A stretch of 64,000 nt of DNA from Schleiferia thermophila (GTDB taxonomy: Bacteria; Bacteroidota; Bacteroidia; Flavobacteriales; Schleiferiaceae), in contig NZ_QPJS01000003.1 of assembly GCF_003337435.1 (NCBI RefSeq), forward strand, positions 124,001 through 188,000. Reading direction: 5' to 3'. Each line of letters begins with the position of its first letter. Within the stretch, counting starts at the first letter, position 1. Below are positions 1-64,000 of the stretch, piece by piece. Both the position numbers and the translations under genes were made by a program. The notes below the pieces were generated by a model, which did not search any database, was not told the origin of the DNA, and saw only the letters and a program-made list of their open reading frames with translations.

Positions 1-1
1 A

Positions 2-1852
2 TCCAGAATTATAGAAGACGAAAGCTCGGTGCCTTATGAGCGAGACGGATATTTTTACTACCACAGATTTGAGAAGGGAAAAGAATATCCGATTTACTGC
101 CGCAGAAAAGGGAGCCTCGAAGCACCGGAAGAAATTTTGCTGGACCAAAATCAGCTGGCTGAAAATAAGAAATTTCACAGCATCGGAGGCCTGTCCGTCA
201 GTTTCGACCATCAATTGCTAGCTTTTTCGGAGGATTTCATAGGTCGCCGGCAATACATTATTCGAATTAAAGACTTAAGAACTGGAGAGATATTACCAGA
301 CAAAATAGAAAATACTACCGGCCAAATCGTCTGGGCTTCAGACAATGCTACCCTGTTTTACAACATTAAAGATGACGCTTTGCGTTCGTACAAAGTCTTC
401 AGCTATAATTTAAAAACGAAAGAGCAGAGGGAAATTTTTCATGAAAAAGATGAAAAATTCAGCTGTTATGTTTACCCGTCGGCCTCTCGTAGATTTATTT
501 TGATCGGAAGCAACAGTACACTTACATCGGAAATCAGATATCTGCCAGCTGACCAGCCGGAGGGTGAATGGAAAGTGTTCCATCCAAGAACTCATGGCGT
601 ATTGTACTCAGTAGCCGATGTGAACGATTATTGGATGATTCGAACCAATATCGATGGCGCCGAAAACTTTAAGATTATGACCACACCCTTCGGTCGTACA
701 CCAGCTGATAATTGGAGAGATGTAGTTCCACACAGAAACGAAGTGTTTTTGGAATCCTTTAAGCTGTTTGTATCGCTCATGGTAGTGGAGGAAAAGTACG
801 ATGGACAAACACATCTGATCGTGTACGATCATAAGGGGGTGAAAAAAGATGAAATATCTATGCCGGAACCTACCTACTCGCTCGCCATTGGCATCAATGA
901 AAATCAAAAATCTCCCTGGGTGCGATTTGAATATCAGAGCATGGTCACACCTCCATCTACCAGAGAGTACAACCTCTTTACCAAAGAAATCCGGGTATTG
1001 AAAACCAAAGAAATACCCGGATACAATCCGGAGGACTATTTGAGTGAATACATCTTTGCCCAAGCTTCGGATGGCGAGCTAATACCTATATCTTTGGTGT
1101 ATCGCAAATCCACCAAATTGGATGGAACAGCTCCCGGGGTCCTGTATGGATACGGAAGCTATGGTTACAGCCTTGAAGCCACTTTCAATGCCAATCGCCT
1201 CAGCCTGCTTGACAGGGGTTTTGTATATGCCATTGCGCACATTCGGGGCGGTCAGGAAAAGGGAAGAAGGTGGTATGAGGATGGTAAGTTTCTCAAAAAG
1301 AAAAACACCTTCACCGACTTTATTGCCTGTGCCGAATTTCTCGTCGAAAAAAAATATATAGATCCTTCCAGGTTGTTTGCCTGGGGAGGTTCTGCCGGCG
1401 GATTATTGATGGGGGCCGTGGCCAACTTGCGACCCGACCTCTGGCGTGGGATGATTTTGGACGTGCCCTTTGTAGATGTTGTCACTACCATGCTCGATGA
1501 GTCACTGCCGCTTACTGTAGGCGAATTTGAAGAATGGGGAAATCCAAAAGACCCGGAGTATTACTACTACATGAAGAGCTATTCTCCCTACGACAACATC
1601 GAGCAAAAAAACTATCCGGCTATGTTGGTTACAACTGGGTTGCACGACTCTCAAGTCCAATATTGGGAACCGGTAAAATATGTGGCCAAACTCAGAGCCA
1701 CTAAAACCGATACCAATCCCTTATTGCTTTACACCAATATGGACGCAGGACACGGTGGGGCCTCAGGCAGGTTTAGATATTTGGAAGAGGTAGCTTTAAA
1801 GTTTGTCTTTTTGCTTGACCTTGCCAACCTGGCCATCAACGAATTGCCATAA
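2..1852 (+). CDS. S9A prolyl oligopeptidase / oligopeptidase B-like peptidase (5' end outside window)
   Basis: Serine peptidase that cleaves short peptides, with an N-terminal beta-propeller and a C-terminal alpha/beta-hydrolase domain. The frame is open from base 2, and the residues before the first GTG at 29 (ending ...DESSVPYERDGYFYY) match the family interior, so the true start lies upstream of the window. Counting from base 29, the nucleophile is Ser455 in GGSAGG, the acid is probably Asp540 in GLHDSQV, and the base is His575 in DAGHGG. The oxyanion/propeller boundary region (GYGSYG, HIRGG) is intact. No signal peptide can be judged because the N-terminus is missing. The family is certain; oligopeptidase B versus prolyl oligopeptidase is less so, although the YPIYCRRKGS region and length favour the PtrB-like branch. 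Confidence 0.93.
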   Translation, partial: SRIIEDESSVPYERDGYFYYHRFEKGKEYPIYCRRKGSLEAPEEILLDQNQLAENKKFHSIGGLSVSFDHQLLAFSEDFIGRRQYIIRIKDLRTGEILPDKIENTTGQIVWASDNATLFYNIKDDALRSYKVFSYNLKTKEQREIFHEKDEKFSCYVYPSASRRFILIGSNSTLTSEIRYLPADQPEGEWKVFHPRTHGVLYSVADVNDYWMIRTNIDGAENFKIMTTPFGRTPADNWRDVVPHRNEVFLESFKLFVSLMVVEEKYDGQTHLIVYDHKGVKKDEISMPEPTYSLAIGINENQKSPWVRFEYQSMVTPPSTREYNLFTKEIRVLKTKEIPGYNPEDYLSEYIFAQASDGELIPISLVYRKSTKLDGTAPGVLYGYGSYGYSLEATFNANRLSLLDRGFVYAIAHIRGGQEKGRRWYEDGKFLKKKNTFTDFIACAEFLVEKKYIDPSRLFAWGGSAGGLLMGAVANLRPDLWRGMILDVPFVDVVTTMLDESLPLTVGEFEEWGNPKDPEYYYYMKSYSPYDNIEQKNYPAMLVTTGLHDSQVQYWEPVKYVAKLRATKTDTNPLLLYTNMDAGHGGASGRFRYLEEVALKFVFLLDLANLAINELP

Positions 1853-1857
1853 AAAAA

Positions 1858-1876
1858 CCCCGACATCCCGTCGGGG
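1858..1876. terminator. Hairpin after the S9 peptidase, T-tract on the minus strand
   Basis: A 7-bp perfect stem (CCCCGAC/GTCGGGG) with a 5-nt loop begins six bases after the stop codon. Seven A residues precede it, so read leftward it is a good intrinsic terminator (stem plus T7). Read rightward it has only a weak T-stretch. Both flanking genes are on the plus strand. Confidence 0.6.
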
Positions 1877-1974
1877 TCTATGGCCTGAGCCAAAACTATG
1901 AAAACTCTACTCCATTTATTAAATTTCAATTCACATACCATATTTGAAAATATTTCTAAAAAACTGATAATCAG

Positions 1975-2589
1975 ATGATGGGTATTTTCGTTTGGCATAA
2001 ATCTTTTCCTTTTTTCGGAAAAAAATTCCAAAATTTGGAGTTCTTGAGTCTTTTCCTGCTTTCCATAATGAACAGTGCGCCTTCTTTTGCGCAACACGAA
2101 GAACTCCGGCAACTGGCCAACGCCCTGTATTCAGCAGTTTCTGATACGTATGACAGAAAGCTTTACAACCTGGCAACCAGAGATCACGGCAAGATTCGTC
2201 AAACCAACCCTGAAACAATCGAAATGCTGCTCACTACCTTATCAAAATCAGACGAAACCGGCCGTAAAATGAGGGCCTACATCACCCTATATGCATATTC
2301 GGACCGGGACGAATGCCGGTTGGCTTCCGACTTTTGGTTAAAGCATTTTATAAAAGGCAATTCCATGAAGCCCAACAAAAAAACCACAGTCAAAAACACA
2401 GAACATCACTATTTTGTCCTATTCAATGCTGAGTACATACTGATAGTGGATATTCCGTGCTTTGAACTCGACCAGCAAGCATGGAAGTCCTTAAAAAAGA
2501 ACGTATTGAAAATTTTTGAAGAACCTTTAACCTCTGCCCTCGAAATCAATTGCAAAGGCGAGGCAGTTTGGTCGCTCAGCGCATATTAA
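1975..2589 (+). CDS. Hypothetical exported protein
   Basis: About 204 residues. I do not recognise a family. The N-terminus has a basic stretch, a hydrophobic run (FLSLFLLSIM) and a possible signal-peptidase site near SFAQ (residues 36-39), so export to the periplasm is likely. The mature part is mixed charged and hydrophobic without obvious repeats; the middle (residues about 60-115) reads as helical, and the C-terminal half could be mixed alpha/beta. An internal ATG at residue 32 would remove most of the signal, so the long start is preferred. It ends 9 bp before sbtA, so the two are probably co-transcribed, but this gives no firm clue to function. Confidence 0.6.
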   Translation: MMGIFVWHKSFPFFGKKFQNLEFLSLFLLSIMNSAPSFAQHEELRQLANALYSAVSDTYDRKLYNLATRDHGKIRQTNPETIEMLLTTLSKSDETGRKMRAYITLYAYSDRDECRLASDFWLKHFIKGNSMKPNKKTTVKNTEHHYFVLFNAEYILIVDIPCFELDQQAWKSLKKNVLKIFEEPLTSALEINCKGEAVWSLSAY

Positions 2590-2598
2590 TCATATCCG

Positions 2599-3549
2599 AT
2601 GAATATAGAACAATTTCTCAATCCGATAATCCTGTTTTTTTTTCTTGGGGTGCTGGCACATTTTGTAAAAAGTGATTTTCAACTTCCTCAGTCCATCACT
2701 AAGTTCATTTCTTATTACCTGCTGATGAGTATCGGTCTGAAGGGAGGTTATGAGTTACATGAAAATCCCATTACCATCCAGGTATTATTAATCCTGATCT
2801 CAAGTCTGGCCGGTTCATTGCTGATTGGTTGGTATGTCTTCCATTTTTTCAGGAAGCGGACAGACATTGAAAATGCAGCAGGTATAGCCTCTACTTATGG
2901 CTCTGTTTCTGCAGTTACGTTCATTACAGCCGTTTCTTTTCTCGAGCAGCATGAGATTTCCTACGGAGGATATATGGTAGCTGCTCTCGCTTTGCTTGAA
3001 CTTCCAGCCATCATCCAGGGGATTTTTTTTGTCAGAAAAAATCAGCCCGATCAGCAGTTGGGTCTTTCTGCTCTGATTGTCGACACATTAACGCATGGCT
3101 CCGTGTTCATTCTGTTGGGATCAGTTCTGATAGGTGCCATTTCAGATCACGACCTCATGGAAGACATCAAACCATTCACACACAGTATTTTTAAAGGAAT
3201 GCTGTGTTTTTTTCTAATGGATTTGGGCATAGTAGCAGGCCACAGAATGAGTTTTCTCCCCAGACTCGGAAAACGCGTCATAGTTTTTGGTCTCATCGCA
3301 CCCTTGGTTCATGCCATAGCCTTCATACTTGTCGGGAGGCTCGTAGGAGCCTCACCTGGCGATGCCTATTTGATGGGTATCCTCGGAGGAGGCGCCTCCT
3401 ACATTGCTGTACCCGCAGCATTTCGCACGGCAGTGCCCGAAGCAGACCCAGGTATCTATGTACCGTTGGCTCTGGGAATTACTTTTCCCGTAAACATTCT
3501 TTTCGGCATACCTTTATATTACCAAATCGTCCAATGGCTATGGCAGTAA
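2599..3549 (+). CDS. sbtA: SbtA-family sodium-dependent bicarbonate permease
   Basis: Integral membrane protein of 316 residues with about ten hydrophobic segments. The N-terminal GVLAHFVKSDFQLP, the MSIGLKGGYEL segment and the GGGASYIAVPAA segment near residue 275 are typical of the SbtA (DUF897) family, known in cyanobacteria for high-affinity Na+/HCO3- uptake. The two inverted halves expected of the fold are visible as paired runs of five helices. It overlaps the PII-like gene downstream, as in the classic sbtA-sbtB pair. In a heterotroph the bicarbonate might feed carboxylations or pH balance; that is inference, and other anions remain possible. Confidence 0.87.
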   Translation: MNIEQFLNPIILFFFLGVLAHFVKSDFQLPQSITKFISYYLLMSIGLKGGYELHENPITIQVLLILISSLAGSLLIGWYVFHFFRKRTDIENAAGIASTYGSVSAVTFITAVSFLEQHEISYGGYMVAALALLELPAIIQGIFFVRKNQPDQQLGLSALIVDTLTHGSVFILLGSVLIGAISDHDLMEDIKPFTHSIFKGMLCFFLMDLGIVAGHRMSFLPRLGKRVIVFGLIAPLVHAIAFILVGRLVGASPGDAYLMGILGGGASYIAVPAAFRTAVPEADPGIYVPLALGITFPVNILFGIPLYYQIVQWLWQ

Positions 3550-3827
3550 AAACAAAGCTCGAAATCGTAATCCCCAAACCAGACTTACACCGTCTGAAAA
3601 AAATCCTAGAATATCCGGGCGTAGGAGGCTACACCATCATAGACGACGTCAAAGGGCAGGGCCAACGCGGTGAAAAAGACAACCTCGGACTAAGCGACTC
3701 ATTCACCAATGTAATGGTAATAGTAGTCTGCGATACCGAAATAGCAGAAAAAATTAAAGAACCCATCAAAGCCCTCATCAGCCGGGTGGGTGGAATAGCA
3801 TACCATCAGGAAGTCAATTGGATTTGA
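3540..3827 (+). CDS. PII-like regulator next to SbtA (SbtB-like)
   Basis: Small ferredoxin-fold protein of 95 residues (97 if the in-frame ATG at 3534 is used). The pattern KLEIVIPKPDL...GGYTIIDDVKGQG...NVMVIVVCD matches PII-like proteins. In SbtB such proteins bind adenine nucleotides, including cAMP and AMP, and gate SbtA. The start overlaps the end of sbtA by 10-16 bases, which implies translational coupling and supports a regulator-transporter complex at the inner membrane. It is shorter than many cyanobacterial SbtB proteins, and I see no C-terminal Cys-containing redox loop. The ligand cannot be read from the sequence. Confidence 0.83.
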   Translation: MAVKTKLEIVIPKPDLHRLKKILEYPGVGGYTIIDDVKGQGQRGEKDNLGLSDSFTNVMVIVVCDTEIAEKIKEPIKALISRVGGIAYHQEVNWI

Positions 3828-3927
3828 CAAACAGCTCTTAAAATTTCTTTAAACATTCTTTACCCCAATTTCCTTTTTTAAACCATATCACACATCCCCT
3901 GTCTAAAAAACACATTTTTTACCAACT

Positions 3928-6711
3928 ATGTCGGAAAAATTCGCACTCTTTTTAGTCACTTTTGTATTGATTTTTTCATCCGTTTCAGCTCAAAATTCTA
4001 CCATCAAAGGCACAATAATCTCTTCTACCGACAATCAGCCCCTGCCCGGAGTCAATGTAGTAGCCCGCAAAACTGCCGACAACCGCCTGGCCGGAGCAGC
4101 CATCACAGACCCAAAAGGAAAATTTGAGCTCTCCATCCGAAAAGGACAGCAATACAAAATTCAAATTTCCTTTATAGGATACCGAAACTTTACCGTCGAA
4201 TTGCTACTAAACAAAGACACCACGCTCGGTACTATCGCACTTCGCCCCGATACCAACCTCCTCGAAGATGTAATTGTCATCGGAGAAGTCATCCCCATAC
4301 AAGTCAAAGGCGATACTACCGAATACGCAGCCGATGCATTTAAAGTAAATCCCGATGCCAGCGTAGCTGATTTGCTGAAAAAACTACCCGGCATTACCAT
4401 CGAAAACGGCCAGATTAAATCCCAAGGACAAACCATCGACCGCGTATTGGTCGACAAAGAAGAATTCTTCGGAAACGATGCCCTCAGCATCGTCCAAAAT
4501 CTACCCGCCGATATAGCCGATCGCATCCAGATTTTCGAAGAGCGCAGCGAGCAAGCCAGATTCTCCGGATTCGACGACGGCCGAGAACGACGCGTACTCA
4601 ACATCGTCACAAAAAAAGAAAAGCGATTCGGCAACTTCGGCAAACTCGAAACCGGCATAGGCACAAGCGATAGATTCGCAGCCGGCGGCAATATCAACTT
4701 CTTCCGAAACAAAGAGCGCATCTCCATCACCGGACAACACAACAACCTCAACCAACTCAATGTAGGCCAGGAAGATCCCTTGGCCGGCTCCCAGTTCCGT
4801 CGCTTCCGCCAATTTATGCCCACCGAATCAGCAGTCGACGGTATCAATACCCTCTCCACCTTCGGCCTAAACTACCAAAATAGCAGCACCCGCTGGAAGC
4901 TCACGGCAGGCTACAACTTCCGCAATAACCTAAACGACCTCGAAACCAAACGCATACGAGAAACCTTCCTCAATGAATCCACCAGTCAGTTTACCGACGA
5001 AAACCGCCTGGCACAGACCACTACCCAAAGCCATCGCTTCAACGGCAGATTCGAATACAACTTCGACTCCCTCCACTCCATAGTATTTATCCCCAATATT
5101 AGCTACAACATCACCGACCGCTTTGACTCCACCATCACCCAAACCACCATCGGAAAAGACATCCTACTCAACTCCGGCAATAACCGGCTCAACAATCGCT
5201 CCGAAACCATGGCCCTCCAAACCCAACTTATCTTCCGAAAAGCCTTCCTAAAAAAAGGACGAACCCTTTCATTAGATGCCTCCTACAACCAATCCAACAC
5301 CACGACCCTGAATCTCCTGCTGGCCAACAACATCTTTGCCCTCACCAACCCCGACACCACCTTCCGCGACCAAAAACAAGACCGCATCAACGACGCCCTC
5401 AACACCACCGCACGCCTCTCCTTTACAGAACCCCTGTCCTCTACACATTCTCTCGAATTCAACTACGCACCCGAGTACCGCATCACCCGCTCCAACCAAT
5501 ATACCGCAGCCATCACCGCCTTCGGCCAGACCGTCTACCTACCCGACACAGCACTCAGCAACGAATTCGACAACTTCATCCACACCCAAAGAACCGGCCT
5601 GAAGCACCAATACCGCAGTACCGACGAAAAAGTTACCCTCACCACAGGCCTCGACTTCGCCTATACACGCCTCTTCAGCCAGCAGCTCTTCCCCAAAACC
5701 AAAGAAATCGACCAACCCTTCCGAAACTTCTTCCCCTCCATCTTCTTCCGCTATCGCATAGGACCCCGCCAAAACTTCCGCATCAACTATACCACCACCA
5801 ATAACCTCCCCTCCGTCAGCCAGCTCCAAAACGTCATCGACAACTCAAACCCCCTGGTCCTCACCACCGGCAATCCCAACCTCCTGCAAGAATTCACACA
5901 CAACATCCGCATCGCATACGGCTTCTTCAACTTCAGCGGCAAAGGCGGCTTCATGAGCCTCTCCTACGGCCTGACCAACAATGTCATCTCCAACGTATCC
6001 AACATCCTCCTCCAGGATACCATCCTACCCGATGGAACCCCCGTCAAACGCGGCACTCAAATCATCACCCCGGAAAACCTCCCGGCACGCACCAATGCCA
6101 ACTTCTTTGGCGCCTTCAACATGCCCATCTCAAAACTCAAAATCAACCTCAGCCTCATCGGCTCCCTCGGATGGCTCCAAAACCCCTCCCGAATCAACGG
6201 AATCGACAACCGCGTCGACAACTACTCCACCAATGGCGGCATCGGCATCAGCAGCAACCTCGGAGAACGCATCGACTTCAACCTCCGCACCAACCTTACC
6301 TACTTCATCGTCACCAACCGACTCCAGCCCGAACTCAACAACAACTACTACCTCAACCTCAACTCCGCCTCAGCCACCATACTCCCCTGGAAAGGCCTCG
6401 TCCTCAATTTCGACCTCGTCCAAACCCAATACTACGGACTGGCCGACGCCATCAACCCCAACTTCATACGGCTCAACTCCTACATCGGCTACAAATTCCT
6501 CAAAAACCGCGCAGGCGAATTCCGCCTCTCCGTCTTTGACCTCCTCAACCAAAACACCAGCATCAACCGCACCGTCAGCGAACTCTTTGTTGAAGATACC
6601 CAATCCCTCGTCCTAAACCGCTTCTACCTCCTTTCCTTTATCTATCAGTTTCGCAACTACAAAGGCAACCGGGCTCCCCAACCCGCCACCCCCGACGTCA
6701 TGATGCGCTGA
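3928..6711 (+). CDS. Outer-membrane beta-barrel receptor with carboxypeptidase-regulatory-like domain
   Basis: 927 residues. A signal peptide (MSEKFALFLVTFVLIFSSVSAQ) is followed by a CarboxypepD_reg-like beta-sandwich (about 24-110, GVNVVARKT...GKFEL), a plug-like region (about 120-235, KKLPGITIENGQI, LPADIADRIQIFEERS) and a long C-terminal barrel rich in alternating aromatic/polar strands. This is the TonB-dependent receptor-like outer_membrane_beta-barrel family typical of Bacteroidota; no SusD partner lies next to it, so the substrate is unknown. Synonymous positions become extremely C-rich toward the 3' end (6301-6420: C 52, G 13), unlike sbtA upstream. This continues into the intergenic region and coincides with repeat copy A just after the stop. 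The C-richness also leaves long stop-free frames in other registers, which I regard as artefacts. Confidence 0.9.
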   Translation: MSEKFALFLVTFVLIFSSVSAQNSTIKGTIISSTDNQPLPGVNVVARKTADNRLAGAAITDPKGKFELSIRKGQQYKIQISFIGYRNFTVELLLNKDTTLGTIALRPDTNLLEDVIVIGEVIPIQVKGDTTEYAADAFKVNPDASVADLLKKLPGITIENGQIKSQGQTIDRVLVDKEEFFGNDALSIVQNLPADIADRIQIFEERSEQARFSGFDDGRERRVLNIVTKKEKRFGNFGKLETGIGTSDRFAAGGNINFFRNKERISITGQHNNLNQLNVGQEDPLAGSQFRRFRQFMPTESAVDGINTLSTFGLNYQNSSTRWKLTAGYNFRNNLNDLETKRIRETFLNESTSQFTDENRLAQTTTQSHRFNGRFEYNFDSLHSIVFIPNISYNITDRFDSTITQTTIGKDILLNSGNNRLNNRSETMALQTQLIFRKAFLKKGRTLSLDASYNQSNTTTLNLLLANNIFALTNPDTTFRDQKQDRINDALNTTARLSFTEPLSSTHSLEFNYAPEYRITRSNQYTAAITAFGQTVYLPDTALSNEFDNFIHTQRTGLKHQYRSTDEKVTLTTGLDFAYTRLFSQQLFPKTKEIDQPFRNFFPSIFFRYRIGPRQNFRINYTTTNNLPSVSQLQNVIDNSNPLVLTTGNPNLLQEFTHNIRIAYGFFNFSGKGGFMSLSYGLTNNVISNVSNILLQDTILPDGTPVKRGTQIITPENLPARTNANFFGAFNMPISKLKINLSLIGSLGWLQNPSRINGIDNRVDNYSTNGGIGISSNLGERIDFNLRTNLTYFIVTNRLQPELNNNYYLNLNSASATILPWKGLVLNFDLVQTQYYGLADAINPNFIRLNSYIGYKFLKNRAGEFRLSVFDLLNQNTSINRTVSELFVEDTQSLVLNRFYLLSFIYQFRNYKGNRAPQPATPDVMMR

Positions 6712-6740
6712 CCGTTTTACCACTTTCCTTTTTTTTTATT

Positions 6741-6868
6741 GGGCCGTGCCCCCTGTGGCGAGCATCGGCCTGCAGCCGAGAGCTCACCACAGGGGTCGGG
6801 CTGCTCCGGGGTACGCTTCGCTCCCGTGCTTCGCACCGCCCTTGCGGGCGCCCTCCGCATCCCTCACG
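6741..6868 (+). repeat. Dispersed structured GC-rich element, copy A
   Basis: Member of the six-copy family described in the findings. It follows a T9 tract 30 bp after the receptor stop. It opens with GGGCCGTGCC (one extra C relative to the other copies). Arm 1 is CCCCTGTGG/CCACAGGGG enclosing a smaller GAGC/GCTC and TCGGC/GCCGA hairpin. Then come the fixed core GGGGTCGGGCTGCTCCGGGG, a second arm GGTACG/CGCACC (one A-C mismatch), a GCCC/GGGC mini-hairpin, and the terminal ATCCCTCACG. Confidence 0.85.
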
Positions 6869-7578
6869 GAAGCACACAGCAAACTCCTCTTACCATCAAA
6901 CGACCATAAACCCAAATCAGCTATTAAAAAGATTTTCATGCACAATGTAAAATCCTCAATACCAGGACCAATAAGCATATGCACCTCCCTCCAAATCCTT
7001 TTATACTCAAAAGAACCAGATACCCTCCCGGAAAATCTGGACAAAAAGAGCCCACTCCTACCGACACACCACCTCGTGTACCCCATCTTAAAACCTGGAC
7101 ACATTACCCCCTCTAAGACCTGATCCCTCCAATCACCACGACCTCCAGGTCAAAATACCAAAAACCACAGCCATCAGATAACCTGAAAAACCTGCTCACC
7201 CTCCCCGTAGAAACCAAAACTTCCAACCCATCTAAGCATTCCCAATGGTGGACATAAGTCACGCAACTCAACGAACTTCGGAAGGGATATAAAAGAAGAG
7301 GACATCACCACCAAATCAGCGCAAAAAGACCGCACCATGCGAAAGCAAACCCGCAAAACCACCAGTCCATTGCAACATCCTTTTCCAAAACCAGCATCCA
7401 GACACATCACCTGAGCCAAATACAAAGCCCGTCGGCTTGAAATTTTAAATACACGGTCAACAGTTCAAATCCCTGGCGACCATCATAGACTACCTAGCCT
7501 CATTAGTCCGTATTGTGCCTTTTTTAATAGCCCAGCACCCCCCGAGTATTTTACTTTGCAATTTGAATATCTGTCCCC
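6869..7578. other. Noncoding spacer with strong C/A strand bias
   Basis: I see no credible gene in this 710-bp stretch. A hand count of 6901-7080 gives A 68, C 56, G 20, T 36, an extreme C-over-G and A-over-T bias on the plus strand, the strand on which element A reads. A motif near 7461-7482 (GTTCAAATCCC...GCGACCA) resembles the 3' part of a tRNA but has no paired T-stem or 5' half. TTACTTTG at 7551-7558 is one base off the Bacteroidota -7 motif and could belong to the promoter of the next gene. Confidence 0.6.
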
Positions 7579-8952
7579 ATGAATCCTTCAAAAAAAGTAT
7601 TTGATAACATCCTCCAGGCCATAGGCAATACACCTCTAATACGTCTCAACCGAGTCGCACAAGACATCCCCTGTCCCGTATATGCCAAAGTGGAGTACTT
7701 CAATCCCGGCCACAGCACCAAAGACCGCATGGCGCTCAAAATGATTGAAGACGCTGAGCGCGACGGCAGATTAAAACCCGGCGGCACCATCATCGAGTGC
7801 ACCAGCGGCAATACAGGCATGGGGCTGGCACTTGCAGCCGCTGTAAAAGGTTACAAGCTCATCTGCACCATGAACGACAAGCAAAGCAAAGAAAAAATGG
7901 ATATCCTTCGGGCCATGGGTGCAGAAATCTACGTATGCCCAACCAACGTACCACCAGAGCATCCCGACTCCTACTACTCCGTAGCCCGTCGCCTCAATCA
8001 ACAAATTCCAAACTCCTTCTTCCCAAACCAATACGACAACCTGAGCAATCGTCAGGCACATTATGAAACTACCGGACCCGAAATCTGGGAACAAACCGAA
8101 GGCAAAATCACCCACTTTGTAGTAGGCGTCGGCACAGGAGGCACCATCTCCGGAGTAGCCAAATATCTGAAAGAGAAAAATCCCGACATAAAAATCTGGG
8201 GAGCTGACACCTATGGTTCGGTCTTTAAAAAATATCACGAAACCGGCATATTTGACAACAACGAAATTTACAGCTACATCACCGAAGGCATAGGAGAGGA
8301 CATCCTTCCGGCTAATGTCGATTTTTCGTTAATAGACCTTTTTGAAAAAGTAACCGACCGCGACGGAGCTTTATTGGCCCGAGAGTTGGCTAAAAAAGAA
8401 GGGCTTTTTCTTGGCTATTCAGCTGGCAGTGCTTTTGGTGTAGTTCGTCAGTTAAAGCACCTGCTGAAACCCACGGACCTTGTCGTCGTACTCTTTCATG
8501 ACCATGGCAGCCGCTACGTCGGCAAGATATACAACGACGATTGGATGCGCGAGCGGGGTTTCTTACCGCAAAACAACAAAGTGGCAAAAGACTTTGTAGA
8601 CCGCCACTCCCGATTGCCACTCCTTCGGATAGGAGTAGGAGAGCCGGTAAGCAATGCCATCCGACTGATGCGAAAATACTCCATCTCCCAGCTGCCCGTA
8701 GTTAAAGACGATACGTTCATCGGCTCCCTTGACGAAAGAACACTTCTCGACGCCTTGATCGAAGACCCCTCAGCCGTCGACAGGCTCGCCGGTGAGCTGA
8801 TGCGGAAACCCTTTCCAATCGTAGAAGCCACCACCCCGGTAGAAGAGTTTCGCCAATTGTTTACCGCTGATTGTGGAGCTGTATTAGTTCATCTCGGCGA
8901 TGGAGAATATCACATCATCACCAGAAACGATCTGATAGCCCAGCTGGGATGA
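7579..8952 (+). CDS. Cystathionine beta-synthase-like PLP enzyme with C-terminal CBS domain pair
   Basis: 457 residues. The N-terminal 330 form a fold-type II PLP enzyme of the cysteine synthase/cystathionine beta-synthase group. Lys48 in NPGHSTKDR should carry the PLP Schiff base, TSGNTG contacts substrate carboxylate, and [10 protein letters not shown] is the phosphate-binding loop. The last 115 residues (about 340-457) are a CBS (Bateman) pair, as in eukaryotic CBS, where it controls activity. It likely condenses serine, or an activated serine, with homocysteine or sulfide in the cytoplasm; the neighbours do not settle which. There is no haem-binding N-terminal extension. The 5' half shares the C-rich composition of the spacer upstream (7921-7980: C 24, G 8), while by 8401-8460 it is normal (G 16, C 11). 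Confidence 0.88.
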
Positions 8953-9049
8953 CCCGAATTCTCCTGCGTTGTTCTGGGACTTCCATTCCGATTTTTTAAA
9001 GAGCGGTCACGCGATATACATTTGTCAATCCCAACAAACCTTCCACGTT

Positions 9050-10066
9050 ATGTCCCGTCCGGTTACCCTCGGAGAGTTTATCATCGAAAAACAAAAGGAT
9101 TTTCCCTATGCATCCGGAGAATTATCCCAATTGCTTAGTTCTATCCGATTAGCCTCGAAAATTGTAAATCGTGAAATTAACAGAGCAGGACTCGCAGATA
9201 TTTTAGGCTCAGTAGGACAGCAAAACATACAGGGCGAAACCCAAATGAAGCTCGATGTATATGCCAATGAGGTTTTCATCAATGCGCTCAGAGCCCGTGG
9301 ATTGGTCGGAGGCCTTGCTTCCGAGGAAAACGACGACTACATCGCTTTCGACGAAGAAATTCACAAAGACAGCAAATACGTCGTACTCATCGACCCACTG
9401 GACGGCTCCTCCAATATTGACGTCAATGTATCCGTAGGCACCATATTCTCCATTTATCGAAGGCTGTCAGCACCCGGCACTAAGGTGACGATTGAAGACT
9501 TCCTGCAGCCCGGTCACAAGCAAGTAGCCGCCGGATACATCGTTTATGGCAGCAGCACCATGCTGGTATATACCACAGGTCATGGAGTGAATGGGTTTAC
9601 GCTAGACCCTTCGCTGGGTGTCTTTTTGCTCTCCCACAAAAATATCAAAATGCCGACAAGTGGAACTATCTACTCCATCAACGAAGGCAACTATGTCAAA
9701 TTTCCGGAGGGCGTCAAAAAGTACATAAAATACTGTCAGGAAAGCGATCCAGCCACGAAAAGACCTTATACCAGCCGCTATATCGGCTCGCTGGTGAGCG
9801 ATTTTCACCGCAATCTGCTGAAAGGGGGCATATACATCTACCCTCAAGGTACCAATGCACCTAATGGTAAGTTGCGCTTGCTGTATGAGTGCAATCCCCT
9901 GGCCTTTATCGCAGAACAAGCCGGAGGCCTTGCCACTGACGGGTACCGGAGAATTTTGGACATACAGCCAAATGACTTGCATCAGCGGGTGCCGTATTTC
10001 GTAGGAAGCGCTGATATGGTGTCTAAGGCAATGGAATTTATGAACCAGTTCAATCAAAAATTGTAA
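9050..10066 (+). CDS. fbp: Class I fructose-1,6-bisphosphatase
   Basis: Hydrolyses fructose 1,6-bisphosphate to fructose 6-phosphate in gluconeogenesis, in the cytoplasm. The ATG at 9050 ([11 protein letters not shown]) matches the family N-terminus; the frame is open further upstream from 8969, but that extension looks noncoding. The metal-binding site is visible: the EEND segment (ASEENDDY), then the signature [10 protein letters not shown], and later [15 protein letters not shown] with the conserved Glu. The length of 338 residues is normal for class I. It stands about 100 bp after the PLP gene and 21 bp before menB, so co-transcription with menB is likely. Confidence in function is very high. 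Confidence 0.96.
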
Positions 10067-10087
10067 ATAAACCAAAATCCAAACACC

Positions 10088-10906
10088 TTGAAAAGAGAGT
10101 GGACCACACTAAAAGAGTACGATGAAATACTGTTTGACTTCTACAAAGGAATAGCAAAAATCACCATCAACAGACCCCGATACCGCAACGCTTTTACGCC
10201 AAAAACGGTCAAGGAAATGATCGACGCCATGCACATTTGTCGCGAAAATTCCGATATTTATGTAGTAGTGTTTACCGGAGCAGGAGATAAAGCTTTCTGT
10301 GCAGGAGGCGATCAAAATGTGAAAGGCATAGGCGGATATGTGGATGATAGCGGTGTACCACGTCTCAATGTACTTGATTTGCAGAAGATGATTCGCAGCA
10401 TACCAAAACCTGTAATTGCCATGGTAAATGGATATGCCATTGGTGGGGGGCATGTGCTGCATGTAGTTTGTGATCTGACCATTGCCAGTGAAAACGCCAT
10501 TTTTGGCCAAACCGGCCCTAAAGTTGGAAGCTTCGATGGAGGTTTCGGCTCCTCTTATCTCGCCAGAATTGTAGGGCAGAAAAAAGCCAGGGAGATTTGG
10601 TATCTGTGCAGGCAATATTCTGCCAAGGAAGCATTGGATATGGGTCTGGTAAATTGCGTAGTGCCACATGACCAACTTGAAGACGAAACTGTGAAATGGT
10701 GCGAAGAAATCATGGAGAAAAGCCCGATCGCTCTTCGAATGATAAAAGCAGGTCTTAATGCAGAGCTCGACGGTCAGGCCGGTATCCAGGAGCTTGCAGG
10801 CAACGCCACTTTACTCTACTACTTTACCGAAGAGTCTCAGGAGGGCCGGAAGGCATTTCTCGAAAAAAGAAAACCGGATTTCAAGAAGTTTCCGAAATTT
10901 CCATAA
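10088..10906 (+). CDS. menB: 1,4-dihydroxy-2-naphthoyl-CoA synthase
   Basis: Crotonase-fold enzyme that cyclises O-succinylbenzoyl-CoA in menaquinone biosynthesis. The 272-residue protein has the oxyanion-hole loops ([11 protein letters not shown] and [11 protein letters not shown]) and the MenB signature [19 protein letters not shown]. The glycine in that segment places it with the bicarbonate-dependent (E. coli-like) class rather than the class with a catalytic Asp at that point. The start codon is TTG at 10088: no suitable ATG lies nearby, and the resulting [14 protein letters not shown] matches the family start. No other men gene is in the window. A strong intrinsic terminator follows. 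Confidence 0.95.
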
Positions 10907-10936
10907 GGGGTTCATTAGTTTTTCCTTATTTTGTTG

Positions 10937-10970
10937 AGCTCTGAAGTGTTCTGTGCTTCAGAGCTTTTTT
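10937..10970 (+). terminator. Intrinsic terminator after menB
   Basis: Ten-base-pair perfect stem AGCTCTGAAG/CTTCAGAGCT with a 9-nt loop, running directly into T6. It closes the fbp-menB unit. Confidence 0.9.
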
Positions 10971-11052
10971 CTTTGGTTAAAAATCCAGTTGGATTATTGC
11001 GAATGTGAAATTTTGTTATTTTAGCTATGGATTAAAGAGATAAGATTTTCAG

Positions 11053-11439
11053 GTGCTTTTTATTACCCAACATGGAGTTCAGTTTTCCCAAAAGGCAAAA
11101 TTTTTGGCCAGGCTTAAGACTATGGATGGACCGGTCTATGTATTCGACATTCAACTACACGTAGTTAATCACAACAACTACCCGGTAATGCTTACCAGTA
11201 GGCACTATGAAATTATCGATATTTGCAATCAGGTAAGTGAATTATCTGGCGTAGGATTCTTAGGCAATGTGCCGATCATACCTCCCAAAGGTGATTTCTC
11301 TTACCACAATATGCTGTATTTTAGGAGTTTTACAGCCAAGATTAAAGGATATTACACAATAATTTCACAGAGTGATTTTTCTGAATTTCGCATTGATATT
11401 CCTGAGTTTCAATTTTTTGCTGACCATATGCTCAATTGA
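11053..11439 (+). CDS. apaG: ApaG-domain protein
   Basis: 128 residues with a single ApaG (DUF525) immunoglobulin-like fold. Visible family hallmarks are the first strands VYVFDIQLHVVNHN, LTSRHYEIID, the glycine-rich GVGFLGNVPIIPPKGDFSY and the terminal FRIDIPEF. In enterobacteria ApaG is linked to Co2+/Mg2+ tolerance and Ap4A metabolism, while ApaG domains in other proteins mediate partner binding; the role here is unknown. The start is GTG at 11053, which preserves the usual lead-in (ITQHGVQ). It ends one base before the next ATG, so the pair is co-translated. A possible promoter with TATTTTAG at 11017 lies upstream. Confidence 0.85.
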   Translation: MLFITQHGVQFSQKAKFLARLKTMDGPVYVFDIQLHVVNHNNYPVMLTSRHYEIIDICNQVSELSGVGFLGNVPIIPPKGDFSYHNMLYFRSFTAKIKGYYTIISQSDFSEFRIDIPEFQFFADHMLN

Positions 11440-11440
11440 T

Positions 11441-12031
11441 ATGGTCTATTTGGCCATAGCATTGGTGATCTACTATACCCTTCATTCTGTGTTGGCTGCT
11501 GATTTTGTTAAATCTTTGGTACTGAGAAACATTCCACCACATACGTACAGACTGATATACGTTTTGCTGGCTGTAGTTCTTCTGTTCATACCTGTGAAGT
11601 ATTACCTCTTAGCTCCTGACAATTTGATTGCTGAATCAGGACTTTTCGGCAGATTGATTTTTTTTACTTTAACCATAATCTCGCTCAGAATTTCTGCTCT
11701 TTCCTTCAAAAAAGTGAGTTTGACTCAGTTTTTAGGCCTGAGATCATACAGTAGCACTCGCCTTGTGGTCACTGGTGTTTTTCAATTTGTTCGGCATCCA
11801 CTTTATTTGTCAGTGATGTTGATTCTGACGGGTTGGTGTATCGCTGTGCCAAGTCAGAGAAATCTGATGCTACTTACCATTACCCTGGCTTACATATTTA
11901 TCGGCTATACATGGGAAGAGCAAAAGCTCATCCAAGAGTTTGGAGAGGATTACAAAAAATACAAAAATCAGGTACCGGCTTTATTGCCCGTTGATTGGAA
12001 AGGTTTTCTAAAATACGTTTTTGCTGCATGA
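11441..12031 (+). CDS. Membrane methyltransferase of the ICMT/PEMT type
   Basis: 196-residue polytopic membrane protein with about five hydrophobic helices. The C-terminal half carries the isoprenylcysteine carboxyl methyltransferase-like pattern RHPLYLSVMLILTG...EEQKLIQEFGEDYKKY, where the RHP and the Glu-rich helix bind S-adenosylmethionine. NnrU-like and mceA-like proteins share this arrangement, so the acceptor (lipid, quinone or protein) cannot be stated. The ATG at 11441 directly follows the apaG stop; the frame is open back to 11372, but that would place the N-terminus inside apaG. It precedes leuS by 64 bp. Confidence 0.8.
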   Translation: MVYLAIALVIYYTLHSVLAADFVKSLVLRNIPPHTYRLIYVLLAVVLLFIPVKYYLLAPDNLIAESGLFGRLIFFTLTIISLRISALSFKKVSLTQFLGLRSYSSTRLVVTGVFQFVRHPLYLSVMLILTGWCIAVPSQRNLMLLTITLAYIFIGYTWEEQKLIQEFGEDYKKYKNQVPALLPVDWKGFLKYVFAA

Positions 12032-12061
12032 TTGGGTAGATGCTGTTAGTACAGGTGCATC

Positions 12062-12069
12062 TACCTTTG
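12062..12069 (+). promoter_or_regulatory. Candidate -7 element of the leuS promoter
   Basis: TACCTTTG is a perfect match to the Bacteroidota sigma-ABfr -7 consensus TAnnTTTG, ending 26 bases before the leuS ATG. No convincing TTG box sits at the ideal distance, so this is tentative. Confidence 0.45.
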
Positions 12070-12095
12070 TTGCCTGTTAAGATAAATGGCTGTCA

Positions 12096-14879
12096 ATGGA
12101 ATACAACCATAAGGAAATTGAGCGCACATGGTCAAAGTATTGGTCTGAAAATCAATTGTATAAAGTAGTTGAAGACCCAAATTTACCCAAGTTGTACGTT
12201 TTGGACATGTTCCCTTACCCCTCAGGAGCAGGTCTGCATGTGGGTCACCCTCTGGGCTACATAGCCAGTGATATCTATTCCAGATTTATGAGGCACAGAG
12301 GGTTTAATGTGTTGCACCCGATGGGATACGACAGTTTTGGACTGCCAGCTGAACAATATGCTATCGAAACAGGTCAGCATCCTGCCGTTACTACCGAAAA
12401 CAATATAAAGCGCTATCGCAGTCAGCTGGACCTTCTTGGAATGAGCTATGACTGGAGTAGAGAAGTGCGCACTAGCGATCCGAAGTATTACAAATGGACC
12501 CAGTGGATTTTCCTCCAATTTTTCAATTCCTGGTACAATAAAAAAACCAACAAAGCAGAACCTGTCAAAACACTACTACAACATCTGGAGGAATTTGGTA
12601 CAAAAGGTCTGGATGCAGCATGTACACAGCAGCTTTCTTTTACGGCAGAAGAATGGAATACCTGGCCCGAGGAAAAAAAACAGCAGACTTTGCTAAACTA
12701 CAGACTCGCCTACAGGTCAGAAAGTGTTGTAAACTGGTGTCCGGCACTGGGTACTGTACTTGCTAATGATGAGGTAAAAGATGGTTTATCCGAGCGTGGA
12801 GGTTATCCCGTGGTTCAAAAAAAAATGATGCAATGGAGTCTAAGGATCACGGCCTATGCCCAGCGATTGCTCGAAGGGCTGGAGCAAATCGATTGGAGCG
12901 ACTCCATCAAAGAAGCTCAGAGAAATTGGATAGGTCGCAGCGAGGGCGCTATTGTAAATTTTTATACTCCGGATCAGGTCCCGATCAGTATTTTCACTAC
13001 CCGGCCCGATACCATATTCGGGGCTACCTTTATAGTGATGGCTCCTGAGCACGATGCAGTAGACCAGCTGACCACTGACGAATTTAAAAGAGCCGTCGAA
13101 CAGTACCGCGATTACGTAAAATCGCGCAGTGAGCGCGACCGTTTGGCAGATGTAAAGAACGTAACAGGTCAATTTACTGGTAGTTATGTCATTCATCCTT
13201 TTTCTGGTGAAAAAATTCCGGTGTATATCAGCGAATATGTATTAGCCGGCTATGGCACTGGTGCCATCATGGCCGTACCTGGCCATGACAGCCGCGACCA
13301 CCGATTTGCCAAAAAATTTGGACTGCCCATCAAGATGGTCGTAGACCCCGGTAAGCCATGGGATGTAGACGCAGAGACCTATGAAGAAAAAAGCGGTACT
13401 TCAATAAACTCTGAATTTCTATCAGGCCTCCCGGTCGAGGATGCTATTTCCGCCATTATCACAGAAATTGAGCGACGTGGCATCGGACATCGGAAAGTAA
13501 ACTTTCGCCTTCGCGATGCCGTATTTGGCCGTCAGAGGTATTGGGGAGAGCCTATCCCGATTTACTATAAAAACGGGATTCCGTATCCACTGCCAGAAGA
13601 ATTGCTTCCGTTAGAATTGCCACAGGTAGATGCTTATCTGCCCACCGAAGACGGAGACCCTCCTTTGGCAAGGGCTAAAGAATGGTATTATACTGATGAT
13701 GAAGGAAATAAATGGCCGTTGGAAACAACCACAATGCCAGGCTGGGCTGGCTCGAGTTGGTACTTTCTGCGGTACATGGACCCGGCAAACGAAAAAGAGC
13801 CATTCTCGGCTGCAAAGGAAAAATACTGGAAATCTGTTGACCTGTATTTCGGCGGCTCTGAGCATTCTACCGGTCACTTGCTCTATGCCAGATTCTGGCA
13901 TAAATTCTTATTTGACCTCGGATTTGTGACCTCCGACGAACCCTTTGCCAAGCTCATCAACCAGGGCATGATTCAGGGCACCAGTGCTTTTGTATACCGG
14001 GTAAAAGGACAGAAAAAATTTGTGACCTTTTCAAAAAAAGACGCCTATGACACCCAATCGCTCTATGTGGATGTAAATCTGGTTGAAAACGATGTACTCG
14101 ATATAGACGGCTTTAAAAAATGGAGGCCGGAATTCATGGATTTTGAATTTGAAACGGAAGACGATGGGAGTTACAGAGTAGGTCGTGAGATCGAAAAAAT
14201 GTCCAAGTCTAAATACAATGTGGTAAACCCTGACCACATAGTTGAAAAATACGGAGCCGACACGCTCCGCTTGTACGAAATGTTTCTGGGACCTATTGAG
14301 CTATCAAAACCCTGGAATACCGATGGGATTACCGGGGTGTACAATTTTTTGAAAAAATACTGGAGACTGCACTTTGATGAAGCGGGCAACTTCTGTGTAA
14401 AGGATGAAAAACCGACAGATGCAGAGTTGAAAACCCTTCACAAAACGATCAAAAAAGTGACCAATGATCTTCAAAATTTCAGTTACAACACCTGCGTGTC
14501 GGCATTTATGATATGCGTAAATGAATTGACATCCCAAAAGTGCCAAAAACGCGAAGTGCTCCAGCCGCTTTCCGTGCTACTGGCTCCTTTTGCCCCACAC
14601 ATTGCCGAAGAAATTTATCAAAGAATGAACAGCGGTCAATCTGTTCTATTGGCCAGGTGGCCTTCATGGGATGAAAAGTTGCTTGAAGAAGATCATGTGA
14701 TTTATCCGGTGAGTTTCAATGGAAAAACAAGATTTACGCTTTCACTTTCAAAGTCGCTGACAAGTGAGGAAGTCGAAAAGGCAGTATTAGCCGAGCCAAA
14801 AACCGCTAAGTATCTCAACGGAAAAAATCCCAGAAAAATAATTGTTGTTCAAGGAAGAATAATTAACATAGTCATCTGA
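12096..14879 (+). CDS. leuS: Leucyl-tRNA synthetase
   Basis: Class I aminoacyl-tRNA synthetase of 927 residues that charges tRNA-Leu and edits mischarged products. The HIGH-type motif appears as HVGHPLGY (about residues 46-53), the KMSKS loop as [13 protein letters not shown] (about 700), and the CP1 editing domain contains [12 protein letters not shown] and [12 protein letters not shown]. The stretch before KMSKS ([21 protein letters not shown]) is an insertion seen in bacteroidotal enzymes, as far as I recall. The ATG start gives a typical N-terminus. The stop and the lpxD start share a base (TGATG), implying translational coupling with an unrelated envelope gene. Confidence 0.97.
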
Positions 14880-15811
14880 TGAAACTACCCAGACCGTATA
14901 CTGTATCCGAAATAGCCAATCTGCTGAAGTGTAGATATGAAGGCAATAAAGACCAGTTGATTACCGGATTTAATGAAATTCACAGGGTGGAGCCCGGAGA
15001 TATTGTATTTGTGGATCATCCCAAATACTTTGAAAGAGCTCTTACATCGGCCGCTACAGTAATATTGATCAACAAATCGGTGGAAATCCCGCCGGGCAAA
15101 TCATTGTTAATTTCGGAAGATCCCTTCAGAGATTTTAACAGACTTTCATCTTTTTTTAATCCCACCATTTACAACACTACGCCGATTTCTGAAAAGGCAG
15201 TAATAGGTGAAGGAACAGTAATTGAGCCTTTTGTCACTATCGGTGAAAGGGTAGTCATCGGAAAAAATTGCGTACTTCACAGCGGGGTACGGATTTTAAA
15301 CGACACTACTATAGGTGATCATGTCGTCATTCAGGCAAATACCGTGATTGGCTCCCATGCCTTTTACTACAAAAAGCGCCCCGATGGTTATGACAGATTA
15401 CTGAGCTCGGGTGGAGTGCTCATCGGCAATAACGTAGAGATTGGAGCTTGCTGCACCATTGATCGCGGAGTTACTTCATTGACAATCATAGGACAGGGCA
15501 CCAAAATAGACAATCAGGTACAAGTCGGACACGATACCGTGATTGGGAAGAACTGTCTTTTTGCATCGCAGGTAGGTATAGCAGGGTGTGTCAATATAGG
15601 TGATGAAGTGATTTTATGGGGTCAGGTAGGAATCGCTTCCGGATTAAACATCGGCTCTAAAGCTGTTGTTTTAGGGCAATCGGGTGTAACCAAAGACTTA
15701 GAGGGAAATAAAACGTACTTTGGTTCTCCAGCAGAGGATGCGCGCAAAAAATATAAAGAATTAGCTTCCATTCGTGTACTTCCTGAGATAATTGAAAAAT
15801 TGGAAATGTAA
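14879..15811 (+). CDS. lpxD: LpxD-like UDP-3-O-acylglucosamine N-acyltransferase
   Basis: Left-handed parallel beta-helix acyltransferase of 310 residues, probably adding the N-linked acyl chain in lipid A biosynthesis. The N-terminal uridine-binding domain (1-100, with [14 protein letters not shown]) is followed by many hexapeptide repeats ([IV]G.. pattern, about 100-280) and a short helical C-terminus. The likely catalytic His is in [11 protein letters not shown], matching the position of His239 in E. coli LpxD. Bacteroidota often have two LpxD-like genes; this copy sits apart from other lpx genes, directly coupled to leuS, so it could be the second paralogue with a different acyl donor or substrate. 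Confidence 0.85.
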
Positions 15812-15828
15812 TGAACTAACTTATCTCA

Positions 15829-15836
15829 TACCTTTG
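15829..15836 (+). promoter_or_regulatory. Candidate -7 element before the lipoprotein gene
   Basis: TACCTTTG, identical to the motif upstream of leuS, ends 26 bases before the ATG at 15863. The spacing to the start codon is the same in both cases, which supports a real promoter. Confidence 0.5.
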
Positions 15837-15862
15837 TCGTTAAATAAAAAAAGTATCTTAGT

Positions 15863-16387
15863 ATGAAAAAGTTAAATCTTCTGTATGTATTCTTTTTGAC
15901 TGCAGCTGTTTTCAGCTGTAAAAAAGACAACGACAACAATCAGCCTCAACAAAAATCTCTTGCAGACGTAATCGTTGGAGGTTGGGAACTCACTAAAATG
16001 GACGTATCGGCCACTGCAATGTTTCTTGGACAACAAGTAAATGTTGTTGGTGTAGGTTCGCAGTTTACTGGGGTTGCTACTTTTAAGGATAACCCAAAGG
16101 AAATCAGTTCTACAGCTGGAGCCAGGGTGGCTGTGAGCATTGAGCTGGGCGGCACTTCTATTCCTTTTGATACCCTGGAATTTGAGAATGTTTTTGACCT
16201 CTATAAATACGCTGTATTGAGCAATCAGCAAGTACGACTTATCGGGCCTGAAAATGATACCATCCTTATGAATGTCAAATCATTCACTGAAAATACCATT
16301 GATATGGAATTTCTTCAAAATATTGAAGATGATGATACAGGTCAGAATGTAGCTACAACTTTTAAGATCAGCGTACGCAAGAAGTAG
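15863..16387 (+). CDS. Small lipoprotein, lipocalin-like
   Basis: 174 residues. A type II signal peptide ends in the lipobox AVFSC, with Cys19 to be lipidated; the following KKDNDNN is a charged stretch of the kind that serves as a surface-export signal in Bacteroidota lipoproteins. The mature part begins with LADVIVGGWELTKM, a typical opening of lipocalin-like/DUF-type beta-barrel lipoproteins (IxGxW), and continues as alternating strands to KISVRKK. Function is unknown; a ligand-binding or stress role would be speculation. It has its own probable promoter and a terminator, so it is a monocistronic unit. Confidence 0.75.
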   Translation: MKKLNLLYVFFLTAAVFSCKKDNDNNQPQQKSLADVIVGGWELTKMDVSATAMFLGQQVNVVGVGSQFTGVATFKDNPKEISSTAGARVAVSIELGGTSIPFDTLEFENVFDLYKYAVLSNQQVRLIGPENDTILMNVKSFTENTIDMEFLQNIEDDDTGQNVATTFKISVRKK

Positions 16388-16415
16388 TTTGCGATCTTGA
16401 CATTTGTTTTTTCTG

Positions 16416-16446
16416 TGCCCGGGTATTGCCGGGCAATTTTTTTTAA
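16416..16446 (+). terminator. Intrinsic terminator after the lipoprotein gene
   Basis: Stem TGCCCGG/CCGGGCA around a 6-nt loop, followed by AA and T9. Convergent with the minus-strand gene ending at 16557. Confidence 0.85.
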
Positions 16447-16556
16447 AAATCGCACACTGATGAATGGAAGATTTTATTTATGAAAAAGTTTTATGGCTCG
16501 CGAATCTTATGAAAATGAATCGCTTAAAGTCAATTTTTGCCTTTTTTCTGTTAATG

Positions 16557-18638
16557 TCAAATTCTCAACAACCAGGCATCTGGAAATTCGGATTTTATAG
16601 AAGCTACATCTGCTTTTGCTTCGCGAAGCGAATTATAGGATTTGTAAACAACTCGGAAGTAGGGGGTTCCGGGCAGTTTTATGATTTCATAGGATGGATT
16701 GATAGCAGCGAAGGCACGAGCATTTTCTTCGCTGGTGAAGGAACCAATTATAACCATCCAGCTTGCGGAAACACTCTTTTTATCAGTGGATATGCCTGAA
16801 GTGGTAGCTGAGGTAGAAGGAATTGTTCCGTTTTGGCCAAAATAATCTCGTCCACGGATAAAAGCCCCATTTCGGGTAAGGACTACGAGTCTGTCGATGA
16901 ATGCTTTTTGGGATATGTAAGGTTTTTCTTGTTGTTCTGCTGCATGTTCCTTTGGGGACGTAAGAGTGGGAAGGGTGCGTGGACTATCAGTGGATTTTGA
17001 TGATGGTGTTGCAACATTTGTGGGTGCTGAAGGGCTTTGTTTTGTTTGTTCCGATTGGGGTAAAGGTGATGGAGACGCTGATGTTTTTGACTCTTTTTCA
17101 GTAGAGGGAACTTGTTGATCTTTTTTGGTCTCTTTTGTAGAATAAGTGGTTGTGCTATCAACGGGTGTTTTCGAAGCCGATTTTTCTGTGGTTCGAGAGT
17201 CTTCATATTCAATTTCATAAGTATTGAAAGCAGAACCAGTGGCGGATGTTGCGGATGTTTTTTGCGAAAGCAACGCCTGCATTTTTCTCACTCCATAGGG
17301 TATGGAAGATTCCTGATAGTCGATGATTTGTGATGAGATGAGAATCTTATTTTCTCGTGAAAAGTCTGGTATTTCAATGCTTCTCTGGACTGTGCTTGTC
17401 CGCTTGGGAAGAGGGCGAGGATTGGTACGGTCGATGCGCTCTTTACGAAGATAGTAGTCGTAGAAGATTTTTTGAAGGAGCGGTTGGTAATATTCCCAGA
17501 AGAATTTTCTGCGATCGTTAAAGTCCTGATTGTTGTAAAAGAGTTTTCGAAGCCAATAAATTCCTTTAAAATAAGAAGAGATATATCCGATTGGATTGTC
17601 ACTGAAATCACCGGCAAAGTAAAATCGCAAATTTTCGGCGGAATCACCGATCACTGCCGGGTAAATTTTGGGGATCTTATAGTACTGGAGAAAACTGTCG
17701 CCACGTTCGTTGGTGTGTACTTTGTAATTGGCTATGACATTGGATTCTGAATACGGTATCACCACATCCTGCCAAAAGGGATATCGAAGAAATTCCGGGA
17801 TTTTATAGTATTCAGCGTATTTTTTCTTGGTATTTATGACCGGTATTTCTGAGATCAGATCTTTTTCTTTAGTCAGTATGAAAACAGTTCCCCATTCGCT
17901 TACGTATGCGATTCCTGGTCCTTTATAGTTCCATCGGTTTTCTTGTGTTTGATCATGAAGTCGAACCATCCATTTAGGGATATCCTGGTTTTTTGCAGTG
18001 TCAAGTTCGGGATAATAGCGAAGTGTCCAGCCTGTGTATCTGAATTGGAACAAGTCTTCAAGTGCCTTTCGCACATCATATGGGGTCGGGGAGGCCACCA
18101 GGTTGAATTCGCCGATCAGGAGCTTTCGTTGTTGAAAAATTTTTTCCATCAAGGTGACTTCTGAAAAGTTAGCTCCTCCATAAATCAGTGAAGAACGTTC
18201 GTTGATATCGCCTTTCAGATACCATTCGTTGGAATACACTCCATAGGCATCTGTGTAGTAAAACATATCGTAATATTGGGAAATGGAATCAAGCTGCTCG
18301 TCAGAATACAACGTGAGGTCTTTTACTTTAAACTGAGGCCTGTTGGTTGGAAAGAAGCCAAAGTAGTCTTGAGAAGCCCGATAGCGAGAAAGATTTTCCT
18401 TTGTAAACCGATTGTAATTGAGCACCCACATCAGGCTCATGTGCTCGTCGTAGGAAGTACGCGACACCGTTTTGTCCAAAATGAAGATTCGCATGGGCTT
18501 TTTAGGCCAGAAGTACCAAGCCAAAAAACTCCACAATGGGGTGAAAATGATCAAAATAACAAAAAGCTTCCGGAAGAAATACTTTCGTCTGGATGGCTTT
18601 TTTTCCTTTTCTGGTTTTGAGGAGGTAGCAGCGCTCAC
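16557..18638 (-). CDS. Membrane-anchored protein of an uncharacterised glutamine-amidotransferase-like family with C-terminal SPOR domain
   Basis: About 693 residues from the GTG at 18638. An N-terminal basic tail is followed by one membrane helix (FFRKLFVILIIFTPLWSFLAW), then a roughly 360-residue extracytoplasmic domain. Its motifs (DYFGFFP, DAYGVY, IYGGANFSE, IGEFNLVASPT, YTGWTLRYYPELD, IYPAVIG, FYFAGDFSDN) match a conserved uncharacterised family I recall from Firmicutes and Bacteroidota. Residues about 440-590 are a Ser/Thr/Pro/Lys-rich linker. The C-terminal 75 residues are a SPOR domain (SWMVIIGSFTSEENARAF...YFRVVYKSY), known to bind denuded septal peptidoglycan. Envelope or septal localisation follows. 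An in-frame ATG at 18719 would add 27 AT-rich Asn/Tyr/Ile/Lys residues that look noncoding. Confidence 0.75.
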   Translation of the reverse strand: MSAATSSKPEKEKKPSRRKYFFRKLFVILIIFTPLWSFLAWYFWPKKPMRIFILDKTVSRTSYDEHMSLMWVLNYNRFTKENLSRYRASQDYFGFFPTNRPQFKVKDLTLYSDEQLDSISQYYDMFYYTDAYGVYSNEWYLKGDINERSSLIYGGANFSEVTLMEKIFQQRKLLIGEFNLVASPTPYDVRKALEDLFQFRYTGWTLRYYPELDTAKNQDIPKWMVRLHDQTQENRWNYKGPGIAYVSEWGTVFILTKEKDLISEIPVINTKKKYAEYYKIPEFLRYPFWQDVVIPYSESNVIANYKVHTNERGDSFLQYYKIPKIYPAVIGDSAENLRFYFAGDFSDNPIGYISSYFKGIYWLRKLFYNNQDFNDRRKFFWEYYQPLLQKIFYDYYLRKERIDRTNPRPLPKRTSTVQRSIEIPDFSRENKILISSQIIDYQESSIPYGVRKMQALLSQKTSATSATGSAFNTYEIEYEDSRTTEKSASKTPVDSTTTYSTKETKKDQQVPSTEKESKTSASPSPLPQSEQTKQSPSAPTNVATPSSKSTDSPRTLPTLTSPKEHAAEQQEKPYISQKAFIDRLVVLTRNGAFIRGRDYFGQNGTIPSTSATTSGISTDKKSVSASWMVIIGSFTSEENARAFAAINPSYEIIKLPGTPYFRVVYKSYNSLREAKADVASIKSEFPDAWLLRI

Positions 18639-18656
18639 TTTGATATATTCTGGGAT

Positions 18657-18673
18657 ACTCAATAGTATTGAGT
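18657..18673. promoter_or_regulatory. Palindrome upstream of the SPOR-protein gene
   Basis: ACTCAAT-AGT-ATTGAGT, a perfect 7-bp inverted repeat, sits 19-35 bases upstream of the GTG proposed as start and is followed on the plus strand by T8. It could be an operator, or an intrinsic terminator for rightward transcription. If translation starts at 18719 it would be coding. Confidence 0.35.
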
Positions 18674-18719
18674 TTTTTTTGATGTAGTAAAAGTTGAAAT
18701 AATAATTTTCAATAATCAA

Positions 18720-19129
18720 TTGTTGATAATCAAGGGAGTAAGACTGAAATTTTTCGGCGATGTACTACATGGATATCAACAATAAATAGATTGCTTGTGG
18801 TATAGAGAAACAGTCTTTGTCAATAAGTTTATAACAAGCACAAAAACAATATTATAAGTCAGTTATTTCAATCCTAAATGTGCGTTGATTAGTGTTAAAA
18901 TAAATGAATTAGGTTAAAATAGATGTACTGATTTCAGTTGATTAAAGGAGCAAGTCTTCTTGGTATCTGCTTCAAAAGCCGGATTGAACATTCTGTTCCT
19001 TTATTTGTGATGTGAGTAAAAATTCAACTTATTCTATTCATATTTGTGTGGTGAAATGCGATTTTTAGATTGGACCTTGGATACAAAATAAGAGAATAGT
19101 GATTGGTAGCCGTTACTACATTTTTAACT
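18720..19129. other. AT-rich divergent intergenic region
   Basis: About 410 bp between divergently transcribed genes. It contains no convincing reading frame or structured RNA. TTTATTTG at 19000-19007 is one base off the -7 consensus and could serve the subtilase gene. Nothing else is recognised. Confidence 0.5.
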
Positions 19130-20773
19130 ATGAAAAATTGGATAGTTGTTTTGTTTTTCTTATCGATGCAATTAGTCTTTGGACAGGAGCGAAAAAGCTA
19201 TTGGGTAGAATTTTCCAATAAGGGGACTTCTTTTGATCCTTTCAGTTATTTTGACCCTAAAGCCATTGAACGCCGAATTGTGAACGAGGTGAACTTATGG
19301 GACAGCACCGATTTTCCTGTTAATGAAAGGTACGAGCGTTCGCTTGAAGCGTGCGGTGCAGAGGTCATTTACAGCTCCCGTTGGCTAAACGCTTCGTATG
19401 TAAAAGCCGATTTACAAACCATCGAACGCATCAGGAAATTTCAATTTGTAAAAGAAGTACTACCAGCTGAAAGCGAAATTATTTATGCTGAAACAACACC
19501 TGACGAATTGGTAATGTCCAATGAAAATAATTCGATAGCCGACCTTTCATTCATGCAAATTCACCTGATGAACGGATTTCTGTTTCCCAAAAACAATATA
19601 ACAGGCAAAGGCGTGAGGATTGCCGTATTTGATGGCGGTTTTCCAAATGTAGATGTTCATAGGTCTTTTGAGCACATACGAAACGAGGGCAGAATAGTGG
19701 GAACATTTGATTTTACGAAAAACAGGGCAAATGTGTATCGAGGAAATAGTCATGGTCTTGCTACCTTATCAAACATCGGCGGGTACAACGCAGAAAAACA
19801 GCTACTCGGTTTGGCACCCGATGCAGAGTATCTGCTCGCCGTGACAGAGATCAACTTAGAAATTTTAAAAGAAGAAGTTTGGTGGGTAGCAGCGGCAGAA
19901 TGGGCGGATAAAAATGGAGCCCATATCATCAACAGTAGTCTCGGATATACTGAGCCGCGCTATGCTCCAATGCATATGAATGGCCGGTACACGATGGTAA
20001 GTCGCGCTGCCAACATAGCTGCCTCCAAGGGTATTCTTGTGATTAATTCAGCAGGTAATGAGGGTGCTACACCCAGCTGGCAAATCATCGGGGCACCTGC
20101 AGATGCCGACAGTGTTTTATCTATAGGAGGTGTGAATCCAGAGAATGGGATAAAAATCAATTTTTCTTCATTTGGCCCCACTGCTCATCGAAAACTGAAG
20201 CCCAATGTAGTAGCCAGTGGTACCACCGTAGCTGCCAGTGGTAAAAATGGATATAAAATCGTAAACGGTACCTCGTTTTCAGCTCCCTTGGTCAGTGGCT
20301 TTGCCGCCTGTGTAATGCAAATGAAACCCGGCCTCAAAACCATGGAATATTTTAATTTAATACAACAATCAGCGCATTTGTATCCCTATTATGATTATGC
20401 CCATGGATATGGGGTTCCCCAGGCTGATTTCTTTTTTGATGGAAAGCCAATAAAAGAGGCCACTTTTTCGGTGGTGTACAATGATGACTCTACCGAGGAT
20501 GATGTTGATAACAATCTAACGAAAACAATCAATGAAAATGCACAAAACAAAAAGCCTAAAGCATTGATCATCCGGCTAACCAATAAACATACACCAGAAG
20601 CTGAATTTAAAGGGTTTGACTACTTTTATTTTCATTTGGCGGATGCGAACGGTGAATTGGTTGACTATGAGGTTTTGATTCCTGAAAAAGAATTTACTCT
20701 ACACATATCTCATCCAAAGGCCGTAACTTTCAGGGCCTATTACAAAGGATATTATTTTGAAATGAACTTATAA
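19130..20773 (+). CDS. Secreted S8 family serine peptidase (subtilase)
   Basis: 547 residues from ATG 19130, which opens a clean signal peptide (MKNWIVVLFFLSMQLVFGQ). The prodomain-like region runs to about 150. The catalytic triad is complete: Asp168 (AVFDGGF), His208 (NSHGLAT) and Ser382 (NGTSFSAP), with the oxyanion Asn in INSAGNEG. Residues about 440-547 form an extra C-terminal beta-rich region with no recognisable type IX sorting signature, so export beyond the periplasm is uncertain. The neighbour 10 bp downstream is an outer-membrane barrel protein, suggesting joint expression. This S8 subgroup is common in Bacteroidota; its substrate is unknown. Confidence 0.92.
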   Translation: MKNWIVVLFFLSMQLVFGQERKSYWVEFSNKGTSFDPFSYFDPKAIERRIVNEVNLWDSTDFPVNERYERSLEACGAEVIYSSRWLNASYVKADLQTIERIRKFQFVKEVLPAESEIIYAETTPDELVMSNENNSIADLSFMQIHLMNGFLFPKNNITGKGVRIAVFDGGFPNVDVHRSFEHIRNEGRIVGTFDFTKNRANVYRGNSHGLATLSNIGGYNAEKQLLGLAPDAEYLLAVTEINLEILKEEVWWVAAAEWADKNGAHIINSSLGYTEPRYAPMHMNGRYTMVSRAANIAASKGILVINSAGNEGATPSWQIIGAPADADSVLSIGGVNPENGIKINFSSFGPTAHRKLKPNVVASGTTVAASGKNGYKIVNGTSFSAPLVSGFAACVMQMKPGLKTMEYFNLIQQSAHLYPYYDYAHGYGVPQADFFFDGKPIKEATFSVVYNDDSTEDDVDNNLTKTINENAQNKKPKALIIRLTNKHTPEAEFKGFDYFYFHLADANGELVDYEVLIPEKEFTLHISHPKAVTFRAYYKGYYFEMNL

Positions 20774-20783
20774 TTTTCTACAC

Positions 20784-21485
20784 ATGAAATATGCTCTATT
20801 CATTTTGTTTGTAGGGTTAGGGACAATGACTTTTGGCCAGACCACTGTACTTAAAAAGCCAAAAAGCGTTTTCGATGAAGACTATTCATATGGCAAAAAC
20901 AGAAAACACTACGTTCACAGCGGCTTTTCGATACTAGGAGGGATCTCAGCCGATCAACTGCCTGATCTTGAATTTTCTGCTTTTAATTCAGGTGCATTTC
21001 AATTTTTCATTCTCTACAAGTATAAGCTCAACAACATTTTTTCGCTCACATCGGAATTTGCCTTTGGAGGTACTGGCATAGTATACACATACAAAGGTTC
21101 CTTACCACTTTACCCATCTGTATTTTCGGAGCACAGAAGTGACATTATCAACAGAGGTGAAATTGAGTTGAGGCAAAACCTGCGTATACGATTCGGAGGT
21201 GGGCCTAATCGAATAGGCACCTATCTGGAAGGAGGGGTGCTGGGAGGCTTTGCGACTACGAATGACTACATCCACCGTGGCGTATCCATCTATAATACTC
21301 GTATGGAAATGAAGTTTATCAACGAATCGGTAATCTTGGCAGATGGGAACAGCTACCGAATACATCGCTGGTATTATGGTTTTAGAGGTCGCTTTGGGTT
21401 CAATCGGTGGTCACTTCCTGTGCAAGTGGTCAGAGCGGGCAGTGTAAACTGGGTGTTAGCAGGAATAGAGTTTTCCTTTTTATAA
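20784..21485 (+). CDS. Outer-membrane beta-barrel protein, unknown role
   Basis: 233 residues with a signal peptide ending near MTFGQ. The mature protein consists of amphipathic strands rich in Tyr, Phe and Gly (FQFFILYKYKL, LRIRFGGGPN, IGTYLEGGVLGG) and ends in Phe-Leu after an aromatic strand, as expected of an outer-membrane barrel (about eight strands). I do not recognise a specific family. It lies directly behind the subtilase gene and 22 bp before a Crp/Fnr gene. Confidence 0.65.
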   Translation: MKYALFILFVGLGTMTFGQTTVLKKPKSVFDEDYSYGKNRKHYVHSGFSILGGISADQLPDLEFSAFNSGAFQFFILYKYKLNNIFSLTSEFAFGGTGIVYTYKGSLPLYPSVFSEHRSDIINRGEIELRQNLRIRFGGGPNRIGTYLEGGVLGGFATTNDYIHRGVSIYNTRMEMKFINESVILADGNSYRIHRWYYGFRGRFGFNRWSLPVQVVRAGSVNWVLAGIEFSFL

Positions 21486-21507
21486 ACGAAAAAGATGTTT
21501 TCGAAAA

Positions 21508-22146
21508 ATGACAGAAATTGATATAAAAAACAAATTTCCCGAATTTGAAACAGAACTTATTAAAGAAATTTTGCAAAATGCAGTAATCAGAGATTACATG
21601 GCGGGAGACTACATCATCCAGACAGGACAGTACTTTAAACATTCGATGCTCATCTATGAAGGGGTGGTGAAGCTCTATCGCGAGGGTAGTGATGGAAATG
21701 AATTTTATCTCTACCACATCAAATCCGGCGAACCCTGTGCCCTGAGCATGAACTGCGCTATCCGCCAGGAGCGAAGTGAGGTGATCGCCAAAGCTGTGAC
21801 AGACTCGACTTTGATCTTCGTATCATCATCGATGGTAGAGCGATGGATGCTTAAATATCCCGGATGGAATCGATTTGTATTGGACAGCTACAGAAGGCGT
21901 TTTGAGGAGATGCTTGAGACTATCGATCAGATCTCCTTCAGGGCACTTGATGAGCGACTTGAATTTTATTTGAAAAGACAAAGAGAAATTTTTGGTTCAA
22001 ATGAGATCAATATTTCTCACCAGCAAATTGCCGATGAGCTTAACTCTTCGCGTGAAGTGATTTCAAGGTTGCTTAAAAAGATGGAACAGAGAGGGTGGGT
22101 AGAGCTTCATAGAAATCAAATTGTTTTGAAGCCTGAATTTAAGTAA
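21508..22146 (+). CDS. Crp/Fnr family transcriptional regulator
   Basis: 212 residues. The N-terminal cyclic-nucleotide-binding-like beta-roll (about 10-125, IQTGQYFKHSMLIYEGVVKLY) is followed by the dimer helix and a winged helix-turn-helix (ISHQQIADELNSSREVISRL, about 168-187). A cAMP phosphate-binding RxS motif is not evident, and no cluster of N-terminal cysteines for Fe-S is seen. It is therefore likely to respond to another ligand or act by abundance, as proposed for many bacteroidotal members. The sulfur-metabolism or envelope role seen in some relatives cannot be assigned from context. Confidence 0.88.
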   Translation: MTEIDIKNKFPEFETELIKEILQNAVIRDYMAGDYIIQTGQYFKHSMLIYEGVVKLYREGSDGNEFYLYHIKSGEPCALSMNCAIRQERSEVIAKAVTDSTLIFVSSSMVERWMLKYPGWNRFVLDSYRRRFEEMLETIDQISFRALDERLEFYLKRQREIFGSNEINISHQQIADELNSSREVISRLLKKMEQRGWVELHRNQIVLKPEFK

Positions 22147-22176
22147 TTGTTATTTTTACAAAAAAATTTCTGCCTT

Positions 22177-23367
22177 TTGAGAAAAATCTACTCACTTTCA
22201 TTGGCATTGCTTCTGACTGTTTCGCTCAGTGGCCAGCGATATCTGACAGAAGTGTTTACACAGATTGATTCCATTAAAGACATTCAGTACGGTCAGGCAC
22301 TTGCATGGAACAATGACACAGTTAAGCTTTATTTTGATCTCTACAAGCCAGCGAACGATAGCATCAACAATCGTCCTCTGATCATCCTAGCGCATGGTGG
22401 GTCATTTATATCTGGCAGCAGGCAGGATGAGCTCATAAATGATTTATGTCGTCGGTTTGCCCGCAGGGGATATGTTACCGTTTCAATTTCCTACAGATTA
22501 GGAGTCAACCAAATGAACTTCCTCAATATTTCAGAGGAGTTTATCATGGCTGCTGTGAGGGGTACTCAGGATTTCAATGCTGCCGTGCGGTTTTTTAAAA
22601 AATCATTTACCCAGGGCAATCCTTATGGCATTGATACTACAAGAATAGCAGCCGGCGGGTACTCGGCGGGTAGTCTTGCTGCTTTGCATTCGGTGTTTTT
22701 ACGAGACACCAATGTAGTGTCGCAGCAGGTCAGATCGTTGATTAATTTGCTGGGGGGAATAGAGGGCAATAGCGGAAGTGCCGGATTCAACTCTCAGTCG
22801 CATCTGGTGATCAATATTGCCGGTGCTGTGCTGGATACTCAAATGATATTGTCTGCGTTTTTAAAGCCGGTTATCAGTTTTCACGGTACTGCGGACAATA
22901 CAGTCAAATTCGGAAGAGGTTTTGTGCAGGTCATTGGATTTAATATTCTCCAGTTGGATGGCTCGAGTCTGATCGATGTAAGAATCAGAAATCTCGGTGG
23001 GAACAGCAGCTTGTTTGCTTTTCAAGGGGTAGATCACGACTTGCCGTATGATGCTGCCCGAAGAAATACCATTGTGACCGAAACTGCCAAATTTTTATTT
23101 GCATGGCTGAACGGCACTTTGGGTCAGAGAGAATTTGCTGATCTAAGGGTGGCTGTCTATCCGAATCCTGCACGAGAGTGGCTTTCGGTGACAGTGGAAC
23201 AAGGTGCGGTTTTGAAAATTTACTCTGCTACCGGACAATTGCTCCTTGAGTCGAGACTTAGTGCCGGTGAGAATCAGATTGATGTTCAGAAGCTTCCGAG
23301 AGGACTTATGTTTTTGAACCTGGTGGAAGGGCAACGGTCTGTAACCAGGAAAGTTCTTTTGCAATAA
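22177..23367 (+). CDS. Alpha/beta-hydrolase (carboxylesterase-like) with T9SS type A sorting domain
   Basis: 396 residues from TTG 22177, giving a clean signal peptide (MRKIYSLSLALLLTVSLSGQ); another TTG at 22147 would add ten residues. No ATG is available. The hydrolase domain has the oxyanion motif HGGSF, the nucleophile in GGYSAGS, a likely Asp in GTADNTV and His in VDHDLPY. The last 70 residues begin with YPNPAREWLSV and end in a Lys-rich strand (TRKVLLQ), the classic type IX secretion C-terminal sorting domain. The enzyme should therefore be displayed on, or released from, the cell surface. The substrate is unknown; esters of polysaccharides or lipids are plausible. Confidence 0.88.
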   Translation: MRKIYSLSLALLLTVSLSGQRYLTEVFTQIDSIKDIQYGQALAWNNDTVKLYFDLYKPANDSINNRPLIILAHGGSFISGSRQDELINDLCRRFARRGYVTVSISYRLGVNQMNFLNISEEFIMAAVRGTQDFNAAVRFFKKSFTQGNPYGIDTTRIAAGGYSAGSLAALHSVFLRDTNVVSQQVRSLINLLGGIEGNSGSAGFNSQSHLVINIAGAVLDTQMILSAFLKPVISFHGTADNTVKFGRGFVQVIGFNILQLDGSSLIDVRIRNLGGNSSLFAFQGVDHDLPYDAARRNTIVTETAKFLFAWLNGTLGQREFADLRVAVYPNPAREWLSVTVEQGAVLKIYSATGQLLLESRLSAGENQIDVQKLPRGLMFLNLVEGQRSVTRKVLLQ

Positions 23368-23397
23368 TTTAACTTAGGGTGATAACGGGCGATGGCA

Positions 23398-23405
23398 TAA
23401 TTTTG
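23398..23405 (+). promoter_or_regulatory. tRNA-Arg promoter -7 element
   Basis: TAATTTTG matches TAnnTTTG and ends 13 bases before the mature tRNA 5' end. A TTAG lies 20 bases further upstream, in the -33 position. Confidence 0.55.
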
Positions 23406-23418
23406 CGGCCCGTAAAAT

Positions 23419-23492
23419 GGTCCGGTAGCTCAGCTGGATAGAGCAACTGCCTTCTAAGCAGTAGGTCAAAGGTTCGAATCCTTTCCGGATCA
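23419..23492 (+). tRNA. tRNA-Arg(TCT)
   Basis: 74-nt cloverleaf. The acceptor stem GGTCCGG pairs with CCGGATC (one G-U), discriminator A, CCA not encoded. The D-arm is GCTC/GAGC, the anticodon stem ACTGC/GCAGT encloses the loop CTTCTAA with anticodon TCT, and the T-arm AAAGG/CCTTT encloses TTCGAAT. It reads arginine codons AGA/AGG. Confidence 0.96.
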
Positions 23493-23500
23493 CGTTGTGA

Positions 23501-23529
23501 GCCACCTCTTGTGAGGTGGCTTTTTTTTT
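23501..23529 (+). terminator. Intrinsic terminator after tRNA-Arg
   Basis: Stem GCCACCTC/GAGGTGGC with a 4-nt loop followed by T9. Confidence 0.92.
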
Positions 23530-23682
23530 CTGTGAGTGCATATGGGCAAGTGAGGCTACAGGCGGGGGCAGTGGGGTGATGTCAGATTCATTTGGGACTG
23601 CAAGAGCTTTTTTGCTGGGCTGACATATAGAGGAAGGTGGGCGGATGGTATGGGAGGGGTGATTCCATTGAGAGGGGTAGTG
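23530..23682. other. G-rich spacer left of repeat B
   Basis: No gene is visible. A hand count of 23521-23682 gives A 32, C 18, G 65, T 47, so the minus strand, on which repeat B reads, is strongly C-rich and A-rich. The 138-bp spacer right of the repeat (23807-23944) is G-rich in the same way and also shows no gene. Confidence 0.55.
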
Positions 23683-23806
23683 CGTGAGGGATGCGGAGGG
23701 CGCCTGCAGGGCGGTGCGCAGCGCAGCGGAGCACGGGAGCGAAGCGCACCCCGGAGCAGCCCGACCCCGCGCGGTAAGGCCGCAAGGCCGGCGCGGGGGC
23801 ACGCCC
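23683..23806 (-). repeat. Dispersed structured GC-rich element, copy B
   Basis: Read on the minus strand it starts at 23806 with GGGCGTGCC right after a T-rich tract. Arm 1 is CCCCGCGC/GCGCGGGG with an inner GGCC-TTGC-GGCC hairpin, then the fixed core GGGGTCGGGCTGCTCCGGGG, arm 2 GGTGCGC/GCGCACC, a GCC/GGC mini-hairpin and the end CATCCCTCACG. It lies 138 bp downstream of the M50 protease stop, on the same strand as that gene. Confidence 0.88.
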
Positions 23807-23944
23807 AAAAAAATATTTGCTGAGGAATGGACAGTGACTTGTTTTAGTGTAAGTCTTTTTAGTTTGGAAGACAGTGTAAAGAAGCGGAGGAGCGGGTATT
23901 GGAAGCGAGCTTCGGATGCTGAGAGATCGGTGTCTATTCAGCGG

Positions 23945-25042
23945 TCACTCTTCACCACCTTCGGTAAGCATGAGGTATTCCATTATGTTTTCGGTGTTGA
24001 TGACTGCGGTGATGGTGTTGTTTTCCAGTACAGGGGCTATAGGGATTTGATGCTCGTGCATGAGTCGATAAGCTTCTTCCATGCTTTGGTCGGGACTGAG
24101 TGTAAGGTTAGAAGGTTTGTAACATTGGCCGACGGTGGTGTCTTCGGGTTGGTTGCTCAGATGGGCAATGAGTAGGTCCCGGGTGAAAATGCCGACGGGT
24201 CTGCCTGTGTGATCGACGACGACAAATTCCTTTTCGGCTCCACTGAGGATTAATTCTCTGACTTGTGCGAGTGTGGTATCCAGGCTGAGCAGTGTGAATC
24301 GGGTCATGAGCGCGTCGCGCACCTGGTGAAGGCTCAATACGGAGGTATAGCGGACGCTGTTGTATTCCTGTGCTGCGCCGAAGAAGACGAATGCGCCAAT
24401 AAGGATTAGAAAGGGATTGCCCATGAAACCTTTGAAGATGAAGATTACAGCGAGTATCTGGCCAACGATCATGGCTATTTGGGTAGCTTTAAGGCGGCCA
24501 ATGGCCATAGCCAGTACGGAGCGAAGCACTCTGCCGCCGTCCATTGGAAAGGCCGGGATCAGATTGAAGACTGCCAGGAGTAGATTGACGGCTGCAAGGT
24601 TGATCAGAAAGGTGGAGGGGGAAATGGTGAGACTGGCGTTTTCGAGGTCGATTCCTTGAGGTGTGAGCCAGCTTGCCAGTAGCCAAAATAGAATTCCCAG
24701 GACTACGTTGACCAGAGGTCCGGCCAGGGTGACGGCGAGTTCCTGGATGGGTTTTTCTGGGATTTTTTCCAGGGCTGCGATGCCTCCGATGGGATAGAGG
24801 GTGATGCTTCGGGTGTGAATGCCGTAGTAGAGGGCGGTGAGTGCATGCCCTAACTCATGCAATACGACACATGCAAAAATAGCCAGTACGAAAACAAGTG
24901 CCCAGATGACCTGGGGAGTATCGGCTCCTGCACGGACGTTGATAAAAGCTACATAGCCCAGAATGAGCAGGAAGCTCCAATGGATTTTAATGGGAATGCC
25001 CTGAACGTGACCTAAGAGTACGGAGGAGGATGTGGTTTTCAT
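23945..25042 (-). CDS. M50 (site-2 type) metalloprotease with CBS domains
   Basis: 365-residue intramembrane zinc protease. The active site is HELGH at residues 62-66 in a membrane helix, with the third ligand in NLIPAFPMDGGR. About six hydrophobic segments are followed by a cytoplasmic CBS pair (about 240-360), a layout known from archaeal and bacterial S2P class members, where adenine nucleotides may gate activity. Substrates could be anti-sigma factors or membrane remnants; none is identifiable. Its ATG overlaps the preceding stop (ATGA), so it is the last gene of the five-gene minus-strand operon. The coding strand is C-rich throughout (24781-24840: coding C 26, G 9), the same bias seen around the repeat 3' of it. 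Confidence 0.92.
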   Translation of the reverse strand: MKTTSSSVLLGHVQGIPIKIHWSFLLILGYVAFINVRAGADTPQVIWALVFVLAIFACVVLHELGHALTALYYGIHTRSITLYPIGGIAALEKIPEKPIQELAVTLAGPLVNVVLGILFWLLASWLTPQGIDLENASLTISPSTFLINLAAVNLLLAVFNLIPAFPMDGGRVLRSVLAMAIGRLKATQIAMIVGQILAVIFIFKGFMGNPFLILIGAFVFFGAAQEYNSVRYTSVLSLHQVRDALMTRFTLLSLDTTLAQVRELILSGAEKEFVVVDHTGRPVGIFTRDLLIAHLSNQPEDTTVGQCYKPSNLTLSPDQSMEEAYRLMHEHQIPIAPVLENNTITAVINTENIMEYLMLTEGGEE

Positions 25043-26184
25043 GGTATTAGGGTATGGATGTGATAGAATCCGGCTGATGCCCTGTATCTGGGGTCTTTGT
25101 AGTGGTCGAAGAGCTCATCTATGAGGGCTTTTACTTTGTCGAAACCGATTTCCTTGCCCCATTGCAGCAGTCCTTTTGGGTAGTTTGCTCCGTACATCAT
25201 GGCATTGTCTACGGCTTGTGGATTGGCTATGCCAAGGTAAACGGCATCTACGGCTTCGTTGATGAGCATGCTTAGAATTCTTTGAAATATGGTATTGGCG
25301 GTTTTTTCGGTGAGTGGATGTATTTCTGTTGGGGGATTTTGGGAGCGGTAGTCATAAAATCCGATTCCGGTTTTTCGTCCAAGGCGTCCGGATTCCATCA
25401 TGCGCTGCTGCAGGATGGAAGGTCTGTAGCGGGGGTCGAAATACATTTGTTCAAATACTGAATAGCTCACTGTAAAGTTAACGTCTAGACCGATGAAGTC
25501 CATCAGTTCAAAAGGTCCCATCCGAAATCCTCCCAACTGTTTCATTACCTGGTCGATTTGCTGGGGGGTAGCTAATTGTTCTTCTGCTATTTTGAGGGCT
25601 TCGCCGTAGTAGGGTCGGGCTACGCGATTTACGATGAAGCCTGGGGTGTCTTTGGCCAGGGCGGGTACTTTGTCCCAGGACTTCATGAGTGATATTAATT
25701 TTTCGGTTATTGTAGGATGAGTGTTAAAACCGGGTATTATTTCGACAAGTTTCATCAGGGTGGCTGGGTTGAAAAAGTGTAGTCCGGCAAATTTTTCTGG
25801 TCGTTTTAGGGTGCTGCTCAGTTTATTGATGCTCAGACTGGATGTATTGGTGCACAAGATGGTGTCTTGTGTGAGCTGTTCGACCTGTTGAAAAAGCTGT
25901 TTTTTTGCGTCAAAATTTTCTGCTATGGCCTCAATGAAGAGATCGGAACCGGCTATGTGGGTAAGGTCATTGGAATAGAAAATTCTATTGGAGATTTCAG
26001 ACGGATTTTCGCTGATTTTTCCTTTTTCGGCGAGTTTTTTAAGGTTGTTTTGAATGGTGTTTTCAGCTCTTTGAAGGGCTGAGTCGGAAGTGTCGAAGAG
26101 AATGACAGGATGACCCATCTGGGCTGCCCATTGGGCGATTCCCATACCCATAGTGCCTGCGCCTGCTATTGAGATTTTTTTCAT
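25039..26184 (-). CDS. 3-hydroxyacyl-CoA dehydrogenase family protein
   Basis: 381 residues. An N-terminal Rossmann domain with GAGTMGMGIAQ binds NAD(H); the catalytic region shows the signature HFFNPATLMKLVEI and the Asn/Ser of NTSSLSIN. Two C-terminal helical domains (about 185-285 and 300-380) mediate dimerisation. It oxidises 3-hydroxyacyl-CoA in beta-oxidation or acts in a PaaH-like step of phenylacetate degradation; the monofunctional form without a hydratase domain leaves both open. It begins immediately after the kinase stop and overlaps the M50 start by four bases. Confidence 0.9.
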   Translation of the reverse strand: MKKISIAGAGTMGMGIAQWAAQMGHPVILFDTSDSALQRAENTIQNNLKKLAEKGKISENPSEISNRIFYSNDLTHIAGSDLFIEAIAENFDAKKQLFQQVEQLTQDTILCTNTSSLSINKLSSTLKRPEKFAGLHFFNPATLMKLVEIIPGFNTHPTITEKLISLMKSWDKVPALAKDTPGFIVNRVARPYYGEALKIAEEQLATPQQIDQVMKQLGGFRMGPFELMDFIGLDVNFTVSYSVFEQMYFDPRYRPSILQQRMMESGRLGRKTGIGFYDYRSQNPPTEIHPLTEKTANTIFQRILSMLINEAVDAVYLGIANPQAVDNAMMYGANYPKGLLQWGKEIGFDKVKALIDELFDHYKDPRYRASAGFYHIHTLIP

Positions 26185-27651
26185 TTATTCTTTTTTATAT
26201 GCTTTGAGTGTGATATAGAAGGTGGTTCCTTTTCCTTCCTGGCTTTCAAAGGCGATTTGGCCTTGGTTTTTATCCACAAGTTCTTTTACCAGGACAAGCC
26301 CAAGTCCGGAGCCTTTTTCTCCGCTGGTTCCTTTGGAAGAGGTTGTGGCGAGTGAAAACAGATTTTTTTTCACATTTTCATTCATTCCAATTCCTTCGTC
26401 CCGGATGGTTATTTGTACCATATCATCGGCAAACCGGGCAGAGATATGAATTTTTCCATCTTTATGAGAAAATTTTATTGCATTGGACAGCAGGTTTCGT
26501 AGGATGAAATACAGGCTGTTTTCGTCGCAATACAGGATAATTTCCTTTAGATTTTCGGTGTGTATAATGAGGTTTTTTTCCCGGATGTTTATATCAAAAC
26601 CTTCAAGTACTTTTTCCAGCACTTTGCTCAGGATTACGGGGGTGGGTTGAATTTTCAATCCATTGAGTTGGTTGGAAGCCCAGGTCAGCAGGTTGTTGAG
26701 CAGTTCGCTGGCGTTTTTTAGGCTCAAATTCAGTAGTTTCAGATAGCCTTTGATTTCCTCAGTGCTGACCATGTCGTAATTGTGATACAAAAGGTCGCTG
26801 ATGGCCTGACTGTTGTACAACGGGTTTTTGAGGTCGTGTGCGATGATGGTGAAAAATTTGTCTTTTATCTGATTGGCTTCTTTGAGTTGCTTGATTAATT
26901 CGAGGTTTTTCTTTTGTTTGTGTTTAAGCTCCGTAATGTCTCTTGCAGTACCTAAGATGATGATTCTGTTTGATTTTGGAATTACCAGTTTTTTCAAATG
27001 AGTCTGCCAATATCGAGGCCCTCCGGGAAGCTCGAGGTATTCTTCGTATGTGATGGTTTCATCTGTAGTGAGTGCTTGTTTGTAGTTGTTTTCAAGGATG
27101 GTTCCCAGCTCATCGCCTACCAGCTCACGAGGGGTTTTGTTGTGAATCATTTCGAAGGAGATTCCGGTCTTGATCCGGTGGATTTTGTTGGTGGTGATGT
27201 ATCGGAATTCTCCGTTTTTGTATTCTATTAAGAATATTGCATCGCTGGAATTAAAAAAGACATTTTCGTAGAAATACCTCAGTTCGTTGATTTCTTCAAA
27301 TTCGCGGAGTGTTACCTTGTCGTCTGCAGATACGTATACGTGCTGCTGGTCACCTTTCAGCTCATAGTGTATTTTGTAGATTACTTCTTCGTATGGCCGA
27401 TTGTAGAAATAAAAATTGCCAAATGGGGATGCATCGAGATTTGAGACAAACATTTGAAAAAAAGTACTGTTGAAATTGTACTTTGACTCGAGTAGTTTAT
27501 AGGACATAGGGAGTTGAATTTTTTCGTTTATATTCAGTAATTCCAATGCCTCATCATCCATTTCGGTAATGTAAAAGTCAGAAATTGTATCGAATTCATC
27601 TCTGATAATTTTTATTTTGAACGTGTATTTTTTTTCTGGTGTTGGGGTCAT
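26185..27651 (-). CDS. PAS-domain sensor histidine kinase
   Basis: 488 residues from ATG 27651, chosen because it lies 4 bases after the upstream kinase stop; longer frames run into that gene. The N-terminal 120 residues are an unclassified sensor region, then a PAS domain (about 125-245, ending in GTARDITELK), a short coiled coil, the HisKA box with His272 (IIAHDLKNPL), and a HATPase_c domain with N-box and GEKGSGLGLVLVKEL. There is no membrane segment, so the enzyme is cytoplasmic. It lacks a receiver domain and no separate response regulator is encoded nearby; the hybrid kinase directly upstream may be its partner. Confidence 0.88.
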   Translation of the reverse strand: MTPTPEKKYTFKIKIIRDEFDTISDFYITEMDDEALELLNINEKIQLPMSYKLLESKYNFNSTFFQMFVSNLDASPFGNFYFYNRPYEEVIYKIHYELKGDQQHVYVSADDKVTLREFEEINELRYFYENVFFNSSDAIFLIEYKNGEFRYITTNKIHRIKTGISFEMIHNKTPRELVGDELGTILENNYKQALTTDETITYEEYLELPGGPRYWQTHLKKLVIPKSNRIIILGTARDITELKHKQKKNLELIKQLKEANQIKDKFFTIIAHDLKNPLYNSQAISDLLYHNYDMVSTEEIKGYLKLLNLSLKNASELLNNLLTWASNQLNGLKIQPTPVILSKVLEKVLEGFDINIREKNLIIHTENLKEIILYCDENSLYFILRNLLSNAIKFSHKDGKIHISARFADDMVQITIRDEGIGMNENVKKNLFSLATTSSKGTSGEKGSGLGLVLVKELVDKNQGQIAFESQEGKGTTFYITLKAYKKE

Positions 27652-27655
27652 TTTT

Positions 27656-29080
27656 TTACTGTAACAAGAACTTATTGATTGTGTGAATAATTTCGTCTTT
27701 TGTATACGGTTTGGCGATGTAATCGTCAAAACCTTCATTGAGAAATTTTTCTCTGTCGTCGGCCAGGGCGTAGGCGGTGAGTGCGATGATGGGTATTTCC
27801 TGTTTATCCGGCAGTTTTCGAATTTCTTTCATGGCTTGGATTCCGTCCATTCCTTTTCCCAGATTGATGTCCATAAGGATAAGGTCAAAATCTCGGTTTT
27901 TCACCTTGGCTATGCCGTCTTCCGCGTTTTGTGCCAAAGTGATGTGGTACAGCTTACCGAGGCTGATTTGCAGTAGTTTTTGGTTGAGGTAGTTGTCTTC
28001 GACGTATAAAATGGAGTTGGATCTTGATTTTTTTGGGGTTACGATGGTTTTTTCGGGTTTCAGCGTACGATTGGGCAGCGTGACGGTAAAGGTGGAGCCT
28101 TTTGAAATTATGCTTGTGACCCGGACTTGTCCGCCAAGGTGGTTTACCAATTTTCGCACGATGCCCAGACCTAGACCTGAGCCTTCGTAATGTCTGTTGT
28201 ATCCCTCGCTGAGTTGTTTAAAATCCTCAAAGATTTCATCCAGTTTTTCTTCTGGAATTCCAATGCCAGTATCTTCTATTTTCAGAGTACATTCGCTATG
28301 GGTCAGGTGATAAGATACATTTATACTACCCTTTTCATTGAATTTAATTGCGTTGGAAATCAAATGTTTAAGGATTATTTCAATTTTTCCGCCATCACTT
28401 ACAAAGGGTATATCAGGAATGATTTCACTGGATAATTTCAGGGATAAATTTTTGGCTTTCGCCTGATAATAAAAGGAGTTGCAGACTTTTTTTACGATTT
28501 TTTCCAGGTCTATGGTTTCATTTACCAGGGTGACAGTATCGGATATGAGCATCGTAAATTCATTGATGCTGTTGAGCGTTTGGACCATTCGGTTGGCTGA
28601 TTGGGTCAGTCCATCGATATACGTCATGGCATCCTGACTGAGCTCCGTGTATTTGAGCAAGTCGGTAAAGCCGATGATTCCGGTGAGTGGAGTTCTGAGT
28701 TCGTGGGATAGATTTTCGAGAAAGTGGTTTCTTATTTTTTCTTGTTCGTGAAGGCTTTTGATGGTGTTTTCGAGATTGTGCTGATGGATTTTAGCCTCGG
28801 TATTGTTGATGAGCTGAAAGATTTGATACGTTTGGTCGATGGTGGTGGAGTAGATGTTGAAGAATATTTCTTTTGAAGCATATTTTAGGCACAGTTCACC
28901 ATCAGTGGTTTCTGTGATGTATTTTTTTACGAAAGCTTCAGGTGTACTTTTGAGTACACTCATCAGCCTGTCAAATGCTGCATTGTAATAGACGATTTCT
29001 GTCTGTCGAAGGATAATGAGGGGTATGGCATTTTCCTCGATGATGCGACGAAAGATCAGCAGATTGTGGTCTTTTATCAT
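27656..29080 (-). CDS. Hybrid histidine kinase with C-terminal receiver domain
   Basis: 474 residues from ATG 29080 (MIKDHNLLIF), which overlaps the xth stop as ATGA. A divergent PAS-like N-terminus (about 1-110, IVYYNAAFDRLM) is followed by HisKA with His126 (NLSHELRTPL), HATPase_c (GSGLGLGIVRKL, about 325-340) and a receiver domain whose phosphoacceptor is Asp404 (LILMDINLG), with YVEDN for metal binding and the conserved Lys in AKPY. No membrane helix and no DNA-binding output are present, so the output must be another protein. Confidence 0.9.
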   Translation of the reverse strand: MIKDHNLLIFRRIIEENAIPLIILRQTEIVYYNAAFDRLMSVLKSTPEAFVKKYITETTDGELCLKYASKEIFFNIYSTTIDQTYQIFQLINNTEAKIHQHNLENTIKSLHEQEKIRNHFLENLSHELRTPLTGIIGFTDLLKYTELSQDAMTYIDGLTQSANRMVQTLNSINEFTMLISDTVTLVNETIDLEKIVKKVCNSFYYQAKAKNLSLKLSSEIIPDIPFVSDGGKIEIILKHLISNAIKFNEKGSINVSYHLTHSECTLKIEDTGIGIPEEKLDEIFEDFKQLSEGYNRHYEGSGLGLGIVRKLVNHLGGQVRVTSIISKGSTFTVTLPNRTLKPEKTIVTPKKSRSNSILYVEDNYLNQKLLQISLGKLYHITLAQNAEDGIAKVKNRDFDLILMDINLGKGMDGIQAMKEIRKLPDKQEIPIIALTAYALADDREKFLNEGFDDYIAKPYTKDEIIHTINKFLLQ

Positions 29081-29841
29081 ACATCTACGTTGATTTTGTA
29101 TGGACAATGGTCACTGTGGACTACATCCGAGAGAATGACCGCGTCTTTGAGGTGTGGCAGCAGGTTTGGGGTGAGCATTTGATAGTCAATCCGCCAGCCT
29201 TTGTTTTTAGCCCGTGCGCCGGCTCTGTAGGTCCACCAGGTGTACTGGTGGGGTTGGTGGTTGATTGCTCTGAATGAATCAATCCAGCCGCTGCTTACAA
29301 AAGTGTCAAACCATTCTCTTTCTTCGGGTAGGAATCCACTGCTGTTGGCATTTCTGATAGGGTCGTGAATGTCAATGGGCTTGTGACAGATGTTGAAATC
29401 GCCTGCGATGATGACCTTTTCATAGGTTTTTTTTAAGTTTTCGGTAAATTGGAGGAAGTCATCCAGAAATTTCATTTTAAGGTTTTGCCGCTCGTCACCA
29501 CTGGAACCTGAGGGAATGTAAACGGATACAAGAGAAAAATTCGGATATTCGTTTATGAGAATACGGCCTTCGCTATCGATGTAATCGATTCCGCAGCCGA
29601 TGATGGTTTTCAATGGTTTGGGCTTTGAGAGAATGGCTACGCCGGAATATCCTTTTTTTTCTGCGCTGTGCCAGGCGATGTGATAGCCCAGGCTTTCAAA
29701 ATCATCAGCATTAATTTGGTTTGAGTCTGCTTTTACTTCCTGCAGGCATATAATATCGGGGTTTTCTTGCTGCAGCCAGGACAAAAAACTCTTGTTGATG
29801 GCGGACCGTATGCCATTTACGTTGTATGTAATGATATTCAT
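29077..29841 (-). CDS. xth: Exodeoxyribonuclease III (AP endonuclease)
   Basis: 254-residue Mg2+-dependent nuclease of the EEP fold that incises abasic sites in base-excision repair. Motifs are NVNGIRSA at the start, CLQEVKAD (catalytic Glu), GDFNICHKPIDIHDP, the WWTYRAGARAKNKGWRIDY segment (interrupted here only by residue identity), and the terminal SDHCPY. The ATG at 29841 gives the canonical MNIITYNVNG; upstream in-frame codons back to 29910 would overlap the divergent gene's promoter and are rejected. It heads the five-gene operon with the kinases. Confidence 0.95.
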   Translation of the reverse strand: MNIITYNVNGIRSAINKSFLSWLQQENPDIICLQEVKADSNQINADDFESLGYHIAWHSAEKKGYSGVAILSKPKPLKTIIGCGIDYIDSEGRILINEYPNFSLVSVYIPSGSSGDERQNLKMKFLDDFLQFTENLKKTYEKVIIAGDFNICHKPIDIHDPIRNANSSGFLPEEREWFDTFVSSGWIDSFRAINHQPHQYTWWTYRAGARAKNKGWRIDYQMLTPNLLPHLKDAVILSDVVHSDHCPYKINVDV

Positions 29842-29897
29842 CCGGGAATCGTTAGTTTGTAATCCCTTAAAAACAAAGGCGAAGATAAAAGGTTGAA

Positions 29898-32800
29898 ATG
29901 AAACGAACATGGAAGGTGCATTGGATTATTTGTGCGATTTTACCGGTACTTTCTGTGTTTGGTCAGAATTTGAATCCCAGATATCACGAAGTGAAGCGCA
30001 TCTTCGTTTATGGAGATACGCTTTTGCTGCCCTCGGATGTTTACGCTCCATCTCTTGTTTTGAGGAGCAATGGTGTAGCGGCAGATTCCTGTTTCAAATC
30101 ATCGGGACAATATGTTGTATTTTACTTTGTGTGCGACAGTGGTGAGGTAGAAATTTCCTATTATACGTATCCTCCAGACTATCTTTCACTTTCCCAGGGG
30201 CTTGACCGAAAACTGATACAACCCAAAGGAGCAAAACGCAGCGATGTACAGGCGATGACTTTGAAGACTCAGAATACCGGGGGGTTGTTTGACAGTGACC
30301 TGGCCGGAATTTCGCGTACGGGTGCTATCAGCAGGTTTGTGCGTGCCGGGTCGAACCAGAGTCCTGTGTTAAACTCAACTCTCGACTTACAGCTATCCGG
30401 TCTTTTGAGAGACAGTACACGAATCAGAGCATCTATTACCGACAACAGAGTGCCGGTGCAAGCTGACGGTTACTCTCAACAGCTGAGAGAAATCGATCGG
30501 ATTTTTATTGAAATCTCACATCCGAAAAGAGGTAAAGTCACAGCCGGAGATTATCAGATTCAGAACCTTGGGCATTATTTTCTGAATTTTGATCGTCGAA
30601 TTACCGGGTTTGGTCTGGAGACTACTGCCGATATTTCGGAGACGATGAAAGTCAGGGCCAGTGCCAATGCAGCTGCTTCACGGGGAATTTTTGCCAGAAA
30701 TACATTCATGGGGCAGGAAGGCAATCAGGGCCCTTATAAGCTATTTGGTAACAACAATGAGCTTTTTATCATCATCATATCAGGTAGTGAAAGGGTGTAT
30801 CTGGACGGAATGTTGCTAACCCGTGGGCAGGAATATGATTATGTAATGGACTACAATACCGGAGAAATCACTTTTACGGCCTTGCGCCCTATCACAAGGG
30901 AACGCCGGATTGTGGTCGAATTCCAGTATACTTCTCTGCTGTATCTGCGTACGATAGCATATGGGGAGCTGGCATTGGAGTCCGAAAAATTTCAGATTGA
31001 ACTGGTTCATTACGACGAGACCGACAGCCGTACACAAACCCTTTTTCAGGATCTGACCGAAGCGGAAAAGCAAATCATTGCGCAGGCCGGCGCTGATTTT
31101 GGCCGTATGAGAATTCCGTCGGCAGTGCAGGTGGAGTATTCTCCGGATGAGGTGCTCTATGAAAAAATTTTACAACCGGGATTTGGGGAGATATTTGTTT
31201 TTTCCAGAGATAGTACCAAGGGTCTCTACCGGGTTCAATTTACCTTTGTAGGTCAAGGCAATGGAAACTACATCCCATCCAACAATACGGTAAACGGGAG
31301 AGTATTTGAATGGATACCACCGGAGAATGGTCGTCCGCAGGGGAGCTATGAGCCGATAAGGCAATTGTTGCCACCGCAAAGCCTGAGTGTATCGTCGGCA
31401 AGAGCTGCCTACAATGGCGGAAAATTCGGAACCTTGGAGCTTCAATCGGCTTTCAGCCGGCTAAATCTAAACAGATTTGCTTCAGGGGTTGCCTCACAAG
31501 AGGGGTTTGCTACCCGCCTGACCTATGGGATAGATCGCAAACTGGGAGCGTCCAGATTACAGATCGGTGGGTTTTCGGATGTCATGACTGCTGATTTCAG
31601 AACCGTGGAGCGTGTTCGCCAGGTTGAATTTCAGCGCGACTGGTCTATAGCCGATACTGCATTGAGGGGTACTCAACTGCTGGCCGGTGTGCATTTGCGT
31701 CTGACAAGGGATACGCTCCTCAACGTTTTTAATGAGGTATCTCTGCTCCGGCAGGGCGATGATTTCCGGCTTAAATATTCCGGAGAACTGCACGTAAACA
31801 ATCAATATGTAGCAATAAACAGCCGATTTTCAGCGCTTAAAATACAGGGACCTGTACTGGACGGGACATTTCTCAGACAGTTGGGCGATTGGTCATGGAA
31901 AGCCGGCCAACGGTCAAGTATTGGTGTGAGGACAGATGTTGAAAGCAATCTCAGAAGTGACACGCAGCAGTGGATCGATGGTTCTTACAACTTTTTTCAG
32001 GCAGAGCCTTACTGGAGGATATACGGAAACAGAGGACGGAATTTTGAACTCTTTGCTTTGTTGCGGACGGATGATACGGTGTACACTGGTGGTATTCAAC
32101 GGGCTGCCGTGAGCAGGGGAGGTGGGATAAAGGCTGACTGGAAATTTGGTAAAAACGCAGACTTGGGTGCTTCTGTGCTTTACCGACACATCAGATATGA
32201 TCCCATCACCGGCCAGCAGGACTTTGCGGCTTACACCGGCAGGGTGCGTTTGCAGCAGCGCTGGATGAAAAATGCACTTATTTCAAATACTTTGCTGGAA
32301 ACAGGAACGGGCACGGAGCCACTTCGCGTTTTTAGCTACATTGAAGTACCGGCAGGCACAGGTACACATACCTGGATCGACTACAACGGAAATGGCATTA
32401 AGGAACTGGATGAATTTGAGCCGGCGCGATTTCCTGCTGAAGCCAGATTTATCCGGATTTTTGCACCTTCTTCTGAATTTACACGTGTAGAAGTGAGCAA
32501 AATCTCTCAGTCACTGCTCTTTAACCCTGTAAATATGGGTCAGCGGTGGTCGGGGTTCAGAAAATTTTTGACCCGATTCAGCCTGCAGTCTACCTTGCAA
32601 ACCGACAATCGCCGGCAACTTATCAGAGCAGTCAACACACCGGTACACCTGCCCGGCTCGGGGCCCGATAGTCTCACTCTTGGCTCGTTGATACTGGTGC
32701 GGCAGACGCTGTTTTTCGACCGTACCCGAAGCAAGTTTGGATGGGATGCCAACTACCTTTTCAACCGGTCTGCCAATTTGCTGGCGTTTGGGGTGGAAGA

Positions 32801-33320
32801 GGTCCGTAGCGTAGAGTATCCGCTGAACATTCGCTACAAAATCATTCCTCCTCTGCTGGCGCGTTTAAAGCTCAACTATGTAAACAGGGAGACACGCTCG
32901 ATGAATTTTGTGTCGAGGAATTTCAGCTTTGATGAGTATTTGGCCAGTCCCCGAATCGAATTTCAACCCGGAGAGAAATACCGCACTATTCTCTCCTATG
33001 AATATTCATCAAAAAATTCCGCATCGGCTTTGCTCTCCAGCCATCGGCTGATCAGTGAACAATATCTGGCTTCTGCTTCGAGATTTGTGACTACAGCTAC
33101 CATTCAATACGTGGTCAATTCATTTACGGGCGATGCTAATTCGCCTCTGGGGTTTGCCATGCTGGAGGGGTTACAGCCGGGACAGAATTTTATTGTGACT
33201 TTGCTGGCACAGAGAAACCTGGTCAATGGTCTTCAGCTGAGTCTGACATACGAAGGGCGTTTGGGCAGCGGTCTCGGGATACTTCACAGCGGTGTTTTTC
33301 AGGTCAAAGCTTTTTTCTAA
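29898..33320 (+). CDS. Large predicted outer-membrane protein, unknown function
   Basis: 1140 residues with a signal peptide ending near LSVFGQ. I do not recognise a named family. The N-terminal 250 residues are beta-rich; around 295-345 a segment (VYLDGMLLTRGQEYDYVMDYNTGEITFT) resembles the ligand-type beta modules found in very large translocon and usher-like proteins such as SprA. The rest is a long run of amphipathic strands ending in a short aromatic C-terminus (FQVKAFF), typical of an outer-membrane barrel with very many strands. It is divergently transcribed from xth with only 56 bp between starts. No accessory gene identifies its cargo. Confidence 0.7.
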   Translation: MKRTWKVHWIICAILPVLSVFGQNLNPRYHEVKRIFVYGDTLLLPSDVYAPSLVLRSNGVAADSCFKSSGQYVVFYFVCDSGEVEISYYTYPPDYLSLSQGLDRKLIQPKGAKRSDVQAMTLKTQNTGGLFDSDLAGISRTGAISRFVRAGSNQSPVLNSTLDLQLSGLLRDSTRIRASITDNRVPVQADGYSQQLREIDRIFIEISHPKRGKVTAGDYQIQNLGHYFLNFDRRITGFGLETTADISETMKVRASANAAASRGIFARNTFMGQEGNQGPYKLFGNNNELFIIIISGSERVYLDGMLLTRGQEYDYVMDYNTGEITFTALRPITRERRIVVEFQYTSLLYLRTIAYGELALESEKFQIELVHYDETDSRTQTLFQDLTEAEKQIIAQAGADFGRMRIPSAVQVEYSPDEVLYEKILQPGFGEIFVFSRDSTKGLYRVQFTFVGQGNGNYIPSNNTVNGRVFEWIPPENGRPQGSYEPIRQLLPPQSLSVSSARAAYNGGKFGTLELQSAFSRLNLNRFASGVASQEGFATRLTYGIDRKLGASRLQIGGFSDVMTADFRTVERVRQVEFQRDWSIADTALRGTQLLAGVHLRLTRDTLLNVFNEVSLLRQGDDFRLKYSGELHVNNQYVAINSRFSALKIQGPVLDGTFLRQLGDWSWKAGQRSSIGVRTDVESNLRSDTQQWIDGSYNFFQAEPYWRIYGNRGRNFELFALLRTDDTVYTGGIQRAAVSRGGGIKADWKFGKNADLGASVLYRHIRYDPITGQQDFAAYTGRVRLQQRWMKNALISNTLLETGTGTEPLRVFSYIEVPAGTGTHTWIDYNGNGIKELDEFEPARFPAEARFIRIFAPSSEFTRVEVSKISQSLLFNPVNMGQRWSGFRKFLTRFSLQSTLQTDNRRQLIRAVNTPVHLPGSGPDSLTLGSLILVRQTLFFDRTRSKFGWDANYLFNRSANLLAFGVEEVRSVEYPLNIRYKIIPPLLARLKLNYVNRETRSMNFVSRNFSFDEYLASPRIEFQPGEKYRTILSYEYSSKNSASALLSSHRLISEQYLASASRFVTTATIQYVVNSFTGDANSPLGFAMLEGLQPGQNFIVTLLAQRNLVNGLQLSLTYEGRLGSGLGILHSGVFQVKAFF

Positions 33321-33335
33321 CTGTATCTGTTGCTT

Positions 33336-33343
33336 TACTTTTG
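33336..33343 (+). promoter_or_regulatory. Candidate -7 element before the SRPBCC gene
   Basis: TACTTTTG fits TAnnTTTG and ends 23 bases before the ATG at 33367. Confidence 0.4.
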
Positions 33344-33366
33344 GTGGATAAACTGAGCGTTATTGA

Positions 33367-34386
33367 ATGAAAACGGCCAGAATAGTTTTGTACTTCATCA
33401 TCGGAACCATTGTCTTGTTGTACGGGGTTTCCTTTTTGTTGCCTTCTACCTATCAGGTGGAACGAAAAACAGTCGTGAAGGCAGATTATGAAACCGTTTT
33501 TCCGATGATTTCCAATCTTAGAGAACACGTGATGTGGTCGCCATGGCGTGAGAGGGACTCATCTATAAGCGAAATCTTTCTGGGCGAAGACGGTAAGCCG
33601 GGCTCCATCTACCGATGGAAGGGCAACGATGAGGTAGGAGAAGGCGAGCAGGAGATTACGGCCGTGCGACCTGACCGTGTGGATATGGAAGTGAGATTTT
33701 TACAGCCTTTTAAAACCAGCAGCTCTGCCTGGCTGACAATAGACACAAAAGACCTTGAAACGGTAGAAGTAAAATGGGGATTTGCCGGTAAAATTCCAAG
33801 GCCCCTGAACCTGATGTTGCTGTTTACGGACTTTGAACAGGCCATCGGGAAGGATTATGATGCGGGCTTACAAAAGCTTAAAACTCTGGCGGAGAAGCGA
33901 TTTGAGAGTAAAGATCCCTTCAGGGATGTGGTGGTGCAGGAGGTTTACTTTGACCCTAGGTATTTTGTGTACAGATCCCTGGAGGCAACCCAAGACTCCG
34001 AACTGCTGAATAAAGTGCTGGAAACCGGCGAAAAACTAAAGTCTTTGGCTGAAAGGCGCGGTTTGGAAATTTTTGGCAATCTGGTATTGCAGTTTGTTCG
34101 CCAGCCATCCGGAGGCTTTGTGGTACACGTTGGCTTCCCTTTTGCCCGCTATACGGCTTTGCCTGGTTATCAGAGCGGGATGCTGCCGGATGGTGAATTC
34201 TATTTTGCTGGTATCCAGCTAGGTAGAGCTTCTTTGATGGAAATGGCGCAACTGGTGTCCCGCAAGAGTGGCCTGGAGGCTGTGGATAGTTTTATGGTTG
34301 ATTTTCTTGAATACCGGCAAATCGCAGAGACCGGTAATGGTCTTGTGGGAGTCTTTGTAAGCAAAAATGAAAGTAATCAACAATAA
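33367..34386 (+). CDS. SRPBCC (polyketide-cyclase-like) plus GyrI-like effector-binding protein
   Basis: 339 residues. One N-terminal membrane helix (IVLYFIIGTIVLLYGVSFLL) anchors a START/SRPBCC hydrophobic-ligand domain (about 30-170, with the typical MISNLREHVMWSPW opening) and a C-terminal GyrI-like/AraC-effector-binding domain (about 195-335, FVYRSLEATQD...GRASLMEMAQLVSRK). The same two-domain layout occurs in many Bacteroidota genomes; it probably binds a small hydrophobic or cationic molecule, but no ligand is known to me. Single-gene transcription is likely. Confidence 0.82.
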   Translation: MKTARIVLYFIIGTIVLLYGVSFLLPSTYQVERKTVVKADYETVFPMISNLREHVMWSPWRERDSSISEIFLGEDGKPGSIYRWKGNDEVGEGEQEITAVRPDRVDMEVRFLQPFKTSSSAWLTIDTKDLETVEVKWGFAGKIPRPLNLMLLFTDFEQAIGKDYDAGLQKLKTLAEKRFESKDPFRDVVVQEVYFDPRYFVYRSLEATQDSELLNKVLETGEKLKSLAERRGLEIFGNLVLQFVRQPSGGFVVHVGFPFARYTALPGYQSGMLPDGEFYFAGIQLGRASLMEMAQLVSRKSGLEAVDSFMVDFLEYRQIAETGNGLVGVFVSKNESNQQ

Positions 34387-34455
34387 GGAAGCATAAATTG
34401 CAATCGGTAAGCCCATAGCTTTGTTTTTACGGACCTTGGCCGGGGTGGGTGACAT
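34219..34455 (-). CDS. Possible small single-helix membrane protein (doubtful)
   Basis: A 78-codon frame beginning at ATG 34455 encodes a basic N-terminus (SPTPAKVRKNKAMG) and one convincing membrane helix (LPIAIYASLLLITFIFA). Its 3' half lies antisense to the last 168 bases of the SRPBCC gene, and beyond the helix the residues look random. It may be a real small protein ending within the convergent gene or chance. I do not recognise a family. Confidence 0.22.
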   Translation of the reverse strand: MSPTPAKVRKNKAMGLPIAIYASLLLITFIFAYKDSHKTITGLCDLPVFKKINHKTIHSLQATLAGHQLRHFHQRSST

Positions 34456-34669
34456 AAATTTTTTTGCTAAAGGTTTGCGTTGTGCTTTTTTCTTCTCACA
34501 ATGTCTACACAACAATCTCCGTGTAATGGGGTACGTGGATATAGAGAGGCATGGATCTGCATGGAGTGCAGCGGGTACCGGGTGGTGATGGGTTGGGTGG
34601 AGGTGTGTTGATTGGATTTTTTATGGGTGCACTATATATACGGCCCTGGAAGCTACAGAGGTTGCTCTG

Positions 34670-34790
34670 CGTGAGGGATGCGGAGGGCGCCTGCAGGGCG
34701 GTGCGCAGCACGGGAGCGAAGCGCACCCCGGAGCAGCCCGACCCCGCGCCTTACAGGAATAGTAGCAAAAGCAGGCGCGGGGGCACGCCC
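34670..34790 (-). repeat. Dispersed structured GC-rich element, copy C
   Basis: Read on the minus strand from 34790. It follows directly on the T-tract of the fasciclin-gene terminator. Arm 1 is CCCCGCGCC/GGCGCGGGG with a loop unlike the other copies, then the fixed core, arm 2 GGTGCGC/GCGCACC with the shortest loop of the family, and CATCCCTCACGC at the end. Left flank 34561-34620 counts G 29, C 4 on the plus strand. Confidence 0.88.
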
Positions 34791-34823
34791 AAATAAAAAA
34801 AGGCATGCAGCGGATGCATGCCC
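34791..34823 (-). terminator. Intrinsic terminator after the fasciclin gene
   Basis: On the minus strand GGCATGCA/TGCATGCC-type stem (34802-34822) followed by T7ATTT. The T-tract abuts the first base of repeat C. Confidence 0.88.
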
Positions 34824-34854
34824 TTGGAAGGATCAAATGGTGTATGCGGAGGGA

Positions 34855-35394
34855 TTAAAGTGCAGGGAGAATGACTTTGTCGATGGCGTGGATGACTCCG
34901 TTTGAGGCTGTGATGTCGGCTTGTATCACGGTGGCGGTGCGCTCGTTGGCATCGGTGATGGTGACTCCGCCCTGAGTGTTTACGGTAAAGGTGCCGCCAT
35001 TGAGGGTGGTGACTACCTGGCCGTTGGTGAGCATATTGCTTGTGACTCTGCCTGCTACGACGTGGTAGGTGAGTACGGCTTCGAGGACTGGAGCGGGAAT
35101 ATCGTTGAGCGATGAAACACCCAGCTCTGTGAGCAATGCGGTGAATGCTGCATTGTTTGGGGCGAATACTGTGAAGGGACCTTCGCCACTGAGTACTTGT
35201 GCATAGTTGACGCTTAAATCGGAGCGGGTGAGGGCTTGTACAAGAATGCTGAAATCAGCATTGGCCTGGGCGATCTGGACGATGTTTTGCTGCTGGGGCT
35301 GTTCGTTGTCCTTGTTGTCATCGTCTTTTCTGCAGCTGACGAGCATGGCACCTGCCAGCATCCATGTACATACATTGAAAAGTACCTTTTTCAT
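34855..35394 (-). CDS. Fasciclin-domain lipoprotein
   Basis: 179 residues. A lipobox LVSC gives lipidation at Cys21, followed by RKDDDNKDNE, an acidic stretch suiting surface export in Bacteroidota. One FAS1 domain spans about 38-178 with both conserved boxes: FTVFAPNNAAF (H1) and NGVIHAIDKVILP (H2). FAS1 domains mediate adhesion or matrix binding in many organisms. It is divergent from the efflux operon, 191 bp away, and followed by terminator and repeat C. The coding strand shows a moderate C excess near the 3' end. Confidence 0.9.
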   Translation of the reverse strand: MKKVLFNVCTWMLAGAMLVSCRKDDDNKDNEQPQQQNIVQIAQANADFSILVQALTRSDLSVNYAQVLSGEGPFTVFAPNNAAFTALLTELGVSSLNDIPAPVLEAVLTYHVVAGRVTSNMLTNGQVVTTLNGGTFTVNTQGGVTITDANERTATVIQADITASNGVIHAIDKVILPAL

Positions 35395-35585
35395 AGTTAT
35401 AGGTATTAGAAATACAATGAGTTAATGTTGGGATGTATGAAGATGTTTACAGAGATGGTTGTTTTAACAGATCGTTACCAAATGGTGGTGGGGCATTAAT
35501 TTTTGGTTAAATAAGGAAACGAAATAAACCTAAAATGTTTCCGTAGGTTATCAGCGATGTAAAATTTGTATCGAATTCTCAGTGC

Positions 35586-36260
35586 ATGATTCAAACGGAT
35601 TTCAAAGGTTTTTTTCCATCGATGGAGTTGATCGAGCAATTATCGCCCGAACAGCAGATTCTGGCCGGGGCGGTAGTGCTTTTCAGCCGGTTGGGATTGC
35701 GAAGTGTGACGATGGACGACCTAGCGCGTGAGCTGGGAATATCGAAAAAAACCTTATACAAATATTACAGAAACAAAGCAGACCTTGTGGACAAAGGGGC
35801 TGAGCTGGTCATTGATCACATCAAGGAATTTTGCGGGCAAATATGTCCAAAGGAGGAGAATCCCATCGATGAGCTCTTTATACTGGATGAAGGGATGCGA
35901 AATTTTAACAAGATGCAGCATCAGGGCGTTCAGTTTCAGCTCCGGAAGTACTATCCGAATACTTTTTTCAAGATCAAAGAGGCCCAGCGGAAGAACTTTA
36001 TGGAGGTGACTACGCAAAATCTTGTGAAGGGTATAGAGCAGGGCTGGTATCGCAATGATTTTGATGTGGAAATTATTGCAAATCTGCACTACAGCAGGAT
36101 CCTGATGATTATGGACGAACAGTATTTTCCGGTGAGTGAATTTGATTGGGAGAAGCTGACAAGAGAGGCACTGATCTACCACATCAGAGGGATTGCCTCT
36201 GCAAAAGGACTGGAATATCTGGAAAATAAATATTCTCAAAAGAGCAATGAACAAAGGTAA
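35586..36260 (+). CDS. TetR/AcrR family regulator of the efflux operon
   Basis: 224 residues with an N-terminal helix-turn-helix (about 25-70: GLRSVTMDDLARELGISKK and TLYKYYRNKADL) and an all-helical ligand domain. It heads an operon encoding TolC-like, adaptor and RND subunits, with a 14-base overlap into the TolC gene, so it most likely represses its own operon until an effector, perhaps a pump substrate, binds. The 191-bp region upstream contains TAAAATTTG near 35562, close to the -7 consensus. No clear inverted operator was identified by eye. Confidence 0.9.
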   Translation: MIQTDFKGFFPSMELIEQLSPEQQILAGAVVLFSRLGLRSVTMDDLARELGISKKTLYKYYRNKADLVDKGAELVIDHIKEFCGQICPKEENPIDELFILDEGMRNFNKMQHQGVQFQLRKYYPNTFFKIKEAQRKNFMEVTTQNLVKGIEQGWYRNDFDVEIIANLHYSRILMIMDEQYFPVSEFDWEKLTREALIYHIRGIASAKGLEYLENKYSQKSNEQR

Positions 36261-37599
36261 ACTTGTGCTATCAGGGCTTGCTTTGATGGCTCTATCGGTA
36301 CAGTTGGCAGCACAGCGAGCATTTTCGCTCCATGATGCCAGAAGGTATGCTACCGAGCATGCCTACTCTGTAAAGGACAAACAGCTTGAGCTCGAAAAGG
36401 CTAAAAAAACCATAACGGAGACAGCAGCTATCGGTCTTCCTCAGGTGTCGGCCGAGGCCAGGCATCAGTACAATCCGCAAATCCCACAAACCCCACTGCC
36501 TGCAATACTACTTCCCAATCCGCCGGAGGGAGTGGACTTTGTACTGGTGCAGTTTGGAGTACCTCACCAGAGTACCTATGGACTTCAGGCTTCGCAACTG
36601 CTGTTTGATGGTTCGTACATCGTGGCCCTTTTGGCTACACGGGTGTTTAAGGAATTGGCCAGAAACGACCTGGAAGTGTCGCGAGTGGAGGTACTGGACA
36701 ATGTAACGCGTACCTATGGTACAGTGATAATGACGGGCGAACTGGTAAGCATCCTGGAAAACAACCTGGAAGTGCTGCGCAGAATCTACCGCGATAATCA
36801 GAAGCTTTACAACGAAGGCTTTATCGAAGAGCAGGATGTGGATCAGGTCGATATACTCGTCAATACAGTTTCCAATCAGCTGGACAATACACGCCGGCAA
36901 CACGAAATTGCTCTGATGCTGCTCAAGTTGCAGATGGGCATATCGCTGGAGGAAAACATTGTGCTGACCGATGGTCTTGAAATTTTTGAAGCCATCGACC
37001 AGGATGCGTTTGAGCTGATGAGCAAACCATTTGACCTGATGGCGGACTATGAATATCGCGGAATTCTGCTTCAAGAACAGGCTGCACGTCTACAAGTAAA
37101 GCGCTACCAGATGAATTACCTGCCGTCGGTAACGGGCTTTATAAATCACCAGCAAAATATGTTTGGTAATGAATTTAAGATGTTTGACTTCAACAGATAT
37201 TGGATACCGGTTACAGTGATGGGGGTCAGCCTGAACTGGAAAATTTTCACCGGTTTTGACCGATATGCCAAAACTTCAAAGGCCAGACTTGATCTGCTGA
37301 GGGTTCAAAACGCAAAAAAACAGGTAGAAGATGCCAAACAAGTCGAATACGACAGAGCAAAAAGCGAATTTGAATTTTCGATCAACAATATGAGAATCCG
37401 AAGAAAAAATTTGGAAACTGCCAGCCGGGTGAGAGAGAAAACCCTCATAAAATACAGGGAGGGGGTGGCAGGAAGTTTTGAGCTCACTCAGGCAGAAAAT
37501 CAACTGCTCGATGCTCAGAGCCAATATGTTCAGTCGATGATTCAGCTTATCAACGCCCATTCGGCATTAAATAAGATTTTAGGTAATTACAACAACTAA
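36247..37599 (+). CDS. TolC-family outer-membrane efflux protein
   Basis: 450 residues from ATG 36247 (MNKGKLVLSGLALMALSVQLAAQ, a signal peptide); the frame is open earlier but inside the regulator. Two TolC repeats are visible as long coiled-coil helices (about 45-90/150-240 and 290-345/370-440), with the typical NYLPSVTGF strand after the second hairpin start and FELTQAENQLLDAQ near the end. It should form the trimeric outer-membrane duct for the adaptor and RND pump encoded next. Confidence 0.92.
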   Translation: MNKGKLVLSGLALMALSVQLAAQRAFSLHDARRYATEHAYSVKDKQLELEKAKKTITETAAIGLPQVSAEARHQYNPQIPQTPLPAILLPNPPEGVDFVLVQFGVPHQSTYGLQASQLLFDGSYIVALLATRVFKELARNDLEVSRVEVLDNVTRTYGTVIMTGELVSILENNLEVLRRIYRDNQKLYNEGFIEEQDVDQVDILVNTVSNQLDNTRRQHEIALMLLKLQMGISLEENIVLTDGLEIFEAIDQDAFELMSKPFDLMADYEYRGILLQEQAARLQVKRYQMNYLPSVTGFINHQQNMFGNEFKMFDFNRYWIPVTVMGVSLNWKIFTGFDRYAKTSKARLDLLRVQNAKKQVEDAKQVEYDRAKSEFEFSINNMRIRRKNLETASRVREKTLIKYREGVAGSFELTQAENQLLDAQSQYVQSMIQLINAHSALNKILGNYNN

Positions 37600-37608
37600 C
37601 ACAAAACG

Positions 37609-38775
37609 ATGAAAAAAGTACTCCCTTATTCGGTAATTTGTGCTTTCGTGGCAGTTTCCTGCAGCAATTTGGGAAATCAAGCTTCGGATTCGGAGTTGGA
37701 GATGCTTTACTCCAAACGCGATTCGCTGATGCGCCACATCGACAAGACCAACATGCAGCTGGCTGAAATCAACGAACGAATTGCAGAACTCGACAGTACA
37801 GCCAGGTTTTACACGGTCTCTGCGCACATTGTTGAGCCTGGTCTTTTTGAGCACTTTGTAGAAGTGTACGGCACCGTGGGCAGCGAAAAAAACACCATCC
37901 TTTTCCCGGAAACCGGGGGTGTGATCACTGCTATATCCGTGAAACCCGGCCAGCCGGTGAGCCGGGGACAGATACTCATTCAGCTAGATGGCTCCCTGCT
38001 GCTCAGCAGCATCAGTGAAGTCAAAACACAATTGGAGCTTGCCACATCGGTATTCGAAAAGCAAAAAAGGCTCTGGGAGCAGAAAGTGGGCTCTGAGATT
38101 CAGTACCTCCAGGCCAAAAACAATAAAGAATCTCTTGAAAGCAGACTTCGCACCCTGGAAAAACAATACAGCCAAACCATGGTAAGAGCCCCTTTCGATG
38201 GAGTGGTGGATGAAATTTTTCCAAAAGTAGGGCAGTTGGTCGGTCCGCAGACCCAGTTGATTCGCCTGGTCAATCTGGACAACATTTACATCGAAGGAGA
38301 AATCTCCGAAACCTATTCCGGGCTGATTCAGCCCGGCTATGTTGCACGGGTGAGGATTCCTGCCACAGACTCCGTTTTGGAGGCAAGAGTTACCTCCGTG
38401 GCCAAATTCATCAATCCTACTAACAGGACATTTAAAGTCAGGCTCGAACTGCTCGACAAACAAATCCGTTTGGTACCCAATGCTCTGGTTTCAATCATGA
38501 TCAAAGATTACGAAAATCCTGCAGCACTGATCATCCCCGTACGGCTGATTCAGCAGGATCCCGAAGGAAATGATTTTGTTATTACTCTGGAAAAAACTGG
38601 TCAGACCATAGGAGTGGCGCGCAAGAAAGTCATAAAACCAGGACGTAGCTACCGAAATATGGCTGAAGTACTATCCGGGATAGAACCCGGTGCTCTCCTG
38701 GTCGACAAGGGTGCCCGAAACGTAAAAGACGGACAGAAAGTACGAATAATGGATGCTTTGAGCGCACTAGAATAA
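37609..38775 (+). CDS. RND efflux periplasmic adaptor (HlyD/AcrA-like lipoprotein)
   Basis: 388 residues. Lipobox AVSC predicts lipidation at Cys18. After a short coiled coil (about 28-65), the lipoyl halves flank a helical hairpin (PETGGVITAISVKPGQPVSRG at 105-125 and VRAPFDGVVDEIFPKVGQ at about 195-212), followed by the beta-barrel and membrane-proximal domains. It bridges the inner-membrane pump and the TolC protein. Spacings of 9 and 7 bp on each side show tight operon structure. Confidence 0.93.
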   Translation: MKKVLPYSVICAFVAVSCSNLGNQASDSELEMLYSKRDSLMRHIDKTNMQLAEINERIAELDSTARFYTVSAHIVEPGLFEHFVEVYGTVGSEKNTILFPETGGVITAISVKPGQPVSRGQILIQLDGSLLLSSISEVKTQLELATSVFEKQKRLWEQKVGSEIQYLQAKNNKESLESRLRTLEKQYSQTMVRAPFDGVVDEIFPKVGQLVGPQTQLIRLVNLDNIYIEGEISETYSGLIQPGYVARVRIPATDSVLEARVTSVAKFINPTNRTFKVRLELLDKQIRLVPNALVSIMIKDYENPAALIIPVRLIQQDPEGNDFVITLEKTGQTIGVARKKVIKPGRSYRNMAEVLSGIEPGALLVDKGARNVKDGQKVRIMDALSALE

Positions 38776-38782
38776 AAATGCT

Positions 38783-41700
38783 ATGGAAACCAAGGGACTT
38801 ATCAAAAAGGAATTCAGGATCAGCACTTTATCGGTTGACAATAAAACCACTGTATTTGTGCTGTCCTTCATCCTGTTTATCGGAGGGCTGATAGCTTACA
38901 AAGGCATGCCCACAGAAACCTTTCCCGAAATCGTAAGCCCGGAAATTTATGTCGGCACAGCATATCCGGGCTATTCGCCGGTAGATATAGAAAAACTGGT
39001 GACCCGCCCGCTCGAAAAAGAAATCAATGGCATCACCGGGATTGAAGAAATCAATTCCACCTCAGTGCAGGGATATTCGACCATACAAGTGAAATTCAAT
39101 TTCGACGTTACCCCGGACGAAGCCCTCAGAAAGGTCAAAGACAAGGTAGACCAGGCCAGAAGCAACAAAGACTTTCCCAAGGACCTGCCCGCTGAGCCCA
39201 ATGTATTCGAGCTCAACTTTGCCGAGCTCATACCGGTGCTCAATATCAACCTCAGCGGTGAATTTTCCCCTGACCAACTCAAGCAGTTTGCCGAGTACCT
39301 GGAAGATAAAATCGAAGCCCTTCCCGAAATTTCCAAAGTCGAAATCCGCGGCATGGACGACAAAGAGTTGCGCGTCAGCATTGACCAGTCTAAGCTTGAG
39401 CTGCTCAACTTGAGCTTCGACGATATAGCCAATGCCATCAGAAGCGAAAACGTTTCGGTAGCCGCAGGTGATTTCCTGGTGGATGAATACCGGCGAAACA
39501 TCCGTGTGATAGGCGAATTTAAAGACCCCTACGACATCGGAAACGTTATAGTAAAAAATGAAAATGCCGAAGTCGTCTACCTGAAGGACATTGCCGACAT
39601 TTACTTTGGCGAAGTAGAAAAAGAATCTTATGCACGCGAATTTGGGCAGCCAGTCGTGATGCTCGACGTACTCAAGCGCAGCGGAGAAAACCTCATCATC
39701 GTATCCGACAAAATCAACAACATCATCCGGGAAGCCCGTCAAAACTACTTCCCCGAAAACCTCAGAATTTCCATCACCAACGACCAAAGCGACCGCACCC
39801 GAAATCAGGTAGCTGAGCTCGAGAATTCCATCATCTTCGGCGTCCTGCTCGTAGTAGCCGTTCTAATGTTTTTCATGGGACTGCGCAACGCTCTATTCGT
39901 CGGCATTGCCATACCGCTGAGCATGCTGATCAGCTTTATGGTGCTCAGCTCATTGGGCGTCACACTCAACACCATCGTGCTCTTCTCCCTGGTGCTTGCC
40001 CTGGGTATGCTGGTCGACAATGGCATCGTAGTAGTAGAAAACATCTACCGGCTTCTCTCCGAAGGCAAACCACTGATCCGAGCCGCCAAAGAAGGAGTGG
40101 GCGAAGTAGCAGCAGCCATCATAGCCTCCACAGCCACCACCGTAGCCGCCTTCATCCCTCTGGCTTTCTGGCCGGGCATTTTTGGCGAGTTTATGAAATA
40201 CCTGCCCATCACCCTCATGATTGTGCTCGGCTCTTCCCTGTTTGTAGCATTGGTCATCAATCCCGTACTGACCTCCGTTTACATGAAACTCAAAGAAGAT
40301 CAACCCAATATGAAGCGCATCTGGCGCATTACCGCCATTCTCATGCTCCTCGGAGCAGTATTTATTACCGCACGCATATATTGGTTAGGAAACCTTTTGA
40401 TAGTAGCCGGCCTGATCGGACCTTTCAACCACAAAGTGCTCATGCCACTTTCAGCAGCATTTCAAAACCACCTGCTGCCGCGCCTTGAAGAAGCCTATGA
40501 ACGCCTGATCAAATTTGCCCTACGCGGCCGAAACCCCATCTATTTCTTTATCGGCACCATCCTGCTGCTCATCGTCAGCTTCGCATTGGTCATCGCCTTT
40601 CCGCCCAAGGTGCAATTCTTCCCCGTCAATGAACCCAACCGCGCCGAAGTGTACATCGAGCTGCCCATAGGCACCGACGTCAACACCACCAACCAGTTCA
40701 CCCTGCAAATAGAGCAGGAGCTCATGCACATCTACGACCGCTTTACCATCACCGAAAAAACCGAAACCGGCACCGATACCACCTACAACTTCCTCATCTC
40801 ATCCATCATTTCCCAGGTTGGCAAGGGCGCCAGCGATCCCAATCAGGGCCCCTCACAAGCAGCCACTCCCCACAAAGCCAAAATCACCGTAGACTTTGTA
40901 GAGACCAAAAAACGCCGTGGCGTTAAAACCTCAGAGGTACTCGAAGACATCCGGGAAGCCCTCCGCAAGTATCCGGGAGCACAGATCACCGTGAGCAAAG
41001 ATCGCCAAGGCCCTCCGGCAGGTGCACCCATCAGCATCGAGCTCTCAGGCGACAATTACGAGCAGCTCTATGCCGAAGCCGAAGCCATCAAAGTCTTCAT
41101 CGACAATGCCAACATCTTCGGCATCGAAGAGCTCAAACTCGATGTAGACCGTGCCAAACCCGAGCTGCCCATCATCGTAGATCGCACCAAAGCACGAACC
41201 CTCGGCGTGAGCACCTACCAGATCGGAGATGCCCTGCGTACCGCCCTCTTCGGCCGCGAAGTCAGCACCTTCAAAGACGGCAACGACGACTACCCCATCA
41301 ACATCCGCTATAAAGACCAATATCGCTACGACCTCGACCGCCTCATGGATACCCGTATAACCTTCCGCGACCAGGCCACCGGCAAAATCAAGCAAATCCC
41401 CATCTCCGCCGTAGCCCAGCCCGTCAAATCGGTTACCTTTTCCTCCGTAAAGCGACATGACCTCAAGCGGACCATCACCATCACCTCCAACGTACTCGAA
41501 GGCGTCAACGCCACCGCCACCGTCCAAAAAATCAAACGCCTCCTCCAAAACTATGAGCTACCCGATGGCATTACCCTGCGCTTCACCGGCGAACAGGAAA
41601 AACAATCCAAAGAACTCGGCTTCCTCTCCAAAGCCCTTATGGTCGCCGTCTTTTTAATATTTCTGATACTCGTCGCCCAGTTCAATTCCGCCTCCACCCC

Positions 41701-42241
41701 ATTGATCATCATGATTACTGTTGTTTTCTCCCTCATCGGAGTATTTCTCGGCCTGGTCATCTTCCGTCAGGACTTTGTCATCATCCTTACCATGATAGGC
41801 ATCATCTCACTGGCAGGAGTAGTGGTCAACAATGCCATAGTACTCATCGACTATGCCAACCTGATCATGGCCCGGCGCAAAAAAGCCCTCGGCATCAACC
41901 CCAACGACCGACTTCACCTCACCGAAGTCTACAATTCCATCGTCGAAGCCGGCAAGAAGCGCCTACGCCCCGTACTGCTCACCGCCATCACCACCATCCT
42001 TGGCCTCATACCACTGGCCACCGGCATGAACATCGATTTTATCCGCCTCTTTACCCACTACAATCCCGATATCTACTTCGGAGGTGACAATGTCGCCTTC
42101 TGGGGCCCGATGAGCTGGACCGTCATCTACGGACTCACCTTTGCCACCTTTCTTACCCTGATCATCGTACCCGTAATGCTCTATCTGCTCAACGGTCTCA
42201 AATACCGCCTCGGCCTGCGCATCGTCAAGACTAAGGTCTAA
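38783..42241 (+). CDS. RND efflux transporter permease
   Basis: 1152 residues, a proton-driven inner-membrane pump of the AcrB/HAE superfamily. Helix 4 reads GMLVDNGIVVVEN (Asp412, Asn413) and helix 10 GVVVNNAIVLIDY (Asn1016). Compared with AcrB, Asp408 and Lys940 are both Asn here, so proton coupling may differ, although Asp407 is kept. Between helices 6 and 7 there are two extra hydrophobic segments (about 515-560), making it longer than AcrB. Drugs or metals exported are unknown. Synonymous sites become C-rich toward the 3' end (41461-41580: C 48, G 19, versus 38821-38880: C 14, G 9), culminating at repeat D. Confidence 0.94.
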   Translation: METKGLIKKEFRISTLSVDNKTTVFVLSFILFIGGLIAYKGMPTETFPEIVSPEIYVGTAYPGYSPVDIEKLVTRPLEKEINGITGIEEINSTSVQGYSTIQVKFNFDVTPDEALRKVKDKVDQARSNKDFPKDLPAEPNVFELNFAELIPVLNINLSGEFSPDQLKQFAEYLEDKIEALPEISKVEIRGMDDKELRVSIDQSKLELLNLSFDDIANAIRSENVSVAAGDFLVDEYRRNIRVIGEFKDPYDIGNVIVKNENAEVVYLKDIADIYFGEVEKESYAREFGQPVVMLDVLKRSGENLIIVSDKINNIIREARQNYFPENLRISITNDQSDRTRNQVAELENSIIFGVLLVVAVLMFFMGLRNALFVGIAIPLSMLISFMVLSSLGVTLNTIVLFSLVLALGMLVDNGIVVVENIYRLLSEGKPLIRAAKEGVGEVAAAIIASTATTVAAFIPLAFWPGIFGEFMKYLPITLMIVLGSSLFVALVINPVLTSVYMKLKEDQPNMKRIWRITAILMLLGAVFITARIYWLGNLLIVAGLIGPFNHKVLMPLSAAFQNHLLPRLEEAYERLIKFALRGRNPIYFFIGTILLLIVSFALVIAFPPKVQFFPVNEPNRAEVYIELPIGTDVNTTNQFTLQIEQELMHIYDRFTITEKTETGTDTTYNFLISSIISQVGKGASDPNQGPSQAATPHKAKITVDFVETKKRRGVKTSEVLEDIREALRKYPGAQITVSKDRQGPPAGAPISIELSGDNYEQLYAEAEAIKVFIDNANIFGIEELKLDVDRAKPELPIIVDRTKARTLGVSTYQIGDALRTALFGREVSTFKDGNDDYPINIRYKDQYRYDLDRLMDTRITFRDQATGKIKQIPISAVAQPVKSVTFSSVKRHDLKRTITITSNVLEGVNATATVQKIKRLLQNYELPDGITLRFTGEQEKQSKELGFLSKALMVAVFLIFLILVAQFNSASTPLIIMITVVFSLIGVFLGLVIFRQDFVIILTMIGIISLAGVVVNNAIVLIDYANLIMARRKKALGINPNDRLHLTEVYNSIVEAGKKRLRPVLLTAITTILGLIPLATGMNIDFIRLFTHYNPDIYFGGDNVAFWGPMSWTVIYGLTFATFLTLIIVPVMLYLLNGLKYRLGLRIVKTKV

Positions 42242-42271
42242 ACTCTGCTCCCCTTCATACCACACACCACA

Positions 42272-42296
42272 CCCGCCACTGCTGGCGGGTTTTTTA
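42272..42296 (+). terminator. Intrinsic terminator of the efflux operon
   Basis: Stem CCCGCCA/TGGCGGG with a 4-nt loop followed by a T-tract, 12 bases before repeat D. Confidence 0.88.
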
Positions 42297-42308
42297 TTTA
42301 TTTTCTTA

Positions 42309-42440
42309 GGGCGTGCCCCCGCGCGCCGGCCACCTGCCGGTAGCCTTACCGCGCGGGGTCGGGCTGCTCCGGGGTGCGCTTCGCTCCCGTGCTCCGCTGC
42401 GCTGCGCACCGCCCTGCGGGCGCCCTCCGCATCCCTCACG
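42309..42440 (+). repeat. Dispersed structured GC-rich element, copy D
   Basis: Begins GGGCGTGCC after the T-tract of the efflux terminator. Arm 1 CCCCGCGC/GCGCGGGG contains an inner CCGGC/GCCGG hairpin. The fixed core is followed by arm 2 GGTGCGC/GCGCACC with an expanded GC-rich loop, GCCC-TGC-GGGC, and CATCCCTCACGC. It is the closest to a family consensus. Confidence 0.9.
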
Positions 42441-43056
42441 CAAGTGCCGGAACCCTGCTCAACTCCCGGTGATTTCCCAAAATTCTACTCCCTGCATAGC
42501 AACCATTCTCAATCACCTACAAACTGCTCAATCGCACATCCACACACCTAATTAGAAATCAAACAGAAAAAAGAGCCAGCCGGCTTGGTTGTCCTCAGGA
42601 AGTATCGGCACAATCAGACACCCCCTCAGCCCTCCGATACATCCTGCTGCTTCAAAGGAATGTCATCAGGCAGCAGAAGACTGTATAAGCAGGAGGATAG
42701 TGCAAAGAAATATGTTGTACCAGATTTCAAAACATAAAAACCTGCACCACACACTCATCCGTATTTCTACCATTAACATTCATCAATCCAAAAAGCGAAT
42801 TGTACATATACATAAATGCCCCCTATCAATGCCGGTTTACAAGCGAAATCCGGCAGGATCTACTTCCCCAACATCGAGCTGAATGAAACATGGATATACA
42901 GTTATCCTTCTATGATTCAAACAATTAGTCCACATTGCTGCCATGAGCCACAGATAAAGCTTCAAAGTATTAACTAAATCTGAAACCGAAAGCCTGCCCT
43001 TGCCCATTCCGCAATTGGACACAATACCTAATTAACTTTGTCCAATCCCAGTAGAA
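42441..43056. other. Noncoding C/A-rich spacer right of repeat D
   Basis: I see no credible gene; short frames have random composition. A hand count of 42441-42540 gives A 28, C 37, G 12, T 23. A weak hairpin (AGCC/GGCT) with T6 on the minus strand near 42566-42585 might be a decayed terminator. The bias fades near carA, whose first codons are normal (43081-43140: G 18, C 15). Confidence 0.55.
43033..43040 (+). promoter_or_regulatory. Candidate -7 element of the carA promoter
   Basis: TAACTTTG fits TAnnTTTG and ends 16 bases before the carA ATG. A TTGG lies 15-16 bases upstream. Confidence 0.5.
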
Positions 43057-45448
<2,392 letters not shown>

Positions 45449-45475
45449 ATTTTATTCACCCAAATCCATTAGAAA

Positions 45476-46789
45476 ATGATAACAGATAAACTTAAAGAAC
45501 ACTTTCGAAGCAAAATTGAACCATACAACAAAAAGGTCAAAGACTTCGTAGCCCAATACGGCGATCAGAAAATGGGCGATTACACCATATCCCAGGTATA
45601 TCAGGGGATGCGTGGCATCACAGGCCTTGTCTACGAAACTTCAAAACTCGACCCTGAGGAAGGCATCCGCTTCAGAGGGTATACCATTCCGGAGCTGCAG
45701 GCAAAACTACCAAAATACCCGGGTGGCAAACAGCCTCTTCCCGAAGGGCTCTTTTACCTGCTGCTTATGGATGAGCTACCAGACGACGATGCAGTTCGCA
45801 GGATGAGCAACAACTGGGTGCGACGTGCGCAGGTGCCTCCCCACGTGTTTAAAGTAATTGATTCTTTGCCACAGCATGCCCATCCGATGACACAATTTAT
45901 CGCCGGCATCACCGCTTTGCGTACAGAGTCTGAGTTTCAGAAAGCCTACCGCCAGGGAATTGGCAAAAAAGACTATTGGGATCCGGTGTATGAAGACGCC
46001 ATGAACCTGATCGCCAGATTGCCACGTGTGGCAGCCTACATCTATCGCCGTACCTACCGAAGTGGCGATCATATCGAACCGGATCCTCGCCTGGATTACT
46101 CAGCCAATTTTGCTCATATGCTTGGATTCGACAATCCGGAGTTTTATGAGCTGATGAGGCTGTATCTGACCATACACGCCGATCACGAAGGTGGCAATGT
46201 ATCTGCTCATGCCATTCGATTGGTAGGCTCTGCTCTCAGCGATCCTTACCTGGCTTTTGCGGCTGGAATGGCCGGCCTCGCCGGACCGCTTCACGGACTG
46301 GCCAATCAGGAAGTGATCCGCTGGGTACTTGATATGAAGAAAGAACTCGGCGGGGGATTGCCGACAAAGGAAGAAATCGCCGAATATGTTAAGAAGACCT
46401 TGACCGAAGGCAAAGTGGTGCCCGGATTTGGCCACGCGGTACTCCGTAAGACCGACCCCAGATACATGGCCCAGAGGGAATTTGCGCTGGAATACATGCC
46501 TCATGATCCAATGTTTTTGCTGATTTCAAGAATCTATGAAGTCGTGCCCGGAATACTTGAGGCGACCGGAAAGGTGAAGAATCCTTGGCCTAATGTGGAT
46601 GCTCACTCCGGTCAGTTGCTGATGTATTACGGACTGGTGGAATACGATTTTTACACCGTGCTCTTTGGTGTATCCAGAGCTCTGGGAACTATGGCCAGCC
46701 TTATCTGGGACCGCGCTCTGGGATTCCCGATTGAACGACCGGGATCTACCACCACAGACCTTCTGATGAAAAAGTTTGCAAAAGAGTAA
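45476..46789 (+). CDS. Citrate synthase of the eukaryote-like (mitochondrial) type
   Basis: 437 residues. It condenses oxaloacetate and acetyl-CoA at the entry of the TCA cycle. The active-site segments are [37 protein letters not shown] and [11 protein letters not shown] (catalytic Asp), and the end [16 protein letters not shown]. These read far closer to the mitochondrial enzyme than to the hexameric NADH-regulated bacterial GltA, whose N-terminal domain is missing. A dimeric, NADH-insensitive enzyme is expected. It lies 27 bp after eno and before a terminator, so carA-eno-citrate synthase is likely one unit. Confidence 0.94.
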
Positions 46790-46813
46790 GGTTGTCTGTT
46801 TGAATCGATAAAG

Positions 46814-46841
46814 GTCCTGCGTACAAGCAGGACTTTTTTTT
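46814..46841 (+). terminator. Intrinsic terminator after citrate synthase
   Basis: Stem GTCCTGC/GCAGGAC with a 6-nt loop and T8. Confidence 0.92.
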
Positions 46842-46854
46842 ATACAAGGGCCTG

Positions 46855-46862
46855 TACCTTTG
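46855..46862 (+). promoter_or_regulatory. Candidate -7 element before the TrmN6-like gene
   Basis: TACCTTTG, the same octamer seen before leuS and the 15863 lipoprotein, ends 14 bases before the TTG at 46877. Confidence 0.5.
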
Positions 46863-46876
46863 AAACTTAAGTAGGT

Positions 46877-47632
46877 TTGACTTCAAAAACAGTAGACGTA
46901 ACATCCTTGAAATCAAATTCATCTTCAAAAATCATTGGAAAGCCCTTCACCATATTCGGGCTTACGTTTTATCACGAAGATTCCAGTTTTAAAATCGGTA
47001 CTGACGCGCTCTTATTCAGTGCGGTAATCAGGGGGATCAATGACATAAGCAGTGTACTGGATGTCGGCTGTGGCTGTGGCATCGTCGGGTTGTCGTACAT
47101 CGGAAAACACCGCACGGCACGGCTTACGGGCATTGATGTGCATCTGCCCTCTGTACAAAGGGCTGCAGCAAATGCTGCTTTAAATGGTCTGAACGACAGG
47201 TCAGTATTTTATCAGGCTGATTTTACCCGATTTCCAACGGATGAAAAGTTTGATTTGATCGTCTCCAATCCACCGTATTTTCAAAATCACCTTAAATCGA
47301 TGTCTGAAGAGAAAAACTTGTCCAGGCATTTAAGCGGAGAGCTTACGTACGATGTGTTGATTAGCAAGGCAGCCGAGGTTTGTGGTAAATTCACATCCCT
47401 AATTCTTCCTTGGTTCTACCGCGACAGAGTGATCAGGTTAGCCGTAGCAGGGAGATTACATTTGTGCAGAGCTATTGATTTCTGGTCTAAGCCGTCGTCA
47501 AAACAACCGGTTCGGTCGGTACTGGTTTTCAGCAAAGTGCCGGGAAAAATGCCGGTCGAAACCGAGCGTTATTTCATTCGAAACGAGGACAACTCCTACC
47601 ACAGCGATTACTCAAAGCTCATCGGAGCGTAA
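46877..47632 (+). CDS. tRNA1(Val) adenine-N6-methyltransferase family (TrmN6-like)
   Basis: 251 residues with a Rossmann-type methyltransferase domain: LDVGCGCGIVGL for S-adenosylmethionine, GIDVHLPSV, and the N6-adenine signature SNPPYF. The lead-in FKIGTDALLFSA matches the TrmN6/YfiC family that methylates A37 of tRNA1(Val). The start is TTG at 46877; the first ATG is far inside the catalytic domain, so a non-ATG start is required, though a start about 30 bases later is possible. Confidence 0.87.
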   Translation: MTSKTVDVTSLKSNSSSKIIGKPFTIFGLTFYHEDSSFKIGTDALLFSAVIRGINDISSVLDVGCGCGIVGLSYIGKHRTARLTGIDVHLPSVQRAAANAALNGLNDRSVFYQADFTRFPTDEKFDLIVSNPPYFQNHLKSMSEEKNLSRHLSGELTYDVLISKAAEVCGKFTSLILPWFYRDRVIRLAVAGRLHLCRAIDFWSKPSSKQPVRSVLVFSKVPGKMPVETERYFIRNEDNSYHSDYSKLIGA

Positions 47633-47755
47633 AGTAAAGGGAAGTCTCAGAGAACACTATGCTGTGAACCAAAGAATAAAATAGCGACAAGCCATCGGAT
47701 CTTTACAACTTTTGAGGGTAGATATTGTTAAAAAGTTGATTTTTGCGGTTTGGAA

Positions 47756-48850
47756 ATGAGTAGAGTAACAGAAATATTGACCGGAAGGTCCAATGGGGTA
47801 GAAATACCCTTGATTGCAGGTCCGTGCAGCGCAGAGAGCTATGAGCAATTGAGGGCTACGGTGATACAGCTCAAGGACATACCTAATCTGATAGCTGTAA
47901 GAGCTGGTGTCTGGAAGCCAAGAACGCGCCCTGGCAGTTTTGAGGGCATAGGGGAGTATGCGCTCAGATGGATAAGTGAGCTAAAGAAAGAAACCGGGCT
48001 TCCCTTTGCGGTAGAGGTGGCCAACAGTTGGCAGACTGAGCTGGCCCTCAAAGCAGGGATCGACATTTTGTGGCTGGGAGCACGCACTACGGTCAATCCT
48101 TTTTATGTACAGGAAATTTCAGATAGCCTCAGAGGTGTGGATGTGCCCGTAATGGTCAAAAATCCCATTCATGCTGACCTGGGCCTTTGGATTGGAGCGG
48201 TAGAACGCTTAAAAAAATCCGGAATCAATCGCATTGTAGCCGTGCACAGGGGATTTTTTACTTCGGGCACCAGCGTGTTTCGCAACGATCCCAAGTGGGA
48301 AATTCCGGTAGAATTCCGAACGCTCTGCCCCGATGTTCCGCTGATGTGTGATCCCAGCCATATATCGGGCAAGAGGGATTACATCTACGAAATCAGCCAG
48401 GCTGCGCTGGATTTGGAAATGCATGGGCTGATGATTGAGTCGCATTACAATCCTGATGTGGCCTTGAGCGATGCCCGGCAACAAGTAACCCCGGCTCAGC
48501 TAAAAGAAATCATGAAGGCGTTGGTACGCCGTGCCGACCACACTAAAAATCCCTTTGCTTGCCGGGAACTGGAGGCTCTGCGATCAAAAATTGACCATCT
48601 GGACCACGAGATTCTGCAACTGCTTGAAAAACGCAAGGGGCTTGTAGAGGCTATCGGCGAGCTGAAAAAAGAGCACAATATCACCATTTTGCAGTTTGAA
48701 AGGTGGTTTGAAATCGTAAAGGACCGCAGTAAGGTGGCCCGTTTGCTGGGGCTAGATGAGCAGGTGGTTCTGGAAATTTTTCAGTTGATCCATCGCTCGA
48801 GCATTCAGATACAGCAGCAAATACTAAATGCCAAACCTACAGATGTGTAG
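47756..48850 (+). CDS. Bifunctional DAHP synthase - chorismate mutase
   Basis: 364 residues. The N-terminal 265 residues are a type I-beta DAHP synthase (AGPCSAES, RAGVWKPRTRPGSFEG, CDPSHISGKRD), the first step of the shikimate pathway. The C-terminal 90 residues are an AroQ-type chorismate mutase (LRSKIDHLDHEILQLLEKRKGLVEAIG...). The same fusion order is known in Porphyromonas and other Bacteroidota, where prephenate inhibits the synthase via the mutase domain. ATG 47756 is preferred over the TTG two codons upstream. Monocistronic. Confidence 0.95.
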   Translation: MSRVTEILTGRSNGVEIPLIAGPCSAESYEQLRATVIQLKDIPNLIAVRAGVWKPRTRPGSFEGIGEYALRWISELKKETGLPFAVEVANSWQTELALKAGIDILWLGARTTVNPFYVQEISDSLRGVDVPVMVKNPIHADLGLWIGAVERLKKSGINRIVAVHRGFFTSGTSVFRNDPKWEIPVEFRTLCPDVPLMCDPSHISGKRDYIYEISQAALDLEMHGLMIESHYNPDVALSDARQQVTPAQLKEIMKALVRRADHTKNPFACRELEALRSKIDHLDHEILQLLEKRKGLVEAIGELKKEHNITILQFERWFEIVKDRSKVARLLGLDEQVVLEIFQLIHRSSIQIQQQILNAKPTDV

Positions 48851-49099
48851 GAAAAAGTCTGTTTCGGATTGATTTGAAGGTCAAAATTTAAATTGATTGC
48901 CAGATAAACACGGTTTTTGAAGTGCCGAGATCACAAGGGAAGTCAGGTGGTTATTCGTTATTTTTTGGATGTTTGGAATTTAGAGATACAGGATTGTAGG
49001 GGTGGACTTTTTTGCCTTTTTGTCCGGGGTGTTTGGCGGTTGGCATTGAAAGTTTGAAGTTGTACATGTAAGGGTAGAGTCAAGCGCTGAGGTGCCTTG
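48851..49099. other. G/T-rich spacer left of repeat E
   Basis: No gene is seen. A hand count of 48961-49080 gives A 23, C 9, G 40, T 48; on the minus strand (the reading strand of repeat E) this is again C and A excess. Confidence 0.55.
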
Positions 49100-49221
49100 C
49101 GTGAGGGATGCGAAGGGCGCCCGCAGGGCGGTGCGCAGCACGGTAGCGAAGCGCACCCCGGAGCAGCCCGACCCCGTGCAGCACAGCAGACGATAGGAAG
49201 AAGCTGCACGGGGGCACGCCC
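49100..49221 (-). repeat. Dispersed structured GC-rich element, copy E
   Basis: Read on the minus strand from 49221, 14 bases after the nhaD stop. Arm 1 is CCCCGTGCAGC/GCTGCACGGGG, differing from copies B-D at several positions on both sides of the stem while keeping every pair. The fixed core, arm 2 GGTGCGC/GCGCACC, GCCC-TGC-GGGC and CATCCCTCACGC follow. Confidence 0.88.
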
Positions 49222-49234
49222 TAATCCTAAAAAA

Positions 49235-50620
49235 TCAGTGCACTAAATTGTATTGGAGGACATATACAAGTGCTCCGGAGATGAAGCCAATGAGCGCCAG
49301 AGGAGCAATCTTTCGAAGGTACCAACTAAAGGTGATGCGCTCAATGCCCATGACGGCTACACCTGCTGCTGAGCCGATGATGAGAGCACTTCCACCGGTG
49401 CCGGCTGCATAGGCGAGAAATTCCCAAAAAAGCCCGTCTTGCTCGAAGTAGGTCCCTTCCTGGATGGCATACATGCCCATGGCAGCTGCTACCAGGGGTA
49501 CATTGTCTACAATGCTGGACAGCAGGCCGATGGTCATGGCCAGGAGGATAATGCCGGTCTTGCGTTCGATACCGATGTGATGTTCGAGAAATGAGGCCAG
49601 GTGGGTGAGGGTACCCATGCTCTGCAGGCTGCCTACGGCCAGCAGGATTCCCAGGAAAAAGAGCACGGAGGCCATGTCAATCTTGCGGATGACGCCGATG
49701 ACGGAGAGCTCGCGCTGCACGGCAAAGGGCTTGCGCTTGTGCAGCAGCTCGGTAGCTATCCACATAATGCCCAGACTCAACATCATACCCATAAATGGAG
49801 GCAGATGGGTGATGGCCTTAAATACGGGGACAAAGAGCAGCAATGCCAGACCGCCTATGAAGATGATTTTCTTTTCGTGGGGTCTGACGGCCGGTGCGAT
49901 GTGTCCGGTGGTGACTTTGACAGTGGGGTGGCTTATGTGGCCTTTGAGGGTTCGGTTGAGTAGCAGAAGTGGTACCAATATACAGACTACGCTCGGTAGG
50001 AACACCATGGTGATCACCCGGAGGGTGGTGATCTGCTTGCCGATCCAGAGCATGGTGGTGGTGACATCGCCTATAGGTGACCAAGCACCACCGGCATTGG
50101 CGGAGATTACTATCATACCGGCAAAGAGCCAGCGGTCTTTGTAATTGGCTATAATTTTTCGCACGAGTGAGGCCATAACAATGGTGGTGGTAAGGTTGTC
50201 GAGGGCGGCACTCATGAAAAAAGTAAGCCCGCAGACCAGCCACATCAGACTGCTTCGGCTGGTAGTGTGAATGCGATTGGTGATGATGGTAAAGCCTCCA
50301 TGTGCATCGATGGTTTCTACGATGGTCATAGCTCCTATGAGGAAAAAGAGAATCGAGGCAATTTCTGAAAGATGCTCCAGAAGTTGGTGGTCGGAGATGT
50401 ATTCGAGCATTTTTTCTTTGTTGGGCTCAGCAGCTCTCAGGCCGAGATAGTGCATTACATCTGCCCAATCGACAAGTTGGGTGGCGGAGAGTGCGTAGAG
50501 TGCCCAGCAAATAACGCTGGTGACAAGGGCTGTAGCGGCTTTGTTGATGTGTAATTTGTGCTCGAGGGCAATGGCTATGTAGCCGATAATGAATACGGTG
50601 ACAATTAAATATTCCATCAT
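49235..50620 (-). CDS. nhaD: NhaD-type Na+/H+ antiporter
   Basis: 461 residues with about twelve membrane helices. Family landmarks are the N-terminal EHKLHINKAATAL, LFFLIGAMTIVETID, FFMSAALDNLTTTIVMASL and SANAGGAWSPIGDVTTTMLW, and later GLLSSIVDNVPLVAAAMGM; the paired DN motifs probably bind ions. It exchanges sodium for protons in pH and salt homeostasis. The ATG at 50620 overlaps the stop of the dehydrogenase gene by four bases (ATGA), so the two are co-expressed. The 3' end runs directly into repeat E. Confidence 0.93.
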   Translation of the reverse strand: MMEYLIVTVFIIGYIAIALEHKLHINKAATALVTSVICWALYALSATQLVDWADVMHYLGLRAAEPNKEKMLEYISDHQLLEHLSEIASILFFLIGAMTIVETIDAHGGFTIITNRIHTTSRSSLMWLVCGLTFFMSAALDNLTTTIVMASLVRKIIANYKDRWLFAGMIVISANAGGAWSPIGDVTTTMLWIGKQITTLRVITMVFLPSVVCILVPLLLLNRTLKGHISHPTVKVTTGHIAPAVRPHEKKIIFIGGLALLLFVPVFKAITHLPPFMGMMLSLGIMWIATELLHKRKPFAVQRELSVIGVIRKIDMASVLFFLGILLAVGSLQSMGTLTHLASFLEHHIGIERKTGIILLAMTIGLLSSIVDNVPLVAAAMGMYAIQEGTYFEQDGLFWEFLAYAAGTGGSALIIGSAAGVAVMGIERITFSWYLRKIAPLALIGFISGALVYVLQYNLVH

Positions 50621-51858
50621 AGGATTTCTACTGGGTTTTCATGCCCGAGTGCGAGGATGAAGGCAGATTTAGTGATGTTTTTATTGTCGGGATTAATGCT
50701 ATGGCATTGCTCCAGTGCCCATCGAATGCGCTCGGATACATCCCGGAAAATGGTTTCGTCGCTTATAAGGGCTTCGTCGCTCATCAGATAGGCAAAGGTG
50801 CGCGCCATTCCACAGTTGGCTATAAAATCTGGAATGATGCTAAGGGTTTGATCTGCTTTTTCGGCTATGGGACCCAGAAAGATTTCTGAGTCGGCAAACG
50901 GTACATTGGCTCCTGCAGCGATGACTTGTAATCCGTTGGCGATGAGTCGGTTTACATGGTCAGATGTGATAAGGCGGGAGGCTGCTGCAGGGATAAATAT
51001 ATCGGCAGGCACATCCCATATACGTGCATTTACTTCTTCAAAAGAAAGCATTGATTCGGCTTGCAGGGAGTTGTTCATTTTGGTTTCGAAGAATTCAGCA
51101 ATTTGTTGGAAGGTATATCCCGCTTCATTGATCAATCCTCCATAGCGGTCGATGATGCCAACAATTTTCACACCATACGAAGCGAGATAGTAAGCTGCTG
51201 AAGCGCCAACATTGCCCCATCCCTGTATGATTGCTCTGAGGCCGGAGATATTGGCCTGGTGATAAATTTTGTAAAAATGCCGGACTGATTCGGCCACTCC
51301 ATAGCCGGTAATCAGGTCAGACACGGTAAGAATATTTTTAATATTTGGCTTGTAGGGATGGGCGAGTACCGGAAGTAGTACTCCTCTTTGCAGGTTGTGT
51401 ATTTTTTGTGTTCTTTTAACAGGGTCAGGATTGAAATGCCCGATGAGCACTCCTTCCTGAGGATGCTGGATGCCGAGAGAGGCTGTGATGGGGATTACTT
51501 CTTCTTTTTCATCTACATTGAGGTCGCCACCGGTGCCGTAGTAGTTTTTCAGCAGAGGTCCGATGGCGGTAAACCATCTCTTCAGTACTTCATTTTTACG
51601 TGGGTCAGAGGGGTCGAAATCGATTCCGGACTTTGCTCCTCCGATGGGAGGGCCTGCTATGGCAAACTTGATTTCCATGGTTTTAGCCAGAGAAATGACT
51701 TCATCGCAGGTCAGGCCTTTTCGCATGCGGGTGCCACCGCCGGCGGCTCCTCCCTTAAGAGAATTGATGACTACCCAACCACGTGCTTCGGTCAGGGTAT
51801 CGTTCCATTCGAATACTATTTCAGGGGCTTTGCTTTCGAACGCTCTGAGTATTTTCAT
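50617..51858 (-). CDS. Glu/Leu/Phe/Val-type amino-acid dehydrogenase
   Basis: 413 residues from ATG 51858. The catalytic N-terminal domain has GGAAGGGTRMRKG and GPPIGGAKSGIDFDP with the active-site Lys residues, and GGDLNVDEKEEVIP; the NAD-binding domain carries QGWGNVGASAAYYL and IIAAGANVPF. It interconverts an amino acid and its 2-oxo acid with ammonia. The substrate is not determined by the motifs I can see: overall shape suggests the branch between glutamate and leucine/valine dehydrogenases. Upstream in-frame codons to 51975 are AT-rich and contain the promoter motif, so they are excluded. Confidence 0.88.
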   Translation of the reverse strand: MKILRAFESKAPEIVFEWNDTLTEARGWVVINSLKGGAAGGGTRMRKGLTCDEVISLAKTMEIKFAIAGPPIGGAKSGIDFDPSDPRKNEVLKRWFTAIGPLLKNYYGTGGDLNVDEKEEVIPITASLGIQHPQEGVLIGHFNPDPVKRTQKIHNLQRGVLLPVLAHPYKPNIKNILTVSDLITGYGVAESVRHFYKIYHQANISGLRAIIQGWGNVGASAAYYLASYGVKIVGIIDRYGGLINEAGYTFQQIAEFFETKMNNSLQAESMLSFEEVNARIWDVPADIFIPAAASRLITSDHVNRLIANGLQVIAAGANVPFADSEIFLGPIAEKADQTLSIIPDFIANCGMARTFAYLMSDEALISDETIFRDVSERIRWALEQCHSINPDNKNITKSAFILALGHENPVEIL

Positions 51859-51887
51859 TGAATTTCCAATATGTTGAAAATGTGAAG

Positions 51888-51895
51888 CAAAATTA
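51888..51895 (-). promoter_or_regulatory. Candidate -7 element of the dehydrogenase-nhaD promoter
   Basis: On the minus strand TAATTTTG matches TAnnTTTG, 29 bases upstream of the ATG; a TTTTG box lies 16 bases further up. Confidence 0.55.
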
Positions 51896-52015
51896 TACGT
51901 ACGGTTAAGCCCAAAACAGATTATTGGATATTCAGGGAATTTTGAGATTCGCTTAACACTATGCTCCATCTGCACAAACCTATTTGACCGGCATTTCGAA
52001 GCAGCGGTATTGAAT

Positions 52016-52023
52016 TACCTTTG
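52016..52023 (+). promoter_or_regulatory. Candidate -7 element of the ricT operon promoter
   Basis: TACCTTTG ends 26 bases before the ricT ATG, the same motif and distance as for leuS and the 15863 lipoprotein. It is back-to-back with the dehydrogenase promoter. Confidence 0.55.
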
Positions 52024-52049
52024 CCTGATGGAACACAGAGAATCTGACT

Positions 52050-53222
52050 ATGGGGTGTGCATCGTGCAGCAGTGCAGGCAACAAACTGCCTAAAGGCTGC
52101 AGAAACAACGGTAGTTGTTCAACCGGGGGCTGTGACAAACTCCCGGTATTTGATTGGTTGGCCAATATGAATGAGCTCGAAGGGCTCGATACATGTCCGT
52201 ATGTGGAGGTCCGATTTAAAGGGACCCGAAAGGATTTTTTTTACAATGCCAACCGGCTTAAATTGTACATCGGAGATGTGGTGGTGGTTGACGCTCAGCA
52301 AGGATACGATGTCGGAGTGGTGGCGCTGGCAGGAGAGCTGGTCCGGCTGCAGATGAGAAAAAAGCTCAAGGCAGAAAATCCGGAAATAAAACAACGCGTT
52401 CTTCGAATAGCTACTCAAAAAGACATCAACCAGTGGAGAAAACACCAGGAGCGAGAAGAAGAGCTGAAGTTTAAAACCAGAGAACTGGCAAAAAAACATG
52501 GGCTCCGAATGAAAATTTCCGACGTGGAATTTCAGGGCGATGGCACCAAGGCGACTTTTTACTATACTGCTGATGAGCGCGTGGATTTCCGCAATCTCAT
52601 CAAGGATATGGCTGCTGAATTTGGCGTCCGGGTGGAAATGAGACAAATCGGCTTAAGGCAGGAAGCGGCCAGGCTGGGAGGTATAGGCTCCTGCGGCAGA
52701 GAACTCTGCTGCTCGACCTGGCTCACCGATTTCAGGGCAGTAAATACCTCTGCGGCAAGGTATCAGCAGCTCTCTCTTAACCCTCAGAAACTTGCCGGCC
52801 AATGTGGTAAGCTGAAGTGCTGTCTCAACTACGAGCTCGATGCCTATATGGAGGCGGTAAGGGAATTTCCAGACTTTAACCAGACCTTGAAGACCAAAGC
52901 CGGAGAGGCCACGCTGCAAAAAGTCGATATCTTTCGCAAAATCCTGTGGTACGCCTATGCCCACAATACCTCAAATTGGTATGGCATATCTCTTGAAAAC
53001 GCTTTAAAAACCATCGAAAACAACAAGAATAATTCAATGCCTGACTCGCTTGAAGAGCTGACCGGAGCTGCCAGGGATACCAAAGAAGAAGCTATTGGCT
53101 TTTCTACACCGAATGATTTGAGTTTTTCCAATCAACAAACACCTACTAAGTCTCAGCAGAAGAATAAGCCAAAACAGAGAAGAAACAAACAAAAAGCACC
53201 GAATAAACGCAACAAGCAGTGA
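52050..53222 (+). CDS. ricT: PSP1-domain protein RicT
   Basis: 390 residues. The N-terminus is Cys-rich (CASC..., CRNNGSC, GGC), followed by the PSP1 domain (about 50-290) with the cysteine pairs GSCGRELCCSTW and GQCGKLKCCLNYE that in Bacillus RicT help hold Fe-S clusters in the RicA-RicF-RicT complex acting on RNA processing. The C-terminal 100 residues are a Lys/Gln/Asn-rich tail ending in KRRNKQ-like repeats. Bacteroidota lack the other Ric partners as far as I recall. It leads the operon with gldH and PBP1A. Confidence 0.9.
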   Translation: MGCASCSSAGNKLPKGCRNNGSCSTGGCDKLPVFDWLANMNELEGLDTCPYVEVRFKGTRKDFFYNANRLKLYIGDVVVVDAQQGYDVGVVALAGELVRLQMRKKLKAENPEIKQRVLRIATQKDINQWRKHQEREEELKFKTRELAKKHGLRMKISDVEFQGDGTKATFYYTADERVDFRNLIKDMAAEFGVRVEMRQIGLRQEAARLGGIGSCGRELCCSTWLTDFRAVNTSAARYQQLSLNPQKLAGQCGKLKCCLNYELDAYMEAVREFPDFNQTLKTKAGEATLQKVDIFRKILWYAYAHNTSNWYGISLENALKTIENNKNNSMPDSLEELTGAARDTKEEAIGFSTPNDLSFSNQQTPTKSQQKNKPKQRRNKQKAPNKRNKQ

Positions 53223-53268
53223 GCAGATTTTCCGGTCTCTTATATCGATTTAGATTTTCGAAATCTTA

Positions 53269-53310
53269 TGCAAGTGTAAGATGCGCTTTTGCAAGTGTAA
53301 GATGCGCTTT
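53269..53310 (+). repeat. Perfect 21-bp tandem duplication before gldH
   Basis: The unit TGCAAGTGTAAGATGCGCTTT occurs twice without mismatch between ricT and the proposed gldH start. If translation begins further upstream it would encode a repeated ASVRCAF-like heptad. Confidence 0.9.
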
Positions 53311-53311
53311 A

Positions 53312-53776
53312 TTGAAATTGACGACAGGTATCGCTGTGTATGCCTGGCTAACAGCCTGCAGTGAGGGGAATATTTTTCATTTCGAAATCAAGGATTTGGG
53401 AGGCACATTTCTGACTGATTCAGTAGCAGAATTCAAATTCCTGGCTGACGACACCAATAAGGTATACCGCATAAAATCCGTACTTTTTTATACCAACGAA
53501 TATCCCTATTCCAATCTCTATGTAAAACGGGATATCTATTTTGAAGGTGTGCTGGAATATTCGGATACAGCCAATTACATTCTCTTCGATGATATGGGAA
53601 AGATGACCGGAAAGGGATACTCAGGTGTGAAAAAGCTTGAAAATACCATTGGGAGGGGGCCTCTTAGATTTTCCAACACGGGGTACTATACTGTGGAGTT
53701 GCGCCACATAATGCGCCAGGATACACTGCCGGGCATTGAGAAAATTGGCATCTTGATCACTGAAGAAAATCAGTAG
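53312..53776 (+). CDS. gldH: Gliding motility lipoprotein GldH
   Basis: 154 residues from TTG 53312, which yields a compact lipoprotein signal (MKLTTGIAVYAWLTAC). A GTG at 53219 overlapping the ricT stop is possible but gives an n-region of over 30 residues. The mature domain matches GldH: NEYPYSNLYVKRDI, then the ILFDDMGKMTGKGYSG segment and the terminal LRHIMRQDTLPGIEKIGI. GldH is needed for gliding in Flavobacterium and is kept in many non-gliding relatives; its place before PBP1A is conserved in the phylum as I recall. Confidence 0.87.
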   Translation: MKLTTGIAVYAWLTACSEGNIFHFEIKDLGGTFLTDSVAEFKFLADDTNKVYRIKSVLFYTNEYPYSNLYVKRDIYFEGVLEYSDTANYILFDDMGKMTGKGYSGVKKLENTIGRGPLRFSNTGYYTVELRHIMRQDTLPGIEKIGILITEENQ

Positions 53777-53778
53777 CT

Positions 53779-56049
53779 ATGGCTAAGAGAAGTAACAACA
53801 CAACGGCCTACATCAAATATTTCTGGCTTACAGTAGGAGGGGGACTGGCCACTTTACTGCTGTTTATTTTGCTGGTGTCGATCGGGGTATTTGGCAGTTT
53901 GCCCGGATTTGAAGAAATCGAAAATCCAAAGAGCAACCTGGCTACGCAAATCATTTCTCAGGACGGTGTAGTATTGGGCAAGTTTTTCAAGGAAAACCGC
54001 ACCCATGCCGAATTTGAAGACCTAAGTCCACATCTTGTAAATGCTCTGATTGCGACGGAAGATGAGCGTTTTTACAGCCATTCGGGGCTGGACGTAAAGG
54101 CCCTGGTAAGGGCTGTTGTCTTTCTGGGAAAAGCAGGCGGAGGCAGCACCATCACTCAGCAGCTGGCCAAGATGCTCTTTCACGATCCGCCAAAAAACAT
54201 CCTGGAACGAATCATCCAAAAAGCCAAGGAATGGATCATAGCCCTTAGAATTGAGCGGCAGTATTCAAAGCAGGAAATTCTGGCCATGTATCTCAACCAG
54301 TTTGACTTTCTCTATCAGGCCGTGGGCATAGAATCGGCTTCTTACATTTATTTCAGCAAAGCACCCAAAGACCTGGAAATACAGGAAGCCGCTCTGCTGG
54401 TAGGAATGGCAAAAAATCCGTCGCATTACAATCCTGTACGCTTTCCGGAGCGTGCCTTGCAGAGACGAAATACAGTGCTCAAGCAAATGCTGCGAAACAA
54501 ATTTATCTCTGCTGAAGAATTTGAAGAACTCAAGCAACGGCCGCTCGGACTGCAATTTCGCAAGCAAAGCCACAATGAAGGCCCCGCCTCCTATCTGAGA
54601 GAACACATCAGGCTTTTTCTCACCGAATGGGTGAAAACTCATAAAAAACCTGATGGAGGCACTTACAACATTTACACCGATGGTCTAAAAGTATATACCT
54701 CCATCGATTCGCGTATGCAGCAATATGCGGAAGAAGCTGTGACCGAGCACTTGTCAAACTATCAGAGAGTCTTCTTTGCCAGGGAGAGCCACCGGAAGGA
54801 CTTTCCGTTTGTCAAACTCACCCAGACCGAAATTGAAGATCTGCTCAACCGCGCCATGCGCCGGAGTGAGCGCTACAAGAGCCTGAAATCCGCCGGAGTA
54901 AGCCAAGATTCGATTATCAAAAATTTCAACACACCTGTGCCCATGCAAATTTTTTCCTGGAACGGAGAAATCGATACACTGATGACTCCTATGGACTCCA
55001 TCAGGTATTATAAATCATTTTACCAGACAGGCTTTATGGCTGTGGAGCCACAGACGGGTTTTGTGAAAGCATGGGTGGGAGGTATCAATTTCAAGCATTT
55101 CAAATACGACAATGTCTTTCAGGCAAAAAGGCAAGTAGGTTCTACTTTCAAACCCTTTCTCTATGCCACGGCCATCAAGGAAAAGAAATACAGTCCTTGC
55201 TTCGAGGTTCCGGATGCACGCATTTGCATAGAAGCCGGAATGTATGGGCTGCTCCAGGACTGGTGCCCTTCAAATTCCGATGACAAGTACGAAGGCATGA
55301 TGACACTGAAACGAGCTTTGGCCGAGAGTAAGAACACGGTTAGCACCTTTCTGATGAAGCAAATCGGACCAGCCAGTGTGGTGCAGTTGTGTGCCGATCT
55401 GGGAATCACCAGTGAAGTGCCGGTGGCTCCGTCCATAGCGCTGGGCACTATGGATTTAAGTGTGTATGAATTGATTGGCGCGTATACCACCTTTGCCAAT
55501 AAAGGAACCTATACCCAGCCAATCGTAATCACCAGAATCGAAGATAAAAACGGACTGGTGTTGGCCGAATTCGAACCGGAAACGCGCGAAGTACTTTCTG
55601 AGGAGGTGGCCTACGTAATGCTTGACTTGCTGAAAGCGGTAACCCAGTTTGGTACCGGCGCTCGGCTCAGAAGCCGGGGGGGCAGTTATATGGACAATGT
55701 GGTGACCGGGTTTCCATGGGGATTTGACAATCCGATAGCTGGCAAGACCGGGACGACCCAAAACAATTCCGACGGTTGGTTTGTGGGCATGGTGCCCAAC
55801 CTGGTAGCTGGTGCCTGGGTAGGGTGCGAAGATCGGTCTGCACACTTTCGCTCTACCTATTTCGGACAAGGAGCCACAGCTGCTATGCCGGTATGGGCAC
55901 TCTTTATGAAAAAATGCTATTCCGACCCAAGTCTTAAGGTCAGCAAAGCTGATTTCGAACCTCCTCAGGAGCCGATCTCTATCGTCACGGATTGCAACCG
56001 CTACAAACAACTGCAGGAAGCAGACGACCTTCCTGACTGGATAAAATAA
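53779..56049 (+). CDS. Class A penicillin-binding protein (PBP1A-like)
   Basis: 756 residues. One N-terminal membrane helix (about 13-35), a GT51 glycosyltransferase domain (about 65-240: EDERFYSHSGLD with catalytic Glu, GGSTITQQLAKM) and a transpeptidase domain (about 410-720: GSTFKPF with the acylated Ser, SKNT, GKTGTTQNNSDGW). It polymerises and cross-links peptidoglycan in the periplasm. It starts 2 bp after gldH and is followed 4 bp later by ftsX, in an operon devoted to envelope growth and division. Confidence 0.96.
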   Translation: MAKRSNNTTAYIKYFWLTVGGGLATLLLFILLVSIGVFGSLPGFEEIENPKSNLATQIISQDGVVLGKFFKENRTHAEFEDLSPHLVNALIATEDERFYSHSGLDVKALVRAVVFLGKAGGGSTITQQLAKMLFHDPPKNILERIIQKAKEWIIALRIERQYSKQEILAMYLNQFDFLYQAVGIESASYIYFSKAPKDLEIQEAALLVGMAKNPSHYNPVRFPERALQRRNTVLKQMLRNKFISAEEFEELKQRPLGLQFRKQSHNEGPASYLREHIRLFLTEWVKTHKKPDGGTYNIYTDGLKVYTSIDSRMQQYAEEAVTEHLSNYQRVFFARESHRKDFPFVKLTQTEIEDLLNRAMRRSERYKSLKSAGVSQDSIIKNFNTPVPMQIFSWNGEIDTLMTPMDSIRYYKSFYQTGFMAVEPQTGFVKAWVGGINFKHFKYDNVFQAKRQVGSTFKPFLYATAIKEKKYSPCFEVPDARICIEAGMYGLLQDWCPSNSDDKYEGMMTLKRALAESKNTVSTFLMKQIGPASVVQLCADLGITSEVPVAPSIALGTMDLSVYELIGAYTTFANKGTYTQPIVITRIEDKNGLVLAEFEPETREVLSEEVAYVMLDLLKAVTQFGTGARLRSRGGSYMDNVVTGFPWGFDNPIAGKTGTTQNNSDGWFVGMVPNLVAGAWVGCEDRSAHFRSTYFGQGATAAMPVWALFMKKCYSDPSLKVSKADFEPPQEPISIVTDCNRYKQLQEADDLPDWIK

Positions 56050-56053
56050 ACCA

Positions 56054-56923
56054 ATGGCTGGCAACTATTTGAAAAAGCGATTGAGAGTCAACTTTATAAG
56101 CGTGGTGATATCGCAGACGCTTGTATTGTTTGTATTGGGCATCTTTAGCATTCTGTTGCTTAATGCCCGTCAGATAGCCATAAACCTGAAAGAAAATCTC
56201 ACCCTGCTTGTGGTGCTGAAGCAAGATGTTGGTACGGCAGATGCTCGTCGGCTTCTGAAAGTGTTTGAAGCGGATCCTCGGATACGCACGGCAGAACTCA
56301 TCACACGGGAAGAGGCCGCTCAGACGCTCAAAGAAGAGCTCGATGAAGACTTTGTCGAGTTTCTCGGCTACAACCCCCTATCGGATGTAATCGAGGTAAA
56401 ACTACAGGCTCAGTACACTGAGCCGGGTGAAATGGAAATCGTGGAAAACTATCTCAAATCGGACCCGATCGTAGATGAGGTAGTGATAGACAAAGATCTG
56501 ATGTACCTGATGAATGCCAATATCAGCAAATTATCGTATTTGGCAGTGGCAGTCGCTGTCATTCTGCTTCTGGTGTCCATAGGGCTTATCAATTCATCAA
56601 TCCGACTTTCCATATTTTCATCCAGGTTTATCATTCGTACCATGCAGCTTGTCGGCGCTACGTATTGGTTTATTATCAGGCCCTATATTTTAACGGCTGT
56701 GGTACAGGGTGCTGTGTCGGGAATGCTGGCTTCTGGCGCCATTTACTTGCTCTATTACTATGGAAGGGGATGGCTCACTGACCTGATGATCGATATTTCT
56801 GGTCTGGAAAATTTAGTGATTTTTCCAGTTCTCATCCTGTTGGGTATGCTGATATCCTTCCTGTGCACTTTCTTTGCCATGAACAAGTACCTGAAACTCG
56901 ATATCGAAAGATTGTATTTATGA
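56054..56923 (+). CDS. ftsX: Cell-division permease FtsX
   Basis: 289 residues. The topology is typical: helix 1 (VVISQTLVLFVLGIFSILLL), a periplasmic domain of about 120 residues (ending DPIVDEVVIDKDL), then three helices. With FtsE it controls peptidoglycan hydrolases at the septum; ftsE is not in the window, as is common when the genes are split. The stop overlaps the DUF3098 start (ATGA). Confidence 0.92.
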   Translation: MAGNYLKKRLRVNFISVVISQTLVLFVLGIFSILLLNARQIAINLKENLTLLVVLKQDVGTADARRLLKVFEADPRIRTAELITREEAAQTLKEELDEDFVEFLGYNPLSDVIEVKLQAQYTEPGEMEIVENYLKSDPIVDEVVIDKDLMYLMNANISKLSYLAVAVAVILLLVSIGLINSSIRLSIFSSRFIIRTMQLVGATYWFIIRPYILTAVVQGAVSGMLASGAIYLLYYYGRGWLTDLMIDISGLENLVIFPVLILLGMLISFLCTFFAMNKYLKLDIERLYL

Positions 56924-57168
56924 AACAACCAACGAAAAACAAACCCTTTATTTTCGGAAAGACCAATTACCTGATCATGATTGGGGGCATTGTGCTCATG
57001 GCCATAGGCTACCTGCTGATGCAGGGAGGAGGAAGCGATGATCCCAACGTGTTTAACGAAGACATTTTCAGCCCGAGAAGGATCAGGGTGGCTCCCACAT
57101 TTATCATTCTTGGCTTCATAGCTCAGGTATTTGCCATTATGTATCAACCCAAATCTACGGATCAATGA
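56920..57168 (+). CDS. DUF3098 membrane protein
   Basis: 82 residues with two membrane helices (YLIMIGGIVLMAIGYLLM and PTFIILGFIAQVFAIM) separated by the conserved loop GGGSDDPNVFNEDIFSPRRI. This small family sits between ftsX and uppP across Bacteroidota; its function is unknown. Both ends overlap neighbours by four bases, so it is translationally coupled on both sides, hinting at a role with FtsX or undecaprenyl phosphate recycling. Confidence 0.92.
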   Translation: MKQPTKNKPFIFGKTNYLIMIGGIVLMAIGYLLMQGGGSDDPNVFNEDIFSPRRIRVAPTFIILGFIAQVFAIMYQPKSTDQ

Positions 57169-57977
57169 CCTTACTGGAAGCCCTGATTCTGGGGGTCCTT
57201 CAGGGTCTTACCGAATTTTTGCCGGTGAGCTCGAGCGGACACCTGGAAATCGGCAAAGTGCTGCTTAGCCTAAAGCTTGCCGGCAATGAAAGTCTGATGT
57301 TTACCGTAGTGGTACACTTTGCTACAGCTTTAGCTACCATGTTTGTATACCGAAAAGACATCGGCAGGCTGCTAAACGGCCTTCTTCAGTTTAAAAACAA
57401 TGATGAAACCCGTTTTGCCGGACTTGTTCTGATATCGATGGTACCGGCAGGGATAGTGGGCTTGCTGTTTGAAAAAGAGATCGAAACCCTCTTCGAAGGG
57501 CGTATAGCCTTAGTGGGTTCGATGCTTATTGTAACGGGATTGTTGTTGTTTATAGCCGATAAGTCCCGCACTACGCTAAAAAAAATTACTCCACTCAGTG
57601 CTTTTGTAGTTGGGATAGCCCAGGCCATAGCCATATTGCCCGGAATTTCCAGATCGGGTGCTACCATTAGTACATCGGTAATTCTCGGTATTGACCGCGA
57701 CAATGCAGCCAGATTTTCCTTTTTGATGGTCATTCCGATCATCTTTGGCAAGATCATACTCGATGCCGGCGATTTGATTCAGGAGCTTTCGGAGATACAG
57801 GGCACTGCTACTGTACCTTTCTCAGCTATGGCGGGAGGTTTTATCAGTGCCTTTGTGGTAGGTGTATTGGCGTGTAGGCTGATGATCAGTATGGTCAAGA
57901 ACGCACAGCTGAAATACTTTTCGTTTTATTGTTTTGTGGTCGGGTTTATTTCCATTGTTTCCTATTACTATTACTAG
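57165..57977 (+). CDS. uppP: Undecaprenyl-diphosphate phosphatase
   Basis: 270 residues, polytopic BacA/UppP family. The two active-site regions are present: LTEFLPVSSSGHLEIG near the N-terminus and LPGISRSGATIST at about 160-172. It recycles the lipid carrier for peptidoglycan and other envelope polymers, resistance to bacitracin being a side effect. Start overlaps DUF3098 by four bases. Confidence 0.95.
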   Translation: MTLLEALILGVLQGLTEFLPVSSSGHLEIGKVLLSLKLAGNESLMFTVVVHFATALATMFVYRKDIGRLLNGLLQFKNNDETRFAGLVLISMVPAGIVGLLFEKEIETLFEGRIALVGSMLIVTGLLLFIADKSRTTLKKITPLSAFVVGIAQAIAILPGISRSGATISTSVILGIDRDNAARFSFLMVIPIIFGKIILDAGDLIQELSEIQGTATVPFSAMAGGFISAFVVGVLACRLMISMVKNAQLKYFSFYCFVVGFISIVSYYYY

Positions 57978-57983
57978 TGCTGC

Positions 57984-58679
57984 GTGGAAGTTGAAAAGTC
58001 TGCAGAGTACTACCTTTCGGGAGCTATACTGCTGATCGATAAGCCATACGGCAGGACTTCTTTTGATGTGGTGCGACGGGTTCGCAGCATCATACGAAAA
58101 AAGTACAGGTTGCGCGATATCAAAGTAGGTCATGCAGGTACCCTCGACCCGCTGGCAACTGGACTTTTGGTCCTTTGTACCGGAAAAGCTACTCGTCAGA
58201 TCGAACTGTTGATGGGACAGGATAAAGTCTACACGGGCCGAGGTAAACTTGGCTATACAACTCCCAGCTATGACCGGGAGACGGAGGAAGAAGCTACCGA
58301 TGTACCTATATCCGGCAGCTACGACCGTCTGATGGCCACGGCCAGGAATTTTGAGGGAGAAATCGAGCAGGTGCCACCGGTGTATTCTGCCGTCAAAATC
58401 AATGGCAAGCGCGCGTATCAGTTGGCGAGAATGGGCGAAGAACCCCGTGTCAAACCTCGCCCGGTAAGGATCGATGCTTTCCAAATCACTTCTTTTGCTC
58501 CACCTTTTTTTGATTTTAGGGTTGTGTGCTCCAAGGGAACTTACATACGTAGCCTTATACACGACTACGGACAAGCTTTGGGATGTAGGGCCTATCTCTA
58601 TGACCTTCGCAGAGAAATGTCAGGTGCATTTTCGGTGGATATGGCCTGGAAATTTGAAGAGCTGGAGGACAAGCTGTGA
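57984..58679 (+). CDS. truB: tRNA pseudouridine-55 synthase
   Basis: 231 residues from GTG 57984. Motifs: LLIDKPYGRTSFDVV, the catalytic Asp in GHAGTLDPLATGLL, VPPVYSAVKINGKRAYQLAR and CSKGTYIRSL. It modifies U55 of the T-loop in tRNA. The C-terminal PUA-like extension of E. coli TruB is short or absent. It lies 6 bp after uppP, the usual order in this phylum. Confidence 0.95.
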   Translation: MEVEKSAEYYLSGAILLIDKPYGRTSFDVVRRVRSIIRKKYRLRDIKVGHAGTLDPLATGLLVLCTGKATRQIELLMGQDKVYTGRGKLGYTTPSYDRETEEEATDVPISGSYDRLMATARNFEGEIEQVPPVYSAVKINGKRAYQLARMGEEPRVKPRPVRIDAFQITSFAPPFFDFRVVCSKGTYIRSLIHDYGQALGCRAYLYDLRREMSGAFSVDMAWKFEELEDKL

Positions 58680-58840
58680 GACCTTGCCGATTTTCAATGC
58701 AAGTGTCATAGTAGTGTTTTATGGATGAGGGGATTACAGACCGGGCATTTCCGAATTTTTCTATATGAGCCAGAGAGCTGTGCAGCGCTTTATTTTTTAC
58801 GATGGATATTCATGTGAATTTTCACAATTCCTCTGCCCGG

Positions 58841-59031
58841 GTCATTGAGGGCCTCAGCGCCAGGGCGGTGGCGGATATGAGCCGCAGCAGGCGGGCCATG
58901 TGGCCCGCGGGCGAGGAGGCGGAGCGTCAGCAAGCCACCACAGCCCGCCGGGCCACGCCCGAGCTGCAAGGGGAATAGGAGCCGCAGACCGGCCCCCGGC
59001 CGCTCAGCGGTAGCGGCCGGGGGGGCGCCCC
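58841..59031 (-). repeat. Divergent structured element, copy G (second subfamily)
   Basis: Read on the minus strand from 59031, 46 bases after the stop of the LolC/E-like gene. It opens GGGGCGCCC, has a 12-bp arm CCCCCGGCCGCT/AGCGGCCGGGGG, a core CCGGTCTGCGGCTCC comparable to the family core, a GCGGGCCA/TGGCCCGC hairpin, and ends CACCGCCCTGGCGC...CCCTCA. Same plan as copies A-F but different sequence and about 190 bp long. The 161-bp spacer between truB and this element shows nothing recognisable. Confidence 0.65.
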
Positions 59032-59077
59032 AGTATCCAAAATTCCAGATTATACTTTGACTCTGCCAGAAGAGTGG

Positions 59078-60295
59078 CTAAATGACCCGACCGGCTATCT
59101 GCAGAATCTTTGGCAACCCGGCTACTGCTGCTGCTGTGGTGCTGAAACCGATGGCCAATACGGTAAAGCTGATCAGCAGCAGTTGTCCGGGGCGTAGCTC
59201 TACAGGATAGGCTTCAATCAGATATCCTTCGCCCAGTTGTATAAGGCCGAAGGCGTCCTGAAGCCATACGATACCTATACCCAGCAGTATGCCTATGACG
59301 ACTCCTGCCGATACGATGAGCAGTCCTGTGATGCGAAAGATACCGCTGATTTGTCCTGTGGTAAGGCCGAGAGCGCGTAGCAAGTGGATGTTGTGCCGCT
59401 TCTCGAGGATGAGCATGCGCAGCGAGCCCATGAGCCCGAAGCTGGCCAGCAGCGCGATGAAGGTAAAGATGAGGTAAACGACGAGTTTTTCGGCGCGCAT
59501 AATCTTGAAAAAGGCCTCTTGCTGCTCATCTCGGTCGTAGACGCGATGTTCTGAGAGCATTTGTCGGAGTTTGTTTTTTACGGATTTGATGTGCGCGGGA
59601 TTTTTCAGTTGTATTTCGATGGCTGAGTAGCTGTCTTCATTTCTGGTCAGCTCCCGAAGGGTGGCGATATCGGTGAGGCAGTACTTTTCATCGACCTCCG
59701 GCTGAATGGTGAAAATGCCGACGGCTTCGAGATGGCTCTGACTGAAGGCTCTCTCCGGGCGGCTGAGGCTGCGCACATCGGCCCTGGGCACAAATACCTG
59801 AAAGTACTCGCCTTCGAGCCCTGCCGAAAGACCCAGGTGATAAGCCACCCCAAGGCCTACGATGGCTGTATGGTGGCCCGGTGAGGCTTTGCCATAGAGC
59901 AGATGGGCTTCGAGGTCGTTGACCTCGAAGTAGTGTGCGTCCACACCTTTGAGGATGACCACTACTTCGCGGTCGCCTTTTTGAAGGTAGGCTTTTTCCT
60001 CCAGCACAAAACTGTATGCTTTTATCTGGTCAATCTGCCCGAGCAAAGCCGACATCGAGTCGGCACCCGTCAGGTATTTGCCGCCGGCAGGTACTACTTT
60101 CAGCTCCGGATCGAAAGCGTTGTAAAGTTGGCGCGAAAACTGCTCCAACCCGTTGAACGCACTGAGCACCACTACCAGCGCTACCGTACAAGCCACGATG
60201 CCCAGCATCGAAATCATTCCCAGTATGTTGACGGCTCCTACGGAAGTTCTGCTGCCAAAATACCGTCTGGCGATAAACCACTGTACGGACGTCAC
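59078..60295 (-). CDS. LolC/LolE-like ABC transporter permease (MacB/FtsX fold)
   Basis: 405 residues. Helix 1 with the GMISMLGIVACTVALVVVLSAFNGLE motif region (interrupted here as GMISMLGI and VVVLSAFNGLE), a periplasmic domain of about 230 residues, and three C-terminal helices of the FtsX fold (MGSLRMLILEKRHNIHLLRALG linker). It is likely the membrane part of an ABC machine that extracts lipoproteins from the inner membrane; the ATPase is encoded elsewhere. It starts 3 bp after rbfA. Confidence 0.9.
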   Translation of the reverse strand: MTSVQWFIARRYFGSRTSVGAVNILGMISMLGIVACTVALVVVLSAFNGLEQFSRQLYNAFDPELKVVPAGGKYLTGADSMSALLGQIDQIKAYSFVLEEKAYLQKGDREVVVILKGVDAHYFEVNDLEAHLLYGKASPGHHTAIVGLGVAYHLGLSAGLEGEYFQVFVPRADVRSLSRPERAFSQSHLEAVGIFTIQPEVDEKYCLTDIATLRELTRNEDSYSAIEIQLKNPAHIKSVKNKLRQMLSEHRVYDRDEQQEAFFKIMRAEKLVVYLIFTFIALLASFGLMGSLRMLILEKRHNIHLLRALGLTTGQISGIFRITGLLIVSAGVVIGILLGIGIVWLQDAFGLIQLGEGYLIEAYPVELRPGQLLLISFTVLAIGFSTTAAAVAGLPKILQIAGRVI

Positions 60296-60298
60296 AGA

Positions 60299-60658
60299 CT
60301 ACTGGATCGGATTTTCGCCCCCTTCTCTGAGCAATCTATCGATTTCGGCTTCCTTTTCAAAGGCATCGTCGATTAGAAAAATGAGCTCCGGCATCACGCG
60401 CAGGTGTTTGCCCACGAGCCTGGCTACTTCTTGCTTGATGGCTTTGAAGTTTTCATCTATGTAGGCTTTTACGGAGCTGCTCATCGCATAGGGAAACACA
60501 CTCAGATACACTCGTGCAATCGACAAATCGGCCGTGATTTTTACAGCCGTCACACTGACCATCGTACCCCGAAAGTTGTCTTTCGATATTCTTTGAAAGA
60601 GGGTCCCGATTTCTTCCTGTAAGAAGGATTCTACTCTTGCCAGCCGTTGCTTTTCCAT
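60299..60658 (-). CDS. rbfA: Ribosome-binding factor A
   Basis: 119 residues from ATG 60658 (MEKQRLARVESFLQEEIG); the frame runs further up, but into repeat F, so the shorter start is chosen. The KH-like fold is shown by VSVTAVKITADLSIARVYLSVF and the end LRVMPELIFLIDDAFEKEAEID. It assists maturation of the 30S subunit. Only 13 bp separate its start from repeat F, which leaves no room for a promoter between them. Confidence 0.93.
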   Translation of the reverse strand: MEKQRLARVESFLQEEIGTLFQRISKDNFRGTMVSVTAVKITADLSIARVYLSVFPYAMSSSVKAYIDENFKAIKQEVARLVGKHLRVMPELIFLIDDAFEKEAEIDRLLREGGENPIQ

Positions 60659-60671
60659 TTTTTTGTTTTTT

Positions 60672-60804
60672 GGGCGTGCCCCCGGCCTGAGGGAGCATTC
60701 CATACGGGCTGCTGTCCTCAGGCCGGGGTCGGTGTCCTGCGGGGTTCCGTCGCCACTGAAGCGAGTGGCGACCGCCCTGACGGGCGCCCTCCGGCCACCT
60801 CACG
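60672..60804 (+). repeat. Dispersed structured GC-rich element, copy F (divergent, inverted context)
   Basis: Reads on the plus strand, opposite to both neighbours. Arm 1 is CCCCGGCCTGAGG/CCTCAGGCCGGGG and arm 2 GTCGCCACT/AGTGGCGAC: both differ from copies A-E yet are fully paired. The core is altered to GGTCGGTGTCCTGCGGGG. GCCCTGACGGGCGCCCTCCG and CCTCACGC are kept. The 221 bp to its right hold no recognisable feature. Confidence 0.82.
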
Positions 60805-61025
60805 CAGCAAAAGTAGCATAACTCGCGCTATTTACCGGCAGCAATCTCTCCTCGCTGGTGCAGTGAACGCACTGAGTTTACCAGACGGAATCATGCAGGT
60901 AGAGGTACTGCAATATGGGTTTACTAGCCAAGTAGCTCAAATCCACTTTTTGGTGCAGGTGGTTATCTGCTGCAAGGTCTGCTGTTTTACTTAGCTGGGA
61001 CAGTGTTTGTTTGAAGTACAAAAGA

Positions 61026-62123
61026 TTAAGTTTCCTTTGGTTCGTTTTCCTGGTTTGAATTTGTACCGCCAAATCCTTTGGACCTGAAGGCATTCCATCC
61101 CTGAGCGGTGATGGGAATCTCTTCGTTCAGATTGGTTACCAGCACTACAGGGTCATTTTCATCCGTCATGTGTCCGATGATGGTAAAATCCGGATGGTTT
61201 TTTATCTTTTCAAAATCGCTGAGAGGTATGGTGAAGAGCAGTTCGTAGTCTTCTCCGCCATTGAGTGCCACGGTAGTAGCATTCAACTGCATTTCCTCGC
61301 AAACTTTGAAAGTCTGCTGATCGATAGGCAGTTTGTTTTCATAAATTTTAGCTCCGAGGCCGGAGCGGGTAGCGATGTGCAGCAGTTCACTGGAAAGACC
61401 ATCGCTGATGTCGATCATGGCTGTTGGCTTAATGTTAAGGCTTTGCAGTTGCTGCAATACATCCTGACGTGCTTGCGGCTTGAGCAGCCTTTTCACCACA
61501 TAATCATAGGGTGCCAGGTCGGGTTGCACATAGGGGTTGGCTTTAAATACTTCTTTTTCTCGTTCCAGTACCAGAAGTCCGCAGTATGCGCCTCCGAGGT
61601 CGCCGGTCACCACGATGAGGTCCTTGGGTTTTGCAGTACATCGCTTGATGGCCTGGCCTTTTGGTACTTTGCCTAAGGCCGTAATGCTCAGCATCATTCC
61701 GGACCTGGAAGTGGTCGTATCACCACCGATCAGGTCGATGCCATACTGAGCACAGGCCATTTGAATACCTCTGTAAATGTCTTCTAAGGCTTCTACAGAG
61801 CTGCGGGCAGAGGTGGCCAGACCTACCAGCGCGTGAGTGGGCTCAGCACCCATGGCTATCAAATCCGATACATTCACGACGATGGCCTTGTAGCCCAGGT
61901 GCAACAGCGGGGTGTAAAAAAAGTCAAAATGCACACCCTCTATCAGTATATCGGTGGTCACTACAGTTTCAAAGCCATTGTGGTTGATTATGGCTGCATC
62001 GTCACCTATACCCAGTATGGTTTCCTGCCTGCGAATTTCAAGCAGGGCTTCCAAGTGCTCGATGAGCCCGAATTCGCCCAGTTCCTGTAGGGGTGTAAAT
62101 GTTTTGTTTTTATCGTCGAGCAT
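61026..62123 (-). CDS. thiL: Thiamine-monophosphate kinase
   Basis: 365 residues of the PurM/ThiL fold. Landmarks: LGIGDDAAII, TTDILIEGVHFD, GGDTTTS, VTGDLGGAYCGL, and MIDISDGLSSEL with its metal-binding Asp, then NGGEDYELLFT. It phosphorylates thiamine monophosphate to the diphosphate. The final 25 residues are a polar tail. It follows the barrel-protein gene by 4 bp; no other thiamine gene is near and no TPP riboswitch was seen. Confidence 0.95.
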   Translation of the reverse strand: MLDDKNKTFTPLQELGEFGLIEHLEALLEIRRQETILGIGDDAAIINHNGFETVVTTDILIEGVHFDFFYTPLLHLGYKAIVVNVSDLIAMGAEPTHALVGLATSARSSVEALEDIYRGIQMACAQYGIDLIGGDTTTSRSGMMLSITALGKVPKGQAIKRCTAKPKDLIVVTGDLGGAYCGLLVLEREKEVFKANPYVQPDLAPYDYVVKRLLKPQARQDVLQQLQSLNIKPTAMIDISDGLSSELLHIATRSGLGAKIYENKLPIDQQTFKVCEEMQLNATTVALNGGEDYELLFTIPLSDFEKIKNHPDFTIIGHMTDENDPVVLVTNLNEEIPITAQGWNAFRSKGFGGTNSNQENEPKET

Positions 62124-62127
62124 TGAT

Positions 62128-62886
62128 TTAATACAAATAATAGCGCAGTCCCAGAGTCAATCCCGTAGAGAAATATCTTTCGCGCGGAAAGTTCATGTTG
62201 TTTTCAAACATGGGGTTGAGCATGTAGTGAAAAAATGGTCTAACAAAGAGAGAAAATTCTTCTGCCAACCTGAAATTTCCACTCAGTGATATGCCCAGTG
62301 TCAGGTTAAAAGGCCTGGCTTCATCGGTGATATCAAATTCGTTTATCAGATTTCCGGACCCTGATTCCGTAATTTTACCCTTGTAGCTCTGCAGAAAATT
62401 CAGTTGGACTACGGGGATAAATTCCAGGTCAAACACCTCGGTGATCGTTCCCCGAAATGAAAATTGTATCGGCACATTAATGAACCTCAGCCTCGAATCG
62501 AGCTGGTATTCCGCATTGTTCCACTCGTAGTTTTTATCCTTAAAGCCCAATACACTGTATTGAGCTCCCAACCAGATTTCCAGTGAAGAAGCTACCCGGA
62601 ATACCAAATCCCCCCCAAAGCTGTAGGTGAAAATCGGGGATGTCCGTTTTTCGTTGCTGCTGCCAACTGGCAGCCCACCAGCTCCGATTGAATCGCTCAT
62701 GATCCTTCGGCTCGAAAAAAACGGACTCGCATTGAGAGCCAGCGAAATATTTGATTTTTTGGTCTGTGAGTCGATAAAATAAACCACTTTATCCTTGCTC
62801 TGTCGCTGCGCTGCACAGTGTTCTCCCATCCATAGCAATACCGGAAGCAACAGGTACACAGCTCGTATATTATGTAGTTTTACCAT
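62128..62886 (-). CDS. Outer-membrane beta-barrel protein (porin-like family)
   Basis: 252 residues with a signal peptide ending near HCAAQ. The mature part is built of alternating strands (FTYSFGGDLVFRVA, LEIWLGAQYSVLGF, FNLTLGISLSGNF) and ends FSTGLTLGLRYYLY, a classical outer-membrane terminal strand. It belongs to the broad OMP_b-brl group common in Bacteroidota, with no known ligand. The start overlaps the upstream ligase-like gene by 17 bases. Confidence 0.75.
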   Translation of the reverse strand: MVKLHNIRAVYLLLPVLLWMGEHCAAQRQSKDKVVYFIDSQTKKSNISLALNASPFFSSRRIMSDSIGAGGLPVGSSNEKRTSPIFTYSFGGDLVFRVASSLEIWLGAQYSVLGFKDKNYEWNNAEYQLDSRLRFINVPIQFSFRGTITEVFDLEFIPVVQLNFLQSYKGKITESGSGNLINEFDITDEARPFNLTLGISLSGNFRLAEEFSLFVRPFFHYMLNPMFENNMNFPRERYFSTGLTLGLRYYLY

Positions 62887-64000
62887 ATTGGTCTTTTAAA
62901 GAAGATTTTTCGTTTGGCAAAGCTATTTCAGTTTCCAGCATCAGCGGTACCATCATACCGGTAAACACGACTCCCCATTGCCGCTCCAGATAACTCTCCG
63001 ACAGAAAGCAAAGAACCACATACCCACATGCTGCTGCCACATGCCACCGCCTGAGAAGAGCTGCACGGTAAACAACATTAGCAAAAAAACCTATTAATGC
63101 CGTTAACCCCAATATGCCGGTGGCAAGTGTCGTCTCAATAAATTGATTGTGGGCATTGAATTTTTCCCGATACCCGTATCTGAAATTGTTACGCCTATAG
63201 CTTTCTTCCAGATGATAACGCGAATCGCCTACTCCACTACCCAGCAGAGGACGCTTTCTGATTTCCTGCCATGCACACTTCCACTCGGCCAGGCGTATGG
63301 TAAATCCATTGAAGCCTTCGTGAAAGGTCTCAGCTTCGATGTTATACTCCAGCGAAGTAAGATCGGCAAATCTTCCCAGCCATTTGGAGGGCAGATGGTA
63401 GAGGATAATTCCTGTTCCCAATATTACCGATGCTGTCAGTACCAGCGCCACTCTCAAAGATAGTAGCTTAATCATCAGTACCACAGCCATCGCCAGCAGC
63501 ACAACCAACAGTGCCAGTAGGTTCATACGGCTTTGAAGCAGTACCATCAGCACCAAAAGAGCTGCACTCGTAACCCACTGCCAGCGATCAGCTGGCTGCC
63601 TGATGTTGTAAAACACAGAAATTACCAGCCCTGTGCCAGTCCAAAGCGCCAGATATGCCGGATGTATCACCCATTCGCTTAAGCCGGCATACGTAAAATA
63701 TGTGCTGATCACCTCACCACTTCCCGGATAGGTATAGTAGATGGTGCCCGAACGAAGACTTCTGTAGACTGCTACTGCTAGCAGATAAGGCAGTACCAGA
63801 GCCAGCAGGCGCGTCAGACCTTTCAGGACTTTCCCTCTCTGCTCATTCACAAGGGCTCCGGTATAGACTGCTATCAATGCCGGAAGCAACATCAGGGGAA
63901 ATTTAATGCTCAGGCGTATAAGTCCTTCGTCCTTATGTTCGCTGTAGAAAATCGATCCCACATACACTCCATATAATAGGACACTCCAGCCTATATAGCT
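62870..64000 (-). CDS. O-antigen ligase / Wzy-like polymerase family (5' end outside window)
   Basis: At least 376 residues, open to the right edge of the window; the upstream codons continue a membrane helix (SYIGWSVLLYGVYVG), so the gene starts beyond 64000. About nine hydrophobic helices are visible, and between two of them lies a large periplasmic loop with RLAEWKCAWQEIRKRPLLGSG (cut here to its core WQEIRKRPLLGSG) and FNAHNQFIETTLATGILG, the Wzy_C signature. Enzymes of this type transfer or polymerise polysaccharide on a lipid carrier; which one cannot be told. It is the first visible gene of the minus-strand unit leading to thiL. Confidence 0.86.
   Translation of the reverse strand, partial: SYIGWSVLLYGVYVGSIFYSEHKDEGLIRLSIKFPLMLLPALIAVYTGALVNEQRGKVLKGLTRLLALVLPYLLAVAVYRSLRSGTIYYTYPGSGEVISTYFTYAGLSEWVIHPAYLALWTGTGLVISVFYNIRQPADRWQWVTSAALLVLMVLLQSRMNLLALLVVLLAMAVVLMIKLLSLRVALVLTASVILGTGIILYHLPSKWLGRFADLTSLEYNIEAETFHEGFNGFTIRLAEWKCAWQEIRKRPLLGSGVGDSRYHLEESYRRNNFRYGYREKFNAHNQFIETTLATGILGLTALIGFFANVVYRAALLRRWHVAAACGYVVLCFLSESYLERQWGVVFTGMMVPLMLETEIALPNEKSSLKDQYGKTT

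What the first reader, a model, noticed from the sequence alone, without database searches (positions are those of the whole stretch)
58841..59031. Copy G: same architecture, different sequence
This 190-bp block opens GGGGCGCCC, has a 12-bp arm, a core CCGGTCTGCGGCTCC resembling the family core, further hairpins, and ends with GCCCTGGCGC and CCCTCA. It follows a co-oriented gene like the others. It may be a second subfamily or an older, expanded relative. Its flanks show only weak skew (59401-59460: G 21, C 18), as do those of F, the other divergent copy, so the halo may mark the active type.
Basis: partly seen in the sequence, partly recalled or inferred. Interest (0 to 1): 0.52.

Follow-up and report, generated by a model that had tools for sequence, protein, structure and literature searches.

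The report
Structured repeat with strand-biased mutation halo
Copy G belongs to a widespread bacterial family of folded DNA repeats, and wherever such a repeat sits, several thousand bases of neighbouring DNA on one side slowly fill with C on one particular strand, which suggests that the repeat repeatedly triggers a one-way, error-prone process.

Summary
G (window 59030-58857, minus strand) is one of 25 complete copies (26 hits) of a 172-176 bp subfamily (81-90% identical). Compensatory changes support the fold: 13 pairs changed on both sides, 3.9 expected from shuffles. The superfamily (GGGCGTK-CCC-hairpin-GGGTCGGGCT...ATCCCTMACGC) occurs across Bacteroidota, Spirochaetota and Fibrobacter. 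It is not in Rfam and was in none of my eight literature searches.

The halo does not mark only A. Both subfamilies have it: C excess on the element strand over ~3-4 kb on its 5' side, much less on its 3' side, in genes of either orientation. It recurs in a second genus and, weakly but with the same shape, in 122 copies from other genomes. Orthologous genes take C or G at third positions according to element orientation. G looks weak because F faces it. Against relatives lacking the element, G's neighbour gene shows T->C 13 : C->T 0.

Best reading: the element starts a unidirectional, strand-specific process (nick-primed DNA synthesis, or antisense transcription). The enzyme is unknown.

The parts
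58857..59030 (-). Element G, complete (5' GGGCG at 59030, 3' GGCGC at 58857)
   Evidence: Boundaries from alignment of 25 copies; 26 hits in own genome
59024..59028 (-). 5' strand of terminal stem P1 (pairs with 58857-58861; approximate, one column is a gap in this copy)
   Evidence: C-G in G-type, one A-T copy (G24), T-A and G-C changes in relatives
58857..58861 (-). 3' strand of terminal stem P1 (GGCGC)
58993..59023 (-). Hairpin P2 with variable loop; 12-bp arms
   Evidence: Arms located; compensatory changes, helix 2
58981..58993 (-). Core with small hairpin P3 (GCCGGTCTGCGGC; its first base can also close P2)
   Evidence: corresponds to GGGTCGGGCT of the superfamily
58887..58967 (-). Long imperfect arm (approximate ends)
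   Evidence: Helices 4 and 5: 10 of 27 pairs with changes on both sides
59031..59077 (-). Spacer between the stop of the co-oriented gene and the element
   Evidence: 47 nt; the last 12 nt before the 5' end are about 64% T over the 25 G-type copies
59078..60295 (-). FtsX-like permease gene, co-oriented, inside the halos of both G and F: third positions C .38, T .155
60672..60806 (+). Element F (divergent A-type copy), facing G, its 5' end at the rbfA start
6741..6869 (+). A-type copy in window
23682..23806 (-). A-type copy in window
34669..34790 (-). A-type copy in window
42309..42441 (+). A-type copy in window
49099..49221 (-). A-type copy in window

Best explanation
G is a copy of a mobile-looking, non-coding, strongly folded repeat that lies directly after T-tracts, usually just behind a co-oriented gene. 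Shown: each copy carries a strand-specific substitution halo set by its own orientation. On the strand that reads GGGCG..., C accumulates (mainly from T) over ~3-4 kb on the 5' side and at much lower amplitude on the 3' side, regardless of gene direction. Inferred: the fold is recognised in one orientation, and from it a unidirectional process runs towards the element's 5' side for a few kb. Most likely this is nick-primed, strand-displacing DNA synthesis of the complementary strand that escapes mismatch correction, so that G opposite T is fixed as T->C. The element would be copied in the same direction, the halo being read-through. The enzyme is unknown and is not encoded next to the element.
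For: Family, ends and fold. Halo in both subfamilies. Third codon positions 0-500 bp upstream: C .54 vs .27 far away in co-oriented genes.40 vs .23 in anti-oriented genes; downstream only .35. Four-fold sites C .62 and .44 vs .29 (gene strand, far genes), with no strong neighbour-base preference (odds ratios 3.3-5.3 in all eight contexts). It crosses into anti-oriented genes behind a co-oriented one (.33 vs .23). 38 gene ends without an element show C .26. Replicated in G001 (17 copies, 17 of 17 negative in each bin from 300 to 2000 bp) and, weakly with the same extents, in 122 copies of other genomes. Orthologues of one operon are C3-rich in G001 (co element) and G3-rich in G000 (anti element A19). 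For G itself: permease C3 .38 vs .19 and .22 in relatives without the element; polarised T->C 13: C->T 0. Same skew sign on both sides argues for one strand-continuous event rather than a resected break. Both orientations alternate along contigs, so replication direction does not set the sign.
Against: No enzyme was found: no RVT_1 and no Y2 transposase; the single Y1 transposase has other palindromes around it. No recurrent gene lies near 120 loci of other genomes. No transposition, nicking or RNA was observed. The halo in other lineages is weak (-0.03 to -0.06 upstream). The process could equally be transcription. A 3'-side halo of lower amplitude is not predicted if synthesis starts exactly at the element. 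At four-fold sites all three other bases decline in favour of C, so the elementary mutation is not resolved there (saturated).
Confidence: 0.42

Rival explanations
1. The element (or DNA just 3' of it) drives antisense transcription through itself and 3-4 kb towards its 5' side; transcription-associated mutation of the non-template strand (A->G there, T->C on the element strand) makes the halo.
For: Direction, length, same sign on both sides of the element, and the G/T excess on the would-be transcript strand all fit. Needs no special DNA enzyme.
Against: It must run against most upstream operons and through opposite genes. No promoter-like conserved block was identified or specifically tested. 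Recalled transcription asymmetries in other genomes are much smaller.
Confidence: 0.28
2. The complementary strand is often single-stranded around the element (R-loop or displaced strand) and is chemically or enzymatically deaminated.
For: T->C on the element strand equals A->G on its complement.
Against: Spontaneous deamination should favour C->T on the complement, raising A on the element strand, but A falls (.27 to .20). GC content rises. No strong sequence context.
Confidence: 0.1
3. The element is an orientation-dependent recombination hotspot (Chi-like) and the halo is repair or gene-conversion bias along tracts running from it.
For: One-sided decay over a few kb resembles Chi activity (recalled).
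Against: GC-biased conversion would raise G and C alike, but on the element strand G falls (.17 to .12) while C doubles. No recombination data.
Confidence: 0.08
4. Reverse causality: elements insert preferentially next to DNA that already has a C-rich strand, or behind genes with C-ending codons.
For: 24 of 25 G-type copies follow a co-oriented gene.
Against: Anti-oriented genes and intergenic DNA show it too. Orthologues without an element are at base composition, and one operon has opposite bias in two genera with opposite elements. Control gene ends show nothing.
Confidence: 0.04
5. The element is mainly an RNA feature (3' UTR stabiliser or sRNA) and the halo is unrelated.
For: Strong fold and covariation, position behind genes.
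Against: 12 of 39 A-type copies have an upstream neighbour gene in anti orientation. No excess of G-U over A-C mismatches in the stems (7 against 11 by my count, end-of-stem pair left out). No Rfam match. The halo stays unexplained.
Confidence: 0.08

Closest known systems
REP / BIME / REPIN with RAYT (IS200-like Y1) transposases
   Same: Dispersed, non-coding, palindromic, intergenic, often behind genes; single-strand fold conserved
   Different: REPs are 20-40 bp with GTAG or CGTC tags (PMC3733652; abstract start, passages). This element is 122-176 nt with several arms, and the genome's one Y1 gene carries different palindromes. I know of no multi-kb substitution halo described for REPs (recall).
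MITEs (non-autonomous miniature transposons)
   Same: Short ends that pair (GCGYN...NRCGC), many copies, patchy distribution, location after T-tracts
   Different: No target duplication seen, no autonomous partner found, most of the length is conserved structure
Group IIC introns and diversity-generating retroelements
   Same: Insertion behind T-tracts or terminators (IIC, recalled); local directed sequence change (DGR, recalled)
   Different: Element far too short; no reverse transcriptase (RVT_1) in the genome
IS91 / Helitron rolling-circle elements
   Same: One-ended, unidirectional displacement synthesis would give such a halo (inference)
   Different: No Y2 transposase in G000, G001 or G019; no element motifs around IS91-like genes in the three loci looked at
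Transcription- and replication-linked strand asymmetry
   Same: G/T-rich leading or coding strand versus C/A-rich opposite strand (recalled)
   Different: Here sign and position are set by a small repeat, not by replichore or gene direction
FopS paralogous sRNAs of Bacteroides
   Same: Multicopy structured non-coding family in Bacteroidota
   Different: 65-70 nt sRNAs, 14 copies (PMC11697453, passages read); I made no sequence comparison with them

Membership tests
The superfamily of copies A-F | 5' GGGCG, C-rich hairpin P2, core [TC]CGG[GT]CT, terminal stem closing the element | tested here: met
   P1 pairs C-G / T-A and C-G / A-T between subfamilies and copies (the next pair, G-C in relatives, read by eye from the ends)
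The superfamily of copies A-F | 3' end ATCCCTMACGC | tested here: not met
   G-type ends CCGCCCTGGCGC; the long relatives in G001 keep TATCCCTCACGC, so G is a derived branch
REP (GTAG/CGTC) | 20-40 bp single palindrome with GTAG or CGTC tag | tested here: not met
   172-176 nt, 6 helices; definition
REP-RAYT | Y1 transposase gene flanked by the repeat | tested here: not met
   One Y1 gene flanked by AACGATTAAAATCGTT palindromes; a single third-subtype copy lies nearby; no Y1 homologue in 120 other loci
MITE | Terminal inverted repeats | tested here: met
   P1 terminal stem
MITE | Target-site duplication | tested here: inconclusive
   None evident by eye (T before in 44 of 64 copies, A after in 52 of 62); no alignable empty site
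MITE | Autonomous partner transposase | tested here: inconclusive
   None recurrent within 120 loci; only RVT_1, Y1 and Y2 families searched in the own genome
DGR / group II intron | Reverse transcriptase | tested here: not met
   0 matches to PF00078 in G000
IS91-like | Y2 transposase | tested here: not met
   0 in G000, G001, G019
Known RNA families (Rfam 15) | Match to a covariance model | tested here: not met
Integron attC | RYYYAAC...GTTRRRY ends and an integrase | not tested
   Definition recalled; the element's ends have the opposite order (GTT first, AAC last in the commonest form); no integrase search made

The most novel reading that the evidence does not exclude
A widespread class of small folded repeats in Bacteroidota and neighbouring phyla acts as an orientation-specific origin of short, unidirectional, error-prone DNA synthesis in the chromosome. 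Each copy makes a permanent, directed, strand-specific hypermutation zone over the genes on its 5' side, and so shapes codon usage and protein evolution at dozens of loci per genome.
Probability: 0.3. Interest if true: 0.92.

Novelty: categorically new. Interest (0 to 1): 0.72.

Why it matters
A repeat under 200 bp is associated with a substitution bias strong enough to double C at silent sites over several kb, with a sign set by its own orientation, in two genera and faintly across phyla. That makes a local, sequence-addressed source of mutation bias directly testable in cultivable bacteria, for example Thermaurantimonas aggregans or laboratory flavobacteria. If it reflects initiation of DNA synthesis, there is an unknown enzyme to find. 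If it reflects antisense transcription, the strength of transcription-linked mutation in bacteria would need revising. In practice, halos also create spurious long open frames and mimic foreign DNA.

Tried and rejected
Rejected: (1) G as a singleton or unrelated hairpin. (2) The halo as a mark of the active A-type only. (3) The halo as a codon-usage or gene-end effect or as pre-existing composition. (4) A replication-fork barrier: it should show a halo at only half of the copies, yet nearly all copies have one in both orientations. (5) Symmetric break resection: the sign should flip across the element, and it does not. (6) Reverse-transcriptase copying. (7) IS91 rolling-circle elements as parents. 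(8) Linked partner gene: the largest recurrent ORF clusters near 120 loci reach 5-6 loci and look ordinary. (9) Phages and plasmids: no match; six viral contigs hold the pattern and were not followed up. (10) Literature: eight searches listed nothing describing this family or a halo; subscription papers are not in that library.

Inconclusive: at four-fold sites G000 and G001 are saturated, so the path of change cannot be read there. Divergence against halo strength is not significant. Two of the three pairs of elements that face each other (G/F and G03/A24) show one or both copies weak or reversed; the third (A07/A11) shows both below average. Truncated or omitted rows: G26 (cut by unknown bases) and A29 (flank not fetched) are in no flank count; G22 is also left out; A38 and A39 end at contig ends.

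Full report
WHAT G IS. The element is the minus strand of 59030-58857, 174 nt. It begins GGGCG right after a T-rich stretch and ends GGCGC. The own genome (2.6 Mb, 23 contigs) holds 26 hits, 25 of them complete, at 81-90% identity. The A-type has 40 hits. Read in the same direction ('element strand'), both types have T-tract | GGGCG..., a C-rich hairpin with a variable loop, a CGG[GT]CT core, further arms, and an end that pairs with the beginning. The 12 bases before the 5' end are about 60-66% T, and the first base after the 3' end is A in 52 of 62 copies. A third, shorter subtype lies next to the only IS200-like gene.

THE FOLD. On the alignment of all 25 complete copies, a six-helix structure pairs 97.7% of cells. 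It has 13 pairs with changes on both sides, against 3.9 in shuffles and 2-3 in slid controls. The structure was derived from this alignment, so the percentage leans towards it; the double changes are the stronger evidence. The terminal stem is GCGCC/GGCGC in G-type, GCGCA/TGCGC in one G copy, and GCGTG/CACGC in the long relatives. A-type copies carry the same GCGTG...CACGC ends.

RELATIVES. G001, a second genus of the family, has long G-like copies that keep the A-like 3' end TATCCCTCACGC, and short A-like copies as well. One G001 contig has the same length (43,596) as the Thermaurantimonas aggregans (Schleiferiaceae) contig returned by name, so I infer that G001 is that species. The own genome is then a schleiferiacean; its name was not given. 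Distribution is patchy: the long pattern is in 5 of 395 genomes sampled from the phylum, and the short pattern in 4 of 60 of the family. Rfam has nothing like it.

THE HALO. With all copies turned to the element strand, GC skew 300-500 bp upstream is -0.32 for G-type (24 of 24 negative) and -0.28 for A-type (38 of 39), fading to about zero by 5-6 kb. Downstream it is strong only next to the element and mostly gone by 0.5-1 kb. GC content is raised upstream (0.54 vs 0.45). At third codon positions within 500 bp upstream, C is .54 (far away .27) in co-oriented genes and .40 (far away .23, same strand) in anti-oriented genes; T, G and A fall. Downstream it is .35 and .32. Four-fold sites give C .62 and .44. 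Ordinary gene ends without an element give .26 (38 ends). The bias continues into anti-oriented genes behind a co-oriented first gene. So the halo is tied to the element strand and not to gene direction. Since elements of both orientations alternate along the contigs, it is not replichore skew either.

IT FOLLOWS THE ELEMENT. G001 shows the same one-sided profile (17 copies). A set of 122 copies from other genomes shows a weak one of the same shape: upstream -0.03 to -0.06 out to about 3 kb and zero beyond; downstream -0.09 and -0.07 within 0.5 kb and near zero beyond 1 kb (30 to 116 copies per bin). Orthologous genes give a natural experiment (50 reciprocal best pairs). Three genes of one operon have third-position C of .53.44 and .38 in G001, where an element sits behind them. 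In the own genome, where A19 faces them from the other side, they have G of .39.43 and .51. Other pairs lose the bias when the element is absent, though some element-near genes in G001 show little (for example C .31 at 10 bp in L271), so the effect varies between copies.

G ITSELF. Copy F lies 1.6 kb away and faces G, so both 5' sides share the permease and rbfA genes. Opposite halos should cancel in skew but raise GC. The permease has GC3 .64, with C .38 and G .25. In G001 and G019 the rbfA-permease order is kept and no element is present, and third-position C is .19 and .22. Where both relatives agree, synonymous changes to the own genome are T->C 13 against C->T 0 (p 0.0002), and A->G 8 against G->A 3 (p 0.23, in the direction F's halo predicts but not significant). 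truB, on the other side of G, is not followed by an element in G001. So G does have a halo, and raw skew hides it.

MECHANISM. Shown: the halo is anchored at the element, strand-specific, one-sided in extent, of the same sign on both sides of the element, and largely T->C in the one gene where direction could be read. Inferred: something starts at or just 3' of the element and moves towards its 5' side for a few kb. Nick-primed displacement synthesis of the complementary strand without mismatch correction fits direction, length, rising GC and lack of strong base context. Antisense transcription fits nearly as well. A symmetric break, a replication barrier, gene conversion and spontaneous deamination each fail one observation (see rivals). 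No enzyme was found: no reverse transcriptase, no Y2 transposase, one Y1 transposase with other repeats, and no recurrent neighbour in 120 loci.

KNOWN OR NEW. Many-copy folded repeats are a known kind. This family, and above all an orientation-specific substitution halo of several kb around each copy, I found nowhere in eight literature searches (listings only, apart from passages of three papers, PMC3733652, PMC12306157 and PMC11697453). That library lacks most subscription papers. I therefore call the phenomenon new in kind, while the mechanism stays open.

Noticed in passing
window 60672-60806: Copy F is an A-type element whose 5' end abuts the rbfA start codon region, in anti orientation; it is the most divergent A-type copy (mean identity 0.62).
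   Followed up: partly
L140 1880-2730 (G000 C1 about 430.4-431.2 kb): The genome's only IS200-like Y1 transposase gene is flanked by several AACGATTAAAATCGTT palindromes; a third, about 80-nt subtype of the element lies behind phoH next to it, its 3' end running into one palindrome.
   Followed up: partly
window 5981-6616 and L140 2791-4089: Long spurious open frames arise inside halos because one strand is poor in stop codons; annotation there should be treated with care.
   Followed up: no
G000 C1 about 140-145 kb (L105): Three G-type copies (G17, G22, G26) share their upstream flank, as if gene plus element had been tandemly duplicated; unknown bases interrupt the array.
   Followed up: no
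ends of G000 C2 and C6: Two contigs end inside A-type copies, so the assembly may break at elements and the copy number may be an underestimate.
   Followed up: no
L157, L160, L230, L250 and others: In flavobacterial copies, a second repeat (AACGTCATTGCGAGG...GCAATCT) is nested in the variable arm of the element.
   Followed up: no
L290-L295: Six IMG/VR contigs contain the long-form pattern; whether they are phage or host DNA was not examined.
   Followed up: no
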